From NCBI RefSeq assembly GCF_000429125.1, contig NZ_KE386850.1:21940-85939 (forward strand): a stretch of DNA of 64,000 bases, in the 5' to 3' direction. The notes under the pieces were generated by a model. It searched no databases, had not been told where the DNA came from, and saw only the letters and a list, made by a program, of their open reading frames with translations. A program made the translations under genes and the position numbers. Positions 1 to 64,000 of this stretch are shown piece by piece. The stretch is from Aequorivita capsosiphonis DSM 23843. Its GTDB lineage: Bacteria > Bacteroidota > Bacteroidia > Flavobacteriales > Flavobacteriaceae. Within the stretch, counting starts at the first letter, position 1. Every line of letters starts with the position of its first letter.

Positions 1-31
1 TTCTTCATAATGTGTAAAAATTTAAAGTTAA

Positions 32-69
32 TAAATAAATAGCGGGGGCCGGCCCCCGCTATTTATTTA
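32..69. repeat. Perfect 38-nt palindrome downstream of cas2
   Basis: Two 19-nt arms meet at 50/51 with no spacer; the core is GC-rich (agcgggggcc and its complement) and the outer arms are AT-rich. Imperfect complementarity continues outward with small bulges to about 5-86. It sits 37 nt beyond the cas2 stop, so it could terminate the cas operon or form a cruciform. There is no adjacent T-run on the cas strand, and it does not resemble the repeat predicted from the tracrRNA. Confidence 0.7.
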
Positions 70-105
70 ACTTACACACTTTATGAGATAGTCCCTTTTT
101 TTGTT

Positions 106-435
106 TTAAAACAGTTCTAATTGTGCAGGTGGCGGCTCTTTGGGCACTGCGGTCTTGCCCCAAAAATTCATTATATTGCCAAACTGTTTATCGGTAATTC
201 TTAAAATACTCACTTTTCCAAGTGGCGGTAATTGCCTATAAACTCTTTTTTCGTGTACATCTGCACTTTCACTGCTTGCACAATGTCTTATATAAACGGA
301 ATATTGCATCATGGCATATCCATCTTTTAAAAGGTTTTTTCTAAAAAGTCCAGCATTGCGTCTATCTTTTTTTGTTTCGGTTGGTAAGTCAAAAAATACA
401 AATAACCACATAATCCTATAGGCATTTAATTCCAT
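106..435 (-). CDS. cas2: CRISPR-associated endonuclease Cas2 (type II)
   Basis: Cas2 forms the central dimer of the Cas1-Cas2 integrase that inserts new spacers into the array. The 109-aa product is normal for a type II Cas2. The ferredoxin-like first strand reads MWLFVFFDLP near residues 9-18, with the conserved Asp, followed by the basic helix KKDRRNAGLFRKNLLKDG. It overlaps the 3' end of cas1 by 10 nt on the same strand, so the two are translationally coupled. The usual effector gene cas9 upstream of cas1 is missing, so this is an adaptation module without its own effector. The array normally found downstream of cas2 would lie left of position 1. Confidence 0.95.
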   Translation of the reverse strand: MELNAYRIMWLFVFFDLPTETKKDRRNAGLFRKNLLKDGYAMMQYSVYIRHCASSESADVHEKRVYRQLPPLGKVSILRITDKQFGNIMNFWGKTAVPKEPPPAQLELF

Positions 436-1310
436 AATTTTGGATAGCTAATTTTCTTTGCAGTACCATTATAACATTGCTGTAGAGAAGTTGTAGTTCT
501 AGTAATTGCGACCATCAACGGGCTTTTGGTTGTTTTGAAATATACTGTTTCCGTAAGTATACCCAGCAATGCCAGTTTGATATCTGTGGTAAGCTCCTTT
601 TCTTTAAAGTCGATCATTATCTGCAATACCTTTGCATCCACTATTGGTCTATAAGGCTCCATAATATCGTCTGCCAAACAGAATGCATTGTATTTATTGT
701 GATGATGTATTCCCAAAGTGCAAAGGAGTCCGCTTGCCGCAAGGGAGCGCGCTACCGCGGCTCTCAAAATTATATAGCCGTAATTTAGAAAGGAGTTTGG
801 GTATTCGCCAAAACGTTCTCTTTTGAAATCGAAATCAAAGATATGTTTCCAATAATGTGCAGCTGCAGCACCTTCACGGTTATCGGTGTCACCGCTCAAT
901 ACTTTTGATTCGTGAAATTTCATTACTTCAAAAGATTTGTCTGATTTTTTCAAAAGTTGGGCTTGGTACTTTATTTTCCTTTTTATTATTTGTTGCCACA
1001 ACTGTTTTTTTAAAGGTTCGGAAGCTTTTATTTGGTTGCTAAACAATTTTTGTTGGGTGTGATGTCCTTCCAGATTTAAAAGCATGCTTGAGGGCATGTG
1101 TTTGGCATCGCAAAAAATCACTGCCACATTATTATCAATAAGTTTATTTAAAGCGGGAATGGAAATATAGATTTCTTGGTTTTCGATCACGACAAACCCG
1201 ACATCCTCAATGGGAACAGTTTTTTCTCCAGTTTCAATCTTGACCACTAATTGCTCCCATTTTGTGGTAATGGATGTTTTGTTGGTAAAAAAGAGTGTTC
1301 GTTTTAACAT
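426..1310 (-). CDS. cas1: CRISPR-associated endonuclease Cas1 (type II-C)
   Basis: Cas1 is the metal-dependent integrase subunit that joins prespacers to the CRISPR array. I place the start at the Met of MLKRTLFF because type II Cas1 proteins usually begin M-[IL]-K-R-T; an in-frame ATG six codons earlier (1328) is also possible and directly abuts a TAA that may be the old cas9 stop. Numbered from that upstream Met, the metal ligands look intact: Glu in DNREGAAAAHYW (about residue 152), His in GIHHHNKYN (about 208-210) and Asp in CLADD (about 220). Length matches the family. It overlaps cas2. The protein appears functional although cas9 has been lost upstream. Confidence 0.95.
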   Translation of the reverse strand: MLKRTLFFTNKTSITTKWEQLVVKIETGEKTVPIEDVGFVVIENQEIYISIPALNKLIDNNVAVIFCDAKHMPSSMLLNLEGHHTQQKLFSNQIKASEPLKKQLWQQIIKRKIKYQAQLLKKSDKSFEVMKFHESKVLSGDTDNREGAAAAHYWKHIFDFDFKRERFGEYPNSFLNYGYIILRAAVARSLAASGLLCTLGIHHHNKYNAFCLADDIMEPYRPIVDAKVLQIMIDFKEKELTTDIKLALLGILTETVYFKTTKSPLMVAITRTTTSLQQCYNGTAKKISYPKLWN

Positions 1311-1328
1311 GCCAGCAAATTTTTCCAT

Positions 1329-1411
1329 TTACAAAAAAGTAACTTCTTTGTTTTGTATGGGATGTGTCTATAAAGGTTAGTCCCCAAATCCAATCCTAAA
1401 ATTCGTTTCAT
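1329..1411 (-). pseudogene. cas9: cas9 remnant: first 12 codons only
   Basis: Reading the minus strand from an ATG at 1411-1409 gives MKRILGLDLGTN, the start of a type II-C Cas9 up to the catalytic RuvC-I Asp; intact homologues continue with SIGWA. Here the sequence departs at about 1375 and only about 45 nt remain before the cas1 ATG at 1328. A different frame in that stretch ends KEVTFL followed by TAA immediately before the ATG, which could be the old Cas9 C-terminus. The reading in the starting frame runs into cas1 and stops there. I infer an internal deletion of nearly the whole (normally about 1,400-codon) gene. An assembly join is the alternative explanation. Confidence 0.8.
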
Positions 1412-1466
1412 AATCTTTATGCTTAATTATTTGAAGTTCTAAACTTATAAAAAAATAAATTCATCT

Positions 1467-1486
1467 CTTTACGGAATCCCGTAAAG
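1467..1486. repeat. 8-bp hairpin between cas9 remnant and tracrRNA
   Basis: ctttacgg and ccgtaaag form a perfect 8-bp stem around the loop aatc. It lies between the divergent cas9 start and the tracrRNA promoter, so it may be a leftover of the cas9 leader or a regulatory site. There is no T-run on either side that would make it a clear terminator. Confidence 0.5.
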
Positions 1487-1506
1487 ACCATTAAATATTT
1501 TTTATA

Positions 1507-1605
1507 TATCTTTGGATTACAATTTTGAAAGCAATTCACAATAAGGATTATTCCGTTGTGAAAACATTTAAGCCGCCTCACCTTCCAATGTGGGGCATTT
1601 TTTTT
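1507..1605 (+). ncRNA. Putative type II-C tracrRNA with promoter and terminator
   Basis: TAtcTTTG at 1507-1514 is a perfect Bacteroidetes -7 box. It is followed by attacaattttgaaagcaat (about 1516-1534), whose complement has the feel of flavobacterial type II-C repeats (ttgtgaattgctttcaaaat), so this is the likely anti-repeat. Downstream, cctcac (1576-1581) pairs with gtgggg (1590-1595) and eight Ts follow (1598-1605), the expected tracrRNA tail and rho-independent terminator. The RNA would be about 85 nt. It diverges from the cas genes. Its retention without cas9 is unusual. Confidence 0.8.
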
Positions 1606-1776
1606 GGTTAAATGTTTCACAAGCTCCATAATCTATAATAGATACAGTAACGAGCCAAAACAGTTAGGTTGGTTTTACCACCTACGCTTTAGATTAACGG
1701 AATTCAATTCTCTTTCAGTTTTTAGTTCCTAGAAATCCCAGAAGTTCCATTTTCGGTTTCGATTTCGATTTCATTT

Positions 1777-2580
1777 TCACCCAACCCCCAAAACCCGCAT
1801 CCCCCTAGCATCCTTCATCTCCAACAACTCCCCGTTCACATTCCTATAAAAAACAACCCCAACCGCACTAACCACCGCCACCGCTTGAGGCATAGCATTA
1901 GCTTCAGCCAATCTTAAGCTAAGAGTTACGGACGCAATCATCTTTTGCTTCAAATCAATTGGCTCACTTTCCACAAGGGCGCTAAGGCTTCTGTGTTTTG
2001 GCTCCAAGGGCACATATTTGTTTTCATCTGGGCTGTATTCATAATTACTTACGGTAGCAGCACACAAGATAAACTTAAAGTGGGTAGCCTCTTTGGGCGC
2101 CGTTATTTGTTCCTTAGGCTTTAGGTTAGGAGAGGTCCAAGAAACCTCGTTTCTGCCTGGGTTTAATGTGGCTTTGTTTTTTATACCACCAATGCTATAG
2201 ACCAAAGGCCGGGCATTTACAAATTCAAACCCTTCTAGCAAACTGCCGTTTTTACGTATATCCAGCTTCCGTTGTCCACGAATGCCAGTGCCCAAGCCAA
2301 CAACCAAACGCATCGCGCCACTCAACCTGCCAGAAAAATAGCGATCGCCAAGCTCTTTCTTATTGCGCAAAAAGGCCATCCGCAAAACCTTGGCCGCCAT
2401 ACTTGCCCCGCCAAGTTCCATCATATTGTCCCGCGTACCTTTACTTTTTGGGTGCGTCAAGATGTGATTCTTGCTCACCGTGGCTTTTTGTTTTACGATG
2501 GTTCCCTTTTCGTCCTGGCTAAAGCTCAATCCGCCCATGCTGCCAGATAGTTTAAAAAAATCATTCTTTATCCGTGCCAT
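1777..2580 (-). CDS. Hypothetical protein, DUF6266-like N-terminus
   Basis: The 267-aa product is counted from MARIKNDFF, because this N-terminal pattern (MARIKN..., then a Ser/Gly-rich turn) recurs in Bacteroidetes hypothetical proteins of the DUF6266 type. The longer reading adds 29 hydrophobic residues with no matching pattern and probably is not translated. There is no signal peptide or membrane segment from that start. The middle part (about 120-230) alternates polar and hydrophobic stretches as in beta-rich domains, and a short hydrophobic run (AVAVVSAVGVVFY) lies near the C-terminus. Function is unknown. It stands alone between the CRISPR remnant and about 1 kb of non-coding DNA, a setting compatible with an accessory region. 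The family assignment rests on a motif only. Confidence 0.6.
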   Translation of the reverse strand: MARIKNDFFKLSGSMGGLSFSQDEKGTIVKQKATVSKNHILTHPKSKGTRDNMMELGGASMAAKVLRMAFLRNKKELGDRYFSGRLSGAMRLVVGLGTGIRGQRKLDIRKNGSLLEGFEFVNARPLVYSIGGIKNKATLNPGRNEVSWTSPNLKPKEQITAPKEATHFKFILCAATVSNYEYSPDENKYVPLEPKHRSLSALVESEPIDLKQKMIASVTLSLRLAEANAMPQAVAVVSAVGVVFYRNVNGELLEMKDARGMRVLGVG

Positions 2581-3589
2581 ATCAAAGTTTTTTATAAACC
2601 GACTCGTGTTACAAAATAGCAGCCACAAGCCGATAATGGGTTCAACAACAAATATAAAATCATACACTCAGATCATCGAGATCCTATGTCTAGCAATTGG
2701 GGAGAATAACTTTGGAGATTCAAACGAGCAGATGCAACGTTCTATAATACAACAATTTACTAAAATAACTCAATTTCAGTTGATAAGCAAATCCCAGTTC
2801 CAAAAACACCTAAATATCCCCTCGTCAAACGAAAGGACTAATAGAATAGGAAATTAGTATTTAAAGCCAAAATAAAGCCATTCCTTTTAGAAACAAGAAG
2901 AAGTTAAACTGGAAATATTAAACCCAAGGTAGCGATTTTTACAACTACAGAAATCTCCATAAACACCGGTGGTTTAATAAGACGATAAGGAATCTTTACA
3001 GCAACGAAGGTCCAGGTCAGGTCCGGGTGAGGTGCGGGTAAAGTCCAGATGGGTTAAGGGTGAAATTGCTAAAAAAATGAGGATAATTAAAAAAGCCAAG
3101 TGATTTTGACCATATCTATGATAGAACTACTAATATACAAAAAAATCTAATGTTGAACATCTCACATCTAAAATTTCACCTCTACTCTTCACATTCCCCA
3201 TCCACTCAACAAGTAACCCTCGCTCTCCCAGCAACGCAAGCCTTGATTTAAGTTTTTACATCACAACCGTCTTTGGATTGTATTCCATAGTGCAAAGCCC
3301 ATAGCCCATAGCCTATCTTGGAGATATCAATCCATTCCGGAAGGAGGCTCTAGGCGCGCGATGTAAGCACCAACCCTTCAAAAAAACAGCATAGACAAAA
3401 TGAATGAAATCTTTTTTATGATCTCGATTAAGTTAATTGTTTAGACAACATAGATATAAGCCCATTTTAACCGAAAATTACAAAACCCGCAAAATTTTCC
3501 AACAACTACCGGCTACCGACTACCAACTACCGACTAAAAATAGTACTTTTGCACCCTCAAAATAAATTACATATTACATAAAAATTATC
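2581..3589. other. 1-kb stretch without a recognisable gene
   Basis: No convincing ORF is present on either strand. A G-rich run of short imperfect repeats (ggtccgggtgaggtgcggg and similar) lies at 3006-3060. A second low-complexity run (ctaccgactaccaactaccg) lies at 3508-3535, just before the ppa promoter, and catagcccatagcc repeats near 3298-3315. These look like the decayed simple repeats seen elsewhere in the window. Confidence 0.6.
3544..3551 (+). promoter_or_regulatory. -7 box of ppa
   Basis: TActTTTG matches the Bacteroidetes TAnnTTTG -7 consensus exactly and lies 38 nt before the ppa ATG. No clear TTG -33 element is present at the usual spacing. Confidence 0.5.
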
Positions 3590-4102
3590 ATGAAGAAGAC
3601 ATTCGACGTACTTATAGAAATTCCAAAAGGAAGCCGTAACAAATACGAATACGATTTTGAATTAAAGAAAATCCGTTTTGACCGTATGCTTTTCAGCAGT
3701 ATGATGTATCCAGCTGATTACGGTTTTATACCTGAAACCTACGCCCGCGATGGTGATCCATTAGACGTATTGGTGTTGGGTCACGAGCCTACATTCCCAA
3801 TGTGTGTGATGGAAGTAAAGGCTATTGGTGTTTTCCATATGGAAGATGAAAAAGGACCGGATGAAAAAATTATCTGTGTTCCAGTATCAGACCCAGTTTG
3901 GAACCAATTAGACGACTTACAGGATCTGAACCCGCACTTGATAAAAGAGATTGAACATTTCTTTAAAGTATATAAAGATCTTGAAAAGAAACGCGTAGAT
4001 GTTGGTGGTTGGGGAGATGCAACAGAGGCCATTGAAATTTTTGACCAGTGCATAAAGCGCTATGAAGACACTCCGGAAGTACACGGGCGTTTTAGTATTT
4101 AG
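3590..4102 (+). CDS. ppa: Inorganic pyrophosphatase (soluble, family I)
   Basis: This cytoplasmic enzyme hydrolyses pyrophosphate to phosphate and so pulls biosynthetic reactions forward. The 170-aa length is normal for bacterial family I enzymes. The metal-binding signature DGDPLDVLV is intact at about residues 54-62, with YPADYGFIPET just before it and the downstream K(R)VDVGGW segment that supplies active-site Lys/Arg. The start ATG follows a TAnnTTTG promoter. It is followed about 690 nt later by a membrane-bound pyrophosphatase, so two unrelated PPases are neighbours here. Confidence 0.96.
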   Translation: MKKTFDVLIEIPKGSRNKYEYDFELKKIRFDRMLFSSMMYPADYGFIPETYARDGDPLDVLVLGHEPTFPMCVMEVKAIGVFHMEDEKGPDEKIICVPVSDPVWNQLDDLQDLNPHLIKEIEHFFKVYKDLEKKRVDVGGWGDATEAIEIFDQCIKRYEDTPEVHGRFSI

Positions 4103-4795
4103 ATTTTAGACGTTAGACTTGAGATGTGAGACTTGAGATTTCAGTCGTTTCATCTTAGGTAATAAAAAGGACATAAGCCGAAGGACGTAAGACGTATGAC
4201 CCATTCAGGGTTTCGTCTTACGACCTTTCTATTTGTGGGATTGAAAAAATACCTCGCTTCCGTGTGTCCTTCCAATAATTATAAGTCACGAGATTGCGTC
4301 TTAACTTTTTATTATATGATGTAGTTTGTTGTAGGGAATTGATATTTGGTCGGTTATATTTATAAAGGTAAAGATATAACTAAACCATTCTTTACTGTTG
4401 TTACAAGGTATTCAAAACAGATTGAAAGTCTGTTCCATTCGTGAAGTCTATAGTGCCCTGTTTGCGCCATCAGTTTCAAGAAAAGAATGAACCTACCCAG
4501 TTAGCCTAAGGAAGGCAGAGGGGTTCGTGTAAATTAGTGCAATTCGTGGCGGTACTTTGAATGCAAGTAAATCACAACAATACTTTAAAAAAGCTTCTTT
4601 GCTTTAAGAGTTATGGACGTTGGAGGCTAGACGAGATTAAAGCTCGATTTTTTACAACTTTTCATATATAACTCAATTTCATTTTTCAAATAACTTTAAC
4701 TAGTTTGTTCTGTTTTATATTGAAGGAGCTTAGGTCTCAGGGCGCAACAAAATAATTGATTTAACAAACTCGGTGATTTCCTGTTTCATATCCCA
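4103..4795. other. Long intergenic region between ppa and hppA
   Basis: No gene seen. The left part (4105-4215) is made of degenerate 'gacttgagatgtgag' and 'gacgtaagacg' phrases that recur in other gaps of this window. The middle (about 4358-4625) is copy 1 of the large dispersed element described separately. The last 170 nt are AT-rich and should carry the hppA promoter, but I cannot assign its boxes with confidence. Confidence 0.6.
4358..4625 (+). repeat. Dispersed structured element, copy 1
   Basis: Shares an ordered set of blocks with 22541-22800 and 60700-60930: tataaaggtaaagatat, then a hairpin (acagatt-gaa-agtctgt, about 4417-4433), then ccattcgtgaa, a gcgcc block, a variable middle, caattcgtggcggtactt, and finally gagttatggac. 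It ends about 230 nt before the hppA start codon. Conserved blocks and hairpin suggest selection on RNA or DNA structure or recent mobility. Confidence 0.75.
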
Positions 4796-4855
4796 ATGCA
4801 TTTCCTTATTTTTGGAATCGAAAATTTACAACCAACCCTTAATCTAAAGAAATTT

Positions 4856-7363
4856 ATGGAATCAATGATGATATACGCGCCAATTGCTATGGCGATACTA
4901 GGCTTAATCTTTATGGCCGTTAAACGTTCTTGGGTACTGAAACAAAACCCGGGCGATGGTAAAATGAAAGAAATAAGCGATCACATTTACGAAGGGGCTT
5001 TGGCCTTTCTTAATGCGGAATACAGGCTACTTGCCGTGTTTGTGGTTATCGTGAGCGTCGCTTTGGCAGTGGTATCATACATTGTTCCAACAACACATCT
5101 ATTAATCGTAGTAGCCTTTATTTTCGGAGCTGTTTTCTCTGCCTTGGCGGGAAATATGGGGATGAAAATAGCAACTAAAACAAATGTTCGTACTACGCAG
5201 GCTGCGCGTACAAGTTTACCTAACGCTCTTAAAGTATCTTTTGGTGGTGGTACCGTAATGGGCCTTGGTGTTGCAGGTCTTGCAGTATTAGGATTAACAG
5301 CCTTCTTTATTTTCTTCTTTCATTACTTTATGGGAGGGGTTTGGACAAACACAATGGATATGACCATTGTTCTTGAAACGCTGGCAGGATTCTCTCTTGG
5401 AGCGGAGTCCATTGCCTTGTTTGCAAGAGTAGGTGGTGGTATCTACACAAAAGCTGCCGACGTAGGTGCCGACCTTGTAGGTAAAGTGGAAGCAGGAATT
5501 CCAGAAGACGATCCGCGTAACCCAGCAACTATTGCTGATAACGTAGGTGACAACGTAGGGGACGTTGCCGGTATGGGCGCCGATTTATTTGGTAGTTATG
5601 TAGCAACAGTATTAGCAGCGATGGTTTTAGGTAACTACGTTATAAAAGATATGGGCGGTGCAATTACCGACGCATTTGGCGGTATAGGCCCAATTTTATT
5701 GCCAATGGCAATTGCGGGTGTTGGGATTATTATTTCCATTATTGGAACTCTTTTAGTAAAGATCAAAAGCAACGATGCGAAGGAATCACAGGTTATGGGT
5801 GCCTTAAATATTGGAAACTGGACCTCCATTATTTTAGTGGCAATTTCTTGCTTTGCACTATGTCGTTATATGTTGCCAGAAACGATGCAAATGCGTTTCT
5901 TCGGTTTGGTTGAGCCGGTTCAAATTACTTCAATGCGCGTGTTTTATGCTACATTAGTAGGTCTTGTGGTAGGTGCCACCATTTCATCGGTAACGGAATA
6001 CTACACAGGACTAGGTAAAAAACCAATTCTTAAAATAGTTCAACAATCATCAACAGGTGCCGGAACCAATATTATTGCAGGTTTAGCGACAGGGATGATT
6101 TCTACCTTCCCTTCGGTATTACTTTTTGCAGGTGCTATTTGGGCGTCCTATGCTTTTGCTGGCTTTTACGGAGTTGCCCTTGCAGCTTCCGCAATGATGG
6201 CTACAACGGCTATGCAGCTTGCCATTGATGCATTTGGCCCAATTAGCGATAACGCGGGTGGTATTGCCGAAATGAGCGAGCAGGAACCAATTGTTCGTGA
6301 ACGTACTGATATTTTAGATTCTGTGGGTAACACCACCGCGGCTACGGGTAAGGGTTTTGCCATTGCTTCTGCTGCATTGACTTCCTTGGCACTTTTTGCC
6401 GCTTATGTAACCTTTACAGGAATTGATGGGATCAACATCTTTAAAGCGCCAGTTTTGGCCATGCTTTTTGTAGGGGGTATGATTCCCGTTGTATTCTCTG
6501 CCTTGGCGATGAATGCCGTGGGGAAAGCTGCGATGCAGATGGTAAATGAAGTGAGAAGACAGTTCCGTGAAATTCCAGGGATTATGGAAGGTACAGGGAA
6601 ACCAGAATACGATAAATGTGTGGCTATTTCAACTAAAGCTTCTTTAAAAGAAATGTTATTGCCGGGAGTACTTACAATCGGTTTTCCCTTGGTAATTGCA
6701 TTTGTACCCATGATTTTTGGAATGAACAATATGGAAATCGCAGAAATGCTGGGTGGCTATATGGCCGGCGTTACCGTGAGTGGGGTGCTTTGGGCGATTT
6801 TCCAAAACAACGCTGGTGGTGCTTGGGATAACGCTAAGAAGTCTTTTGAAGCTGGTGTACTGATTGATGGCGAAATGACCTATAAAGGAAGTGAGGCCCA
6901 TAAAGCTGCCGTTACTGGCGATACGGTTGGAGATCCTTTTAAAGATACTTCAGGACCTTCTATGAATATCCTGATTAAACTTACGTGTTTGATCGGACTT
7001 GTGATCGCACCGATTCTTGGAAACCACGATGGTGCTGTGATGGCGGCAGAAACATCTTCCGAAGAAGTTTACTTTATTGACGCCGAAGGAAACAAAACCA
7101 TTTTGACCGAAAAGCAAATTCAATATATTGAAACTGGAAAGACTATCACAGAAGGTGATAACCTAAAAGATAAGACAGAAACAATGGTTGAAATGTTGAA
7201 AAATGACAACAACGATCGAGTAACTGCGAATGTGACTATCACTAAAACAGTTGATGGCGTTGAAACTACTGAAACCAAAACTTTCACCGGCACCGAAGAA
7301 GAAGTTCGAAGCCAGTTAAAAGATGTGGAAGGAATGAAAATTAAAATAAAGGATAAAGAGTAG
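4856..7363 (+). CDS. hppA: Membrane-bound ion-translocating pyrophosphatase
   Basis: The enzyme couples hydrolysis of PPi to pumping of H+ or Na+ across the inner membrane through about 16 helices. I start at ATG 4856 ([11 protein letters not shown]), directly before the first helix; the reading frame is open 20 codons further up. The substrate motif [21 protein letters not shown] and following DNVGDNVGD are intact. [10 protein letters not shown] has Ala where K+-independent enzymes have Lys, so a K+-dependent type is expected; whether it moves Na+ or H+ cannot be read here. At 835 aa it is longer than the usual 670-770 because of a charged, soluble C-terminal tail of roughly 85 residues (from about [10 protein letters not shown]). 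A terminator follows. Confidence 0.95.
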
Positions 7364-7398
7364 ACCCGAAGATAACTTATAATAAACTGTAAATATCC

Positions 7399-7433
7399 AC
7401 CTGTTAGGTTTTAAGAATCTAACAGGTTTTTTT
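7399..7433 (+). terminator. Rho-independent terminator of hppA
   Basis: acctgttag (7399-7407) pairs with ctaacaggt (7419-7427) over an 11-nt loop and is followed by a run of Ts. The same acctgttag palindrome recurs at 41368-41398 without a T-run, so it may belong to a repeat family reused as a terminator. Confidence 0.85.
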
Positions 7434-7485
7434 ATTTTCTTGCCGTAGATTAAAAGCTTCCCATTTTTACTATCTTAGCTGGGCT

Positions 7486-8751
7486 ATGAACTATCCCGAT
7501 TTAATCACGCTAGGTATTGCCTTTGGTTTGGGTCTTCTCGTTGGTCTCCAGCGTGAAAAAACCGATCATGAAATGGCTGGTGTCCGCACTTTTACCCTTA
7601 TAGCCATCTTGGGGGTTCTTGCGGGTTTTCTTACAAGAGACTTCGAAAATCCGTTTATTCTGCCTGTTTTTGGTCTTTCCATAACCGGACTTATGTTAAT
7701 GTCCAATTTTTTAAAAGCGAGAAAAGATCCCGGAACCAGCGTCGGTTTAACTACGGAAGTGGCCGTCTTACTTATGTTTGCCATAGGATCTTATTTGGTT
7801 TTGGGAAATCAGATTATCGCGGTAGTAGTAGGCGGATCACTCGCGCTTTTGCTCTATATAAAAGAAACCTTACATAATTTTATTGATAGGTTAAAAGATA
7901 AGGATCTTTCAGCGATAATGACTTTTGTTGGAATTTCACTTGTAATTCTTCCCATTCTGCCCGACAAAACTTATGGTCCTTACAATGTTTTAAACCCGCA
8001 GGACATTTGGTTAATGGTGACCCTTATTGTTGGCATTAGCATCTTGGGCTATTTTATCTATAAATGGGTAGGGAAAAAAGTGGGGATGGTCTCTAATGGA
8101 ATTTTAGGCGGAATTATAAGTAGTACCGCAACTTCGGTTAGTTACTCGCGAAATTCCAAGAGCAATAAATCCCTTGGTAAGATTTCAGCTTTTGTAATTC
8201 TAACGGCGGTAACGGTTTCAATTATTCGGGTAATTATTGAAATAGGAGTTGTTGTTCCCGAAAAATTAAACGCGGTAATAAGCCCATTTTTGGTTCTCTT
8301 CGTCTTTATGGCGCTTTTATCAATTATACTTTTTTATACGACTTCAAAAGATAAAAATTTAGAGGAAATGCCCGAACCTAAAAATCCCGCGCAATTTAAA
8401 AGTGCATTTGTATTCGGAATTCTTTATGGACTTATCTTACTGGCCGTTGCATTTACCGAAGAGGAATTTGGCAATAGCGGACTATATATCGTTTCCATTA
8501 TAGGGGGATTGGCGAAAAAGGATGCTATAACCCTTTCTTTGGCGCAGTCGATAAAGAGCGGACTTGACACAGAATTGGGATGGCGATTGATCATGACTGG
8601 AATGCTTGCAAATTTTGCATTCAAAATTGTAATTGCTGCCGCATTAGGATCTAAGCATCTTTTAAAATGGTTGGGAGCTACTCTGTCAATTTCAATTGTT
8701 GCGGGACTTTTAATGATGTGGTTATGGCCGGCTTCATGGCATTTTTACTAA
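7486..8751 (+). CDS. MgtC/SapB-type membrane protein with DUF4010 domain
   Basis: A 421-aa inner-membrane protein. Residues 1-130 match the MgtC/SapB N-terminal domain (GLLVGLQRE, AGVRTFTLIAILG, TTEVAVLLMF); the remainder is the DUF4010 domain with GGIISSTATSVSYS near 210 and about eight further hydrophobic helices. Members are often annotated as putative magnesium-linked transporters, but no transported ion has been shown for this architecture, so a precise role should not be assumed. It follows hppA after a terminator and therefore probably has its own promoter. A partial -7 box (TAtcTTAG) is visible at about 7472. The ATG lies just after this box. Confidence 0.85.
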   Translation: MNYPDLITLGIAFGLGLLVGLQREKTDHEMAGVRTFTLIAILGVLAGFLTRDFENPFILPVFGLSITGLMLMSNFLKARKDPGTSVGLTTEVAVLLMFAIGSYLVLGNQIIAVVVGGSLALLLYIKETLHNFIDRLKDKDLSAIMTFVGISLVILPILPDKTYGPYNVLNPQDIWLMVTLIVGISILGYFIYKWVGKKVGMVSNGILGGIISSTATSVSYSRNSKSNKSLGKISAFVILTAVTVSIIRVIIEIGVVVPEKLNAVISPFLVLFVFMALLSIILFYTTSKDKNLEEMPEPKNPAQFKSAFVFGILYGLILLAVAFTEEEFGNSGLYIVSIIGGLAKKDAITLSLAQSIKSGLDTELGWRLIMTGMLANFAFKIVIAAALGSKHLLKWLGATLSISIVAGLLMMWLWPASWHFY

Positions 8752-8831
8752 CTTTATTAGGTTGTCTTCCTAAAGGAATGAATGATTTACCCAAGATTTT
8801 CAGAAATATAGGCCTATAATTTATATGCGAA

Positions 8832-9833
8832 ATGAGTATTTTTAAAAAAGACCCCATCCAGATTATTACATTTCGAAGTTATGGCACACAAAATCATTTG
8901 TATGCCAAAGGAAGGGCTTTGGAAGATGAAAATATTGATCTTTCAAAAAAGGGGTTTTTTAATTTGTTGTGGAACACTTATAAACGTTTTGAAACAGACC
9001 TTATCACGGATGCACAATTAATTCTGACACTTCCTGACGGACGTAAAATTGAAACCGAAACAGATAGCCAAGGTTACTTTTTAATAGATCAAGCCATTGA
9101 AAACATCCTTCCTCTGATAGATAAGAATGGCTGTTTGCAATACGAGATTTCTTTTGCTGAAACTTTTCCAAAAAGAAAGATACAGAGCGAAAATAGGTTT
9201 AAGGGAGAAGTTTTTATTCCTTCGGAAACAGCTAAATTTGGGGTAATCAGCGATGTTGATGATACCATAATGCATACAGGGCTAACCTCCCGTTTTAAAT
9301 GGAAGGTGATTAAAAACACCATCTTTAAACGAGCCGAAAAAAGAGTTCCCTTGGAAGGCGCCGCAGATTTTTACCAAATGTTGAAAAAGGGAAAGTCTGC
9401 CGATGAAAGCAATCCAATTTTCTACGTTAGTCATGGCCCTTGGAATCTTTATCGTTACTTGGAAGTATTTCTAGAGACGAATAATTTTCCAAAAGGCCCC
9501 ATTTTGCTTCGCGATTTTGTCAATCCATTTGCCAAAAAATATAAGCCGGAAAAGCCACAGAAACAAAAGGAAATAATCAATATTCTTAAAACATATCCGC
9601 AACTCAACTTTATTTTAATAGGAGATAGCGGAGAACACGATCCAGATATTTACACCGAAATCGCCGAAGCCCACCCAGAACGCATCTTGGCAATCTACCT
9701 GCGAAACGTAAAACATAAAAAGAAAATGATCCGTGTAAAAGGGCTGTTTAAAGATTATGAAACCGTTCCGGTACTTCTAGTGGAAGATAGCGAAGCCGCG
9801 ATTATGCATGCAAAAGAGATGGGATTTATTTGA
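8832..9833 (+). CDS. App1-like phosphatidate phosphatase (DUF2183)
   Basis: A 333-aa soluble protein. The N-terminal part (1-130) looks like a beta domain with DGRKIETETDSQGYF. From about residue 135 the App1 catalytic domain begins with ISDVDDTIMHTG, the HAD-type DxDxT nucleophile motif; IFYVSHGPWNLYRYLE and LIGDSGEHDPDIY are the later HAD motifs. Yeast App1 dephosphorylates phosphatidate; the bacterial substrate is not established. No signal peptide is present. It lies 80 nt after the MgtC-like gene on the same strand and could be co-transcribed. The start ATG directly precedes SIFKKDPIQ. Confidence 0.88.
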   Translation: MSIFKKDPIQIITFRSYGTQNHLYAKGRALEDENIDLSKKGFFNLLWNTYKRFETDLITDAQLILTLPDGRKIETETDSQGYFLIDQAIENILPLIDKNGCLQYEISFAETFPKRKIQSENRFKGEVFIPSETAKFGVISDVDDTIMHTGLTSRFKWKVIKNTIFKRAEKRVPLEGAADFYQMLKKGKSADESNPIFYVSHGPWNLYRYLEVFLETNNFPKGPILLRDFVNPFAKKYKPEKPQKQKEIINILKTYPQLNFILIGDSGEHDPDIYTEIAEAHPERILAIYLRNVKHKKKMIRVKGLFKDYETVPVLLVEDSEAAIMHAKEMGFI

Positions 9834-9946
9834 ATATAAAACTTTGTGTCCATTGTGCCTCCATCGTGTTCTATGTGGTTTTCAATCATGCTACGATGGC
9901 AAATCAAATATATTTTTCAGGAAGTCTTCAGATGTAATTGTAGAAA

Positions 9947-10219
9947 CTATATAGTTGCTTTTTCAAGCTTTTTATTCTGACTGAGCGCAAGATCGTATAA
10001 AAACTCTGGTGCGAACCCAAAATCATTTGGCCAAACAATAGTCCAGCTATCTAAGCTGAAATTTTTAAAATAATCTCTATTCTTTAAGGGTTCGAATATT
10101 TTTCTAGGATCTTTTAAAATCACACTTTCTAAATCCACAACCCCGCTTTCCCCATTATCGAACTGAATATGAAGTTTAAAATCTTTTAATAATTTTGCAT
10201 TTACTACGCTAACACTCAT
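9947..10219 (-). CDS. DUF2442 family protein
   Basis: A 90-aa protein with the DUF2442 pattern: short strands around 'LKDFKLHIQFDNGESGVVDLESV' in two segments, then FEPLKNRDYFKNF and SWTIVWPNDFGFAPEFLYD. Function is not established. It is encoded 10 nt after the DUF4160 gene; this order is a frequent pairing in bacteria that resembles toxin-antitoxin modules in size and arrangement, though no activity is proven. It is transcribed away from the App1 gene and lies next to ppk1 and a genuine higBA pair, so this part of the chromosome collects small two-gene modules. Confidence 0.85.
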   Translation of the reverse strand: MSVSVVNAKLLKDFKLHIQFDNGESGVVDLESVILKDPRKIFEPLKNRDYFKNFSLDSWTIVWPNDFGFAPEFLYDLALSQNKKLEKATI

Positions 10220-10229
10220 GGGTTTAATT

Positions 10230-10487
10230 TTATTTAAGAGGTTCTATTTTTGAATATTCTCCTGAGTCTTCCATTGAAAGCCAATTTTTCATTAGTTCTT
10301 CTCGATGAATCTCTAACCATTCAAAGATTAAGTTCAAAACTCTTTTAGGCATTTTGCCTTCCACAATACCAGCCTCAATAGATACTGTAGCTTTGTAGCC
10401 TAGATATTCTGTATGAAAATGAGGTGGATTATGGTCATTGAAGTACATTTTTATAATAATCCCATAAAATCTACAAATCTCAGGCAT
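10230..10487 (-). CDS. DUF4160 family protein
   Basis: Start chosen at MPEICRFYG because DUF4160 proteins begin at this point (MPxIxRFxGIxIxMYxxDHxPPHFH). The reading frame is open 22 codons further upstream. The 85-aa product has the intact MYFNDHNPPHFHTEY motif and the closing segment WLEIHREELMKNW. It sits 10 nt before the DUF2442 gene and probably forms an operon with it. Families of this pair are widespread on mobile and accessory DNA. A nucleic-acid or toxin-like role is only a guess. Confidence 0.85.
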   Translation of the reverse strand: MPEICRFYGIIIKMYFNDHNPPHFHTEYLGYKATVSIEAGIVEGKMPKRVLNLIFEWLEIHREELMKNWLSMEDSGEYSKIEPLK

Positions 10488-10674
10488 TATCAAATTTACA
10501 GATATTTTCAATAATACATAGAAAGTTTTATAAATCTTGTTGTGTTCGGTCAAAATACACTTATAGCTAAAATATTTTGAACCAATACTTTAGCGAAGCG
10601 ACCCTTGGTCATTTTCCTTCTATATTCATATTTCAAGTCGTGACTCCAAATAGTCGTGTTTCAAAAAGTCCTTC

Positions 10675-12711
10675 TTACTGTCTCTCCATAAAATATTCAT
10701 AAATCGCCAACTGCGACTGCACCGGTTCTTCAGAATTACTCACATATTCATTCCGTTGCTCCGAATCTACAATCCGAGCTTTTACATTATCGGCCAATTC
10801 AATGTCTATTAGATCACGAATTGTTTGTTTATGATCCTCGTCCAAAATAGGCGTTACCACTTCAATTCTATGGGTAAGGTTTCGCGTCATCCAATCGGCA
10901 GAACCGACGAATATTTTTGTATCGCCATCATTTCCGAAGAGATAAACCCTTCCGTGTTCCAGAAAACGATCTACAATACTGGTTATATAGATATTTTCAC
11001 TCTGTCCTTCAATTCCCGGAACTAAGGAACACATGCCTCGAATTAATAAACGAACCTCAACCCCTGCATTGCTGGCTTTATAAAGCTCTTTGATCATCCC
11101 CTTATCTTGTAGACTATTCATTTTTAGAATAATCAATCCTTTTTTGCCTTCATTGGCGAGTGCAATTTCGCGTTCCACCAAAGCCGTAAAACGTTCACGG
11201 GTAGAAAAAGGGGAAACTAAGAGTTCTTTGGTTTTAGGCACAATCATATCGCGCTCCAAAACCATAAACACCTTTTTTAAGTCTTTGGTAATTTTTTTAT
11301 AACTCGTCATTAGACCAAAATCTGTGTAAAGCGTGGCAGTGTTTTCATTAAAGTTTCCGGTTCCAATATAAGCGTAACGCTTAATTTTATCTTCCACTTC
11401 ACGTTCGATATAAAGTATCTTGGAATGCACTTTTATATCAGGATAACTATAAATTACCCGCGCCCCGTTTTCTCGGAAAATTGCGCCCCATTTCAAGTTG
11501 TTATGCTCGTCAAAACGAGCTTTTACTTCAATAAAAATAGTTACATCTTTTCCATTTTTTGCAGCCAAGGCGATGGCATCGTTTAAAGGCGACTCGGCCG
11601 CAGCGCGATAAATGGTCATTTTTATGGTTGTTACCAAAGGATCGCTGGCAGCTTCCTGCATCAGCTTTATCACTGGGTCAAAACTCTGATAAGGATAATG
11701 CAACAATTGGTCTTTCTTGTCTATTTCGGCAAAAATGGAATCGCAATTGCTAAGAACAGGATGGGGTAGTGGCGGTAGTTTTTCGTTAGTAAGTTTCTTA
11801 GTCGTAGGATTTGGAAACTTCATAAAATCCTTGAAATTATGATAGCGTCCACCCAAAACCACATCCGTGTGATTTACGTCTAATGCCTTTTTTAAAATCT
11901 CGCGAAAACTCTCGGGCATTTCGGGATCTATTAAAATCCGTGTCGCTTGCCCTGTATCGCGTTTAGGAAGCGCCGCCTTAATTTTTTCCATTAAGTTACC
12001 CGAAAATTCATCTTCAATATAAAGCTCGGCATCTCTTGATATTTTCAGGGAATAGAAAGCTATTTCTTCTTCATTGGAAACTTCTTTCTGCAGATTATAC
12101 TTCAAAATATCATCAATAAAAGTGATGTGGAACGTCTTTTCATCTTCCGAAGGAAATATAAAAAAACGAGGCTCCGTTTCAGGAATTTCTACCAAAAGGA
12201 ATTCATCTTTTGCCGTTTGGGCTGCAAGATAAAGCCACTCATTTTCAACAAAAACAGAATGTTTTTCGGTGGTGGAATAGCGTTTAGTTCTGGTAATTGG
12301 TTTTAAGCTTTCTTCATAATAGTTTGTCGCGATTTCTTTTTGTTCTTCTGAAAAGTCTTCGAAACCAATTAGATGAATGCCTTCCGAAGCTAATTGTGGA
12401 ATTATCTCAAGATTAAAGATTTCTCCAAACTCATTTTGCTGAATATCAACCTGCTTTTTTATTTCCTTTAAAACCTTGTTCGGTTTGGTAATGAGTTTTT
12501 TTCGAAGTGGTTTTTCTAAATGCTTTATCTGCCGAATATCCGACACCCGAACCCGAAAGAACTCGTCTAAATTCGAGGAAAAAATCGCTAGAAATTTGAT
12601 GCGTTCGTACAGCGGATTGCGTTGGTCCGCTGCTTCCTGTAAAACACGATGGTTAAAGCGAAGCCACGAAATATCGCGGTGGTAAAATTTATTGTTGTAG
12701 AGTGAAGCCAT
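10675..12711 (-). CDS. ppk1: Polyphosphate kinase 1
   Basis: PPK1 reversibly transfers the ATP gamma-phosphate to long polyphosphate chains. The 678-aa protein has the full N-terminal, head and two PLD-like C-terminal domains. The autophosphorylated His is in IKVHSKILYI (about residue 425); nearby VKARFDEHNNLKWG and YIGTGNFNENTA are diagnostic, and RVYLFGNDGDTKIFVGSADWMTRNL is the second half-site (read in parts). Its first 62 codons and about 100 nt of upstream DNA are duplicated at 13582-13869, beyond a higBA pair, so this copy appears to have been kept whole by a duplication. With ppa and hppA nearby it forms a phosphate-energy neighbourhood. Confidence 0.96.
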   Translation of the reverse strand: MASLYNNKFYHRDISWLRFNHRVLQEAADQRNPLYERIKFLAIFSSNLDEFFRVRVSDIRQIKHLEKPLRKKLITKPNKVLKEIKKQVDIQQNEFGEIFNLEIIPQLASEGIHLIGFEDFSEEQKEIATNYYEESLKPITRTKRYSTTEKHSVFVENEWLYLAAQTAKDEFLLVEIPETEPRFFIFPSEDEKTFHITFIDDILKYNLQKEVSNEEEIAFYSLKISRDAELYIEDEFSGNLMEKIKAALPKRDTGQATRILIDPEMPESFREILKKALDVNHTDVVLGGRYHNFKDFMKFPNPTTKKLTNEKLPPLPHPVLSNCDSIFAEIDKKDQLLHYPYQSFDPVIKLMQEAASDPLVTTIKMTIYRAAAESPLNDAIALAAKNGKDVTIFIEVKARFDEHNNLKWGAIFRENGARVIYSYPDIKVHSKILYIEREVEDKIKRYAYIGTGNFNENTATLYTDFGLMTSYKKITKDLKKVFMVLERDMIVPKTKELLVSPFSTRERFTALVEREIALANEGKKGLIILKMNSLQDKGMIKELYKASNAGVEVRLLIRGMCSLVPGIEGQSENIYITSIVDRFLEHGRVYLFGNDGDTKIFVGSADWMTRNLTHRIEVVTPILDEDHKQTIRDLIDIELADNVKARIVDSEQRNEYVSNSEEPVQSQLAIYEYFMERQ

Positions 12712-12812
12712 TTTTTTTCTTTAGAAATGCGAGTAAATTTTTAAGTTACTCAGTATTCTTCAAAGAAAACGATTTACGCTAAGAAGTTGCGTTTGTGAAA
12801 TGTTAAGGTTTC
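12531..12812. repeat. Direct repeat, left copy (ppk1 5' end and leader)
   Basis: Matches 13582-13869 in the same orientation. A stretch of roughly 80 nt within the coding part is identical (gaaatttgatgcg to gccacgaaa) while the promoter-distal coding part differs mainly at synonymous sites. Upstream DNA outside the gene (12757-12812) is also repeated. The higBA pair lies between the copies. Confidence 0.85.
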
Positions 12813-12836
12813 CAGGTATAGACTTTAAAACGAAAA

Positions 12837-13193
12837 CTAACTGTTGAGAATTAGATCTGCATCAATGTTTAGTTTTTTGTGTAAATTTTTAGCCAATTCA
12901 ATGGTAAGGCTTCTTTTACCATTGAGTATTTCACTAATCCGCGAAGGTGTTGTGCCTAAAATTACCGCTAAATCTTTTTGTTTCAATTTCCGTTGATACA
13001 TTCTTAGCTCGATCATTTCTTTTAAAGTTTCCGCTTCAAAAGGAAAATTCGCCTCCTCGTAATCTGCAATTTCTGAAGAGATTTTGTCAAGTTCCAAAGC
13101 GTCTTTTTCAGCTAAACTTTCAGCCTCTGTCAGTTTTTTAAGCAGAGATTCCATCCGTGAATTTGTAATTTTATATTCTATTGAAGATAACAT
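12837..13193 (-). CDS. higA: HigA-type antitoxin (HTH)
   Basis: A 118-aa antitoxin that should bind and neutralise the upstream-encoded HigB and repress its own promoter. Residues 1-60 are a charged helical segment; an XRE-type helix-turn-helix occupies about 65-110 (RKLKQKDLAVILGTTPSRISEILNGK in two pieces: RKLKQKDLAVILG and TTPSRISEILNGKRSL). The gene starts 10 nt after the toxin stop, the inverted toxin-first order typical of higBA. A palindrome at 13524-13540, upstream of the toxin, is a likely operator. Both genes lie between direct repeats of the ppk1 5' end. Confidence 0.9.
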   Translation of the reverse strand: MLSSIEYKITNSRMESLLKKLTEAESLAEKDALELDKISSEIADYEEANFPFEAETLKEMIELRMYQRKLKQKDLAVILGTTPSRISEILNGKRSLTIELAKNLHKKLNIDADLILNS

Positions 13194-13203
13194 AACTAAA
13201 AAT

Positions 13204-13497
13204 TTAAATGTTTTTTGCGTCTATTTTATCGTAGTCAGCATGAGTACCCAAGAAACGAATATATATTTTCTTCGATACAAAAATGATAATGCATATTAAT
13301 CTAAAGTCATTTCCCTTGATATTAAAAACATATCTGTTGTTGCCTACATAGTCAACTGAATTAAAATCCATTCTTCCATCATTTAATGACTGCCAATCGG
13401 CGTGTTTTGCTATATCATACCAATGCAATAAGGGAATTTTGGCTAGCGGATAATCTTTAGAAAATTCTTTGAGTACTTTTACAGTTACTATTCTCAT
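13204..13497 (-). CDS. higB: HigB-type mRNA interferase toxin
   Basis: A 97-aa protein of the HigB_toxin family (RelE superfamily), expected to cleave mRNA on the ribosome when not bound by HigA. Diagnostic features are HWYDIAKHADWQSLND (about 26-41), VGNNRYVFNIKGNDFRLI (about 51-68) and the closing FLGTHADYDKID, typical of the family with basic and acidic catalytic residues. It precedes higA with a 10-nt gap. A perfect -7 box and a palindromic operator lie immediately upstream. The module was inserted in or beside the ppk1 promoter region. Confidence 0.93.
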   Translation of the reverse strand: MRIVTVKVLKEFSKDYPLAKIPLLHWYDIAKHADWQSLNDGRMDFNSVDYVGNNRYVFNIKGNDFRLICIIIFVSKKIYIRFLGTHADYDKIDAKNI

Positions 13498-13518
13498 AAC
13501 CCAAGTAGTTATAATTCA

Positions 13519-13540
13519 CAAATATAGAATATTATTCTAT
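13519..13540 (-). promoter_or_regulatory. higBA promoter -7 box and overlapping palindromic operator
   Basis: On the minus strand TAtaTTTG (13526-13519) is a perfect Bacteroidetes -7 box 22 nt before the higB ATG. Overlapping it, atagaat (13524-13530) and attctat (13534-13540) form a perfect 7-bp inverted repeat with a 3-nt spacer. Its position fits a HigA operator for autorepression; binding is inferred from position only. Confidence 0.6.
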
Positions 13541-13569
13541 TAAATAGAAGTTAATTGTCAAATTGGTAA

Positions 13570-13770
13570 TTACTTGGAATGCTTTATCTGCCTAATATCT
13601 GAAATGCGTACAGGAAAGAACTCATCTAGATTTGAAGAGAAAATTGCCAGAAATTTGATGCGTTCGTACAGCGGATTGCGTTGGTCCGCTGCTTCCTGTA
13701 AAACACGATGGTTAAAGCGAAGCCACGAAAGGTCGCGGTGGTAAAATTTATTGTTGTAGAGTGATGCCAT
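13570..13770 (-). pseudogene. Truncated duplicate of the ppk1 5' end
   Basis: The 66-codon reading MASLYNNKFYHRDLSWLRF... is nearly the same as the first 62 residues of PPK1 and ends in a stop a few codons after homology is lost at RQIKH. Nearly all differences from the complete gene are silent or conservative (R to P in EFFRVR and I to L in RDISW are visible exceptions), which fits a ppk1 end from a related strain rather than free decay. It retains its ATG and leader, so a short peptide could still be made, but no domain is complete. It marks one boundary of the higBA insertion. Confidence 0.9.
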
Positions 13771-13913
13771 AATTGCCCGCGAAGGCGGGTATCTCTTTAA
13801 GTTAAACCTAATTTTCCAAAGAAAACGATTTACACTTAGAAATTGCGTTTGTGAAATGTTAAGGTTTTAGATCAGGCGTCTTAAGTCTCACATCTTAAAT
13901 CTCACGTCTCATT

Positions 13914-14528
13914 TTAAAACAACCCGTGCAACTCCGCGTCAATCTTATTGATCACCTCACCCAAATGTTCTGGATCGTCCACAAAATTGATATTGTCCAC
14001 ATCAAAAATAATAAGGTTTCCCTTATCATAGCCGTGTATCCAAGCTTCGTAGCGCTCGTTTAGCCTACTTAAATAATCAATGCTAATTGAGTTTTCGTAT
14101 TCTCGGCCGCGTTTGTGTATTTGGCTGACCAAATTTGGAATAGAACTTCTTAAATAAATAAGCAAATCGGGACCTTCGGTAACGCTTTCCATAAGATCAA
14201 AAAGCGAACGGTAGTTTTCAAAATCGCGATTGGTCATTAAACCCATGGCGTGCAGGTTTGGCGCAAAAATGTGTGCATCCTCATAAATGGTTCGGTCTTG
14301 AATAACATTCTTGCCTTTTTCGCGAATATCGAGAATTTGGCGAAAACGACTGTTCAAAAAGTAGATTTGAAGGTTAAAAGACCAACGCTCCATTTGGTTG
14401 TAAAAATCGTCTAAATACGGGTTGTCATCGACCTCTTCAAAATGGGGCTGCCATTTGTAATGTTTTGCCAATAAACGGGTAAGAGTAGTTTTTCCAGAGC
14501 CTATGTTTCCTGCAATTGCAACGTGCAT
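13914..14528 (-). CDS. Deoxynucleoside kinase
   Basis: Phosphorylates deoxynucleosides in nucleotide salvage. The 204-aa protein starts with MHVAIAGNIGSGKTTL, the P-loop at residues 6-15; FEEVDDNPYLDDFY follows, then the ERS/DRT-type motif QDRTIYEDAHIFA near 87 and the lid region QIHKRGREYE near 140. These fit the dGK/dAK/dCK family, but specificity is not clear from sequence. It begins 2 nt after the stop of the upstream gene, so the two are co-transcribed. The start is fixed by that junction and by the canonical N-terminus. Confidence 0.92.
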   Translation of the reverse strand: MHVAIAGNIGSGKTTLTRLLAKHYKWQPHFEEVDDNPYLDDFYNQMERWSFNLQIYFLNSRFRQILDIREKGKNVIQDRTIYEDAHIFAPNLHAMGLMTNRDFENYRSLFDLMESVTEGPDLLIYLRSSIPNLVSQIHKRGREYENSISIDYLSRLNERYEAWIHGYDKGNLIIFDVDNINFVDDPEHLGEVINKIDAELHGLF

Positions 14529-14530
14529 AT

Positions 14531-15331
14531 TTATTCTTTCTTTGGGATGGTTAGTGTAAAAGTGTGCAAATTTTTGCCGTCATAAATATACAGGAAATCA
14601 TTGCTAAGCTGCAAATCTTTAATTTCCATTTTTGGTAATTCAAGTTTTGTGGTTTCCCGTAAAGTTTCTTCATTGCGCTTTGCGAAATCGGGAAGGTAAT
14701 AAAGCGTGTTTTCCTTAAGTGCGATTAAGTTTTCGTTCTGCTGAATTATTTTTTCATAGCCTTCTGAATCAACTTCATTTAAAATACTTCCGTATATATT
14801 GAACGCCCGGAGTTTTTTTTCTGTTAAGGTAAAGCAGTAGTTGAAATTGCTAGCCTGCGAAATTAACTTCCCCGGAAAAGGTTGTGAAACCACAGTTTGC
14901 AATTTAGCGCCATAATTGTATAATTCTAGCTGTTGGGTATCTACATTAAATAGCCATAGACTTTTATTGCCGGCGTTGGTGGCCGTGCTCACATTCATAA
15001 ACTGCGGCAGATTGTTGAAGTTGATCCGTTCAATCTCACTGAGCTTATTATCCAACATTACCACGGTATTGGTATCCTGAAAAAACGCAATAACCTTCAA
15101 CGGATTTATAATATCTACGGAAGTTATCCGCCCCAACTGAAGATCGTTAAAAAGAAAATTACCGTCAGGGCCTTGCTTATTGATAACTCTGTCTTTTATA
15201 AAATAGGTGTTTTTATAATTGTCTTTTCCAAGAAACCGGTCCGCATCAAATGCAACTGTACTCACAGGAGTAAGGCTTTGCGCAATGCCGAATTGGCAAA
15301 TAAGCAGAAAAAGAATGAAAAAATGTTTCAT
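14531..15331 (-). CDS. Secreted protein, probable beta-propeller-like repeats
   Basis: I choose the start at MKHFFILFLLICQFGIAQS, a clear Sec signal peptide ending IAQ-S; three codons further up there is another ATG. The 266-aa product shows repeated short strands (VIAFFQDTNTVVMLDNKLSEI and LWLFNVDTQQLELYNYG patterns) like WD/beta-propeller blades but no recognised family signature. It is immediately upstream of the deoxynucleoside kinase gene with a 2-nt gap, an arrangement I believe is common in Flavobacteriaceae though I cannot verify it here. Likely periplasmic; the function is unknown. Confidence 0.7.
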   Translation of the reverse strand: MKHFFILFLLICQFGIAQSLTPVSTVAFDADRFLGKDNYKNTYFIKDRVINKQGPDGNFLFNDLQLGRITSVDIINPLKVIAFFQDTNTVVMLDNKLSEIERINFNNLPQFMNVSTATNAGNKSLWLFNVDTQQLELYNYGAKLQTVVSQPFPGKLISQASNFNYCFTLTEKKLRAFNIYGSILNEVDSEGYEKIIQQNENLIALKENTLYYLPDFAKRNEETLRETTKLELPKMEIKDLQLSNDFLYIYDGKNLHTFTLTIPKKE

Positions 15332-15455
15332 ATATTCCAAGTTACAAAATGCGAAGATACCCTTAAACGGAAATTAATGTAACAGATTGTAATTTAATTC
15401 GTCTTAGTTGTAAGATCTAATTTTGTTCAATCAAGTTAGATAAATTTTAAACAAA

Positions 15456-15485
15456 TTGATCAATTCATTTTTGGCCTTAACTTTA
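15456..15485 (+). promoter_or_regulatory. Promoter of the GLPGLI gene
   Basis: TTG at 15456-15458, 19-nt spacer, then TAacTTTa at 15478-15485: the Bacteroidetes -33/-7 pattern with one mismatch. The start codon follows 8 nt after the -7 box, implying a very short or absent leader. Confidence 0.6.
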
Positions 15486-15493
15486 AATTTTTT

Positions 15494-16360
15494 ATGAAAC
15501 GATATATCTTAATTTTTATTTTACTTTTCTCTTTAGGAGGTAACGCACAAAACATCAGCGGAAAAGCCTACTACGAATCCAAAACCACGGTAGATTTAGA
15601 TGCGTTTGATGGCGGTCGTGAAATCCCTGAGGAGATGAAAAAAATGTTGATGAGTCAAGTAAATTCCGCACTTGAAAAAACCTATATTCTCACCTTTAAT
15701 AAAGACGAATCTATATATAAGGAAGAGGAAAAACTAGATGCCGGCCCGGTAAATCCCGCCATCAAAATGATGATGGGCAGTTTTATTCCGGGGGCTCAAT
15801 ATAAAAATCTTAAAACGGGAGAAATAGTTGAAGAAAATGAATTCTTCGGAAAGCCATTTTTAGTGACGGATTCCATCCAAACCTTGGACTGGAAAACAAC
15901 CAATGAATCTAAACAAATTGGGCAATACATCGTCTTTAAGGCCACCGCAATGAAAAAGGTAGATCCTAATGATTTCAGTATGGCGCGTCCAAAAAAGAAA
16001 AATGACTCTGAGAATTCCGCCGTAAAACAAGATTCTACCCAACTGCAAGACCCGATGGATATGATTGAAATTCCGAAGGAAATTGAGGTGACCGCTTGGT
16101 TTACGCCACAAATTCCTGTTAGCAGCGGACCTGGGCAATACGCAGGATTACCGGGACTTATTCTGGAATTAAATGTTTACAGAACTACGCTTTTGTGTTC
16201 CAAAGTGGTGATGAATCCAAAAGACTCCGATAAAATTGAACCTCCAAAAAAAGGCAAAGAAGTAACTCGGGCAGAATACATAAAAATAGTAAAAGACAAA
16301 ACAGAAGAGCTACGTGAAAACTTTCAGAATAGTGGGGGAAGACGAGGAGGAGGGTTTTAA
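15494..16360 (+). CDS. GLPGLI family secreted protein
   Basis: A 288-aa exported protein with a Sec signal peptide (MKRYILIFILLFSLGGNAQN). The name-giving motif is present as QYAGLPGLILELN near residue 217, preceded by TAWFTPQIPVSSGP. The family is restricted to Bacteroidetes and its role is unknown. The C-terminus is basic and Gly-rich (GGRRGGGF). The next gene on the same strand encodes an outer-membrane beta-barrel protein with a carboxypeptidase-like domain; GLPGLI genes commonly sit beside such genes, so the two probably act together at the outer membrane. Confidence 0.92.
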   Translation: MKRYILIFILLFSLGGNAQNISGKAYYESKTTVDLDAFDGGREIPEEMKKMLMSQVNSALEKTYILTFNKDESIYKEEEKLDAGPVNPAIKMMMGSFIPGAQYKNLKTGEIVEENEFFGKPFLVTDSIQTLDWKTTNESKQIGQYIVFKATAMKKVDPNDFSMARPKKKNDSENSAVKQDSTQLQDPMDMIEIPKEIEVTAWFTPQIPVSSGPGQYAGLPGLILELNVYRTTLLCSKVVMNPKDSDKIEPPKKGKEVTRAEYIKIVKDKTEELRENFQNSGGRRGGGF

Positions 16361-16364
16361 AAAG

Positions 16365-16440
16365 AAATCGAAATCGAAACTGATCCCGATAGCTATCGGG
16401 AGAAATAGAGTTCGAAAACGAAGGTCAAAACTGATAATTA
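16365..16440. repeat. GAAATC repeats and palindrome before the outer-membrane gene
   Basis: gaaatcgaaatcgaaac is followed by cccgatagctatcggg (16385-16400), a perfect 16-nt palindrome, and more degenerate gaaaacgaa phrases. Related simple repeats occur before paaC and other genes, and a similar palindrome with a mismatch is at about 25053-25069. Confidence 0.6.
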
Positions 16441-16516
16441 TCTGGTTAATTGAGGTTGTTTTGGAACCTTGAACCTGAAACCTGAAATCTTTTTCCTGTG
16501 GTAAAACCTTTTTTGA

Positions 16517-19276
16517 ATGAATAAAGTTATTACATTTCTATTTTTGATTGGTTCACTTTCACTCTCTGCCCAAAGCATTAAAGTGAAGGGAACCATTAAA
16601 GATAGCATCGGTAATCCGCTGGAGTTTGCCAATGTTATTGCGAGCATTAAGGCTACCGGAGAAACCGAATCTTATGGCATAACAAATTATCAAGGTCGTT
16701 TCCAATTAGACCTTCCAAAAGGGAATACATATGTTTTAAGAGCCAGCTTTCTTGGCTATAATACGGAAGAGCAAACAGTAGATGTTTCCAAAGAATCAGA
16801 AAACATAGAACTTGATTTCATTTTAAACCCCCAAGAAAGCCAGTTGGACGATGTGGAAATTGTCTATGAAATGCCCGTAACCGTAAAAGGAGATACCATT
16901 ATTTATAACGCAGATAGTTTTACCAATGGCGACGAACGCAAATTAGGCGATGTGATGAAAAAACTCCCAGGCGTTGAAGTAAACGAAGACGGTGAAATAC
17001 AGGTAGAAGGAAAAACCGTTTCCAAAGTAATGGTTGAAGGCAAAGATTTCTTTGATGGAGATAGTAAACTTGCCACTAAAAACATTCCTGCTGATGCCGT
17101 AGATAAAGTGGAGGTGCTTCGAAATTATAACGAAGTAGACCAAATGCGCGGGCTTGGCAATGACCGAGATAACGTAGCAATCAACATCAAACTAAAAGAA
17201 GGAAAGAAGAATTTCTGGTTTGGCGAAGTTACTGCCGGCGGAGGGCTGGCCGATGAATACGGTGATGAAAACGGACGTTATTTGGTGCATCCAAAACTTT
17301 TTTATTACAGCCCAAAATACAGCGTCAATATTATAACAGATTTCAACAACATTGGGGAAGTGCCTTTTACTTTTCGTGATTATTTCAACTTTACAGGCGG
17401 TTTTAAAAACTTCAATAGAGGTGGCGGAACTAACTTTCGGATCAGCGACAGTGATCTTGGTTTTGCAGTTTCGCAAAATGATCGTGCAAAGGCAATTGAC
17501 GCAAAGTTTATTGCTGGAAACTTTAGTTATGCCTTAAATGATAAACTGGATATCAGTGGTTTTGGGATTTTAAGTGATAATAAAACGAACATTGTTAACA
17601 GCAGTATTAGGCAATATATTCTAACTGGAATCACGGAAAATACAAATGTCGATACAGAACAGCGCAACCAATTAGGAATGCTGAAACTTAGCAGCACCTA
17701 TAAGCCAAACACAAACTTTCAACTGGATTATGATGCTTTGATAAAAACTTCAAAACAAACTCAGGACGATGCTACGATTTCAATAGTGGGCGGCAATCAA
17801 AACGATATTTCCGAAATCAAGGAGAACCAACCTTTTTCCATAAAACAAAGTGCGAATGCCTACTTTACCTTAAACGATAAAAATATTTTTGCAGCCGAAG
17901 TACAGCACTTATATCAAAATGAAGATCCATTTTATCGAGCTGTTCAGGATTCCATTCCATTTCGTGGAGTTTTTACCAAAATAGATCCGCTTGATCCATT
18001 CAATAGCGAGGCCGATACTTTTTATCCATTGGAACAATCAGAGCGTTATAACATCAATCAAAACAAAACCGTCAAAAGTAACAAGTTGGACGCAAAGGTT
18101 GATTACTATTATGTTTTAAATAATTTGAGCAATCTAAATTTCACCGTAGGGACTACTTACAGCAATCAAAAATTTAATTCGGGAATTTTTCAAATTTTAG
18201 ATAATGGCAATCAAAACCCGTTCATAGAAGAAGAATTTAATAATGATGTTTCTTACACCTTTACAGATGCTTTTTTCGGACTTCATTACAAGTTAAAGTC
18301 AGGAAAATTCATATTCACTCCGGGTGTTACACTACACAATTACAATCTTAAAAATGAACAGTTGAGCACAACTTCCACTCAAAACAATTGGATGCTTTTG
18401 CCAGATGTAAATGTCGTTTTGGAGTTGAAGAAAAGTGAAAACCTACGATTTAATTACGCTATCACTTCGGAATATAGCGATGTAAATAGTTATGCCGAGG
18501 CTTATGTTTTTAATAATTATAACCGACTTTTCCGAGGAAATAGAGAGTTGGAGAATTCGCTTTCACATAGTTATAATTTGACATATTTCAGTTTTAACCT
18601 TTTCAACTACACCAATATTGGTGGAAATTTAAGTTACACGAGAAGGTTTGATGCCATTAAAACAAACACAGAATTGGTTGGAATCAATCAGGTTAGTAGT
18701 CCCTTAAATTTTGATAGCAACTTTCCAGATGAAACGTTTTCGGCGGTGGGGAGATTTAGTAAAACCATAAAAAAGGTTCAGTTTAAACTGGATGCTGCGG
18801 TGTTTTTAAGCAAAACAAACAACACCATCAACAACGAAATACAGGAAAGTCAAAGTCTCACACAGAATTATAACGCGAGTGTACTTTCAAATTTTAAATC
18901 GTTTCCGAATTTTGAGGTCGGCTATCGTTTTATAAAAAATGACTACGACAATGGCGGAATCGAGCAGACTTTTTTTACAAATAGATCTTATGCAAACGTG
19001 AATCTACGCTTCTTAAAAGACTTCAATCTATTCGCGGAATGGGATTATTACAATTATACAAACGATGCCAAAACGGTAGAAAACACATATTCTTTTTTCA
19101 ATGCAAATTTATACTATAAACACGGTGAAAGTCCTTGGGAGTTTTCAGTGCAGGCCACCAATATCTTGGATACCAAATCTATAAACAACGACAGTTTTAA
19201 TGACCAATTTAATACAACATCGCAATATTTCGTAATGCCACGTATTGTAATGTTTGTTATTAAGTATGATCTGTAA
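16517..19276 (+). CDS. Outer-membrane beta-barrel protein with carboxypeptidase-regulatory-like domain
   Basis: A 919-aa TonB-receptor-like protein. Residues 1-19 form a signal peptide (LSLSAQS). Residues 22-110 are a CarboxypepD_reg-like domain (VKGTIKDSIGNPLEFANV, SFLGYNTEEQTVDV). A plug-like segment follows (LGDVMKKLPGVEVNEDGEIQVEGK, read in pieces near 143-166), and the rest is a beta-barrel with alternating aromatic strands ending in MFVIKYDL. The type matches OMP_b-brl_3 proteins found with GLPGLI. No TonB box can be assigned, so import versus assembly function is open. A second member is encoded at 61059-63833. Confidence 0.9.
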   Translation: MNKVITFLFLIGSLSLSAQSIKVKGTIKDSIGNPLEFANVIASIKATGETESYGITNYQGRFQLDLPKGNTYVLRASFLGYNTEEQTVDVSKESENIELDFILNPQESQLDDVEIVYEMPVTVKGDTIIYNADSFTNGDERKLGDVMKKLPGVEVNEDGEIQVEGKTVSKVMVEGKDFFDGDSKLATKNIPADAVDKVEVLRNYNEVDQMRGLGNDRDNVAINIKLKEGKKNFWFGEVTAGGGLADEYGDENGRYLVHPKLFYYSPKYSVNIITDFNNIGEVPFTFRDYFNFTGGFKNFNRGGGTNFRISDSDLGFAVSQNDRAKAIDAKFIAGNFSYALNDKLDISGFGILSDNKTNIVNSSIRQYILTGITENTNVDTEQRNQLGMLKLSSTYKPNTNFQLDYDALIKTSKQTQDDATISIVGGNQNDISEIKENQPFSIKQSANAYFTLNDKNIFAAEVQHLYQNEDPFYRAVQDSIPFRGVFTKIDPLDPFNSEADTFYPLEQSERYNINQNKTVKSNKLDAKVDYYYVLNNLSNLNFTVGTTYSNQKFNSGIFQILDNGNQNPFIEEEFNNDVSYTFTDAFFGLHYKLKSGKFIFTPGVTLHNYNLKNEQLSTTSTQNNWMLLPDVNVVLELKKSENLRFNYAITSEYSDVNSYAEAYVFNNYNRLFRGNRELENSLSHSYNLTYFSFNLFNYTNIGGNLSYTRRFDAIKTNTELVGINQVSSPLNFDSNFPDETFSAVGRFSKTIKKVQFKLDAAVFLSKTNNTINNEIQESQSLTQNYNASVLSNFKSFPNFEVGYRFIKNDYDNGGIEQTFFTNRSYANVNLRFLKDFNLFAEWDYYNYTNDAKTVENTYSFFNANLYYKHGESPWEFSVQATNILDTKSINNDSFNDQFNTTSQYFVMPRIVMFVIKYDL

Positions 19277-19312
19277 ATTGACTGCCATCGCAACGCAGTA
19301 ATCTCAATGAAA

Positions 19313-19345
19313 CGTCATTTCGAGCAAAGCGAAGCAATCTGATGA
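19313..19345. repeat. gtcatttcgag..gaagcaatct repeat
   Basis: cgtcatttcgagcaaagcg and aagcaatctg form the widespread 'cattgcgag...gaagcaatc' intergenic phrase known in many Bacteroidetes; a close relative lies at 24017-24053. Confidence 0.55.
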
Positions 19346-19449
19346 AATTTTCCGCCGTTATTAAATAATGTTTATTTTTGAACTCCGCTTCATAATCGTA
19401 AGCGTCTTATGTCTTACGTCATATAGCGAAGCGATCTTAAGTCTTATTT

Positions 19450-20064
19450 ATGAGAAACATCTTCCTTGGGATTATAATTGCCTTTGTAATAGTTTTCGGA
19501 CTGCGTTATTGTGAAAACAAGAAAGACAACCGCGAAGTACTTGAAGCAAATACAGCCCTTATTCAGAAAGAATTGAAAAATGTGGGAAAACTTATTGTTA
19601 CTGAAGGAAGCTACGCGCAGGTGTTTAGCTATAATGATTCCAAAAAATTCTATTTTGACGTTTTATCGGCCCGTAAAAAGGCTTTGATTGTGGTTAATGC
19701 CAAAGCTACAATTGCGTACGATTTAAGTAAAGTGCAAACGGAGATTGATGAAAACACCAAAACAGTCCGGATAACAAATATTCCTGAGCCTGAGCTTTCA
19801 ATAAATCCGAATATTGAATATTATGATATGCAACAGGATTACTTAAATCAGTTTAGCGCCACCGATTATAACAAAATAAAAAAACGTATTGAAAAATCAC
19901 TTCGGAAGAAAATAGAAGCCTCAGAGTTGCAAACAAATGCTGAAAACCGGTTGATTTCTGAACTTCAAAAAATCTATATTCTTACCAATTCAATGGGTTG
20001 GACTTTGGAATATAACGGAAGTCCTATTCAAGAGGAAAATGATTTTCAGAAGCTGAAATTATAA
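19450..20064 (+). CDS. DUF4230 family protein
   Basis: A 204-aa protein anchored by one N-terminal helix (IFLGIIIAFVIVFGLRYCE, about residues 4-22). The DUF4230 pattern is present: KLIVTEGSYAQVFSY, then KKALIVVNAKATIAYDLSKV near residue 78, with YNGSP near the end. Function is not known. It converges with the rhodanese gene: the two overlap by 6 nt at their 3' ends. It probably has its own promoter within the repeat-rich gap before it. Confidence 0.88.
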   Translation: MRNIFLGIIIAFVIVFGLRYCENKKDNREVLEANTALIQKELKNVGKLIVTEGSYAQVFSYNDSKKFYFDVLSARKKALIVVNAKATIAYDLSKVQTEIDENTKTVRITNIPEPELSINPNIEYYDMQQDYLNQFSATDYNKIKKRIEKSLRKKIEASELQTNAENRLISELQKIYILTNSMGWTLEYNGSPIQEENDFQKLKL

Positions 20065-20364
20065 TTTTTTACTCAAGCTAAACCAGCCACCGCCGTTCAT
20101 CGCTTCAATGCCGTTGCTTTTTAAAATCCCTGCAGCACTTGCACTTCGCATGCCGCTGGCACAACAGGTGATTACTGGTTTATCCCATTGTTTTATTTCT
20201 TTCAGTTTTGAGGTAAGACTGGGTAATGGAATGTTTTTAGAGCCGGGAATAGCTCCTCCATCATATTCTCCTTTGCCTCGAACATCGAGGATGATAGCGC
20301 CACGGCTTTTAAAGTCATCGATTTTCTTTGATTTGTTTCCGAATAAAAAATCTAATAATCCCAT
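20059..20364 (-). CDS. Rhodanese-like domain protein
   Basis: A single-domain, 101-aa rhodanese expected to carry a sulfane sulfur on its active-site Cys. The domain begins RGAIILDVRGKGEYDGG (about 22-38), with the family segment HIPGA represented by GGAIPGSKNIPLP, and the catalytic loop is CCASGMRS near residue 68, with the second Cys as the nucleophile position. The C-terminal GGWF is also typical. The N-terminal LLDFLFG segment is short and hydrophobic but not a signal peptide, so the protein is likely cytoplasmic. It is convergent with the DUF4230 gene. Confidence 0.92.
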   Translation of the reverse strand: MGLLDFLFGNKSKKIDDFKSRGAIILDVRGKGEYDGGAIPGSKNIPLPSLTSKLKEIKQWDKPVITCCASGMRSASAAGILKSNGIEAMNGGGWFSLSKKL

Positions 20365-20432
20365 ATTTTAAGTCGTTTTCACGAATTTTTTTAAATAATA
20401 ATTACTTTCGGTCAATGAGCGAAGCCGAATTG

Positions 20433-22256
20433 TTAATTAATTTCTTTTGTTTTTTCGAGTGAAGCCGAACTGTTTAAAAGTTCCAGTCCTCCATCAATTA
20501 AATGTGCCACTTTTGGTTTTTCTTCTTTCAAATGTAAAAGATGTTTCAATACTTCTTCAGAAAACCTTGAATCCATTTTTACAACCAACTCATAAATCTC
20601 TAAAGGAAGCAGCCAATCTGTTGCATAGTTTTCTTTTAAAGTTTTAAAAATATGTTGAAGTTTTGTCGAATCTAATTCCGAAGAATTACGAATCGCGCGA
20701 ACTTCTTTATATAGCGCATTCAATTGTTTTTCTTTTTCCGAAAGTTGCACGCGAATAGTTTCACTGTTTGAAACGTGGTTTACCAAATCAAACGAATGAT
20801 AATCTGCTGCGCCAGCAAAAGCCGAAACAATTTCCTTTCCTACTGCCATATCAAAATCGCCCATTTCTGGAGTGAATAATACTTCATCTTTATATTTTAC
20901 GGTGCAATCTGTAAACTGGATAAGCATCAATTCACCTCTTAAATTTCGCATTCCAGTAACGTTCAATCCTTCCACGGTTATTCCGCTTTCAAACTCGAAC
21001 GAAATAGGTTTGCCATCATAAAAACTATAGGCTTGCAAATCGCGTGGTCCCATGTTTTCAATAGAAAGATTGATTCCCTTTAACTTTCCTAGTGGGGAAC
21101 GAAATCCGTTAGTATGCCTACTTATTCCGTGGCCGATCACTTCCTTTTCACGGTAGCTAAGCGCCGTTCTTCCTTCGGTTTCAAAGTAAACTACTTCGTT
21201 GTCCTCATTTTTTATCATTCGGCTAAAATTGCCACTTATCTGTAGCCCGGTACTAATTTCAATAGTGCCGAGTTGTTTAGATTTTATAAGTTTTTTAAGT
21301 CCGCGCCAGCCTCCTTTTCGAACGGCCATAGTATTTGCAAATTCCTCCAAAACTTCCTGTAAATACGCGAAATCTGGCGTTACATAGAGTTGGGGTTGCG
21401 GTTTCGTGATATCGAAATCTTGATAAGCGGCGTCGATGGAATAAGGGATTTTCTTTACCTCGTGTTTCATACACCAAACACTTTCGCCAATGGAAGAAAG
21501 CAATCCTGCCCCGTAGATTTTAGGATCTTTAACGGTGCCAACCAAACCATATTCTACCGTCCACCAATGAAGGTTTCGAATCAATGAAATTTCAGAAGGT
21601 TTCACTTTTTTATTTTGAAGTTCTTCAACTCTAGTTTCGGCAGCTTCAATTTTAGACAAATGTTCCTGTTTAGCTGAATTTGCTCCCTCCCCTTTTGGGG
21701 AGGTTGGGAGGGGGCTTTCTTTTAAAATGGAAAGTTCGCGAACGGCTTCATACATATCAATATCGTGCGCACTGGAAATGGCTTTGGCACCAACTTCTCC
21801 AAAACGCCGTAAATATTCAGCATAATCCGGACTTGCGATAATAGGAGCGTGGCCAGCACCTTCGTGAATAATATCTGGCGCCGGGGTGTATTCTATATTT
21901 TCAAGTTGACGAATATCGCTTGCAATCACCAGCACTTTATAGGCTTGAAACTCCATAAATGCATTCGGCGGAATAAACCCGTCAACAGCAACTGCAGCCC
22001 AGCCAATTTCTTTCAAAATACGGTTCATTCCGTACATGGAAGGAATATCATCTATGGAAATGCCGGTTTTTTCAAGCCCATTTAGATAACTTTCGTGCGC
22101 CACCCGGCTTAAATAATTCACGTTTTTTCGCATTACATAACGCCAGACCGCTTGATTTATAGGCGTATATTGCTCATAATCCTGTGGCTTGATGTACTGT
22201 TTTAAATGCGGTGGTAGCCGGTCCAACAATTCGTTGGTTTCAATCTTTTTTTTCAT
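20433..22256 (-). CDS. Aromatic amino acid hydroxylase (phenylalanine 4-monooxygenase type)
   Basis: A tetrahydrobiopterin- and iron-dependent hydroxylase converting Phe to Tyr or a similar reaction. The iron ligands are visible: HEGAGH (His131, His136) and the Glu of WWTVEYGLVG (about 235). At 607 aa it is the long Bacteroidetes form with an uncharacterised C-terminal half after about residue 330. Residues 181-192 (SPLPTSPKGEGA) are a palindromic repeat element inserted in frame, between the helix SILKE and KQEHLSK; it lies outside the iron ligands. It is divergent from the paa operon. A link to aromatic catabolism through phenylalanine is plausible but not shown. Confidence 0.9.
   Translation of the reverse strand: MKKKIETNELLDRLPPHLKQYIKPQDYEQYTPINQAVWRYVMRKNVNYLSRVAHESYLNGLEKTGISIDDIPSMYGMNRILKEIGWAAVAVDGFIPPNAFMEFQAYKVLVIASDIRQLENIEYTPAPDIIHEGAGHAPIIASPDYAEYLRRFGEVGAKAISSAHDIDMYEAVRELSILKESPLPTSPKGEGANSAKQEHLSKIEAAETRVEELQNKKVKPSEISLIRNLHWWTVEYGLVGTVKDPKIYGAGLLSSIGESVWCMKHEVKKIPYSIDAAYQDFDITKPQPQLYVTPDFAYLQEVLEEFANTMAVRKGGWRGLKKLIKSKQLGTIEISTGLQISGNFSRMIKNEDNEVVYFETEGRTALSYREKEVIGHGISRHTNGFRSPLGKLKGINLSIENMGPRDLQAYSFYDGKPISFEFESGITVEGLNVTGMRNLRGELMLIQFTDCTVKYKDEVLFTPEMGDFDMAVGKEIVSAFAGAADYHSFDLVNHVSNSETIRVQLSEKEKQLNALYKEVRAIRNSSELDSTKLQHIFKTLKENYATDWLLPLEIYELVVKMDSRFSEEVLKHLLHLKEEKPKVAHLIDGGLELLNSSASLEKTKEIN
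21682..21720. repeat. Palindromic element inserted within the hydroxylase gene
   Basis: cctcccc (21686-21692) and ggggagg (21697-21703) form a 7-bp stem with loop tttt, followed by ttgggaggggg. It encodes PLPTSPKGEG in frame. Related gctccctcccctttt sequence starts at about 22385 and about 27650 in intergenic DNA, so this is a member of a mobile repeat family. Confidence 0.75.
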
Positions 22257-22540
22257 ATTTTGAATTAAAATAATGAAGGAATAATACTTTCAATAATTTC
22301 TCTCTCTCTTTGGGAGAGATGCCCAACGGGCAGAGTGGGATTCCATAGTTCAAAAGTACTCAGTTTTGTTTTGAAAACGTATCGCTCCCTCCCCTTTTTC
22401 ACTTGTATCCGACGAGAAAGGCACGATCGAGAGGAATACAGAGTGATTTTTTGCTTTTTCGCAAAAAAATCGGAAGGGGGTTTACCCCGTTTTTCCTTTC
22501 ATCTAACTGCCTTTGTAATAACTTGATATTTAAGATGTAA

Positions 22541-22800
22541 TATTTATAAGGGTAAAAACATGACTAAACCTTTGCTTACTAATTATTATAACGTTTTCAA
22601 AACAGACTGAAAGTCTGTTTCATTCGTGAAATCTAAAGCACCCTTGCGCCTTCATTTTCAAGAGAGTATGAACCTGCACGCCCGGTTTACCCGTAGAAGG
22701 AGAGGCGGGATCGTGAGAATCAGTGTAATTCGTGGCAATACTTTAAACCCAAGTTAGATAAAGTTCATAATCTCGGTCTGGGTCGAGTTATGGACTTATG
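22541..22800 (+). repeat. Dispersed structured element, copy 2
   Basis: Same block order as copies at 4358 and 60700: tataagggtaaaaacatgac, hairpin acagact-gaa-agtctgt (22602-22618), cattcgtgaaat, gcgccttcattttcaa, gtaattcgtggcaatactt and gagttatggac. It ends about 134 nt before the paaE start. Confidence 0.75.
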
Positions 22801-22886
22801 TCTTAAAAGAAAGATATTGTTTAGATTTATAATAAAATCCCTTAAACTTTAAAGGAGGTTGAGGTAAGTGGGTCTTGTTTTGTAAA

Positions 22887-22916
22887 TTGCAGCTTCAACT
22901 AAAAACCGTAGTTTTG
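22887..22916 (+). promoter_or_regulatory. Promoter of the paa operon
   Basis: TTG (22887-22889), exactly 19 nt, then TAgtTTTG (22909-22916): a full match to the Bacteroidetes consensus. Start codon GTG of paaE is 17 nt downstream of the -7 box, so the leader would be about 10 nt. Confidence 0.8.
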
Positions 22917-22933
22917 TTAATCAATATATACAC

Positions 22934-24007
22934 GTGGCGAAATTTCATAAAATAAAAGTAAAAGACGTTTACAAAGAAACCAGCGATTGTTCGGTAATTA
23001 CCTTTGATGTTCCAGAAGATTTGGTAGAAAGGTTCCACTTTCGTCAAGGACAACATTTAACTTTAAAAGCGGATATTGATGGTGAAGATACGCGCCGTTC
23101 CTATAGTTTGTGTTCCAGTCCGGTGGATAATCAATGGCAAGTAGCTGTAAAAACAATTACGGAAGGTAAGTTTTCAAACTTTGTAAATTCAAAATTGCAC
23201 CCTGGAGATACTTTGGAAGTAATGGTGCCAAGTGGAACTTTTGGGGTTGAAGTGAATCCCGACACCTCAAAAAACTACCTTTTCTTTGCCGCTGGAAGCG
23301 GAATTACACCGGTTCTCTCCATGATTAAAACGCATTTGGCATTGGAGCCAAATGCAACTTGCAAGCTGTTTTATGTGAATAGAACCGCCAAATCCATTAT
23401 CTTTAAGGAAGCATTGGAGCAATTGCGAAACCAATACTTCGGAAGGCTTGAAATTTATTATTTTCTTACGAAGGAACGCCGCGATATTGAACTATTCAAC
23501 GGACGTTTTGATGACGAGAAAATGGAAGTCCTCGCGAAAAACTTTATCGATATTCCAGATACGAGTGAAGTATTTTTGTGTGGTCCAGAAAAAATGGTAG
23601 ATTATGTAAGTGAATTTTTGATAAATGCAGGTTTGCCAAAGGAGTTAATTCATTTTGAACTCTTCGTAACTGGATTATCAGAGGAAGATATTAAAAGAGC
23701 AGAGCGTTTGGCGAAGCAAAATGTGGAAGGCGTTGAAGTAACCATTGTGGATGCCGGAAAGGAATTCCAATTCACAATGACCAAAGACTTTGATAACATT
23801 CTGGATGCTGCTTTGGCTGCGGGTGCCGATCTGCCTTTTGCCTGTAAAGGTGGGGTTTGCAGCACTTGTAAATGCCAAATTATAGAGGGCGAAGTTGAGA
23901 TGAAAGTAAATTATGCTTTGGAAGACAAAGAAGTGGCCCAAAACTACATTTTAAGTTGTCAAGCTGTTCCTACTTCGGAAAAAGTAAAAGTAGATTTTGA
24001 TGTTTAA
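22934..24007 (+). CDS. paaE: Phenylacetyl-CoA epoxidase, reductase subunit PaaE
   Basis: PaaE passes electrons from NAD(P)H through FAD and a 2Fe-2S cluster to the PaaAC oxygenase. The 357-aa protein has an FAD domain with RRSYSLCSSP (about 56-65), an NAD domain with FFAAGSGITPVLSM (about 118-131) and FLCGPEKMVDYV, and a C-terminal plant-type ferredoxin domain with CKGGVCSTCKC and a later Cys. Start is GTG (22934), supported by the very good promoter 17 nt upstream. First gene of the cluster, placed before paaA rather than after paaD as in E. coli. Preceded by a large dispersed repeat element. Confidence 0.95.
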   Translation: MAKFHKIKVKDVYKETSDCSVITFDVPEDLVERFHFRQGQHLTLKADIDGEDTRRSYSLCSSPVDNQWQVAVKTITEGKFSNFVNSKLHPGDTLEVMVPSGTFGVEVNPDTSKNYLFFAAGSGITPVLSMIKTHLALEPNATCKLFYVNRTAKSIIFKEALEQLRNQYFGRLEIYYFLTKERRDIELFNGRFDDEKMEVLAKNFIDIPDTSEVFLCGPEKMVDYVSEFLINAGLPKELIHFELFVTGLSEEDIKRAERLAKQNVEGVEVTIVDAGKEFQFTMTKDFDNILDAALAAGADLPFACKGGVCSTCKCQIIEGEVEMKVNYALEDKEVAQNYILSCQAVPTSEKVKVDFDV

Positions 24008-24010
24008 TGA

Positions 24011-24053
24011 ATTTTCCTGCAAGGCGTCATTGCGAGGTACGAAGCAATCTCCT
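24011..24053. repeat. Short element with cctgcaagg / ccttgtagg ends
   Basis: The end pair cctgcaagg and ccttgtagg are imperfect inverted repeats bracketing cattgcgaggtacgaagc. It resembles the ends of the longer stem-loop elements at 32675 and 33089. Confidence 0.55.
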
Positions 24054-24076
24054 TGTAGGTATAATACGATGATATT

Positions 24077-25033
24077 ATGAGCGAAAAAGAAGTAAAAAAC
24101 CTTGAAGAAATTTTCGAAGCCCGCATCTCGCGCGATGAAAAGATAGAGCCGAAAGATTGGATGCCCGAGAAATATCGAAAAACCCATATCAGGCAAATAA
24201 GCCAGCATGCACATTCCGAAGTTGTTGGAATGTTACCTGAAGGAAACTGGATTACCCGCGCTCCTTCGTTGCGGAGAAAAGCAGCGTTGCTTGCGAAAGT
24301 TCAGGATGAAGCTGGCCATGGATTGTATCTGTATTCCGCCTGTGAAACTTTGGGTATTTCCCGTGAAGAACTTTATGAGCAACTACATTCAGGAAAAGCA
24401 AAATACTCCTCTATATTCAATTATCCAACAATCACTTGGGCCGATATGGGTGCGATTGGTTGGTTGGTAGATGGAGCCGCAATTATCAATCAAGTGCCTC
24501 TGTGCAATACTTCTTTTGGACCTTATGCACGTGCCATGGTGCGTGTTTGTAAAGAAGAAAGTTTTCACCAACGTCAAGGTTACGAGATTATGCTTACCCT
24601 TTGTCGCGGAACCGAAGAGCAAAAAGCAATGGCTCAAGATGCTTTAAACCGTTGGTGGTGGCCAAGTTTGATGATGTTAGGGCCAACTGATGCGGAATCT
24701 GTTCACACCGAACAATCTATGAAATGGAAATTAAAGCGTAAAAGTAATGACGAATTGCGTCAGCAATTTATAGATCAAACTGTACCCCAAGCAGATATTC
24801 TTGGAATTACAATGCCAGATCCAGATTTAAAATTCAATGAAGAAACTGGGCATTACGATTTTGGTGAAATTGATTGGGATGAATTCTGGCAAGTGGTTAA
24901 AGGCCACGGTCCTTGTAATAAAGAACGAATGAGCGCCAGAGTCAATGCATGGAATAATGGCGAATGGGTGCGTGATGCCGCAATGGCCCACGCAGAAAAG
25001 AATGCAAATAAAAAAGTAGCGAAAGCAAGTTAA
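24077..25033 (+). CDS. paaA: Phenylacetyl-CoA epoxidase, catalytic subunit PaaA
   Basis: PaaA carries the di-iron site that inserts oxygen into the aromatic ring of phenylacetyl-CoA to give the 1,2-epoxide. The 318-aa length matches. Ferritin-like helices hold the ligands: [14 protein letters not shown] (Glu and His of ExxH, about 73-80) and [14 protein letters not shown] (about 156-170). [22 protein letters not shown] is the typical N-terminal stretch (in parts near 27-48). Starts 69 nt after paaE; a small repeat element lies between. paaB follows. Confidence 0.96.
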
Positions 25034-25039
25034 AAATAG

Positions 25040-25128
25040 AGGTGAGGTGTGAGTCCCGAAAACTATCGGGAGAGACGTGAGAAGAAGCGTCCAATGTCAC
25101 ACGTCTAATATCTCAAATCTAATATCTT
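25040..25128. repeat. Palindrome and gag-rich repeats between paaA and paaB
   Basis: tcccgaaaactatcggga (imperfect palindrome) is followed by phrases such as cacacgtctaatatctcaaa. The same type of 'gtgagacg / atctcaaatct' filler occurs in other gaps of the window. Confidence 0.5.
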
Positions 25129-25422
25129 ATGTCTGAAAAGAAAAAAAACTGGCCCCTTTGGGAAATTTTTGTCCGTAGTAAAAACGGACTCGAACACCGT
25201 CACTTCGGAAGCCTTCACGCTGCCGATGCTGAAATGGCAATGGAAAATGCACGTGATGTTTACACTCGAAGAAACGAAGGAGTAAGCATTTGGGTTGTAG
25301 AAAGCAAAAACATTACCGCTTCAAATCCAGATCACAATGGTGAAATGTTCGAACCCGCTCAGGACAAGGTATATCGTCATCCAACCTTTTACCATTTGCC
25401 TGACGAAGTAAAACATATGTAG
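25129..25422 (+). CDS. paaB: Phenylacetyl-CoA epoxidase subunit PaaB
   Basis: A small bridging subunit that links PaaAC heterodimers into the larger complex. The 97-aa protein has the recognisable PaaB pattern: WPLWEIFVRSKNGLEHRHFGSLHAADAEMAMENARDVYTRR in consecutive pieces (WPLWEIFVRSKNGLEHRH, SLHAADAEMAMENARDVY), then GVSIWVVES. The N-terminal KKK is short. It follows paaA by 95 nt, longer than usual because of inserted repeats, and is followed by a broken four-helix-bundle gene before paaC. Confidence 0.95.
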   Translation: MSEKKKNWPLWEIFVRSKNGLEHRHFGSLHAADAEMAMENARDVYTRRNEGVSIWVVESKNITASNPDHNGEMFEPAQDKVYRHPTFYHLPDEVKHM

Positions 25423-25424
25423 GG

Positions 25425-25447
25425 AAATCGAAATCGAAATCGAAAAA
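25425..25447. repeat. GAAATC simple repeat
   Basis: gaaatcgaaatcgaaatcg occupies nearly the entire gap between paaB and the broken four-helix-bundle gene. Confidence 0.7.
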
Positions 25448-25778
25448 ATGAAAAATTATAACTTAGATAATCGTTTTGAAGATTTCGCAGCTTCCGTAGT
25501 CATACTATTTAATTTGCCTCCAAAATCTTTTGCGGCAGATTATTTGGCGAAGCAACTCATACGATCAGCTTGTTCCTCAGCTTTAAATTTTAGAGAATTT
25601 GAAGGAGCGGGCTCAGATAAGGATAGAGCAAATAAATTAAGAATTACGCGAGTCTCTAAGAAATTTTAATATTCAGGTTAAAGCGAATTTAATAGATGCC
25701 AATAATGTAGAGGCAATAAAAAATGAAAATGACGAACTTATAAGAATCGTTGTTACACTTTTAAAAAAATATAGTTGA
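25448..25778 (+). pseudogene. Frameshifted four-helix-bundle (23S rRNA IVP-like) gene
   Basis: The first frame reads MKNYNLDNRFEDFAASV... with AKQLIRSACSSALNFREFEGA, the hallmark of the four-helix-bundle family linked to 23S rRNA intervening sequences, and stops early at KKF. One frame over, ELRESLRNFNIQVKANLID continues the expected second half to TGA at 25776-25778. The full length (331 nt, not divisible by 3) confirms a one-base frameshift near 25640-25655. It sits between paaB and paaC, which would otherwise be adjacent. A second, independently broken member is between paaC and paaD. The function of intact proteins is not well defined. Confidence 0.85.
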
Positions 25779-25867
25779 TTCCCTCAATTTTGATTTTAGA
25801 GAATCACGTTAATATTTTAAATAATGCAGTCACTGGTAAATTATTTAAAGCAAATTATAAATAACTA

Positions 25868-25912
25868 AACCCTTCGATTTCGATTTGATTTTCGATTTCG
25901 TTTTCAGAAAAG
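25868..25912. repeat. TTTCGA-rich simple repeat before paaC
   Basis: ttcgatttcgatttgatttt followed by cgatttcgttttcag is the reverse orientation of the GAAATC repeat and ends 5 nt before the paaC ATG. Confidence 0.6.
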
Positions 25913-26668
25913 ATGAAACATAACCACTTATACAATTATATCCTAACAATCGCCGACAACTCCCTAATCCTTGCACAGCGATTGGGCGAACTCTGCGGCC
26001 ACGGTCCAAGTTTGGAAACCGATATTGCGCTGACCAATATTTCATTGGATTTACTAGGTCAAACTCGAAGCTATTATCAATATGCCGCCAAACTTAAAGG
26101 CGAAGATAGCACTGAAGATGACATTGCCTTCCTAAGAATTGAGGGAGACTACAAAAACTGTTTATTGGTAGAACAACCTAATACACATTTTGGCTATGTA
26201 ATTGGGCGTCAATTTTTGTTTGATGTTTACCATTTTATGCTGATAGAAAAATTACAGCATAGCCCAGATGAAACACTAGCTGCTATCGCCAAAAAAGGGA
26301 TAAAAGAAGTAAGTTATCACAAAAGATTTTCAGGCGACTGGGTAAAACGTTTAGGTGACGGTACTGAAGAAAGCAAGAAAAAAATGCAAGACGCAATCGA
26401 TGATTTATGGCGATTTACTGACGAACTTTTCTATATGACCGATGTTGAAAAAGCAATGGCGAAAGAAGGGATTGGAATAGACGTTTCAACTTTCAAAGAA
26501 AAGTATTACGAAGAAGTTTCCGAAGTTTTAAAGGAAGCAGCCCTTACCGTCCCCGAAAATAAATATTTTAATAAAGGTGGAAAGGAAGGGATTCATACAG
26601 AACATATGGGATATATTTTAGCAGAGTTGCAATATATGCAACGTACCTATCCGAATATGCAATGGTAA
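25913..26668 (+). CDS. paaC: Phenylacetyl-CoA epoxidase subunit PaaC
   Basis: PaaC is the inactive ferritin-like partner that supports PaaA. The 251-aa protein shows LRIEGDYKNCLLVEQPNTHFGYVI (pieces near 76-100), FLFDVYHF and EVSYHKRFSGDWVKRLGDGTEESKKKMQ (pieces near 141-165), all PaaC signatures. The start ATG is the first after the TTTCGA repeats. Two pseudogenes of the four-helix-bundle family flank it, but the gene itself appears intact, which indicates that these insertions did not destroy the pathway. Confidence 0.95.
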   Translation: MKHNHLYNYILTIADNSLILAQRLGELCGHGPSLETDIALTNISLDLLGQTRSYYQYAAKLKGEDSTEDDIAFLRIEGDYKNCLLVEQPNTHFGYVIGRQFLFDVYHFMLIEKLQHSPDETLAAIAKKGIKEVSYHKRFSGDWVKRLGDGTEESKKKMQDAIDDLWRFTDELFYMTDVEKAMAKEGIGIDVSTFKEKYYEEVSEVLKEAALTVPENKYFNKGGKEGIHTEHMGYILAELQYMQRTYPNMQW

Positions 26669-26721
26669 ACAATGTTCAATATTCAACGAACAATTTTCAA
26701 TTTTCAGAAAAAAAATAAATT

Positions 26722-27084
26722 ATGGAAAGAAAATTTGATTTGGAAGACAGGTTAATTGGTTTTGCAATTTTATGCATTAATCTATTTACGAGAATTGAAT
26801 ATAATTATGCGTTGGATCATTGGTCAAAACAACTTATTCGCTAGACAACTGGCGCAGCGTTAAATTACGGCGAGGTCCAAGGCGCAGAATCCGCAAAAGA
26901 CTTTATTCACAAAATGGGAATTGTACTAAAGGAATTGAAGGAGTCGAGAGTTAATTTGAAAATTCAAATTGGAGCCGAACTATTAAAAGATATCGAGAAC
27001 GCTGAAAAAAGCTTGAAGGAGTGTGAAGAACTAGTGGCTATTTTCGCAAAGAGCATAAAAACTGCAAAATCGAAGAAACCCTGA
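26722..27084 (+). pseudogene. Four-helix-bundle (23S rRNA IVP-like) gene with nonsense codon
   Basis: Reads MERKFDLEDRLIGFAILCI... and then, at WSKQLIR, a TAG (26842-26844), followed in the same frame by TTGAALNYGEVQGAESAKD, FIHKMGIVLKELKESR and the rest of the family pattern to TGA at 27082-27084. A single-base change (for example TCG to TAG) explains the interruption. The total is 120 codons, normal for the family. It lies between paaC and paaD and is about 1 kb from a frameshifted relative. I see no evidence of read-through signals. Confidence 0.85.
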
Positions 27085-27101
27085 AAATTGAATATTGAAA
27101 A

Positions 27102-27602
27102 TTGAGCATTGAAAATTTAAATATTGAGAAGGATTTAATCTCTGTTCTGGAAACCGTTTCAGATCCGGAGATTCCAGTGCTTTCGGTTCTGGCTCTCGGC
27201 GTTATTCGTGAGGCAATAGAAGTAGATGGAATTGTAAAAATAAAACTAACCCCAACCTATTCTGGTTGCCCAGCAATGGATGTAATTAGCGATGATTTAA
27301 AAGCCGCTTTTTCCGAAATAGGAAAAAAAGCAGAAGTTGAATTGGTTCTTTCTCCAGCTTGGTCCACCGATTGGATTAGTGAGGAAGGCCTACAGAAAAT
27401 GGAAGAATATGGAATTTCCCGTCCATTGTCAGAATCGCACGATATAGATGTTTTGCTCCACGGTAAAAAACTAGTGAAATGTCCGCAATGTGGAAGTACG
27501 AACACACATTTGGTTAGCCAATTTGGTTCTACAGCCTGTAAGGCACTTTTTAAATGCGACGATTGCCACGAACCATTTGATTATTTTAAATGTTTAAAGT
27601 AA
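27102..27602 (+). CDS. paaD: PaaD-like Fe-S/metal-sulfur maturation protein
   Basis: PaaD is required for phenylacetyl-CoA epoxidase activity and belongs to the MIP18 (SUF-associated) group. The 166-aa protein has the N-terminal MIP18 domain (SDPEIPVLSVLALGVIRE near 20-37, PTYSGCPAMDVI near 51-62) and a C-terminal zinc-ribbon-like part, KCPQCGS, then TACKALFKCDDCHEPFDYFKC. Start is a TTG within an AT-rich repeat (attgaaaattgagc), the earliest that keeps the conserved domain; no ATG is available nearby. It follows the second pseudogene by 17 nt. Confidence 0.9.
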   Translation: MSIENLNIEKDLISVLETVSDPEIPVLSVLALGVIREAIEVDGIVKIKLTPTYSGCPAMDVISDDLKAAFSEIGKKAEVELVLSPAWSTDWISEEGLQKMEEYGISRPLSESHDIDVLLHGKKLVKCPQCGSTNTHLVSQFGSTACKALFKCDDCHEPFDYFKCLK

Positions 27603-27645
27603 GACATCAGATTTTAGAAGTGAGAAAGACTCTTATTAATTTTAA

Positions 27646-27750
27646 ACTCCCAACGCTCCTTCCCTTTTCCTTGCATCCGACCAAGGAGGCACGACTGAGA
27701 GGAATGCAAAGAATGGCCCACTTCTCCATCGGGGACGGAAGGGATAAAAC
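27646..27750. repeat. Dispersed gctcc-ttccctttt repeat
   Basis: gctccttcccttttccttgc, atccgaccaaggaggcacga and ctgagaggaatgcaaag parallel 22385-22445 (gctccctccccttttt, atccgacgagaaaggcacga, tcgagaggaatacagag). It fills the gap between paaD and paaG. Confidence 0.65.
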
Positions 27751-27771
27751 TTAGATAAAATTTTAATAAAA

Positions 27772-28548
27772 ATGAATATTACCACCCAAATAGAAAACAA
27801 AGTAGCAACATTAACGCTTAATAGACCGGAAGTATTCAACAGCTTCAACCGTGAAATGGCTCTCCTTCTTCAAAGTGCACTCGATGCCTGTGAAAAGAAT
27901 CCAGAAGTCCGAGCAATTGTGATTACAGGAAATGGAAAGGCGTTTTGTGCTGGTCAGGACTTAAAGGAGGTTACTTCTCCAGAACTAAATCCTGGATTTA
28001 AAAAAATTCTTGAAGAACATTACAATCCAATTATTACCCGAATCAGAAGTATTGAAAAACCAATAATTGGCGCAATCAACGGCGTTGCTGCTGGAGCTGG
28101 GGCGAATATTGCCTTGGCCTGCGACGTGGTGATTGCTTCGGAAAAAGCAAGTTTTATTCAGGCATTCAGTAAGATTGGTTTGGTTCCCGACAGTGCTGGA
28201 ACATTCTTTTTACCTCGATTGATAGGTTTCCAAAAAGCTTCAGCCTTGATGATGCTCGGTGATAAAGTTTCTGCGGAAGAAGCCGAAAAACTGGGAATGG
28301 TTTATAAAGTGGTTTCTTCGGAAGACTTTTCTGAAGAAGTGAAAAATATTGCAAATACAATGGCGAATATGCCTACGAAGGCGCTAGGACTTACAAAGCG
28401 TTTGCTGAATAATTCGTTGAATAATTCCTTGGAAGAACAATTAAACTTGGAAAGTAAACTGCAGATAGAAGCTGCTCAAAGTGAAGATTATGCCGAAGGA
28501 GTTGATGCCTTTGTGAATAAAAGAAAACCAGAGTTTAAAGGGAAATAA
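27772..28548 (+). CDS. paaG: Ring-1,2-epoxyphenylacetyl-CoA isomerase PaaG
   Basis: A crotonase-fold enzyme expected to convert the ring epoxide to the seven-membered oxepin-CoA. The 258-aa protein shows the oxyanion-hole segments KAFCAGQDLKEV (about 61-72) and NGVAAGAGANIALACD (about 103-118). IGLVPDSAGTFFLPRLIG (about 136-153) is the PaaG form with Asp rather than the second catalytic Glu of standard enoyl-CoA hydratases. Its position directly before paaH supports the role. The other crotonase at 38528 is the better candidate for PaaF. Confidence 0.88.
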   Translation: MNITTQIENKVATLTLNRPEVFNSFNREMALLLQSALDACEKNPEVRAIVITGNGKAFCAGQDLKEVTSPELNPGFKKILEEHYNPIITRIRSIEKPIIGAINGVAAGAGANIALACDVVIASEKASFIQAFSKIGLVPDSAGTFFLPRLIGFQKASALMMLGDKVSAEEAEKLGMVYKVVSSEDFSEEVKNIANTMANMPTKALGLTKRLLNNSLNNSLEEQLNLESKLQIEAAQSEDYAEGVDAFVNKRKPEFKGK

Positions 28549-28614
28549 AGTTCCATCGGCACGGCCGAAATACTAACCTCCGAATTTATTTGGAGGGCAG
28601 ATAGAAAAACAATT

Positions 28615-29793
28615 ATGAAGAAAATAGGAATAATAGGCTCAGGAACAATGGGCGCCGGTATCGCACAAATAGCGGCCACAGCCGGATGTACGGTAAGAAT
28701 TTTTGATACAAACGAAGCAGCCTTGCAAAAAGCGGAAGCGTCTTTGAAAAAGATAATGGATCGTTTGGTTGAAAAAGGAAAAATCGATTCAGAAGAAAAA
28801 GAGCGGATACAGAATAACATACAGTACGTCAATTCTTTAAAAAAATTAAAGGATTCGGATATGACCATTGAGGCAATAGTCGAGAACTTGGATGTTAAAA
28901 TGAACGTGTTTTCAACTCTTGAAAAATTTGTAAGCGATGATTGTATTCTTGCGTCAAACACTTCTTCGCTTTCAATTGCATCCATTGCATCCTCATTGCA
29001 AAAACCAGAACGCTGCATCGGAATTCACTTTTTCAATCCAGCGCCATTAATGAAATTGGTTGAGGTTATTCCGGCAATCCAGACTTCAGAAGAAACCTTA
29101 AATATTTCTGTACAAACCATAAAAGATTGGGGGAAAACTGTTGCCGTGGCAAAAGACACTCCCGGATTTATCGTAAACCGAGTTGCGCGGCCTTTTTATG
29201 GGGAAGCACTTCGTATCTATGAAGAAGGAATTGCTTCATTTCCTGAGATCGATTCAGCTATGAAAGAAATTGGCGGCTTTAGAATGGGTCCCTTTGAATT
29301 AATGGATTTTATAGGAAACGACGTAAACTATACGGTAACGGAATCCGTTTTTGAAGCCTTTTATTACGACCCACGTTATAAACCTTCGTTTACTCAAAAA
29401 CGTTTTTCGGAAGCTGGCTATTTAGGAAGAAAAAGTGGGAAAGGATATTATAATTATTCCGAGGATGGAAAAATGTCAGTTCGAAAGGATTTGAGAACGG
29501 ATTCTAAAGAAAAAGTATCGGATAAAATTATTTTTGAAAGAATCCTTGTTATGCTGATTAATGAAGCCGCTGATGCATTATTCTGGAATATCGCTTCCGC
29601 AGAAGATATTGATAATGCTATGACGAAAGGCGTTAATTACCCAAAAGGATTGTTAGCTTGGGCAGATGAAAAAGGAATAGATTGGTGCGTTTCAAAAATG
29701 GACGCGCTTTATGAGATGTATCATGAAGATCGTTATCGCTGTTCGCCCTTGTTGCGTAAGATGAAGCGTGAAAATAGAAAATTCTTCAATTAA
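28615..29793 (+). CDS. paaH: 3-hydroxyacyl-CoA dehydrogenase PaaH
   Basis: NAD-dependent oxidation of 3-hydroxyadipyl-CoA (and possibly of other 3-hydroxyacyl-CoAs) in the beta-oxidation part of the route. The 392-aa protein has the Rossmann motif GIIGSGTMGAGIAQIAA at residues 4-20, SNTSSLSIASIA and GIHFFNPAPLMKLVEVI with the catalytic His near residue 140, DTPGFIVNRVARPFYGEA, and the C-terminal GPFELMDFIGNDVN domain; a second C-terminal domain begins near 290. It lies 66 nt after paaG. Confidence 0.93.
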   Translation: MKKIGIIGSGTMGAGIAQIAATAGCTVRIFDTNEAALQKAEASLKKIMDRLVEKGKIDSEEKERIQNNIQYVNSLKKLKDSDMTIEAIVENLDVKMNVFSTLEKFVSDDCILASNTSSLSIASIASSLQKPERCIGIHFFNPAPLMKLVEVIPAIQTSEETLNISVQTIKDWGKTVAVAKDTPGFIVNRVARPFYGEALRIYEEGIASFPEIDSAMKEIGGFRMGPFELMDFIGNDVNYTVTESVFEAFYYDPRYKPSFTQKRFSEAGYLGRKSGKGYYNYSEDGKMSVRKDLRTDSKEKVSDKIIFERILVMLINEAADALFWNIASAEDIDNAMTKGVNYPKGLLAWADEKGIDWCVSKMDALYEMYHEDRYRCSPLLRKMKRENRKFFN

Positions 29794-29860
29794 AATAAGA
29801 TATCTCCTCAGACACTTTCGATAACTATCGAAAGGGAAGGTAAATTTTTAAAACTCTAAA

Positions 29861-30271
29861 ATGGAAGGAAAAGATATTCCGCAAAAAATGCTATCACTAG
29901 ATTCATTTAGTAAATGGATGGGGATAGAAATACTTAGTTCAGAACTTGGAAAAGTAAAGTTGGGCTTAAAAATCCGAAAGGAAATGCTAAACAGCATGAA
30001 CAAAGCGCACGGCGGAATAGCATATTCGTTGGCAGATACAGCTTTTGGTTTTGCAGCAAACACGCACGGAAAATATGCAGTTTCTATTGAAACATCCATT
30101 AACCACATTGAAGCCTTGAATGAAGGTGATTATTTAATAGCAGAATCTGTAATTGAAAAAGTTGGCAACAAATTAGGGTTCAATATCGTTGAGGTAAAGC
30201 GAGGAGACGAATTGGTTGCGCTTTTTAAAGGTGTAGTTTATAGAGCTTCTAAAGTCTGGTCAAACGATTAA
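29861..30271 (+). CDS. paaI: Hotdog-fold thioesterase PaaI
   Basis: A 136-aa hotdog thioesterase that removes CoA from dead-end (hydroxy)phenylacetyl-CoA species and so protects the CoA pool. The motif MNKAHGGIAYSLADTAFGFAAN is seen in two parts (HGG at about 46-48, then LADTAFGF), with the conserved Asp/Glu-type catalytic residue in LADTAFG. VSIETSINHIEAL is the following strand. It follows paaH by 67 nt; a palindrome (tttcgataactatcgaaa) lies in the gap. Cytoplasmic, probably a tetramer as in the family. Confidence 0.9.
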   Translation: MEGKDIPQKMLSLDSFSKWMGIEILSSELGKVKLGLKIRKEMLNSMNKAHGGIAYSLADTAFGFAANTHGKYAVSIETSINHIEALNEGDYLIAESVIEKVGNKLGFNIVEVKRGDELVALFKGVVYRASKVWSND

Positions 30272-30292
30272 TCAACAAATAAAACAGTATTG

Positions 30293-30345
30293 AGGTTGTT
30301 GAAGAATCATTTTCTTTTAGGGAGAGTGAAAAAGAATCCTCCTGT
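30293..30345. repeat. Possible stem-loop element (degenerate)
   Basis: gttgttgaagaatcattttc and the closing cctcctgtaggttt resemble the elements at 31330, 32675 and 33089 but the central hairpin is poor. Confidence 0.35.
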
Positions 30346-30456
30346 AGGTTTTACCATTAATTTTACAAATTCATATTTGATTTTGTTTATTTTTATGAAA
30401 TTAAAAATGGATAGAATCGAAAACAGTTATTTACATTTATCTAAATTCAAAAATAT

Positions 30457-31308
30457 ATGAAATGGCAAGGTAGAAGAAAGAGCGGGAACCTAGACGACCG
30501 TCGTGGAATGAGCAAAAGCAAGATGGCAGCAGGTGGTGGAATCGTAGTAACATTAATTGTTCTAGGCTTACAGTTTTTTGGAGGTGATACTGGAAAACAG
30601 TTGGCGCCTATAGTTGAGCAAATCGGCAATAGCCAAACCGTCCAACAAACAGAGCAAAGAGAACTTACCGCCCAAGAAAAGGAAATGGGAAGCTTTATGG
30701 CTACTGTGTTAGCATCTACCGAAGATGTTTGGGGTGAAATCTTTAGCGAAAATAATATTGGGCAGTATCAAGATCCCACTATGGTCCTGTTTACAGATGC
30801 CGTAAGTACTGGTTGTGGAAATGCAAGCTCAGCTTCTGGCCCGTTTTATTGCCCTGCTGATCAAAAACTTTATATGGACCTGGCCTTTTTTGATGAATTA
30901 AAAAATCGTTTCGGAGCTAAGGGTGGCGATTTTGCCATTGCTTATGTAACCGCACACGAAATAGGACATCACGTACAAACATTACTCGGTACTTCTCAAA
31001 AAGTAACGAAGCTTCAAAGGCAAAATAGAAGTGAAGCCAACAGATTATCGGTAGCGCTAGAGCTTCAAGCCGATTTTTATGCCGGAGTTTGGGCGCATTA
31101 CAATAAAGAATATTTGGAAGAAGGCGATATTGAAGAAGCCTTAAGTGCTGCTAATGCCGTTGGTGATGATGCCATTCAAAAAAGAACTCAAGGTGATGTT
31201 CAGCCAGATAGTTTTACCCACGGAACCTCAGAACAGCGCATGAAATGGTTTATGAAAGGTTATAATAGTGGCGACATTAAACAAGGTGATACCTTTGCCG
31301 AAATGTAG
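30457..31308 (+). CDS. YpfJ-like putative neutral zinc metallopeptidase
   Basis: A 283-aa membrane-anchored protein: basic N-terminus WQGRRKSGNLDDRRG, one helix near residues 26-45 (AAGGGIVVTLIVLGLQFFGG), then a zincin domain with TAHEIGHHVQ (HExxH, about 170) and the downstream ELQADFYAGVWAH (Glu ligand, about 210). This matches the KPN_02809/YpfJ family; its substrate is unknown. It interrupts the paa cluster between paaI and paaJ without an obvious catabolic role, so it may be a passenger or have its own promoter within the 185-nt gap. Confidence 0.88.
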   Translation: MKWQGRRKSGNLDDRRGMSKSKMAAGGGIVVTLIVLGLQFFGGDTGKQLAPIVEQIGNSQTVQQTEQRELTAQEKEMGSFMATVLASTEDVWGEIFSENNIGQYQDPTMVLFTDAVSTGCGNASSASGPFYCPADQKLYMDLAFFDELKNRFGAKGGDFAIAYVTAHEIGHHVQTLLGTSQKVTKLQRQNRSEANRLSVALELQADFYAGVWAHYNKEYLEEGDIEEALSAANAVGDDAIQKRTQGDVQPDSFTHGTSEQRMKWFMKGYNSGDIKQGDTFAEM

Positions 31309-31329
31309 GATTATACTGCAATATGAGGT

Positions 31330-31395
31330 GTGCAGAAGCTGTGGAAGTATTGTTTTCTTTTTGCGATAGCAAAAAGAAAATCATCTTGTAAATTT
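31330..31395. repeat. Stem-loop element with 12-bp perfect hairpin
   Basis: ttttctttttgc (31353-31364), loop gata, gcaaaaagaaaa (31369-31380). The preceding gtggaagtattg and following tcatcttgtaaattta match the layout of the elements at 32675 and 33089. Confidence 0.7.
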
Positions 31396-31469
31396 AAAAC
31401 CAATAGAAAATTTTAATTTTTAATTAAATACTGAAACTCATTTTTCGATTTCAGTTTCAACTTTAATTT

Positions 31470-32675
31470 ATGGACGCATATATAATAGATGGAATACGAA
31501 CTCCAATAGGTAGTTATCAAGGAGCACTAAGCACTGTAAGAACAGATGATTTGGCAGCTTTGGTAATTGCGGAAATAGTAAAGCGAAATCCAAACATCCC
31601 AAAAGAAGCTTACGACGACGTAATTCTTGGCTGTGCAAATCAAGCGGGCGAAGACAATAGAAATGTTGCGCGTATGGCCTCACTTTTAGCAGGTTTACCA
31701 GTAACTGTTCCGGGAGAAACCGTAAACAGACTTTGCAGTAGTGGGCTTTCCGCTATCATCCACGCCAACAGAGCAATTAAAGCCGGTGATGGCGATCTCT
31801 TTATTTCTGGCGGTGTTGAAAATATGACACGTGGACCATACGTTGTTGCAAAGCCATCAAAAGCTTTTGGAACAGATTCAAAAATGTACGATTCCAGCTT
31901 CGGTTGGCGTTTTGTAAATCCTAAAATGGCAGAAATGTATGGCACTGACGGAATGGGAAATACCGCTGAAAATTTAGTTGAAAAGCATCATATTTCGCGT
32001 GAAGACCAAGATTTGTTTGCGTGTAATTCGCAAATGAAAGCTACCAAAGCCCAAGAAAATGGTAGGTTGGCAAAAGAAATTGTTTCCGTGGAAATTCCGC
32101 AGCGCAAAAAAGATCCAATTATTTTTAAGAATGATGAGTTTATTAAACCTGGAACATCAAAAGAAATTCTAGCAAAACTGCGTCCCGCCTTCAAAAAGGA
32201 TGGAAGCGTTACAGCCGGAAATTCTTCAGGATTGAATGATGGTGCCGCTGCAACTATTATCGCTTCAGGTGATGCTGTAAAAAAGTATAATTTAAAACCA
32301 ATCGCCAGAATTGTAAGCTCAGCAGTCGTTGGTGTAGAACCTCGGATTATGGGAATTGGCCCAGTTGAAGCTTCCAACAAGGCACTTGAAAAAGCTGGTT
32401 TGAAAATGGAAGATATGGACGTGATAGAGCTCAATGAGGCGTTCGCATCACAAGCTTTGGCATGTATCCGTGAATGGGGCTTGAAAGACAACGATCCAAG
32501 GATTAATCCTAACGGAGGTTCAATCGCAATTGGTCATCCACTTGGTGTTACAGGAGCTCGGCTTGCCTATTCCGCAGCATTGGAACTTCAGCTGAAAAAT
32601 AAAAAATATGCATTGATTACGATGTGTGTGGGTGTTGGACAAGGCTATGCGGCGATTATTGAAAACGTAAATTAA
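31470..32675 (+). CDS. paaJ: Acetyl-CoA acyltransferase PaaJ (3-oxoadipyl-CoA thiolase)
   Basis: Thiolytic cleavage of 3-oxo-5,6-dehydrosuberyl-CoA and 3-oxoadipyl-CoA, releasing acetyl-CoA. The 401-aa length and motifs are those of thiolases: nucleophile Cys in NRLCSSGLSAI (about 90), GGVENMTRGPYVV, then NPNGGSIAIGHPLGVTGAR (His about 355) and TMCVGVGQGYA (second Cys about 387). The DAYIIDGIRTPIG start is standard. A TTTCGA-type repeat precedes the start codon. Sits between the YpfJ-like gene and the duplicated toxin-antitoxin module. Confidence 0.94.
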   Translation: MDAYIIDGIRTPIGSYQGALSTVRTDDLAALVIAEIVKRNPNIPKEAYDDVILGCANQAGEDNRNVARMASLLAGLPVTVPGETVNRLCSSGLSAIIHANRAIKAGDGDLFISGGVENMTRGPYVVAKPSKAFGTDSKMYDSSFGWRFVNPKMAEMYGTDGMGNTAENLVEKHHISREDQDLFACNSQMKATKAQENGRLAKEIVSVEIPQRKKDPIIFKNDEFIKPGTSKEILAKLRPAFKKDGSVTAGNSSGLNDGAAATIIASGDAVKKYNLKPIARIVSSAVVGVEPRIMGIGPVEASNKALEKAGLKMEDMDVIELNEAFASQALACIREWGLKDNDPRINPNGGSIAIGHPLGVTGARLAYSAALELQLKNKKYALITMCVGVGQGYAAIIENVN

Positions 32676-32754
32676 CTTGCAAGCTGTAAGGTGCTGAGCC
32701 TATCGAAGTATTGTTTTGTTTTTGCGAAAGTACAAAAGGAAACCTCTTTGTAGG
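32675..32754. repeat. Stem-loop element upstream of first RHH gene
   Basis: Begins acttgcaagctgtaagg, contains cgaagtattgttttgttttt, gcgaaagtac, and ends cctctttgtagg; aligned with 33089-33167. It is followed by gaccaatatttt and the start region of the antitoxin-like gene, which is also repeated. Confidence 0.6.
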
Positions 32755-32798
32755 TTTAATGACCAATATTTTTTGTATTTACAATAAATAAATATAAT

Positions 32799-33044
32799 AT
32801 GGCAACATTCACATCAAGTTTACCAGACGAGCTTCTTGAAAATCTTGCAAAGATGGCGAAGGAGTTAAAAATGCCGAAGAATAAATTAATCGAAAAAGCA
32901 CTTCAACATTATTTTGAACAAATAGAAAAAGCACAATACGCCAAATCTTTTATGCGAGCTGCAAATGATCCTGAAATGTTAGAATTAGCTGAAGAAGGAA
33001 TAGAAGATTGGTTTAGAATATTAGTAGAGCTAGAGAACGAATGA
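32799..33044 (+). CDS. Ribbon-helix-helix antitoxin-like protein, orphan copy
   Basis: An 81-aa RHH/CopG-like protein beginning MATFTSSLPDELLENLAKMA; the strand-helix-helix signature occupies residues 1-45. It is about 60% identical by eye to the neighbour at 33212 and likely arose by tandem duplication. It overlaps by ATGA a following toxin start that survives only as 11 codons, so it is an antitoxin without a cognate. It could still bind the second toxin or the second promoter. Stability of such orphan antitoxins is usual. Located inside the paa cluster, between paaJ and paaZ. Confidence 0.85.
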   Translation: MATFTSSLPDELLENLAKMAKELKMPKNKLIEKALQHYFEQIEKAQYAKSFMRAANDPEMLELAEEGIEDWFRILVELENE

Positions 33045-33076
33045 AGCAAGGTGAAATTTGGAATGTATTTTTTTAA
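33041..33076 (+). pseudogene. Remnant of a MazF-like toxin gene (11 codons)
   Basis: Beginning at the ATGA overlap with the RHH gene, the frame reads MKQGEIWNVFF and stops at TAA. This corresponds to MNQGDIYEVYL at the start of the intact toxin encoded at 33454. The rest of the gene is missing and a stem-loop repeat element begins 13 nt later, so the deletion end or duplication join is here. Confidence 0.85.
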
Positions 33077-33088
33077 GACAATCTCTTT

Positions 33089-33167
33089 CCTGCAAGGTTC
33101 GGTGGGCTGAACCTGTTGAAATATTGTTTTCTGTTTGCACTAGCGAAAAACAAAATCTCCTGGTAGG
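33089..33167. repeat. Stem-loop element between the two RHH copies
   Basis: Ends cctgcaagg and cctggtagg are imperfect inverted repeats; the middle ttttctgtttgc and gcgaaaaacaaaa can form a hairpin. Parallel to 32675-32754. Confidence 0.65.
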
Positions 33168-33211
33168 TTTATTGACCAATATGTTTTATATTTACATAAA
33201 ATAAATATAAA

Positions 33212-33457
33212 ATGGCAACATTCACATCATCCTTACCGGATAAACTTCTCAATGACCTTGCTAAGGCAGCCACAGATCTCAAGCTTCCTAAAAACAAAAT
33301 TATCGAGAAAGCGCTCAAAATATATTTAGAGCAACTTGAGCGAGCGGCATATATAAAATCGTATAAGCGTATGGCGAAAGACGAAGATATGCTATTAATG
33401 GCGGAAGAAGGTATGGCCGATTACCTAAAAACGCTTGAAGAATTTGAAAACAAATGA
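33212..33457 (+). CDS. Ribbon-helix-helix antitoxin of the MazF-like toxin
   Basis: An 81-aa RHH protein (MATFTSSLPDKLLNDLAKAA), expected to bind DNA as a dimer through its N-terminal strand and to hold the toxin with its acidic C-terminus (EEGMADYLKTLEEFEN). Its stop overlaps the toxin start (ATGA at 33454), a standard translational coupling for such modules. Upstream sequence gaccaatatgttttatattt is repeated before the paralogue at 32799, so both copies carry the same promoter region. Confidence 0.9.
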   Translation: MATFTSSLPDKLLNDLAKAATDLKLPKNKIIEKALKIYLEQLERAAYIKSYKRMAKDEDMLLMAEEGMADYLKTLEEFENK

Positions 33458-33786
33458 ATCAAGGAGATATTTACGAGGTTTATTTAGATCCAACTATTGG
33501 CAGCGAACAAAGTGGTCGACGACCTGCAGTGATAATTTCAGGAAACTTGGTTAATAGTTTGGTCAACACGGTAATAATTTGTCCGCTAACCAGTAAGTTG
33601 AAACACTATCAGGGAAATTTAATTGTCGAGCCTACAAGCGAAAATGGATTGCCCCAAACTTCTGAAGTAATGACTATTCATATCCGCTCCATTGCAAAGG
33701 AACGACTGAAGACAAAATATGGAAAATTAACTAAACCTGAGTTTAATCAGGTGGTTGAGAGTTTGAATAAGATTATAAGATTTTAA
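33454..33786 (+). CDS. MazF/PemK-type endoribonuclease toxin
   Basis: A 110-aa mRNA interferase. Family landmarks: MNQGDIYEVYLDPTIGSEQSGRRPAVIIS in two parts (GDIYEVYLDP at 4-13, SEQSGRRPAVIIS at 17-29), the catalytic Arg in the S-G-R-R-P loop, then VIICPLTSK near 45 and the Thr-rich catalytic strand TSEVMTIHIRSI. It is immediately coupled to the RHH gene. A duplicate module 410 nt upstream has lost its toxin. The location between paaJ and paaZ has no evident metabolic meaning. Confidence 0.93.
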   Translation: MNQGDIYEVYLDPTIGSEQSGRRPAVIISGNLVNSLVNTVIICPLTSKLKHYQGNLIVEPTSENGLPQTSEVMTIHIRSIAKERLKTKYGKLTKPEFNQVVESLNKIIRF

Positions 33787-33847
33787 AGAGAATAGGAAAT
33801 TGGAATGATGTAGGACCATGAAATTTGGATTCCATAAAAAATAAACG

Positions 33848-36343
33848 ATGAAAAAACTACATAATTACGTAACAGGTCAATGGATAACAGGTAATGGCGA
33901 AGGCGTGCCGATGCACGATGCCATAACTGGTGAGGTCATTGCGCTATCAGATACAGAAGGTCTCGATTTTGCTGAAATTCTTCAATATGGAAGAACAAAG
34001 GGCGATGCGCTTCGAAAGATGACTTTTCAGGAACGCGGGAATATGCTAAAATCCTTAGCCCTTTATTTAACAAAAAAGAAAGCCGATTTTTATGAAATCA
34101 GCTATAGAACAGGTGCTACTAAAGTAGATAGCTGGATTGATATTGAAGGTGGTTTTGGAAACTTGTTTGCCAATGCTTCGCTTCGGAAATTATTTCCAAA
34201 TCAATCCTATCACGTTGAAGGTGACCCAATAGATCTTTCTCGCGGTGGACGTTTTATGGCTCATCACATTATGGTGCCAAAACGCGGTGTTGCCATTCAT
34301 ATTAATGCTTTTAATTTCCCAGTTTGGGGAATGCTTGAGAAATGTGCGGTAAACTGGATGGCAGGTGTTCCGGCTGTGGTTAAACCTGCGACGAACACCT
34401 CCTTTTTAACCGAAGCCGTAGTTCGCGAAATTATCGCATCAGGAATTTTACCTGAAGGTGCATTGCAATTGATCTCGGGATCTGCAAGAACTATTCTTGA
34501 CAGCGTGGAATCTCAGGATGTGGTTACTTTCACTGGTTCGGCAACTACGGGGCGTATGCTAAAAGCACATCCTAGAATTATTAATGAGGCGGTGCCTTTT
34601 ACAATGGAGGCCGATTCCCTTAATTCATCTGTTTTAGGTGAAGATGCAGTTCCAGGAACTCCTGAATTCGATCTTTTTATTAAGGAAGTTAGAAATGAAA
34701 TGACCGTGAAATGTGGACAAAAATGTACCGCCATTCGCCGAGTAATTGTACCAGAAAACTTAATTGAAGACGTACAAATTGCGCTTGGAAAAGCACTTTC
34801 GAAAGTAACTATTGGTGATCCACGTCTAAAAGAAGTGCGAATGGGCTCTTTGGTGAGTATGGATCAAGTGCAGGAAGTTAGAGAACGCGTTCAAGAGTTG
34901 TCAAAAACCGCAAGTATTGTCTATGGCAATTTGGATAAAATCGACGTAATAGGGGCTGATGCTAAAAAGGGCGCTTTCTTAGCGCCGATTTTACTTCGTG
35001 AAGATAATCCGTTCGAAAATTTAGCAGTTCACGAAACTGAAGCCTTTGGTCCGGTAAGTACGATTATGCCTTATAAAAATTTAGATGAAGCAATCCTTTT
35101 AGCTCAAATGGGGAAAGGTTCCTTAGTTTCTTCTATCGCTACAAATGATGATAAAATAGCAAAGGAATATGTGATTAACGCAGCTTCCCATCACGGAAGA
35201 ATTTTAGTGCTAAACCGTGAAAGTGCCAAAGAAAGCACAGGACACGGTTCTCCACTTCCGTATTTAGTTCACGGCGGTCCTGGTCGTGCGGGTGGCGGAG
35301 AGGAAATGGGTGGAATGCGGGGAATAAAACATTATTTGCAGCGTACAGCCATCCAAGGTTCCCCAACTACTTTAACCGAAATTACAGGAATTTATCAGGC
35401 AAATGCAAAATATAAGGAAGCGGCACAACATCCATTTAAATATCACTGGGAAGATATCCAGCCTGGAATGTCCCTAAAAACTCATAAACGCACACTTACT
35501 GATTCTGACATTATCAGTTTTGCAAACTTAACTTGGGATCATTTTTATGCCCATACCGATATCACTTCCCTAGACGGAAGTATTTTTGAAAAACGAACCG
35601 CCCACGGTTACTTTATAATTGCAGCAGCAGCGGGATTGTTCGTTTATCCAAACAAAGGTCCAGTAGCCGCAAATTATGGTTTGGAAGATTGTCGTTTCCT
35701 ACGTCCTCTGTATCACAATGACACTATCTATGTGCGATTGACGTGTAAGCAAAAAGTAGATCGTGATGTTGCGTCTGCAGAACATCCCAGTGGAATTGTA
35801 AAATGGTTTGTTGAGGTTTTTGATGCTGAGAATGAGTTGGTGGCAATCGCAACCATTCTGACAATGGTTCAAAAGAAACAGGAAGTTTTTGTTGAAATGA
35901 CTGATGAAAAAATCCAAGAATCTTTAAACAAATTATCAGAAGACATTAAGCCGAAATGGGGTATTATGACCCCTCAAAATATGTTGGAACATTTAGAATA
36001 CACTTATAGAATTGCCTCCGGTAAACTTCAGGACTTCGAAATTGCTACGCCAGAAAAGATTTTGGAAAAGGTTCACGCTAGTCTTTACAACTATGAGAAA
36101 TTTCCACATAACACAAATTTCCCAGAATTGGAAAAGGGTAAATTGGATATCTTAAAACATCCTGATTTGGCAACTGCCAAGGAGAAATTTCTTGAGGAAA
36201 GAGAAGCTTATAAGGTCTATTTCAAAGAAAATCCCGAAGCCAAGCTAAATAATATGGTTTTTGGGGAACTGAATAAATACGAATGGTATTTGTTGGAAAG
36301 AAAACACCTTAACCATCATTTTGAACAATTCGGTTTGATTTAA
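33848..36343 (+). CDS. paaZ: Oxepin-CoA hydrolase / semialdehyde dehydrogenase PaaZ with extra C-terminal DUF1569-like domain
   Basis: The first 520 residues are an aldehyde dehydrogenase with the catalytic Cys in VKCGQKCTAIRR (about 295) and VTFTGSATTGRML. Residues 540-680 form an (R)-specific hydratase/MaoC domain (WDHFYAHTDI, ending EVFVEM) which opens the oxepin ring; the ALDH oxidises the semialdehyde. The 831-aa length exceeds the usual 680 by 150 because of a third segment: WGIMTPQNMLEHLEY near 704, then FGELNKYEWYLLERKHLNHHFEQFG in parts at the end. This is the DUF1569/DinB-like pattern, usually a separate protein. I see no frameshift; it is a natural fusion whose role is unknown. Confidence 0.93.
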   Translation: MKKLHNYVTGQWITGNGEGVPMHDAITGEVIALSDTEGLDFAEILQYGRTKGDALRKMTFQERGNMLKSLALYLTKKKADFYEISYRTGATKVDSWIDIEGGFGNLFANASLRKLFPNQSYHVEGDPIDLSRGGRFMAHHIMVPKRGVAIHINAFNFPVWGMLEKCAVNWMAGVPAVVKPATNTSFLTEAVVREIIASGILPEGALQLISGSARTILDSVESQDVVTFTGSATTGRMLKAHPRIINEAVPFTMEADSLNSSVLGEDAVPGTPEFDLFIKEVRNEMTVKCGQKCTAIRRVIVPENLIEDVQIALGKALSKVTIGDPRLKEVRMGSLVSMDQVQEVRERVQELSKTASIVYGNLDKIDVIGADAKKGAFLAPILLREDNPFENLAVHETEAFGPVSTIMPYKNLDEAILLAQMGKGSLVSSIATNDDKIAKEYVINAASHHGRILVLNRESAKESTGHGSPLPYLVHGGPGRAGGGEEMGGMRGIKHYLQRTAIQGSPTTLTEITGIYQANAKYKEAAQHPFKYHWEDIQPGMSLKTHKRTLTDSDIISFANLTWDHFYAHTDITSLDGSIFEKRTAHGYFIIAAAAGLFVYPNKGPVAANYGLEDCRFLRPLYHNDTIYVRLTCKQKVDRDVASAEHPSGIVKWFVEVFDAENELVAIATILTMVQKKQEVFVEMTDEKIQESLNKLSEDIKPKWGIMTPQNMLEHLEYTYRIASGKLQDFEIATPEKILEKVHASLYNYEKFPHNTNFPELEKGKLDILKHPDLATAKEKFLEEREAYKVYFKENPEAKLNNMVFGELNKYEWYLLERKHLNHHFEQFGLI

Positions 36344-36356
36344 ACCTCAAGTGTCT

Positions 36357-36600
36357 TGCGGCTAAAGCCTCTGTAAAACTCTATAAACCGTCCGCTAAAG
36401 CGGACGGTAAATTAAAGCAAGAGAGTTCAATAAAGGAATTGAGTTTGTTTCAATGAGGGCAAAAAAAATTCTATAAATTCCCGATAATAGTGTAGATCAG
36501 AAGATTTTAAAAAATTACCGTAGACTTCAGCTATTACCGTTGGCTTCAGCCAACGGAAATTAGGAAAATTTGGAATTCGGCTTTAGCCGCATAAAAGCCC
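36357..36600. repeat. REP hairpins on one side of a dead RAYT gene
   Basis: ccgtccgct-aa-agcggacgg (36388-36407), ccgttggct-tc-agccaacgg (36537-36556) and cggct-tt-agccg (36578-36589) are clean stems of 9, 9 and 5 bp; gcggctaaagcct lies at about 36359. The variants share GGCT..AGCC cores and recur at 37155-37241, so the two sets bracket the transposase pseudogene. Confidence 0.85.
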
Positions 36601-36608
36601 ATCTTTTT

Positions 36609-37047
36609 TCAATCTTTAACTAATTCCCATCCATATTTCTTCATAAAAATAGCTGTCTCCTCCGAGAAAGACTTCATTCCGTGATGCGCTTCTTGATTTT
36701 CGATATATTTTCTAACAGAAAATATGTGGCTTTCACTCACACTAACGGCCCAGTAATCATCCTGCCATACAAATTGATTCTTCAGAAGACCACTTTTATT
36801 TATTCAATGAGAGCTTTCGCCTTTAATGAGCTGTACTACTTCACTCATACTTTGATTTCTCCCCAGAGAAATTAGACAATGGGCGTGATCGGAATATCCG
36901 CCTACACTATCCAACCAAATATTCTTTCTTTTTGGCATTTTGAGCGATATGTTCAAACATAGTCTCTCGTAATTCCAAGCTTTTGAGAAAAGGCCTTCGA
37001 TATTTTGTAGAAAAAACCAGATGAACCCAAATTCGTACCCAACTCAT
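36609..37047 (-). pseudogene. Broken REP-associated tyrosine transposase (IS200-like, RAYT)
   Basis: Minus-strand reading starts MSWVRIWVHLVFSTKYRRPF, the N-terminus of Y1 transposases, and goes out of frame at about AQNAKKK. One frame over it continues RKNIWLDSVGGYSDHAHCL (the HxH metal motif), then GESSH followed by TGA where Trp is expected, then INKSGLLKNQFVWQDDYW and VRKYIENQEAHH, with the catalytic Tyr, to a final stop at 36611-36609. Length is 439 nt, not divisible by 3. There are therefore at least two lesions (a frameshift and a nonsense codon). It is flanked by REP hairpins on both sides and is the probable source of their spread. Confidence 0.85.
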
Positions 37048-37149
37048 ATGATACTTTTTTAAACGTTAAAGAACTGAAGATAGGCAAATTATAGATGTTT
37101 CAAAATCGGATGCTTATGATTTTTAAAAGTCTTCAAGACAAAAGTCTCA

Positions 37150-37245
37150 ATGATGCGGCTAAAGCCTGTTTAAGATACTTTCCTGAGCCGTCAGCTGAAG
37201 CAGACGGTGATAAAAGAATTGCCGTTGGCTTCAGCCACCGGATCG
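37150..37245. repeat. REP hairpins on the other side of the RAYT pseudogene
   Basis: gcggctaaagcctg (37155-37168), ccgtcagct-ga-agcagacgg (37188-37207, one mismatch) and ccgttggct-tc-agccaccgg (37222-37241, one mismatch). The last hairpin contains the stop codon of the BASS transporter. Confidence 0.8.
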
Positions 37246-38199
37246 CTTTTTAGTAGCAATGATACTGATAACTAATATCTGAAAAGCGTGATAAAACATT
37301 AAGGGTAAAAGGATAATTCCTACAATACTGGTTTGCCCAAATAAAGCTTCAGAAAAAACCGTTCCGTGGACCAAGGATTTTTTCGTGCCACAAAATTGAT
37401 TTGTAATCTGATCTGCGTGATTAAATTTGAAAATTTTCCCAAACCATCCAGTAAGTGAGTAAACAATGAAGAATAATAGTAGAACCAAGGCTACCATAAT
37501 ACTCATTTCCATTAAGCTTACACTGGAAAAAATCTTATCTTCAAACGACTTTACAAAACTTTTATAAATGATTAAAAGGATAATAAATTTATCAAATAGG
37601 TTTAATTGTTTTTTATGTTTTTGCGCCCACATTCCGAGGAATTTTCGCAGTAAAAGTCCTAGAATCAAAGGAATTACAATTTCAGAAATCAGCTGGATAT
37701 AGATTGATGAGAAATCGAATTCAACTTCGGTTTGTTTTATAAATGGCATCATCCACAATGGCGTTATAATTATTCCAATAATTCCTGAGATACTAGCATT
37801 AAAAATTGCAGCTGGCAAATTCCCTTTTGCCATAGAAACCAGAACTACAGAAGAAGATACAGTTGATGGTAAAGCGGCCATAAATAAAAATGCCAACCAA
37901 AGAATTTCATAAGACGTGTCTTTAAACAATGGAAAAAACGGCAGAATAAGAAGTGGGAATAATATAAATGTTGAACTCTGCACTGAGAGGTGTAATTTCC
38001 AGTTTTTAAGTCCGTTTTTGATTGCTTCGGAATTAAGACTCAACCCATAGAAGAAGAAAATAAATGAGATTCCGAGGCTGCTGATTAAATTCATCGGCAC
38101 AGGACTATCTGATGCTCCCAGTTGAGGTAAAAAATACGCGATAGCAATACTTATTACGATGGCAATTACAAATGAATCTATCTTAAACTTCTTAAACAT
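37231..38199 (-). CDS. Bile acid:sodium symporter (BASS) family transporter, SBF-like
   Basis: A 322-aa inner-membrane protein with about ten helices. Typical are LGISFIFFFYGLSLNSEAI (about 44-62), AALPSTVSSSVVLVSMAKGNLPAAIFNAS in pieces (about 118-146) and CGTKKSLVHGTVFSEALF near the C-terminus. This is the YfeH/SBF-like type; a 2-oxo or other organic anion may be carried but specificity is not known. It is the only gene reading against the paa cluster. The last four codons and the stop come from a REP hairpin (RSGG-TGA), so the native C-terminus has been replaced or truncated. Confidence 0.9.
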   Translation of the reverse strand: MFKKFKIDSFVIAIVISIAIAYFLPQLGASDSPVPMNLISSLGISFIFFFYGLSLNSEAIKNGLKNWKLHLSVQSSTFILFPLLILPFFPLFKDTSYEILWLAFLFMAALPSTVSSSVVLVSMAKGNLPAAIFNASISGIIGIIITPLWMMPFIKQTEVEFDFSSIYIQLISEIVIPLILGLLLRKFLGMWAQKHKKQLNLFDKFIILLIIYKSFVKSFEDKIFSSVSLMEMSIMVALVLLLFFIVYSLTGWFGKIFKFNHADQITNQFCGTKKSLVHGTVFSEALFGQTSIVGIILLPLMFYHAFQILVISIIATKKRSGG

Positions 38200-38527
38200 C
38201 GGGCAGTTTTTTCGTCAAAGATATACGGTATATGACGTTTTAAAAAGTGAGAACAGATAGAAATTTATTTTTAAAATTACAGTGGCTTCTTATTTAATTA
38301 TAGAAATCGCGAAGTCAGCTCAAACTCAAAGTTAACCTTCTTATAAAAGCCAGTTTTGAGCCTTATAATTGCAAAAAGTTGGTTTATTTTGTAGAACCAT
38401 AAAAGTCAATTTAGAAATGGGAGGAATTTATGGATTTGATTGGTTAAAGTACCCAAATCAAAAGGAAAAGTCTTTTATATTGAATAAATTGTAACCAAAT
38501 AAAAAATCGTCAAAAGGACGAATATAT
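38200..38527. other. Gap between the transporter and paaF
   Basis: The divergent promoters should lie here. I see a possible TTG (38379) and TAttTTG near 38396 but no perfect match. A 25-codon reading (38417-38494) is not supported by a family and is listed as rejected. Confidence 0.4.
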
Positions 38528-39280
38528 ATGAACGAAGCATACGTAAAACAAAACACAGAAAACGGAATCGCCACCATCGAATTTTTCCATCCGGCGCACA
38601 ATAGCCTGCCTGGAGAAGTATTGGCGAATCTTGCAAATACAATTACAGAAGCTGGAAATGACGATGCTATAAAAGTGATTATTCTGAAAAGTGGTGGCGA
38701 CAGAACTTTCTGTGCCGGTGCTAGTTTCACTGAACTTATAAATATCAATGATGCCGAAACTGGAAAAGTCTTTTTCAGCGGGTTTGCAAATGTGATCAAT
38801 GCTATGCGCAAATGCCCTAAATTCATCATTGGGAGAATTCAAGGGAAAACCGTTGGTGGCGGAGTAGGTGTTGCTTCGGCGACCGATTATTGTATGGCGA
38901 CCAAGTTCGCTGCAATTAAATTAAGTGAATTGAACATTGGGATTGGTCCTTTTGTAGTTGGTCCTGCAGTTGAACGAAAACTTGGCACCAGTGGCTTCAG
39001 TCAGATAGCAATTGATGCCAACAGTTTTTACGAAGCCGAATGGGCAAAACATAAAGGACTGTACAATCAGGTTTATGACTCGGTAGAAGAATTGGACGAG
39101 GCGGTTCAGAAATTTGCTGAAAATCTTTGTAATTATAATCCCGAGGCGATGAAAGAAATGAAAAAAGTATTTTGGAGTGGTACGGAAGATTGGGATGGAT
39201 TGCTTGCGGAAAGAGCAGTGATTTCGGGGAGATTGGTGTTGAGCGATTTTACGAAAGAAACGTTGAAACGCTTCAAATAA
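38528..39280 (+). CDS. paaF: Enoyl-CoA hydratase/isomerase, probable PaaF
   Basis: A 250-aa crotonase-fold protein proposed to hydrate 2,3-dehydroadipyl-CoA. Oxyanion-hole segments: DRTFCAGASFTELI (about 58-71) and GKTVGGGVGVASATDY (about 103-118). The region after it, AIKLSELNIGIGPFVVGPAVERKLG, keeps Glu in KLSELNIGIGP but differs from a classical hydratase, so the exact step is less certain than for PaaG. It is followed 79 nt later by paaY on the same strand, which supports assignment to the paa route. Confidence 0.75.
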   Translation: MNEAYVKQNTENGIATIEFFHPAHNSLPGEVLANLANTITEAGNDDAIKVIILKSGGDRTFCAGASFTELININDAETGKVFFSGFANVINAMRKCPKFIIGRIQGKTVGGGVGVASATDYCMATKFAAIKLSELNIGIGPFVVGPAVERKLGTSGFSQIAIDANSFYEAEWAKHKGLYNQVYDSVEELDEAVQKFAENLCNYNPEAMKEMKKVFWSGTEDWDGLLAERAVISGRLVLSDFTKETLKRFK

Positions 39281-39359
39281 TGAACACCGAATTACGAGTA
39301 GTGAATGATGAAGTATTTCTGAGTTCGATATTCGAGATTCATTATTCGATATTAAAATT

Positions 39360-39959
39360 ATGATTTACAGTTTCAAAGGCCACATCCCCGTAATTCACGA
39401 ATCTAGCTTCGTACACCCATTGGCGGCTGTTACGGGAAATGTAATTATTGGTAAAAACTGTTATATTGGGCCAGGAGCAGCCATTCGCGGCGATTGGGGA
39501 GAGATTATCCTTGAGGATGGAGTTAATGTTCAGGAAAACTGTACTGTTCATATGTTTCCAGGAAAAAGTATCGTGTTAAAGGAGAGTGCTCACGTAGGTC
39601 ACGGTGCAATAATTCACGGTGCTAATCTGGGAAGAAATTGTCTGATTGGGATGAACAGTGTAATAATGGACGATGCCGAAATTGGTGATGAATGTATTGT
39701 TGGCGCAATGAGTTTTGTAAAAGCCGAAGCGAAGTTCCCAAAACGAAAATTAATAGTTGGCAACCCGGCAAAAGCTATTAAAGATATTTCTGATGAAATG
39801 ATAGCGTGGAAAACGGCAGGGACGAGATTGTATCAGCAATTGCCAACGGATTGTCACGAGAGTTTAAGGGAAGTCGAGCCGTTACGAGAAATTCCGAAGA
39901 ATCGACCAATTCAGGAAAATTTTTATAAAACCTTGGAGGAGTTCAAGGGAAAAGGATAG
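39360..39959 (+). CDS. paaY: PaaY-like hexapeptide (gamma-carbonic anhydrase/acyltransferase fold)
   Basis: A left-handed beta-helix protein of 199 aa with hexapeptide repeats from VTGNVIIGKNCYIGPGAAIRGD through HVGHGAIIHGANLGRNCLIG and NSVIMDDAEIGDECIVG (cited in parts). The His residues of HVGHG and HMFPG could bind metal as in gamma-carbonic anhydrases. PaaY of E. coli acts as a thioesterase-like repair protein for the pathway; the family identity here rests on length, fold and the paa context. A non-hexapeptide helix closes the C-terminus (CHESLREVEPL). Confidence 0.88.
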   Translation: MIYSFKGHIPVIHESSFVHPLAAVTGNVIIGKNCYIGPGAAIRGDWGEIILEDGVNVQENCTVHMFPGKSIVLKESAHVGHGAIIHGANLGRNCLIGMNSVIMDDAEIGDECIVGAMSFVKAEAKFPKRKLIVGNPAKAIKDISDEMIAWKTAGTRLYQQLPTDCHESLREVEPLREIPKNRPIQENFYKTLEEFKGKG

Positions 39960-40068
39960 TTGAAGTTGCGATATTTATTTGTAAATAACTAAACTCTCTG
40001 CTCCTTCGCATCTTTGCAATAAATCATTCAACGTAGAGGCGCAGAGGTCGCAAAGAAAAAAGAAAATA

Positions 40069-41358
40069 ATGAACAAAATAGAATTCAAAATGCCCAAAAT
40101 GGGCGAAAGTATCACCGAAGGAACCATTATTGAATGGCGCGTAAATGTAGGCGATTCCTTTGAAGAAGGTGATGTACTTTTAGAAGTGGCTACTGATAAA
40201 GTGGACAATGAAGTGCCTGCGCCAGCCGCAGGAAAGATGATAGCGCATAAGTTCAGTAACGGAGATGTAGTCCCAATTGGCGATGTGATTGCTATTTTGG
40301 AATTTTCTGAAAATGGAGTTCAGGAAAAAACTGTTTCAAAAACTTCGGAGACAAAGAAAAAATCCAAACCTTCTTCTTCAGTTTCGACTTCAACTTCAAC
40401 TTCGACTTCATCTTCAAAGTCCTTCAAAGTAAATGAAAACATTTTCATATCTCCTTTAGTAGATGCCATTGCTCGAAAGAACCACATCAGTTATGAAGAA
40501 CTAGCCAGGATTCCCGGAACGGGGAAAGATGGTCGTTTGCGAAAAAGCGATGTTTCTGAATATATAGAAAGCGGTCGTCCCTTTAAATTTGCGCAAGCTG
40601 TTTCAGAACCTTCAGGATTTCAAGTTCCCGATCTAAAATTCGACAAGGGAAAAGGTAAAATTGTGGAAATGGACCGAATGCGGCAAATGATTGCGGACCA
40701 CATGGTTTTTTCCAAACATACATCTCCTCACGTAACGGCATATGTGGAAGCAGATTTAACGGATATGGCGGTTTGGAGGAATAAAAATAAAGTGGCTTTC
40801 CAAGAGAAACATGGCGAACGCTTAACCTTTACACCTCTTTTTGTGGAAGCCGTTGCAAAAGCGATTAAGGATTTCCCAATGATAAATTCTTCCTTAGATG
40901 GAAAAAATGTTATTGTAAAAGAGGAAATAAATATCGGAATGGCAACGGCCTTACCTTCAGGAAACCTAATTGTTCCAGTTGTAAGGAATGCTGATAAAAA
41001 GAATTTAAAGGAATTGGCATCAGCTACCAACGAACTTGCGGGAAAAGCTCGTGACAACAAATTAAAGGCTGACGACACTAGTGGTAGTACTTTTACAATA
41101 AGTAATGTAGGTACTTTCGGAAGTTTAATGGGAACACCAATAATAAATCAACCAGAAGCAGCGATTTTGGCCGTTGGAGTTATCAAAAAACGTGCTGAAG
41201 TAATGGAACGTGAAGATGGCGATACCATTGAAATCAGACAAATGATGTATCTTTCTCTTTCATTTGATCATAGGATAGTTGATGGATATTTGGCAGGTTC
41301 TTTTTTGAGAAGGATTGCTGATTATATGGAGCAATTTGATTCCAATAGAAAAATTTAA
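40069..41358 (+). CDS. Dihydrolipoyl acyltransferase (E2) of a 2-oxoacid dehydrogenase
   Basis: E2 transfers the acyl group from E1 to CoA via lipoyllysine. The 429-aa protein has one lipoyl domain (ATDKVDNEVPAP, Lys near 44), a Ser/Thr linker with STSTSTSTSSS (about 107-117), an E3-binding domain (ISPLVDAIARKNHI, IPGTGKDGRLRKSDV) and the catalytic domain ending LSFDHRIVDGYLAGSF (His-x3-Asp-Gly). Such E2s in Bacteroidetes pair with a fused E1 and are branched-chain-type; pyruvate is less likely. The linker DNA (40380-40420) is a TTCGACTTCAAC-like repeat similar to intergenic simple repeats. E1 follows directly. Confidence 0.9.
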   Translation: MNKIEFKMPKMGESITEGTIIEWRVNVGDSFEEGDVLLEVATDKVDNEVPAPAAGKMIAHKFSNGDVVPIGDVIAILEFSENGVQEKTVSKTSETKKKSKPSSSVSTSTSTSTSSSKSFKVNENIFISPLVDAIARKNHISYEELARIPGTGKDGRLRKSDVSEYIESGRPFKFAQAVSEPSGFQVPDLKFDKGKGKIVEMDRMRQMIADHMVFSKHTSPHVTAYVEADLTDMAVWRNKNKVAFQEKHGERLTFTPLFVEAVAKAIKDFPMINSSLDGKNVIVKEEINIGMATALPSGNLIVPVVRNADKKNLKELASATNELAGKARDNKLKADDTSGSTFTISNVGTFGSLMGTPIINQPEAAILAVGVIKKRAEVMEREDGDTIEIRQMMYLSLSFDHRIVDGYLAGSFLRRIADYMEQFDSNRKI

Positions 41359-41367
41359 ACTTAATAA

Positions 41368-41398
41368 GACCTAACAGGTTTTTGAAACCTGTTAGGTC
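41368..41398. repeat. 14-bp perfect hairpin between E2 and E1
   Basis: gacctaacaggttt, loop ttg, aaacctgttaggtc. There is no T-run, so it is not a classical terminator; the core equals that of the hppA terminator (7399-7427). The E1 reading frame is open through it but I start E1 after it. Confidence 0.8.
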
Positions 41399-41426
41399 TC
41401 TACAAAATATAAAAATTCGTGAATTC

Positions 41427-43508
41427 GTGGTTAAGAAAATAAACAAAGATATACTCAAAAAAGCCTTCAAAACCCTCGTTACTGCAAAAGCAATGACAGA
41501 GGTTTATGAGGAAAACTTCAAGGCCGTTTCAAAATATGTTCATGCAACCTCGCGTGGGCACGAAGTGATACAGATTGCCGCTGGAATGCAGTTATTGCCC
41601 CAAGATTATGTATTCCCATATTATCGGGATGACTCAATCTTGCTATCAATCGGAATGACGCCTTATGAATTGATGCTACAGGTTTTAGCAAAAAAAGATG
41701 ATCCATTTTCTGGCGGACGTACCTATTATGCCCACGCCAGTTTGCGTGATGATGATAAACCAAAAATCCCACATCAAAGTTCTGCTACGGGAATGCAAGC
41801 GATTCCTGCAACTGGTGTTGCACTAGGGTTTTGGTATAAAGAATCCCTCGACTCCGCTCAGGAACCGGTGTCCGAGCGGAGCCGAGGACACGAAGCACCA
41901 ATTGTAGTTTGCTCCCTTGGTGACGCCTCCGTTACCGAAGGAGAGGTTGCTGAAGCCTTTCAAATGGCGGTTTTAAAGAAATTGCCAATACTTTATTTAG
42001 TTCAGGATAACGGGTGGGATATTTCTGCAAATGCAGCTGAAACCCGAGCTCAAGATGCTTTTGAATACGCAGAAGGTTTTAAGGGATTGGAAGCGGTGAC
42101 TATTGATGGAACCGATTTTGAAGAAAGTTATAACACGCTTCAAGATGTGATTTCAAAAATACGAACTGAACGTAGACCCTTTTTGGTACACGCAAAAGTT
42201 CCGTTGTTGAACCATCATACCTCTGGAGTTAGAATGGAGTTTTATCGCGATGATTTAGAGGAGGCTAAAAGTCGCGATCCATATCCAAAGTTGAAGAAAC
42301 TACTACTGGATAATGGATTTAAAGAGAAGGAACTCGGGGAAATCGAAACTGAAATTGAAATTGAAATCGAAAACTCACTCAAGCGCGCGTTTGAAGCTGA
42401 AGATCCGAAGCCTGAAGATTTATTTACGCACGATTTTGCTCCAACGGAAATAACCGAAGAAGTTGGTGAGAGAAGTCCAGCTGGAGCCGAAAAAGTGGTA
42501 ATGGTAGATTGTGCGCTATCTGCTGTTGAGGAAATTATGCGGAAGCATCCGGAAGCTCTTTTATACGGGCAGGACGTGGGACGAAGATTGGGTGGAGTTT
42601 TCCGAGAGGCCGCAACTTTAGCTGAAAAATTTGGCGATAACCGCGTTTTTAATACGCCAATCCAAGAAGCATTTATCGTAGGAAGTACCGTTGGAATGAG
42701 TGCTGTAGGTCTAAAACCTTTTGTTGAGGTTCAATTTGCCGATTATATTTGGCCCGGACTCAATCAACTTTTTACAGAGGTTTCACGAAGCTGTTATCTC
42801 TCTGAAGGAAAATGGCCAGTCTCCATGGTTTTGCGTGTGCCAATCGGTGCGTATGGCAGCGGAGGACCTTATCATTCATCTTCGGTTGAAAGTATAGTCA
42901 CGAATATTCGTGGACTCAAGATTGCGTATCCCAGTAACGGAGCCGATTTAAAAGGTTTGCTAAAGGCAGCCTACTACGACCCCAACCCTGTTGTGATTTT
43001 TGAACATAAAGGTCTTTATTGGAGCAAAGTAAAAGGAACCAAAGGTGCAACATCCGTAATGCCTGCGGAAGATTATATTTTGCCTTTTGGAAAAGCTTGG
43101 GTTTTACAAGAAATCTGGAAAAAGGAAGAGGAGGAAACGCTTTCTATTATCACTTACGGAATGGGCGTGCATTGGGCGATGAATGCTTCCGAAGAACTTG
43201 GAATGCAAGATAAAATTGAGGTTGTTGATCTTAGAACACTTCATCCGTTAGATTATGAAACGGTTTTTAAATCGGTTAAAAAATGTGGAAAATGTTTGGT
43301 TGTGACTGAGGAACCTTCTGAAAATGGATTTAGTAGAGGGCTTCAGGGCAGAATTCAAGAAGAGTGTTTCCAGCAGTTGGATGCACCAGTAATGCTGATT
43401 GGTTCTGAGAATATGCCTGCAATTCCATTGAATTCAACTTTGGAGGAGACTATGATTCCTTCAACCGAAAAAGTTAGGCAGAAGATCAAACAATTACTAG
43501 ATTATTAG
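41427..43508 (+). CDS. Fused E1 (alpha-beta) of branched-chain-type 2-oxoacid dehydrogenase
   Basis: Thiamine diphosphate-dependent decarboxylation of a 2-oxo acid. I choose GTG 41427 (VVKKINKDILKKAF), since homologues begin with a similar KKI-type segment and the more upstream TTG lies inside a hairpin. About 693 aa. Alpha half: FPYYRDDSILLSIGMTPYEL, TPP motif GDASVTEGEVAEAF to QDN; beta half from about 365: VGRRLGGVFREA, FVEVQFADYIWPGLNQ, PIGAYGSGGPYHSSS. Two foreign-looking inserts are visible: SLDSAQEPVSERSRGHE (about 139-155) encoded by a palindrome, and ETEIEIEIENS (about 308-318) encoded by GAAATC-like repeats. Both keep frame. Confidence 0.9.
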   Translation: MVKKINKDILKKAFKTLVTAKAMTEVYEENFKAVSKYVHATSRGHEVIQIAAGMQLLPQDYVFPYYRDDSILLSIGMTPYELMLQVLAKKDDPFSGGRTYYAHASLRDDDKPKIPHQSSATGMQAIPATGVALGFWYKESLDSAQEPVSERSRGHEAPIVVCSLGDASVTEGEVAEAFQMAVLKKLPILYLVQDNGWDISANAAETRAQDAFEYAEGFKGLEAVTIDGTDFEESYNTLQDVISKIRTERRPFLVHAKVPLLNHHTSGVRMEFYRDDLEEAKSRDPYPKLKKLLLDNGFKEKELGEIETEIEIEIENSLKRAFEAEDPKPEDLFTHDFAPTEITEEVGERSPAGAEKVVMVDCALSAVEEIMRKHPEALLYGQDVGRRLGGVFREAATLAEKFGDNRVFNTPIQEAFIVGSTVGMSAVGLKPFVEVQFADYIWPGLNQLFTEVSRSCYLSEGKWPVSMVLRVPIGAYGSGGPYHSSSVESIVTNIRGLKIAYPSNGADLKGLLKAAYYDPNPVVIFEHKGLYWSKVKGTKGATSVMPAEDYILPFGKAWVLQEIWKKEEEETLSIITYGMGVHWAMNASEELGMQDKIEVVDLRTLHPLDYETVFKSVKKCGKCLVVTEEPSENGFSRGLQGRIQEECFQQLDAPVMLIGSENMPAIPLNSTLEETMIPSTEKVRQKIKQLLDY
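41846..41887. repeat. Palindromic element inserted within the E1 gene
   Basis: cctcgactccgctc (41846-41859) and gagcggagccgagg (41874-41887) pair with a single mismatch around a 14-nt loop. The encoded DSAQEPVSERSRGHE separates FWYKE from APIVVCSLGD, which should be adjacent in E1 proteins. Confidence 0.8.
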
Positions 43509-43526
43509 TTTTTGTATCTTCGGGCT

Positions 43527-45146
43527 GTGCGTGATTACAAATTTTACATATCATTTGTACTTTTATTCGGATACCATTTTGGCTTTTCGCAGGAAAAAGT
43601 TTCGATACTGGTAGATAGTTTGGCCAAGGTTTCATCGCCTGCCGCAAAATCTGTTTTAAGCCTTAAAGTTGCTTCAGCCCTGGCGGACGAAGATTGGGAA
43701 CGCGCCCGGTATTATATGGACATTGCAAAGGAAAATGTAATGGCGGCCAATTCGCCACAGGTTTTGGCGGATTTTTATAAAACCGTGGGCGGTATTTATT
43801 CCGATAAGGATGCTTTGGATATTGCTTTGGAAAATTACCTGAAAGCCTATTCATTTTATGAAAATCGAGCTCCTTCCGAAAAATTCAAATTGGAAAATAA
43901 CTTGGCCATCGTTTACGCCCGCACGGGCAATCAAGAAAAGGCACTTCAATTTTTCAAAAAAGTTTACCAATACCAGCAAAAACTAAACGATACGTTAAAC
44001 CTTGCCTCTATTTTGAACAATATGGGAAGGATTTGGCTGGATAAAAACGTAGATTCCTCGCTTTTTTATTTCAAGAAATCACTTCGTTTGGCGAAAGAAA
44101 TAGATAATCAAAATTTGAAATTTTTCCTCTATACGAATTTGGGAAAGGGATATATACAAAAAAGGGATTTTGAAAACGCCAGAAAACACTACAACTTGGC
44201 TATTTCAACAATTACTCCCGCCACTGATGAGGCCGACGAGGCTTGGATTTATGATGAATTTTCAGAATTTTATTTAAATCGGGGAATTCCCGATTCGGCC
44301 AGCTATTATTCTGAAATGGCGGTAACGCTTTTAGATAGTGTTGCTCCTTTTGGTTTTGAGCAATATCGAGCGGTGGGCCTTCTCTATAAATCATTTTTGG
44401 CGCAGGGTGAATATGAAAAGGCATCAAAATATTTTGAGAAATACACCAATATTTCAGATACTTTGAACCTTGAGGATAAGCGTGTAAATGTTGAAAAATT
44501 ACTTATTGGTGAAGAATATCGGAACAAAGAAAAAATAAAAGAATTAGAGGAAAGCAAAAAGCAATCTCGGAATTATATAATTTTTCTGGTACTTCTCGCA
44601 ATCCTATTAATTTTAGGAATGATGTTGTATCGTTTTCGAAATAAGTTAAACCGCGCAGCGCTCGAAAAGCAATTGGCCACAGCGAAACAAAAGGAACTCA
44701 ACACTAACCTAGAGTTGAAAAACAAGGAATTGATTGGCAAGGCGATGATAGAGATGCACCGCACCGAAATAATCGAAGAAATTCTGAATGACTTAAAAGA
44801 AATAAAACTTAAAGCGGCTAAGAAGGAAACCCAAAACGCCATAGACTATATTGCCAAACGCCTGAAACGAGATACTTCAAGCAATGTTTGGGAAGAATTT
44901 GAACTTCGCTTTGAACAAGTACATGAATCGTTTTACAAAAATCTTACAACAAAACATCCAGATTTAACTTCGCGCGACAAACGGTTATGTGCTCTTTTAA
45001 AACTTAATCTTACTTCAAAAGAAATTTCACAAATAACGGGACAGTCTTCAAAATCTGTGGAAAATGCGCGTACACGACTTCGGAAAAAGCTAGATATTAC
45101 CAATTCTCATACAGATTTGTCTGCATATTTATCTAGCTTCGGATAA
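43527..45146 (+). CDS. TPR sensor with membrane helix and LuxR-type HTH
   Basis: About 539 aa. The start is probably GTG 43527 (MRDYKFYISFVLLF..., a signal peptide/anchor), just after a TATCTTCG -7-like box at 43515. TPR-like repeats fill residues 40-330 (IYSDKDALDIALENYLKAY and similar). A transmembrane helix (IIFLVLLAILLILGMMLYRF) lies near 350-370, then a coiled coil, and a C-terminal DNA-binding helix-turn-helix (LTSKEISQITGQSSKSVENAR, shown here in part as EISQITGQSSKSVENA). This is a common Bacteroidetes architecture for envelope-linked regulation; the target is unknown. It follows E1 by 18 nt. Confidence 0.82.
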   Translation: MRDYKFYISFVLLFGYHFGFSQEKVSILVDSLAKVSSPAAKSVLSLKVASALADEDWERARYYMDIAKENVMAANSPQVLADFYKTVGGIYSDKDALDIALENYLKAYSFYENRAPSEKFKLENNLAIVYARTGNQEKALQFFKKVYQYQQKLNDTLNLASILNNMGRIWLDKNVDSSLFYFKKSLRLAKEIDNQNLKFFLYTNLGKGYIQKRDFENARKHYNLAISTITPATDEADEAWIYDEFSEFYLNRGIPDSASYYSEMAVTLLDSVAPFGFEQYRAVGLLYKSFLAQGEYEKASKYFEKYTNISDTLNLEDKRVNVEKLLIGEEYRNKEKIKELEESKKQSRNYIIFLVLLAILLILGMMLYRFRNKLNRAALEKQLATAKQKELNTNLELKNKELIGKAMIEMHRTEIIEEILNDLKEIKLKAAKKETQNAIDYIAKRLKRDTSSNVWEEFELRFEQVHESFYKNLTTKHPDLTSRDKRLCALLKLNLTSKEISQITGQSSKSVENARTRLRKKLDITNSHTDLSAYLSSFG

Positions 45147-45245
45147 TTTGATTTCCATTCTTTTTCAAACATTTTGATATTTAAATATCTTAAAAACAAT
45201 CATTTAAAATAAATTGAGTGGTAATGCTATGGTTGTTTATTTGGG

Positions 45246-45455
45246 TTGAGTGTTTTTGATAGGGTGAAAAATTATACACAACAAAAACTAGACAATACTT
45301 TTGAAAAAGTTTTTAATCCGAAACCTGTAATGAAAAACAAATCAAAACAAAAATCAACCTTGGAAAAAATGTTGGAAAATAATTCTGACAAAAAGAACGC
45401 CCTCAAAAAAATTATTAAGGAATTGGATAAAAGCAAAAACACAAACAATAATTAA
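45246..45455 (+). CDS. Small Lys/Asn-rich hypothetical protein
   Basis: A 69-aa reading from a TTG start: MSVFDRVKNYTQQKLDNTF then Lys-rich KNKSKQKSTLEKMLENN and KKIIKELDKSK. No domain recognised; it could be an amphipathic helical protein. It occupies the gap between the regulator and the T9SS cargo gene. An internal ATG (45330) would give 41 aa. Coding status is uncertain, and it might belong to the leader of the next gene, which starts 17 nt downstream. Confidence 0.35.
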   Translation: MSVFDRVKNYTQQKLDNTFEKVFNPKPVMKNKSKQKSTLEKMLENNSDKKNALKKIIKELDKSKNTNNN

Positions 45456-45472
45456 AACTAAAAACACTCATT

Positions 45473-47074
45473 ATGAAAAAACTATTTACAATTATTTGCT
45501 TTTTAACTGTGTTCATCGCAAATGCGCAATGGACCACAGACACTGATGCCAACACACTTGTAGCAGAATCTGGTGAACTCGATGTGCAGGCAAAAGGAAC
45601 TTCTGACGGACAAACCTATGTGGTTTTTTGGAAAAATGTGGGAGCTCCTAACAATATTGAACTCCGTTTACAAATCATGGATACCGATGGCAACCAAAAA
45701 TTGGGAGCTGACGGAATGCTTGTAAGCGATCAGTTACCAATGAGTTCATTTACTGTAATTATGAATACTGTCGTGGATACTTCAGACAATCTTTACATTG
45801 GCGTTACGGGAACGGGCGATTTTTCAGCCTATGCATTCAAACTGGATACTAATGGTAATCATTTATGGGGTGCAAATGGTGTGAGTTTGGGTTCTGGCGT
45901 TCCGGTGTCCATTTTGCCATTGTCCTCGGGAGATGCTATTGTATCCTGGCGCGATTCGGGACCAGCCGTTATGCAAAAATTTGATGCCAGTGGAAACCCT
46001 GTTTGGCCCAGTACAAAAACGATTGGCACCAGTAATTCTCAAGTTGCCAATCTTTTTGAATTGTCCAACGGTGATTATGAAGTGGTCTTTCATAGTCTTT
46101 TAAGTGGCGTAAACTCAAACTTGTATGCCCAACGGTATGACGCAGATGGTGACCCAGTATGGTCAAATGCCGTACAACTTGCAAATGGACTCACTGCATT
46201 TAACCGCTCTTATCCAGGTGTTCAGGATGGCGATGTGGTCTATATGGGCTATTTTTCCGCGGCAAACAATCGCTTTGATTCCTACTTACAGCGCATAGAT
46301 CCAGACGGAACGTTGCCTTGGGGCATAAGCGGTTCAGACTTCGATACAAATCAGACCGATTATGAAATGGAAACTGAGATTGCTTTTCAATCGGGTTCAG
46401 ACTATGTTTGGTCAATTTCCACATATAGAGATCCTTCACAAAATGAGCGCGGGGAATATGTCCAAAAATTTGATAAGGAAACGGGTGCACGTGAATTGAC
46501 GGAAAACGCTAAGATGGTATTTCCTATTGGTTCTGATAAATCACATGCGGGGTCACTTCGCCTAAGAAACAGCAATCCACTTTTCTTGATGGAAGAAGGG
46601 GAAAACAACGGAGTTTCGCCAACTACCCTAAATGCTGTTTATCTTGATGAAAATGGCGATTTTGCTTGGACAGAAGAAACCCGTCCAATGGCTACTTTTG
46701 CAGCTGACAAGGCACGCGTTAATTTTACCCAAGAAGGAAATATGCAAAACGTAGCAGTTTTTGCTGAAGATAAAGGAAACGGCATGAAAATCTATGCCCA
46801 AAATATTATAGATGATACCGCTGGGATTGAAGAATATTCAGACGTTTCATTAAATTTTATAAATCCTATGGAAGATGAAATGATTTTGAAAAGCAATTCA
46901 GCAATCGATTCAATTACAATTTTCAATGTTTTGGGGCAACAACTATTCAATTCAAAATACAATGGTGAAAACTCAATAAAAATCAATACGCAAAACTGGA
47001 ATTCTGGAATTTATTTTATGAATGTTTCCACAAGTCAAGGAATGAAAACAGGAATAAAGCTGCTTAAAAAATAA
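45473..47074 (+). CDS. Secreted protein with T9SS C-terminal sorting domain
   Basis: A 533-aa exported protein: Sec signal peptide MKKLFTIICFLTVFIANAQW, a large beta-rich middle with repeated 'DTDGN / DANGNHLWGA' strands reminiscent of beta-propellers, and a type A C-terminal signal for the type IX secretion system (from about residue 455: DSITIFNVLGQQLF, WNSGIYFMNV, final IKLLKK). It is therefore expected at the cell surface or in the medium. The preceding gene ends 17 nt before. No enzymatic motif is visible; adhesin or binding function would fit. Confidence 0.85.
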   Translation: MKKLFTIICFLTVFIANAQWTTDTDANTLVAESGELDVQAKGTSDGQTYVVFWKNVGAPNNIELRLQIMDTDGNQKLGADGMLVSDQLPMSSFTVIMNTVVDTSDNLYIGVTGTGDFSAYAFKLDTNGNHLWGANGVSLGSGVPVSILPLSSGDAIVSWRDSGPAVMQKFDASGNPVWPSTKTIGTSNSQVANLFELSNGDYEVVFHSLLSGVNSNLYAQRYDADGDPVWSNAVQLANGLTAFNRSYPGVQDGDVVYMGYFSAANNRFDSYLQRIDPDGTLPWGISGSDFDTNQTDYEMETEIAFQSGSDYVWSISTYRDPSQNERGEYVQKFDKETGARELTENAKMVFPIGSDKSHAGSLRLRNSNPLFLMEEGENNGVSPTTLNAVYLDENGDFAWTEETRPMATFAADKARVNFTQEGNMQNVAVFAEDKGNGMKIYAQNIIDDTAGIEEYSDVSLNFINPMEDEMILKSNSAIDSITIFNVLGQQLFNSKYNGENSIKINTQNWNSGIYFMNVSTSQGMKTGIKLLKK

Positions 47075-47249
47075 GCTTATATTTATCTCCAATTGCTGAA
47101 AGTGTCCTCCTATAACAAGGAAGACACTTTTTATTTACAACGTCTTGAAAAAATATTTATTTATTAATTTCTTTCCCTATGGCAAGAAGATACTTATGAT
47201 TTTACCGTAATTTTATTTTCATAATCAACATCTTAAAAATTCAATCATT

Positions 47250-47687
47250 ATGAAAACTGTAAACCCATATTTAATGTTTAATGGCAATTGCGAGGAAGCA
47301 TTTAATTTTTATAAATCTGTTTTTGGCGGTGAGTTCGCTCATTTAGGACGTTTTTCTGATATTCCTGAGAATGAAGAAATGGAGTCAATGCCCAAAGAAG
47401 AAGGTAATAGAGTTATGCACGTTAGTTTGCCAATTAGTAAAGAAACAGTTTTGATGGGTAGCGACTCCCATCCAAAGATGGGTAACGTAACTTCTGGCTC
47501 AAATATGTCTATTGCCATTGGTGCCGATAGTAAAAAAGAAGCTGATCAGTTGTTTAACGGACTTTCAAAAGACGGCAAAATAACGATGCCTATTGCAGAT
47601 ACTTTTTGGGGCGATTATTTTGGAATGTTTACAGACAAATTTGGTTTTGAGTGGATGGTGAGTTTTGATAAAAGTAAAAATATGTAA
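47250..47687 (+). CDS. VOC-family protein (PhnB-like)
   Basis: A 145-aa protein of the vicinal-oxygen-chelate fold, in the DUF1795-free 'PhnB/3-dmu-9_3-mt' group: MKTVNPYLMFNGNCEEAFNFYKSVFGGE at the start (two segments) and the pair ADTFWGDYFGMFTDKFGFEWMVSF near the end (two segments). The family includes glyoxalase-like and antibiotic-binding proteins; no particular substrate is suggested here. It is preceded by a 175-nt gap and has no operon partners. The start ATG follows aaaattcaatcatt without a Shine-Dalgarno site. Confidence 0.88.
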   Translation: MKTVNPYLMFNGNCEEAFNFYKSVFGGEFAHLGRFSDIPENEEMESMPKEEGNRVMHVSLPISKETVLMGSDSHPKMGNVTSGSNMSIAIGADSKKEADQLFNGLSKDGKITMPIADTFWGDYFGMFTDKFGFEWMVSFDKSKNM

Positions 47688-47778
47688 AAGGATGTGGAAT
47701 ATATAGGGGGTTGGCAACAACTATAAATGCATACTTTGAAAAAAGGAAACATAATATTTTATATCTTTTGAGATAGTA

Positions 47779-48828
47779 ATGAAGAAAATCACCGCATTCA
47801 TTTTTTGCTTTATAGCACTTTGTGTTCTTCAGTCCTGCAAGCAAAGTGAAGCAAAAAGTGTTTCCTTCTATCATTGGAAAACTAAATACTCCATTGCGGA
47901 ACCTGAACGGGATTTGTTGAAAAAAGCTAATTCTGAAAAGCTATATCTACGATTTTTCGATTTAGTTTATAGTCAGGAAGAAAATCGAGTTTTGCCAACT
48001 GCTACGCTTCAAGTGCCAAGAGTTGATTCCATCTTGACCTTGCAAGTAGTTCCTGTTATTTATATTACGAATGAGGTTTTTCAGAAAGAAACGAAACCTT
48101 CCCAACTTAAATTCATTGCAGATCAAACCTTGCGCAAAATACTTCGACTTAAAGAGAAGCATTTTAAGAAAAACACAAATTTTCCAGAAATTCAGATTGA
48201 TTGTGATTGGACAGTAAGTACGAGAGAAGCGTATTTCACTTTTTTAGAAGAATTGCAAAAGAGTGAATTGCTGAGTCAATTCGAAAGAAATCCCATTAAA
48301 TTTTCTGCCACCATTAGGCTTCATCAAGTGAAATTTCCTGAAAAAACGGGAGTTCCACCAGTAGATAAGGCTACGATTATGTTTTACAATGTTGGTGATT
48401 TAGGCTCAATAGAAGAAACCAACTCTATTTTAAATATCGAAAAAACTTCTTCATACCTATCCAGACTGCACAAATATCCGCTGGAATACAACGTGGCTTT
48501 ACCCATTTTTGGTTGGGGCGTACTGTATCGCGATAATCAATTGGTTGGAATTTTATCTGATATAGACGAAAAACAACTCACTGAGAATTTTACAGTTTCA
48601 GATAAAGAAAATTGGTTTGTAGCAACAACTAACACTTATTTAAATGGAAGTTTTGTTTATAAAGGAGATGAGCTACGAAAGGAAAACGTCACGTTATCAG
48701 ACTTTAAAAAGCTTCAGAAAATGGTTTCTAAAGCTGCGGGTCGAGAATATTCTGTAATTTTATATCATATAAATTCCGCCACCCTTCAAAATTTAGATAT
48801 AAATGAACTTTTGGAAACCATACGCTAG
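47779..48828 (+). CDS. Lipoprotein of unknown function, possible TIM-barrel
   Basis: A 349-aa lipoprotein: the signal peptide ends CVLQSCKQ (lipobox Cys near 19). Regions such as EIQIDCDWTVSTREAYFTFLEEL (here seen as IQIDCDWTVST) and FSATIRLHQVKFPE, VALPIFGWGVLYR resemble strands of glycosidase-like (alpha/beta)8 barrels, with DCDWT where an acidic centre might be. No named family can be confirmed; DUF3142 is a possible relation. It overlaps the next gene by 26 nt, so the two form a coupled pair. A TATCTTTTG-like box lies 16 nt before the start. Confidence 0.7.
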   Translation: MKKITAFIFCFIALCVLQSCKQSEAKSVSFYHWKTKYSIAEPERDLLKKANSEKLYLRFFDLVYSQEENRVLPTATLQVPRVDSILTLQVVPVIYITNEVFQKETKPSQLKFIADQTLRKILRLKEKHFKKNTNFPEIQIDCDWTVSTREAYFTFLEELQKSELLSQFERNPIKFSATIRLHQVKFPEKTGVPPVDKATIMFYNVGDLGSIEETNSILNIEKTSSYLSRLHKYPLEYNVALPIFGWGVLYRDNQLVGILSDIDEKQLTENFTVSDKENWFVATTNTYLNGSFVYKGDELRKENVTLSDFKKLQKMVSKAAGREYSVILYHINSATLQNLDINELLETIR

Positions 48829-51175
48829 TCTTATTTTATTTGCCACTGCAATCTCTTTCGGTGCTGAAAAACCTAATGTTTTTTGTGGTTATGCTCCGGA
48901 ATATGAAGATCTTTATTATCCCATAATTGATCAGAAGATAGTAGGCGACCCGTCGCTTTATCCGTTTTTAAACTGTCCTTGGAGCACGTTTTGTGAAAGC
49001 CCCGGAACCTTAACGGCTACTCAGGAAAATCTGGAAGATTGGCGTAAGTTCTTCGGAAAAAATTTAAGTGAAGAAGTTCTTTATCAGCTTATTTATAAAG
49101 AAACTCCGGATTGGTATCAAAAGCTTGATGACAATGAATCTAATGTTGCTGGTGGAATATTGGCAAATAAAATCAATAAAAATCTTCAGAAACCATTTGC
49201 TAAATATATGTTGTTAGCAAAACAATGTGAAGGGATAAGTAGTAACAAAAGCGGTGGAAATGGCTGGTATCAAGGAGAGGAGAATGATGGTTATGACAAG
49301 AAACCTGAGTTATTGGAACTTGCATTAGAGCGCTATAAAGTTGAAACCAACCCTTTTTTAAAAAATAGATACGGCTATCAAATCGTTCGCTTGGCGCATT
49401 ATTTAGGAGAAAATAAAGCGGCATTAACCTATTTCGATAATTTCCTCCAACTCGATTCAAAAACTCCTTATGTCTATTATCTCGCACTGGAACAGCGTTC
49501 AGGCGCTGCTTATAACTTAAAAGACCTTAAGGAAGCGACGAAAGGTTTTTTAAAAGTTTATACAAAAGTTCCATCGCGTCGCGAAAGTTGCGCCCTAAGT
49601 TTGAGATATATGGATTGGTCCGATCCTCAATTGAGCGATAATTTTTTTGCTGATAATGGATATGCCGATTTGGAATCTTTTTTCAAATCCTATTATTTCA
49701 ACGGCAGTGTTTCTCGAGAGATGCAGAAGCTGCAAGATAGAAACCCAAATTCTCCATATCTGGAAGTGCTTGCAATACGAGAAGTTGACAAACTACAGAA
49801 TACTTTATTCAATGATCATTACAACGGATGGACTGGACATTCTGAAAAGGATAAATCAGATAATTCCCAAACTTTGCAAACCCTTCAGAAAATTGCAAAA
49901 TTACAAGTTGAAAATAAAGATGTTGAAAGAAAAGATTTCTGGAGAATTGTGCTTTCATCGACATATTTGAAAAATGATGATTATAAAAATGCCACATTAT
50001 ATGCTTCTGAAATTTCCAAGAAAAGTGAAATGTACGTCCAAGCTAAACTTTTGGCTTCTTCCATTGAGATTCTGCAATTAAACTCTATTGACAGGCGAGA
50101 AATCGGAAAGCTATTTAAACAATTGAAGTCAGACAAACAACTTCACGAATCACGGCCTTTGACAGCGTTTTTCTTCAATTCTATTTCAGATTTATACAAG
50201 AAGAACGACAACTTGGTTGTTTCGCTTTTGGGTAGTATGAATTATGGCGGAGAAAGCTATCAATACTCTTGGAAACAGGCGAAAACTGACTTGGGAAACC
50301 ATTATAAATTGCATTATAAAAATGAATTTGTTGAAGATGATATTATTAACAAACTTCAAGACTTTATTGATCTTCCCAATAAAACTGATTATGAAAAACT
50401 AATAGTTTCTAAACTTCAGAGCAGTCCGAAGGACTATGTAAATGAACTTCGGGGTACCTGGTATTTTCAGCAAGACCAATTGGATGAAGCGATTTTCTAT
50501 TTTAAAAAGATTGAGAACCCAAGCATTTTTTATAGAGAGGATATTAGACCAGAATTATTCGCTGGAGCTATTCGAGAATATTTCGACACTCCTTTTATTC
50601 AACAGTCAGATAAAATGTATTTAAAATATAAAGGTCTTTTTTCTGATGATATATCAAAGGTTGAACGGGATGAAACCTATCCAGACAATAAACTGAAGCT
50701 GGCTCAAACTTTTAAAAAGCTAGAGGAATTGGCAATAAGTAATCCAGAGAATGCTGCCGACTATTTCTATATGCTTGGAAATGCTTGGTATAATACAAGT
50801 GACCACGGTTGGTTTTTGAATGCGTTGCAATATTTAGGAAATAATGAACGCAATCACGTTTTGAACTATGATTATTATTCCGAAGGAGAGCAGAAAGGTG
50901 ATCATTCAGAATTTGTGAGGAATGCCACAAAATACTTTGAGAGGGCCGTAGATGCTGAGGGTAGTAAAGAAACAAAAGCTAAAGCCATCTTTATGCTGGC
51001 CAAAACCAATTATTGCTTTACGCAGGAAAGAAACGCAGATTATAAATATAGAGTAGAGGTTTGCGGCGATCATAAGAATTATTTCGAAACTCTCCATACT
51101 GATTATTCCGATACGGCTTTTGAAGCACAAGTGATTCGGGAATGCAGTTGGTATAGGAGTTTTATGGAAATGTAA
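48803..51175 (+). CDS. Large exported TPR-like protein of unknown function
   Basis: 790 aa with a cleavable signal peptide (MNFWKPYASLILFATAISFGAE). The N-terminal part contains several Cys (FCGYAPEYEDLYYP, CPWSTFC, LAKQCEG). The rest is helical with TPR/SEL1-like patterns: LTYFDNFLQLDSKTPYVYYLALEQ (in part), QDQLDEAIFYFKKI near 560 and ATKYFERAVDAEGSKETKAKA near 712. It ends ECSWYRSFMEM. It overlaps the upstream lipoprotein gene by 26 nt. The pair may form an envelope complex; I do not recognise its role. Confidence 0.72.
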   Translation: MNFWKPYASLILFATAISFGAEKPNVFCGYAPEYEDLYYPIIDQKIVGDPSLYPFLNCPWSTFCESPGTLTATQENLEDWRKFFGKNLSEEVLYQLIYKETPDWYQKLDDNESNVAGGILANKINKNLQKPFAKYMLLAKQCEGISSNKSGGNGWYQGEENDGYDKKPELLELALERYKVETNPFLKNRYGYQIVRLAHYLGENKAALTYFDNFLQLDSKTPYVYYLALEQRSGAAYNLKDLKEATKGFLKVYTKVPSRRESCALSLRYMDWSDPQLSDNFFADNGYADLESFFKSYYFNGSVSREMQKLQDRNPNSPYLEVLAIREVDKLQNTLFNDHYNGWTGHSEKDKSDNSQTLQTLQKIAKLQVENKDVERKDFWRIVLSSTYLKNDDYKNATLYASEISKKSEMYVQAKLLASSIEILQLNSIDRREIGKLFKQLKSDKQLHESRPLTAFFFNSISDLYKKNDNLVVSLLGSMNYGGESYQYSWKQAKTDLGNHYKLHYKNEFVEDDIINKLQDFIDLPNKTDYEKLIVSKLQSSPKDYVNELRGTWYFQQDQLDEAIFYFKKIENPSIFYREDIRPELFAGAIREYFDTPFIQQSDKMYLKYKGLFSDDISKVERDETYPDNKLKLAQTFKKLEELAISNPENAADYFYMLGNAWYNTSDHGWFLNALQYLGNNERNHVLNYDYYSEGEQKGDHSEFVRNATKYFERAVDAEGSKETKAKAIFMLAKTNYCFTQERNADYKYRVEVCGDHKNYFETLHTDYSDTAFEAQVIRECSWYRSFMEM

Positions 51176-51208
51176 GAACTCTCTGCCTCCAAAAAATAAT
51201 TTTGGGTT

Positions 51209-51820
51209 TTATTGTTTAACTAGACCTGGATAAAACGTGAGGTAAAATTGCGCTGGGCTGGTTCCTTTTTCGGTAATTACAATGCCGTGACACTTTTGAT
51301 CTTCTCCCACTTCAAAACTAATTCCTTCGTCACTGGAAAAGAGCGTGTAGTTTTTTCCTTCAAAAAGGAATACTCCAATTTTATTGAGTTTAAAATTCTT
51401 TCCAATTTCAGATAAAGTACTGTTCACTCCAAAACCTTGCTCGGTTTTAAAATCAGGAGACAAGCTACGGATTGCTTTAATTCTAGAGAAATCTTCCACG
51501 CCCATCTTAGTTGTGGTGTAGATGCTTAATAGGTTTTTTGAGCCTTCGTACCAAGTAGAAACGGCTTTCCCCATAGCAGCGTCGCCAGAATCGGGTTTGC
51601 CAAGACTGTCGAGTACCGCTGTTGCATTTTCATTCAAAATGATAGCTCCGAGTCTTTTTCCAGGGATTATTTGATTCCCGTAGTTCTGATTTATTGATTC
51701 TGTTTCAATGGGTTGTTGCGAAGTCGGTTCATTTTGCTCAATATTCTCCTCCGTCTTTTTGGGTTCTTCTTTGCAGCTGATAAGGGAAACTATAGAAAGC
51801 AATAAAATCAATTTTTTCAT
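51209..51820 (-). CDS. Lipoprotein of unknown function
   Basis: Start chosen at MKKLILLLSIVSLISCKEE: the lipobox SLISC with Cys at 16 follows a perfect signal peptide; the frame extends 11 codons further up. The 203-aa protein has a Glu/Thr/Gln-rich linker (to about 45) and a compact domain with GKRLGAIILNENATAVLDSLGKPD (in parts near 52-75) that recalls outer-membrane assembly 'SmpA-like' strands but is not diagnostic. Likely periplasm-facing. It is the first of four envelope genes on the minus strand, though separately spaced. Confidence 0.7.
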   Translation of the reverse strand: MKKLILLLSIVSLISCKEEPKKTEENIEQNEPTSQQPIETESINQNYGNQIIPGKRLGAIILNENATAVLDSLGKPDSGDAAMGKAVSTWYEGSKNLLSIYTTTKMGVEDFSRIKAIRSLSPDFKTEQGFGVNSTLSEIGKNFKLNKIGVFLFEGKNYTLFSSDEGISFEVGEDQKCHGIVITEKGTSPAQFYLTFYPGLVKQ

Positions 51821-51916
51821 AATGAAATCATTTAAGAGTATTGAAAAATACAAAAAAAGTAAGATTTCATTTTTGTGAAACCTTACTTTTTATTTATGAT
51901 ATTTATGAGATTCTAT

Positions 51917-52828
51917 TTAAAAATAAAAATACAGACCTGCATTTATGTAATGCGTATCAATAATCAAAGGAACTTCTTTTCCATCCCCTATAAATGAAAG
52001 ATCATTTTCATATTCGGGAATATAGCTCACTATTATTCCAAGTGATTTTTTATCATCCAAAGAAAAAAGAACACCTACTTTGGGGATCCAAAAGGCGCTG
52101 CCTACTGTCCGTTTTATTTTGTAGTTGTTATAAGAGCCTTTGTAATGATCACGAACAAGGCCTACTCCTACACCAATTAGTGGTTGTATAGATCCCTTTT
52201 TATTAAAGTGGTATTCGGCACCTAAACTTCCTCGGTACGAATTCTTTTTAAAGTTTGTATTGAAAGGTGAATTGTCAAAATCTTTATCGCCTGAAAACGC
52301 GGTATTTACTTCAATGGTGAAGTATAAGTTTCCCTGTAAACTCCCAGTAAATCCGGGTGTTGCGGCCAGACCAAAACCCAATTGTCCCTGTGTCAAGTTT
52401 TCGTAATCGTCCAGATTGAAATAACTAATTCTATTTAAAGAAGCACCAATGCTTGCGAAAAGTTTAAACTGATCACTTTGAAAGTTTGCGGCTTGTTTAA
52501 CCTCTTTCTCGGTAGGTTCAAATGGCGCGTAGTCACAATTATTATAATCTTTTACGGTTTGCACCAAATTTGATTCGGTTATTTGCCTCAAATTAAAAAC
52601 AGCTTGTCGTGTTTCTTCACATTCTTTAAATAGAACTGCGAGTGTTCCTTGCAGATGCTCTTCAACATTGGGTCTAATGTCAATTTTCTTTACCGTCCCG
52701 TCTTCTTTTTTTATTTCGTAGACACCATCTTTTAGCTTGGTCAAAGTAGCTTGACCCGCAACAAGTTCTTGGGCCTGCATTCCGAAACTGGCCAATAAAG
52801 CCAGTAGCAATAGTTTTAATGATTTCAT
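51917..52828 (-). CDS. Outer-membrane beta-barrel protein
   Basis: A 303-aa protein with signal peptide (MKSLKLLLLALLASFGMQAQ). Residues 25-110 are soluble (YEIKKEDGTVKKIDIRP, the NLVQTVKDYNNCDY segment). From about residue 120 alternating strands appear (FGLAATPGFTGSLQGNLYFTIEV in parts, SLGAEYHFNKKGSIQPLIGVG in parts) ending NAGLYFYF, an aromatic C-terminal strand required for barrel insertion. It matches the general PF13568-like barrel group. The next gene upstream, a DUF4136 lipoprotein, lies 87 nt away on the same strand. Confidence 0.85.
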   Translation of the reverse strand: MKSLKLLLLALLASFGMQAQELVAGQATLTKLKDGVYEIKKEDGTVKKIDIRPNVEEHLQGTLAVLFKECEETRQAVFNLRQITESNLVQTVKDYNNCDYAPFEPTEKEVKQAANFQSDQFKLFASIGASLNRISYFNLDDYENLTQGQLGFGLAATPGFTGSLQGNLYFTIEVNTAFSGDKDFDNSPFNTNFKKNSYRGSLGAEYHFNKKGSIQPLIGVGVGLVRDHYKGSYNNYKIKRTVGSAFWIPKVGVLFSLDDKKSLGIIVSYIPEYENDLSFIGDGKEVPLIIDTHYINAGLYFYF

Positions 52829-52915
52829 ACTTTTTCTTTTATATTATTTTTTAAATCGGTCGAGGTCGATTTTTCAGAAGAAGGTGATGTTAGTTATTGG
52901 TTAAGGGTTTAGATT

Positions 52916-53455
52916 TTATTTTTTAATGCTTCCAGGCGGATATTCCGCTAGAATCTTTTTCACGATTTCACGAATGCGCTCTTCCTTTTTTTCCATATTG
53001 CTGGTTATTAAGTCAGCATTACCCATTCCTTGCCAAACCAGATTGTTGGTTTTAGCATCTATCAAATCTATGTAAAGCGTGCCTTCCGTGGATTGTGAAA
53101 CACTGCTTCCTCCATAATAACCTCCGTAGTACCAAGGATTCCATCCCCAGCCGTAGCCAAAACTATTGTTGTAAACATCAACGCGTTGGCGCTCTTTGGT
53201 GAAAATACTGACCAAGAGAGAAGGTTTGTCAGATTTAGTCATTCCTTTTGCGGTTAATTCACTTTCAATAGCGCGAAGAATTCGTTTTTTGTCGAGGTCG
53301 TTAATTTCAGCTTTATCAATTCCCGGTTTGAAAAACGCAAAGGAATTGAACTGATTAAAATTTACTTCTTTATCGTAATCCGTCGCCACACGAACGGTGG
53401 TGCAGGATGCGAATACAAAAAGCAATAATAGTGGTAAAAATTTAAGTGCCTTCAT
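52916..53455 (-). CDS. DUF4136 lipoprotein
   Basis: A 179-aa lipoprotein: signal peptide LLLFVFASCTT with lipobox Cys near 18. The DUF4136 pattern is clear: RVATDYDKEVNFNQFNSFAF (about 23-42), DKKRILRAIESELTAKGM, and DLIDAKTNNLVWQGMGN (about 131-147). A Tyr/Gly/Trp-rich loop (YGWGWNPWYYGGYYGG) is typical. Function is unknown; the family is found in periplasmic lipoproteins across proteobacteria and Bacteroidetes. Confidence 0.88.
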   Translation of the reverse strand: MKALKFLPLLLLFVFASCTTVRVATDYDKEVNFNQFNSFAFFKPGIDKAEINDLDKKRILRAIESELTAKGMTKSDKPSLLVSIFTKERQRVDVYNNSFGYGWGWNPWYYGGYYGGSSVSQSTEGTLYIDLIDAKTNNLVWQGMGNADLITSNMEKKEERIREIVKKILAEYPPGSIKK

Positions 53456-53523
53456 AATGCAATTTTTTAAGTTGAAACAAATGATCTAGCATTTGCGATT
53501 TTTCCTATAAAGTTAAAGAAAAA

Positions 53524-55506
53524 TTAGTTGAAAAGTGTATCGTCAACGAAATTTGGAAGTGTAACTTTTAAATGTGGATTATTTTCCATCGCACGCTTTA
53601 TTGCGAAAACAGCCTCGTCATTCCGTGCCCAACTGCGTCTTGCAATTCCATTATTTACATCCCAGAAAAGCATATTTTCAAGACGTCGTTGCGCATCTTT
53701 ACTACCATCAAGAACCATTCCGAAACCGCCATTTATCACTTCGCCCCAGCCAACACCACCACCGTTGTGGATACTTACCCACGTTGCACCACGGAAACTA
53801 TCGCCAATTACATTTTGAATTGCCATGTCTGCCGTAAATCTGCTGCCATCATAAATATTGGAGGTTTCGCGATAAGGAGAATCCGTTCCAGAAACATCGT
53901 GATGATCGCGACCCAAAATGACCGGTCCAATTTTTCCTTCTGAAATTGCTTTGTTAAAAGCCGAAGCAATCTGAACACGTCCATCAGCATCTGCATATAG
54001 TATGCGAGCTTGCGAGCCAACAACCAACTTGTTTTCCTGAGCACCTTTTATCCAAGTGATGTTATCCTGCATCTGCTGCTGGATTTCTTTGGGAGAATTT
54101 TTCATCAAATCCTCCAATACTTCACAGGCGATTTCATCTGTTTTCTGAAGATCTTCCGGTTTTCCTGAAGCACAAACCCAGCGAAAGGGTCCAAAGCCAT
54201 AATCAAAACACATCGGTCCCATAATATCCTGGACATAGGATGGATATCTAAATTCCTTGTTTTTTTCTTCTGAAAGCACATCGGCGCCTGCACGGGAGGC
54301 TTCTAAAAGAAAGGCATTTCCATAGTCGAAGAAATACGTGCCTTTTGCTGTATGTTTGTTAATTGCTTCCACTTGACGCCGCAAGCTTCTTTGCACTTCT
54401 TTTTTGAATTGTTCGGGATCACTAGCCATCATTTCGTTGGATTCGTCGTAGGTCAATCCAACCGGATAATAACCACCAGCCCAAGGATTATGTAGGGAAG
54501 TTTGATCGCTTCCCAAATCTATTTTGATGTTATCCTCTGCAAATTTTTCCCAGACATCCACTATATTTCCATCGTAAGCAATAGAAACTGTTTCTTTATT
54601 TGCGGTTGCTTGTTTTACGCGTTTTGAAAGTTTGTCCAAATCTGAAATAACCTCGTCAACCCAGCCTTGACTGTGTCTAGTTTCCGTAGCTCTTTTGTTT
54701 ACTTCGGCACAAACGGTTACACATCCAGCGATGTTTCCAGCTTTAGGTTGTGCGCCGCTCATTCCACCAAGACCAGCGGTTAAGAACAATCCTCCTATAG
54801 CTTCTTTTTTAATTTTTCTAAAACCGTTTAAAACGGTAATCGTTGTACCGTGAACAATTCCTTGTGGACCAATATACATATAACTTCCCGCTGTCATTTG
54901 TCCGTATTGGGTTACGCCAAGGGCGTTGAACTTTTCCCAGTCGTCTTGACTTGAGTAATTCGGAATCATCATTCCGTTAGTAACAACCACTCTTGGTGCC
55001 TCTTTATGCGAAGGAAATAAACCCATGGGATGACCAGAATACATCGCCAAGGTTTGCTCATCAGTCATGTCTGAAAGATATTTCATCGTCAATAGATACT
55101 GCGCCCAGTTTTGGAAAACAGCTCCGTTTCCGCCATACGTAATAAGTTCGTGCGGATGTTGTGCAACGGCATAATCCAAGTTGTTTTGGATCATCAGCAT
55201 TATTGCTTTTGCCTGATTGGATTTCCCTGGATATTCGTCAACGGGACGCGAATACATTTTGTATTCGGGACGTAAGCGATACATATAAATCCGTCCGTAT
55301 TTTTCCAGTTCTTCACGAAACTCGGGTAGGAGTGTGGCATGGTCTTTCGGTTCAAAATATCGAAGTGCGTTGCGAAGTGCAAGCTCTTTTTCTTCTTTTG
55401 AAAGAATATCTTTCCGCTTTGGAGCGTGGTTGATGGATGAATCAAAAGCTTGTCTCTCCGGAAGTGTGGAAGGAATGCCTTGTTGTATTTGTTGTTTGAA
55501 GTTCAT
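53524..55506 (-). CDS. hutU: Urocanate hydratase
   Basis: Second step of histidine degradation: urocanate to imidazolonepropionate, with NAD as an electrophilic cofactor. Start at ATG 55506 (MNFKQQIQQGIPSTLP); 31 further codons upstream have no homologous look. At 660 aa it is the longer Bacteroidetes-type enzyme. Recognisable segments: TYGGNGAVFQNWAQY, TAGLGGMSGAQPKAGNIAG (NAD site, about 238-256) and FDYGFGPFRWVCASG with the conserved Cys. The other hut genes are not next to it. Opposite-strand reading frames within it are shadows. Confidence 0.96.
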   Translation of the reverse strand: MNFKQQIQQGIPSTLPERQAFDSSINHAPKRKDILSKEEKELALRNALRYFEPKDHATLLPEFREELEKYGRIYMYRLRPEYKMYSRPVDEYPGKSNQAKAIMLMIQNNLDYAVAQHPHELITYGGNGAVFQNWAQYLLTMKYLSDMTDEQTLAMYSGHPMGLFPSHKEAPRVVVTNGMMIPNYSSQDDWEKFNALGVTQYGQMTAGSYMYIGPQGIVHGTTITVLNGFRKIKKEAIGGLFLTAGLGGMSGAQPKAGNIAGCVTVCAEVNKRATETRHSQGWVDEVISDLDKLSKRVKQATANKETVSIAYDGNIVDVWEKFAEDNIKIDLGSDQTSLHNPWAGGYYPVGLTYDESNEMMASDPEQFKKEVQRSLRRQVEAINKHTAKGTYFFDYGNAFLLEASRAGADVLSEEKNKEFRYPSYVQDIMGPMCFDYGFGPFRWVCASGKPEDLQKTDEIACEVLEDLMKNSPKEIQQQMQDNITWIKGAQENKLVVGSQARILYADADGRVQIASAFNKAISEGKIGPVILGRDHHDVSGTDSPYRETSNIYDGSRFTADMAIQNVIGDSFRGATWVSIHNGGGVGWGEVINGGFGMVLDGSKDAQRRLENMLFWDVNNGIARRSWARNDEAVFAIKRAMENNPHLKVTLPNFVDDTLFN

Positions 55507-55607
55507 GTTTTTTAATTTTTTCTCAGTTTCCCCTTCCTGCGGCAGGCAGATCTGTGCCTCTGTGGTAAAAGATTCACACATCAAAGACACAGAGAACACA
55601 GTGGTTT

Positions 55608-55778
55608 TTATTGATGTTTTCCTGTCTTTTTATTAAAACTGTACGGGCAATGCCTACAACCACTTTCGCAGCAATAACCGCGTTTTAGGTGATATTGTTC
55701 TGTAAAACACTTATAGCCTTCGGGCGTCAGGTAATAATCGCCTTCTTCGAGCTCTATTCTTTTCTTTGGAAATAACAT
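55608..55778 (-). CDS. Small Cys-rich protein, DUF5522-like
   Basis: A 56-aa protein on the minus strand from ATG 55778: PEGYKCFTEQYHLKRGYCCESG then CRHCPYSF. The pattern 'YLTPEG...F/YTexYHLxRGYCCxxxCRHCPY' is that of small DUF5522-family proteins with four Cys that may bind metal. No known function. It ends 102 nt before the hutU start and may be in its operon. Short, but the strong motif supports it. Confidence 0.85.
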   Translation of the reverse strand: MLFPKKRIELEEGDYYLTPEGYKCFTEQYHLKRGYCCESGCRHCPYSFNKKTGKHQ

Positions 55779-55868
55779 ATTGCAAAAGTAAGGATTTCAA
55801 CGATGAAAGTTTAAAAATGAATTGGAATCCATGGTTTCGGGATTTAAGCTTTAAATTTGTAAACTATT

Positions 55869-56016
55869 TTGTAGAATAATGTGGAAATATTAAAGAGAAA
55901 TAGAAATCTTCATTTTTTTGCCTCTGTCCTAAAGGATGAAAATGAAGATTTTTATGATTTTCATTTAGGGTTAGGGTACAAAATCATAGAAATCTGAATT
56001 CCACATTATTCTACAA
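55869..56016. mobile_element. MITE-like element with 18-bp perfect terminal inverted repeats
   Basis: ttgtagaataatgtggaa (55869-55886) is repeated inverted at 55999-56016. Inside, aaatcttcatttt (55904-55916) pairs with aaaatgaagattt (55939-55951) to make a 13-bp hairpin. The 148-nt unit has no ORF. I do not see a clear target-site duplication. It ends 32 nt before the era start codon and might affect era expression. Confidence 0.75.
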
Positions 56017-56048
56017 CAAAACCAATTTGCAAAACCAATTCCATAGAA

Positions 56049-56939
56049 ATGACAAAACATAAAGCCGGATTCGTAAATATAATAGGAAACCCCAACGTGG
56101 GCAAAAGTACGTTGATGAACGCTTTTGTTGGCGAACGACTTTCCATAATTACTTCAAAAGCACAAACCACGCGCCATAGAATTCTTGGTATCGTGAATGG
56201 TGATGATTTTCAAGTGCTTTTAAGCGATACACCAGGAATCATAAAACCTGCTTATCAATTGCAGGAAAGTATGATGGATTTTGTGAAATCTGCTTTTGAA
56301 GATGCCGATATCCTGTTGTACTTGGTAGAATTAGGTGAAAAGGAATTGAAAGATGAAGCCTTCTTCAACAAAATAACCAATGCTAAGATTCCTGTTTTAC
56401 TTCTGATAAATAAAATAGATATAGGCAATGAGGAATTGCTTTCCGAAGCACTTCAACTTTGGCAGGAAAAAGTACCGAATGCTGAAATTTTTGCAATTTC
56501 AGCACTTAAAAATTTTGGCGTTCCTGAAGTTTTTAATCGAATTATTGAATTGCTTCCAGAATCGCCCGCCTTTTATCCAAAAGATCAATTGACGGATAAA
56601 CCCGAACGTTTTTTCGTAAATGAAGCCATCCGTGAAAAAATATTAATTCACTACAAAAAAGAAATTCCATATTCCGTAGAAATCGATACAGAGGAGTTTT
56701 TTGAAGATGAAAATATCATCCGAATCCGAAGTGTAATTATGGTAGAACGCGAAACCCAAAAAGGAATTATCATAGGCCATAAAGGTTCCGCCTTAAAAAG
56801 AGTGGGAACGGAAGCGAGGAAGGATCTGGAAAAATTCTTTGGAAAACAGATCCACTTGGAGTTATACGTTAAAGTGAATAAAAACTGGCGAAGTGATGAA
56901 AGACAGCTACGCAGATTTGGTTATAACAATAAGCAATGA
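56049..56939 (+). CDS. era: GTPase Era
   Basis: Essential GTPase binding 16S rRNA during 30S assembly. The 296-aa protein has G1 GNPNVGKSTLMN (12-23), G3 DTPGI (about 60), G4 NKID (about 124), and a C-terminal KH domain with GIIIGHKGSALKRVGTEAR (about 240-258) preceding KVNKNWRSDERQLRRFGY. Start ATG is supported by length and conservation. Its stop overlaps the next gene by 4 nt (ATGA), so they are co-translated. A MITE-like element lies just upstream. Confidence 0.97.
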   Translation: MTKHKAGFVNIIGNPNVGKSTLMNAFVGERLSIITSKAQTTRHRILGIVNGDDFQVLLSDTPGIIKPAYQLQESMMDFVKSAFEDADILLYLVELGEKELKDEAFFNKITNAKIPVLLLINKIDIGNEELLSEALQLWQEKVPNAEIFAISALKNFGVPEVFNRIIELLPESPAFYPKDQLTDKPERFFVNEAIREKILIHYKKEIPYSVEIDTEEFFEDENIIRIRSVIMVERETQKGIIIGHKGSALKRVGTEARKDLEKFFGKQIHLELYVKVNKNWRSDERQLRRFGYNNKQ

Positions 56940-57724
56940 TATATGTAATTCTCTTTATTGTGCTGCTTGTCTTCGGTTTTTATGCTTTCAAGCTAAATAA
57001 GAAACGTCCTGTGGAATCTTTTCCAGAAAGCTGGAAATCACTTTTGAGTGAAAAGGTTCTTTTTTACAGAGAACTTTCTACTTCGGAACAAAAGCGTTTT
57101 CGTCAGCGTATGATGCAGTTTTTAAGTGAAGTTTATATTGAAGCAATTGATATAGAACTTGAAGACTTAGACAAGGTCCTCGTTGCCGCCAGTGCGATAA
57201 TTCCCGTTTTCGGCTTTAAGGAATGGCATTATAACAATCTTAGCGGCATTATTATTTATCCAGATAATTTTAATGGCGATCTTGAGTTTGAAACACAAGA
57301 TGGAAGGCGTGTTATTGCTGGTCTAGTGGGTTCAGGGAGGTTTGAAAAGCAAATGATACTTTCCAGAAAAGCACTTAGGTACGGATTTGAAAATGATACC
57401 GATAAGGGGAACACTTCAATTCATGAATTTGTGCATCTAATAGACAAAATGGATGGTGAGGCCGATGGGATTCCAGAACGCCTTCTTCAACGTCAATATA
57501 TTACTCCGTGGTTAAAATTAATGCATGAGGAAATGGAAGCTATCAACGATAATAAATCTGATATCCGTGAATACGGTGGCACGAGCGAAGTTGAGTTTTT
57601 AGCAGTAGCTTCGGAATATTTCTTTGAACGCCCAGATCTCTTCCAAAGAAAGCATCCAGAGCTTTATGAAATGCTTAAGAAGTGTTTTCAGCAAAATCCA
57701 GCGATGAAAAGCACCAAAAGTTGA
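56936..57724 (+). CDS. MtfA-like zinc peptidase (M90)
   Basis: A 262-aa protein of the MtfA/YeeI family: short N-terminal membrane helix (MIYVILFIVLLVFGFYAF), then PVFGFKEWHYNNLSGIIIYPD (in parts near 99-119) and the zinc motif HEFVHLIDKMDG (about 163-174) with a downstream Glu (EVEFLAVASEYFF near 222). E. coli MtfA is cytosolic and regulates Mlc; this protein has an anchor, so a direct analogue is not assumed. ATGA overlap with era indicates co-translation. Confidence 0.9.
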   Translation: MIYVILFIVLLVFGFYAFKLNKKRPVESFPESWKSLLSEKVLFYRELSTSEQKRFRQRMMQFLSEVYIEAIDIELEDLDKVLVAASAIIPVFGFKEWHYNNLSGIIIYPDNFNGDLEFETQDGRRVIAGLVGSGRFEKQMILSRKALRYGFENDTDKGNTSIHEFVHLIDKMDGEADGIPERLLQRQYITPWLKLMHEEMEAINDNKSDIREYGGTSEVEFLAVASEYFFERPDLFQRKHPELYEMLKKCFQQNPAMKSTKS

Positions 57725-57764
57725 AATTCCAAATTTCAAAAAACAACTTTTTGGAATTTAGTTT

Positions 57765-58256
57765 TCACCCAATCGTTTGCAGCATAAAATAATACAGCTC
57801 CCGCATGCCAGGTTTTCCTTTTTTCTTTCCAGCGGCTCCGGCAAAATAGAGCAGAATCCAAATTAAAATCAAAGCGATTGCAATTCCAATCTGAAGACCG
57901 ATGGAATTATCTAAGCTGTATCTGGTGTAAATCCAGGTGGCATTGACCATAAATAGGATGCCTACGCCTACATGAAAAAACATAAACATGGTCCATATAG
58001 TAGGGTTTGGCCCAAAAAAGCCGTGGAGCGAACAAGAGTTGTCAGATTGCTCCGTTATTTCCAAATGTAACTGTGGTGACCAAAAATGCTGTTGTTGTCG
58101 TGGCAGTTTTATAAATATATGATCGTCTATACAGGATACTATATAGTTTTTCTGATCTGACTTTACTTTTGCGAAAAGTGCCAGTACTTGACTGCAATCT
58201 TGCGCTAGTTCTATTTTAAAACGAGGCCTTAATACTATTTGGTTGGAAATTGGCAT
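57765..58256 (-). CDS. Hypothetical membrane protein
   Basis: A 163-aa protein. Residues 1-85 are soluble (VLRPRFKIELAQDCSQVLALFAKV, here in part, LPRQQQHFWSPQLHLEIT); two transmembrane helices follow (WTMFMFFHVGVGILFMV near 88-105, IGIAIALILIWILLYFAGAAG near 123-143). The basic GKKKGKPGM sits after the last helix. No known family identified. It is placed between era-mtfA and der, in the opposite orientation; this neighbourhood may be conserved in relatives. Confidence 0.7.
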   Translation of the reverse strand: MPISNQIVLRPRFKIELAQDCSQVLALFAKVKSDQKNYIVSCIDDHIFIKLPRQQQHFWSPQLHLEITEQSDNSCSLHGFFGPNPTIWTMFMFFHVGVGILFMVNATWIYTRYSLDNSIGLQIGIAIALILIWILLYFAGAAGKKKGKPGMRELYYFMLQTIG

Positions 58257-58312
58257 TGCTATATTTGTTGTTTAAAGCGGTTAAAATACTATTTTTTCTG
58301 CCAACTAAAAGC

Positions 58313-58320
58313 TATTTTTG
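58313..58320 (+). promoter_or_regulatory. -7 box of der
   Basis: TAttTTTG is a perfect Bacteroidetes -7 element 43 nt before the der ATG. A T-rich run near 58292 is the only -33 candidate. Confidence 0.5.
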
Positions 58321-58362
58321 CATCGACCCAGCAAATTTTGGGTAACGCCTAAAATATAGATT

Positions 58363-59667
58363 ATGAGCATTGTTGCCGTTGTAGGAAGACCGAACGTGGG
58401 GAAATCCACTTTTTTCAATAGATTGATTCAGCGTCGTGAGGCCATTGTAGATGCCGTGAGCGGGGTGACTCGTGACCGTCACTATGGAAAAAGTGATTGG
58501 AATGGAAAGGAATTTTCGTTGATTGACACAGGAGGATATGTAAAAGGAAGTGACGATGTTTTTGAACACGAAATTGATAAACAAGTTGAACTTGCAATTG
58601 ACGAAGCAGATGCTATCATCTTTATGGTTGATGTGGAAACTGGCGTTACCGGAATGGATCAAGATGTTGCAAAACTACTTCGTCGTTCAAAAAAACCTAT
58701 ATTTTTAGCTATCAATAAAGTCGATTCGGCCATGCGTGTGAATGACGCCTTGGAGTTTTATTCACTTGGCTTTGAAAATCAATACACCCTTTCAAGCATG
58801 AACGGTAGTGGAACAGGGGAGTTGTTGGATGACCTTATAAAGGCCTTGCCTGATACTGAAGAAGAAGATACCAGCGAGCTGCCACGTTTTGCTGTTGTGG
58901 GCCGTCCAAATGCTGGGAAATCATCTTTTATAAATGCGTTGATTGGAGAGGATAGGTATATTGTAACAGATGTTGCAGGAACTACGCGCGATAGTATCGA
59001 CACTAAATACAACCGTTTCGGATTTGAATTCAACTTGGTAGATACTGCCGGAATTCGCAAGAAAAGCAAGGTAAAGGAAGATCTGGAATTCTATTCCGTA
59101 ATGCGAAGCGTTCGTGCTATTGAGCATTGCGACGTTATTCTTTTAGTTTTTGATGCTACTCGTGGTTTTGACGGACAGGTTGAAAATATTTTCTGGTTGG
59201 CGCAACGCAATAATAAAGGGATTGTGATTCTTGCAAACAAGTGGGATTTAGTAGAAGAAAAGGAAAGCAGCAGTGTAAAGGATTATGAAAAGTATATCCG
59301 GGAGCAATGTGAACCTTTTGTAGATGTGCCAATTGTTTTTATTTCTACACTTACCAAACAACGTCTTTACAAAGCCATTGAAACCGCCGTTGAGGTTTAC
59401 AAAAACCGAAGCAAAAAAATAAAGACCAGTGAGCTGAATGATGTAATGCTACCTATTATTCAAAACCAACCACCACCAGCCTACAAAGCGAAGTACGTGA
59501 AAATAAAGTTCTGTATGCAGTTACCTACTCCTTATCCAAGTTTTGCGTTTTTCTGTAATTTGCCACAGTATGTTAAAGATCCATACAAGCGTTTTATTGA
59601 AAACAAACTAAGGGAGAATTTCGATTTTAAGGGTGTGCCTATTACAGTTTATTTTAGAAAGAAATAA
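58363..59667 (+). CDS. der: GTPase Der (EngA)
   Basis: Double-domain GTPase needed for 50S assembly. The 434-aa protein has two G domains: [12 protein letters not shown] (8-19) with DTGGY and NKVD, then [12 protein letters not shown] (about 183-194), [11 protein letters not shown] and NKWD, followed by a KH-like C-terminal domain ([19 protein letters not shown], in part) ending PITVYFRKK. All nucleotide motifs are intact. Its own promoter lies 43 nt upstream. Confidence 0.97.
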
Positions 59668-59807
59668 ATCATTAAAATAAAAATGACTTAAGACGAAAAG
59701 ACTTAGGACATAGGACGAATTGGTTTTGAAAAAATGTTTCTTTAAGTAATGTTGTTCAGTTCTACGGCTGCCTGTTGGCAGGTTTTTCGTCCTATGTCAA
59801 TTTATCT

Positions 59808-60440
59808 TCAACCAAGTTTTGTTCTCAAACGCGTAAAGAACTTGAGTGAAAATTGAAAAATTGGACTCAATATAAACGTGTAGATAAAAGTTACCCAAAA
59901 AACCGGACCTCCCAGAAGAAATCCAATAATCAGTACGATGCTTTCTACTATAATTCGTGCTTTACTAACGGATAATCTGAATCGCTCCGACATTGAAAGC
60001 ATAAAGCCATCTCGTGGACCAGCACCAACTCCGCCGGCTACGTACATACCGCCACCAATACCGATCAGTAAAATTCCCAAGAGTAATAAAAGATAGTCGG
60101 TCCAATTGTTACTTGCATCTGGCAAAATGTCTATCCATAGGAAAAAATCCATAATTGGACCAATGAGTAATGCATTTAAAAAGGTGCCAATATTGACATA
60201 TTTCTTACTGACCAGCAATGATATTCCTATTAGAATCAGCCCAACTATAATACTCCAAGTACCAATACTAAAACCAAAATGTTCAAAGAGTGCCACATTT
60301 AAAACATCCCACGGATGCAATCCCAGATGCTTCACCTTTACGGAAACAGCCACTCCCAGTCCAAAACAAACCAGACCGGTAAAGAAAAATGCATAACGAA
60401 TACTGTTATGTCGCCAGGATTTTGAGGTTTGAACTTCCAT
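59808..60440 (-). CDS. YczE-like (YitT-related) membrane protein
   Basis: A 210-aa inner-membrane protein with six helices. The N-terminal half carries GLHPWDVLNVALFEHFGFSIGTWS (in parts near 35-58) and the C-terminal half has AGGVGAGPRDGFMLSMSERF (about 135-154), hallmarks of the YczE/YyaS/YitT group. B. subtilis YczE is linked to lipopeptide production regulation; the general function is not known. A ttgg-rich gap separates it from der. Antisense reading frames on the plus strand are shadows. Confidence 0.88.
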   Translation of the reverse strand: MEVQTSKSWRHNSIRYAFFFTGLVCFGLGVAVSVKVKHLGLHPWDVLNVALFEHFGFSIGTWSIIVGLILIGISLLVSKKYVNIGTFLNALLIGPIMDFFLWIDILPDASNNWTDYLLLLLGILLIGIGGGMYVAGGVGAGPRDGFMLSMSERFRLSVSKARIIVESIVLIIGFLLGGPVFWVTFIYTFILSPIFQFSLKFFTRLRTKLG

Positions 60441-61058
60441 TTAATTGCTGAGAAAAATTAAGTGCGCAAACTACGAAAATCGGGAGGGAATTGAAGGGGA
60501 AATGAATTTTAAATAGTACCTCTCGAAGCAGTAAAATTTCTATGCACATTCATTAAGAAGCCTAAAATAGACTTAAGGCGGTAAGACCTAGGGTATAAGA
60601 CAAGATAGGAGCTAAAAAGCCATTCTATTTAAAAAGGGATGTAGTCCTACTTCTATCATCTAACTTCTTCCGCAACAACCTTAAAACTAATGCGTTTTGT
60701 GTATAAGGATAAAGATATGATTAAATCAATCTGTATTAATGTTACAAATTACTTCAAAATAGACTGAAAGTCTGTTTCATTCGTGAAACTCAAAAAGATG
60801 CAGATTGCGCCTCAGTTTTCAACGAACCAGGAAATTAGTGAAAATTTGTGCCATTCGTGGCAGTACTTTTAGTCCAGATTAAATAAAGCTCGAAATCTAT
60901 AGGGGAACCGAGAGAAGGACTTACGTCCAATTAAAACCTGACGTTACGAACAATCATAAATCAACTTTATTTCAAACAAAATTTCTTTTAAAAACCGTCG
61001 AGTGATTTTTTACCATATTTTTCGTTTCTTTATAAAGTGATAATTCCATTAACTTCTA
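60441..61058. other. Intergenic region before the outer-membrane receptor gene
   Basis: No gene seen. Left part: gacttaaggcggtaagacc phrases (60565-60615) similar to 59685-59720. Middle: copy 3 of the large dispersed element (60700-60930). Right: AT-rich DNA with taccatatttttcg near 61010, possibly part of the promoter. Confidence 0.6.
60700..60930 (+). repeat. Dispersed structured element, copy 3
   Basis: Blocks gtataaggataaagatatga, hairpin agact-gaa-agtct (60760-60772), ttcattcgtgaaac, gcgcctcagttttcaa, ccattcgtggcagtactttt and ggacttacgtcc (an own 12-nt palindrome). It ends about 129 nt before the start codon at 61059. Confidence 0.75.
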
Positions 61059-63833
61059 ATGAAACAAATTCTTTCTGTTTTTCTGGTTTTCTTAATTTCA
61101 GCAAGTTCCTTCTCCCAAAACTTTAAAGTTAGCGGTACCCTAATAGATAAGGAAACGCGTGACCCACTTGAAGCGGCAACGGTTTTTATGGAAACCTTGA
61201 AAGACAGCACCTTGATTACCTATACTATTACGAATAGAGATGGAAAATTTGTTTTGGAAGGGAATACTTCGGTTAAAAAAGCGCGTGTTAATATCAGTTT
61301 CGTCGGTTACGAATCTTTTCAGAAAGAAATAGATTTGAATAAACCTGTTCAGGATTTAGGGAGTATTCCCATTGCCGTATCTGTTGCAAGCTTGGATGAA
61401 GTAATTGTAAAATCGCGTGCTCCCGTAACCATCAAAAAAGATACTTTGGAATTCAACGTGGCTTCTTTCAAAACAAAAAAGGACGCAACAATTGAAGATT
61501 TATTAAAAGAATTACCCGGAGTGGAAGTGGATCCCGATGGAAAAATAAAAGTGAACGGGAAAGAGGTGAAAAATGTGATGGTTAACGGAAAACCTTTCTT
61601 CGGAGACGATCCAACAATTGCTACCCGAAACTTGACAAAGGAGATAATCGAGAAGGTACAGGTGATGGACACCAAAACCAAGGCCGAAGCATTTACAGGC
61701 GAAACTGGCGACCAAGATAGCAAAACCATTAACCTTACAATTAAGGAAGAAAATAATAAAGGTATTTTCGGAAGAGTAGCTGCCGGTGGTGGTACGGATA
61801 AACGTTTTGAATATGCCGGTCTCTTTAATTATTTCGATAACGATAGACGATTGAGCGTCTTGGGAGGTGGAAACAATACAAATTCTCCAGGATTTAGTTT
61901 TGGTGAAATTCAGAAAATGTTTGGAGGTGGGGGCAATATGTCAATGAGCAGTACGGGCGCTTTTTCAATAGACGGACGTAGTTTTGGATATGGCGAAGGC
62001 ATTGTAAACAGCCGGATTGCCGGTGCCAATTATGCCGATGTAATTAAAAAGAAAACTGACGTCACTGCCAATTATTTTTACTCTGGAAGTAGTTCGTATA
62101 GTGATTCCAAAATAGAGCGGGAAAATATTTTGCCAGATCGTAGCTATTTTACCGATATCGACAAAACTAGCGATAGTGAAACAGACAGTCATACAGTCAA
62201 CTTAGGTTTTGATATTAAAATTGACTCCACATTTCTTATCAATATAAAACCGACGCTTTCCTATAATAAATTGAAGGGCAATAGGCAGAATGAATCGGCT
62301 TCTATGGATGAAGATCGTGTGCTAACAAATTCCGCCAATGCAGAGAGCTCAAATGATATGGAGAGCCGAAAGTTTGAAAATATAATGGATTTTACAAAGA
62401 AATACGGGAGTGGAGGTGGATTTGTCAAGTTTAATTTCACTAATGAATGGAACAATACGGAAGCGGCGGATTATCTTTTAAGTGAAACCCTAATTTATGG
62501 AGAAACACCTTCAGCGGAGATAAGAGATCAATATACCGATTCCAAAAATGATGCTACTAAATATGTTGCGAGTGTCACTTATAGAACGCCACTTTTCCCT
62601 GAGAAATTATTTATGGATTTAAAATATCACTATGATTTTAAACAGAATCTAAATACTAAAACGGTTTTTGATTTTGACGAATCAAGGCAGAACTATTCCC
62701 TTTTCAATACCACTTTGAGTACGGATTATACTTTTAAAAATACTAGAAGTATCCCGTATGCCTCGCTTGTTTTTAAAGCTGAAAAAATCTCATTGGAAGG
62801 AGGTGTGGGGTATGTTTTTCAAAAACTTGAAGGAAAGGATGGGTTGCGACCTGAGTTGAAAGTGGACAACCGGTTTGAAGCATTCCAAATGTACGCGCGC
62901 GGAAATGTTAACTTTTCTTCAACGGCTCGGCTATATTTGGGCTACACGCTTCGCAATGAAGCACCGCAAATTGAGCAGTTGCTTCCAAGTACCGATGTGT
63001 CTGACCCACTCAACATTATTACCGGAAATCCTGATTTAAAGCCGGTAAACTCACATTCCCTCTATCTGAATTTCAATAATTATAACTTCCAAAAAGGCGT
63101 AGGCTATTACGCATATTTAAATGCTGAAATTGATGAAAACGCCGTGGTGTCGCAGACTATTGTTGATGAAAATAACATTCGACAAACTACTTATGCCAAT
63201 GTAAAAGGTGCGTATAACATTTCGGGAAGTCTTTCTGCAAATAGAAAATTTGACTTGGACAGTTTAGTGAGTATCAAGCCTAGAATTGGGGTTTGGAGCA
63301 ATTATTCCCAAGACATCAATTTTAGCAATGGAATTGAATACCAAAGCCACAACTACTCTATAACCCCAAATATGGGACTAAGCTTATCTTGGCAGAAAAT
63401 TTTGGATATTAGAACAAGTTATTCAGTTAGAATCGGTAAAAACAGTTTTGAAAACAATCTTTTCGAGGATCGAAACTACATAAGTCATTTCGCAAAACTT
63501 GGAACGAGCCTATTTGTGCCAAAGAATTTTGAATGGAGAAACGATATCGATTTCAGTTATAATCCCGATATAGCTGAAGGTTTCCAGAAGAGTGCTTGGT
63601 TTTGGAACAGCACGCTGGCCTATTCAATGTTGAAGGAACAAGGAACCTTGACGTTGAAAATTTACGATTTGCTAAACCAAAATACCAATGCCCGCAGAAC
63701 GTCTTCAGAAAACTTTATTCAGGATAGCCAAAGCACGGTTTTGCAACAATATTTTATGTTGAGTTTTAGCTATAAGTTTAATACTTTGGGAAGTAAAGGC
63801 GATACAGGAGGTAGTCCTTTTCATTTTGATTAG
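61059..63833 (+). CDS. Outer-membrane beta-barrel protein with carboxypeptidase-regulatory-like domain
   Basis: A 924-aa relative of the protein at 16517-19276. Signal peptide MKQILSVFLVFLISASSFSQN; CarboxypepD_reg-like domain at about 23-105 (VSGTLIDKETRDPLEAATVF, SFVGYESFQKEIDL); plug-like region with IEDLLKELPGVEVDPDGKIKVNGKEVKNVMVNGK in short pieces near 146-178; a Gly-rich loop (MFGGGGNMSMSSTG near 287-300) and a long beta-barrel. Ends in LSFSYKFNTLGSKGDTGGSPFHFD, whose last residues extend past the final strand. No partner GLPGLI gene is near; ligand unknown. Confidence 0.9.
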   Translation: MKQILSVFLVFLISASSFSQNFKVSGTLIDKETRDPLEAATVFMETLKDSTLITYTITNRDGKFVLEGNTSVKKARVNISFVGYESFQKEIDLNKPVQDLGSIPIAVSVASLDEVIVKSRAPVTIKKDTLEFNVASFKTKKDATIEDLLKELPGVEVDPDGKIKVNGKEVKNVMVNGKPFFGDDPTIATRNLTKEIIEKVQVMDTKTKAEAFTGETGDQDSKTINLTIKEENNKGIFGRVAAGGGTDKRFEYAGLFNYFDNDRRLSVLGGGNNTNSPGFSFGEIQKMFGGGGNMSMSSTGAFSIDGRSFGYGEGIVNSRIAGANYADVIKKKTDVTANYFYSGSSSYSDSKIERENILPDRSYFTDIDKTSDSETDSHTVNLGFDIKIDSTFLINIKPTLSYNKLKGNRQNESASMDEDRVLTNSANAESSNDMESRKFENIMDFTKKYGSGGGFVKFNFTNEWNNTEAADYLLSETLIYGETPSAEIRDQYTDSKNDATKYVASVTYRTPLFPEKLFMDLKYHYDFKQNLNTKTVFDFDESRQNYSLFNTTLSTDYTFKNTRSIPYASLVFKAEKISLEGGVGYVFQKLEGKDGLRPELKVDNRFEAFQMYARGNVNFSSTARLYLGYTLRNEAPQIEQLLPSTDVSDPLNIITGNPDLKPVNSHSLYLNFNNYNFQKGVGYYAYLNAEIDENAVVSQTIVDENNIRQTTYANVKGAYNISGSLSANRKFDLDSLVSIKPRIGVWSNYSQDINFSNGIEYQSHNYSITPNMGLSLSWQKILDIRTSYSVRIGKNSFENNLFEDRNYISHFAKLGTSLFVPKNFEWRNDIDFSYNPDIAEGFQKSAWFWNSTLAYSMLKEQGTLTLKIYDLLNQNTNARRTSSENFIQDSQSTVLQQYFMLSFSYKFNTLGSKGDTGGSPFHFD

Positions 63834-64000
63834 AAATCGTTGACTTTGGCTTTTTACAATACACTTTTAAATACGCTGAAAAACCTGCTTCTGTACGTGA
63901 TCTTCATTCCTGAATACTGCTCTCGCTTTCTATTGGCTATTATAAGGTAATTCCATATTTTTTCGCTACTTTGGATACTGACAAATTCAAAAGTCTCTTG
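63834..64000. other. Window end, no assigned gene
   Basis: Non-coding AT-rich DNA. A minus-strand reading KRLLNLSVSKVAKKYGITL ending at TAA (63942-63940) enters from the right edge and might be the C-terminus of a gene beyond the window, but there is too little to identify. Confidence 0.3.

Follow-up and report, generated by a model that had tools for sequence, protein, structure and literature searches.

The closest described counterpart of the locus examined here is the II-C system of Flavobacterium psychrophilum CN46. As far as the accessible part of that report goes, in silico evidence indicates that the effector, at a fixed chromosomal place, was swapped for a divergent one; the new cas9 stands in place of the original between the tracrRNA and cas1, with IS elements near (PMC10309648). 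In Flavobacterium columnare the II-C locus holds cas9, cas1 and cas2, with other genes (parDE) placed between cas9 and the array, and the accessible part of the account mentions no second II-C remnant (PMC8092290). A literature search that drew on article text only for these two papers gave no account of the present locus or of an "orphan tracrRNA".

The window, i.e. the whole 64,000-nucleotide stretch of Aequorivita capsosiphonis DSM 23843 that was analyzed, lies on a 295.6-kb contig (C6; window base 1 is C6:21940) of an assembly of 26 contigs with 99.94% completeness. Like F. columnare, this contig has a flavobacterial II-C locus with cas9, cas1 and cas2, and, like CN46, it points to a change of effector at a fixed place. 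In contrast to CN46 the whole system differs and only the old ends are left; in contrast to the F. columnare account, remains of a second II-C system are present. A II-C system of one type (type A) very probably sits where an earlier II-C system of another type (type B) was, with type B scars at both ends. Genomes and loci are designated below by G and L numbers.

Results

Searching 28 genomes of the genus with the window's cas1 gave a match in nine, the window's own included, and none in 19. The window cas1 is 85-90% identical to those of G015, G016, G019 and G023 (type A) vs 49-51% to those of G001, G012, G024 and G025 (type B), G025 holding one weak match in addition. The four type B loci of the genus (L067-L070) have the order tracrRNA, cas9, cas1, cas2, with the three genes on one strand, and retain a full cas9 (1374-1522 aa), cas1 and cas2; arrays of the B repeat were read in G012 and G025. 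In type A, cas9 faces cas1-cas2. Seven of 16 related cas1 loci show a cas9, which is convergent in six (L010, L011, L013, L014, L017 and L021; cas1 69-88% identical) and co-directional in the seventh (L022; cas1 53%). Of the nine without cas9, eight end within 2 kb of cas2 or cut cas1. L010 and L011 are apparently the same as L064 (G023) and L065 (G019), where, among the loci listed, the array lies between cas9 and cas2. The type A loci of the genus and of Lutibacter (L064, L065, L013, L014, L021) share the window's cas1-cas2 family and the convergent cas9, and the repeat agrees where it was read (L063-L065).

In the window, cas2 (106-435, minus strand; Pfam CRISPR_Cas2, 4.2e-16; PADLOC best match Cas2_II) and cas1 (426-1328, minus strand; Pfam Cas_Cas1, 1.8e-25; PADLOC best match Cas1_II, 6.3e-115) are both open. 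The longest cas1 frame begins at ATG 1328 and the start common to the relatives is ATG 1310 (MLKRT). Cas2 is 93-96% identical in amino acids to those of the four type A relatives of the genus, and this type A cas1 is the sole cas1 found in the genome. The repeat search also gave a perfect 19-nt palindrome (32-69) between cas2 and an N gap, possibly a bidirectional terminator hairpin. No Rfam family scored above its curated threshold in window 1-4000, the tracrRNA region included.

To the left of the window lies, on the same contig, an intact, stop-free cas9 (cas9-A; C6:14870-19249, or L007 8871-13250; plus strand) of 1459 aa with Pfam RuvC_III, HNH_4 and Cas9_a matches, and the eight distinct PDB sequences that it matched all carry the name Cas9. 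In an alignment with 12 other Cas9 proteins, two of them N-terminally truncated, the columns of the RuvC-I, RuvC-II, HNH and RuvC-III motifs hold the expected residues. This gene is convergent with the window's cas1-cas2 in the same locus, and no second cas9 was found in the genome. Adjoining its start on the opposite strand is tracrRNA-A (L007 8790-8670), which pairs with the type A repeat of the relatives (-30.4 kcal/mol, z -5.3) and scores z +0.7 with the B repeat; the stretch from tracrRNA-A to the cas9 start is 82-87% identical to L064, L065 and L073. Downstream of cas9-A follow about 600 bp, one CRISPR repeat and then 2,050 Ns that reach window base 1. The readable A array is this one repeat at the gap edge and the place of the array falls within the Ns, which counts against a replacement. 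The 28-nt core of the A repeat has one copy in the genome, no further A repeat was found outside the gap, and the readable sequence on either side of the gap, back to cas9-A and on to cas2, has no extra frame of at least 80 aa. System A is complete to the extent that it is readable.

The remains on the right-hand side belong to another type. On the minus strand at 1376-1411 lie the first 12 codons of a cas9 (MKRILGLDLGTN). They match the four type B cas9 starts of the genus at 35/36, 34/36, 32/36 and 27/36 nt; past codon 12, the next 24 nt have only 4-7 matches to the B genes. The block is also 29/36-32/36 identical to type A cas9 starts and cannot alone separate A from B, so its assignment to type B is based chiefly on the promoter region and the tracrRNA. 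The latter, tracrRNA-B (about 1506-1605, plus strand), has a -7 box (TATCTTTG, 1507-1514), an anti-repeat and a terminator-like hairpin, and is identical at 95, 92, 82 and 74 of 100 positions to the type B tracrRNAs of G012, G024, G025 and G001. It pairs with the B repeat (-36.9 kcal/mol, z -7.0), the repeat held by the arrays of G012 and G025, and lacks pairing with the A repeat (z -1.3). Homology to the B loci begins at window 1370-1376 in three of the four; these resemble the remnant in cas9 start, promoter region and tracrRNA. In G012 it begins at 1492, and the resemblance is in the tracrRNA. The rightward limit of the homology is 1572-1647. The cas9 start of G012, the genome with a B locus at the corresponding place, is the most divergent of the four (27/36), and the alignment to that genome begins only at 1492; both points count against the replacement. 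The type A relatives differ from the window in this region: no match to tracrRNA-B or the cas9 stub was found upstream of cas1 in L063-L066. Nor does a RuvC-I motif occur on the cas1 strand in the stretch of up to 600 bp that precedes cas1 in any of the 16 related loci (L019 offers only 228 bp). With the tracrRNA as query, no B array was found elsewhere in the genome among the 26 of 52 candidates scored; the same query gave 62 matches in G012 and 17 in G025. The tracrRNA-B would now be an orphan that has lost its partner.

The left-hand scar lies to the left of tracrRNA-A. In this relic of a B array (C6:14428-14492), a 30-nt spacer separates a 20-nt B-repeat end, which has two mismatches, from a 15-nt B-repeat start that has none. 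About 103 nt of other sequence follow, and then a further 22-nt B-repeat piece that differs at one position and ends at C6:14617. The second repeat of the relic is thus interrupted and shortened, a point against the replacement. The pattern CTATTCACAG-N{27,33}-TTGTGAATTGCTTT was found at one site in the genome (C6:14438-14492), at 52 in G012 and at 15 in G025; it gave no match in the reversed control or in seven other genomes tried. G024 and G001 are among these seven and have B loci, so the pattern misses some B arrays. The relic is the only trace of B repeats found in the genome, and neither a cas9-B or cas1-B nor a functional type B locus was found. In a separate observation, B repeats (at the array end or in the relic) are split by unrelated sequence both in this genome (L007 8494-8596, about 103 nt) and in G012 (L070 1178-1197, about 20 nt).

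The chromosomal place agrees with that of one type B relative. In the window, ppa is at 3590 and hppA at 4796, and the tracrRNA lies 2 kb upstream of ppa with a 296-aa frame in between. The B locus of G012 also lies upstream of ppa-hppA, at a distance of 2.6 kb that holds a single 315-aa frame, and has the orientation of the window's remains; the orientation of the relic relative to ppa is likewise that of the G012 array. Against the replacement, the B loci of G001, G024 and G025, i.e. three of the four in the genus, lie away from ppa. The MFS transporter on the left flank adjoins a B locus in none of the genomes examined, and the original left edge of B is therefore placed from the array relic alone.

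Homology to type A relatives spans the region from the tracrRNA-A terminator (L007 8671-8674) to the cas1 start (window 1313-1324), cas9 itself being variable. Between this edge and the B remnant lies a 51-nt junction stretch (1325-1375, minus strand) without clear match to A or B relatives. The twelfth cas9 codon is 47 nt from ATG 1328 and 65 nt from ATG 1310 of cas1. These 12 codons and 23 others form a fused 35-codon frame (1304-1411, minus strand) whose stop overlaps cas1 ATG 1310, an arrangement that may couple its translation to that of cas1. In 27 other genomes of the genus, no match to the junction extends left of window 1370. Among 396 other genomes of the family, 384 gave no match at E 1e-6 and 12 match only from window 1375 rightwards, in a search of limited sensitivity that scored two candidates per genome among those listed.

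Upstream of the cas9 remnant and the fused frame lies a palindromic box, TTTACGG-N4-CCGTAAA (1468-1485). All four type A relatives of the genus have the box, with up to two mismatches, 42-70 nt ahead of the predicted cas1 frame. It also stands before cas9 in L068, L137 and L138; L068 is the only one of the four genus B loci to have one, the box being absent within two mismatches from L067, L069 and L070. No box is left close upstream of the window's cas1, and the one at 1468-1485 lies ahead of the fused frame. This arrangement suggests, from sequence features, that cas1-A and cas2-A may now be transcribed from the old cas9-B promoter, behind the 35-codon fused leader frame.

Discussion

The earlier occupant of this place would have been a system B with tracrRNA-B, cas9-B, cas1-B, cas2-B and array-B. 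It would have lost cas9 beyond codon 12, cas1, cas2 and almost the whole array, leaving the tracrRNA, the promoter region and 12 codons on the right and the repeat-spacer-repeat relic on the left. The present occupant would be tracrRNA-A, cas9-A, an array and the convergent cas2-A and cas1-A. System A presumably provides ordinary II-C immunity, in which Cas9-A would cut with tracrRNA-A and a crRNA, and Cas1-Cas2 would add spacers.

A sequence-only reading of the window had taken the locus as a single II-C system in which cas9 alone was deleted internally, with its own cas1, cas2 and tracrRNA kept as an effector-less adaptation module. Within the window the order of remnant cas9, cas1 and cas2 with an upstream tracrRNA does look canonical, and the parts that were named are real: cas1, cas2, the 12-codon cas9 start and the tracrRNA are borne out by Pfam and PADLOC matches, identity to B loci and repeat pairing, and the sudden change after codon 12 and the short gap to cas1 by the loss of identity and the 47 nt to ATG 1328. 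The reading changes because the contig left of the window carries the intact cas9-A. A cas9 was indeed reduced to 12 codons while its tracrRNA stayed; these cas1-cas2 genes, however, which the reading had assigned to the lost cas9, are of another type than the tracrRNA. The module is not effector-less, cas9-A being intact and convergent in the same locus, and the relic of the B array lies beyond the far side of the A module. The cas1 lineage and the intact cas9-A contradict a simple internal deletion, which can now hardly be credited. Nor is there support for adaptation outliving interference; system B lost effector, adaptation genes and almost all of its array. A Cas9 encoded elsewhere, which the reading had allowed as an alternative, is indeed present. 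The genome search that it proposed for a Cas9 and a matching array gave the former as cas9-A and the latter, as a B array, only as one relic; the comparison that it proposed with relatives gave intact B loci in four genomes of the genus, but with cas1 genes only distantly identical to that of the window. An intact cas9 directly adjacent, which it had named as contrary evidence, is nearly what was found, cas9-A lying in the same locus across the array and N gap.

Also very unlikely is that an assembly misjoin set a fragment of a B locus beside the A cas1. The nearby N gap marks a stretch that is hard to assemble; on the other hand, the A module has a B scar on each side, the two being separate and alike in orientation, the right-hand scar lies where G012 has its B locus, and a misjoin should leave cas9-B and cas1-B somewhere in this nearly complete assembly, where they were not found. 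The replacement may have proceeded by a one-step exchange or by arrival beside the B array and later deletion. On the two-step route, which could well have been taken although the balance tips slightly against it, A would have settled beside or inside the B array and coexisted with B until a single deletion removed the rest of array-B, cas2-B, cas1-B and all of cas9-B beyond its first 12 codons. The sides of the junction share no long homology, as an illegitimate deletion would give, and the edges of A homology are the tracrRNA-A terminator and the cas1 start; against this route, A and B cas1 occur together in none of the 28 genomes of the genus.

Two rearrangements within the genome were also considered. 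An inversion between the two cas9 starts, which form a 37-nt inverted repeat of 84% identity, is not favoured as origin or as switch because its product sets cas9-A beside tracrRNA-B, unlike the relatives seen. In the four type A genomes the A module adjoins a histidine-kinase-like gene pair; a move of the module from such a place was rejected, since no convincing A remains are found at the corresponding place, and import of A from another strain seems likelier for the same reason.

The retained head of system B may have been more than left behind. It is somewhat doubtful, if conceivable, that it was captured, the cas9-B promoter, the box and the 35-codon leader controlling the incoming cas1-cas2, while tracrRNA-B is still made and may act without its Cas9; if so, spacer acquisition would be under other control than cas9-A. 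That the head is held by selection, tracrRNA-B or the fused leader frame having gained a new regulatory role, is unlikely. The 95/100 identity of tracrRNA-B to G012, vs 79% for the neighbouring ppa DNA, speaks for such a role, as do the overlap of the fused stop with the cas1 start and the box at 1468 that stands in for the one missing near cas1. However, tracrRNAs may be conserved anyway and the time for decay may be too short, tracrRNA-B fails to pair with the A repeat, the stop-start overlap could be chance and the box occurs in only one of four B loci.

The replacement of B by A adds to signs of exchange inside type A itself. Among the type A loci, tracrRNA and cas1-cas2 are closely related and the repeat is the same wherever it was read, but there are at least three unrelated Cas9 proteins (compared at L007 8871-13250, L064 14855-18238, L065 6787-10167 and L073 660-4520). 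The Cas9 of G015 (1286 aa), linked to its type A locus by inference because it lies on another contig than its cas1, is 39% identical to cas9-A, and those of G019 and G023 (1126-1127 aa) are 30% identical; most other type A Cas9s fall at 30-39%, and that of L013 reaches 71%. DNA identity drops to about 50-60% some 10-20 codons into cas9 and recovers around the last codons, and cas9 therefore seems to be swapped inside a constant frame, as in F. psychrophilum to the extent that the accessible part of the report describes it (PMC10309648). The breakpoint of the window scar, at codon 12, falls in the same conserved cas9-start block.

Very probably, the locus is a clear fossil of the in-place replacement of one CRISPR-Cas9 system by another, scarred at both ends, and it warns that a cas9 stub beside cas1 is no proof that the effector has been lost. 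Taken with the Cas9 swaps in the related type A loci, it suggests an exchange of modules among flavobacterial II-C loci, with one of the breakpoints at the conserved first codons of cas9. An orphan tracrRNA whose partner was lost could serve as a gauge for the decay rate, or for new uses, of such RNAs.

Some minor observations concern related loci. L019 (1121-11127), from an uncultured Lutibacter, carries cas1, cas2 and array-like repeats without a cas9 in the 9.7 kb downstream, and a 439-aa frame beside its array looks transposase-like; it is possibly a case of the effector-less arrangement that had been proposed for the window. The first 36 nt of cas9 are strongly conserved as DNA across genera of the family, with 12 matches of 74-97% over the matched stretch, most of them at least 92% over 36-38 nt. 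In all 11 family loci examined (L136-L146), the block starts a cas9-like frame that stays open through the fetched stretch (510-512 codons).

The palindromic box is also distributed more widely. Besides window 1468-1485, sites were found at L064 7991 and 9870, L068 7165, L073 6538, L137 1499, L150 6827 and L072 6372. The box is missing at some cas loci and is found inside other genes too. In several loci a copy with up to two mismatches stands 42-95 nt ahead of cas1, cas9, an HsdM gene or an HsdR-like gene, and one lies close to the end of a conserved gene adjoining a histidine-kinase-like gene; the box is a candidate for a common operator of defence genes.
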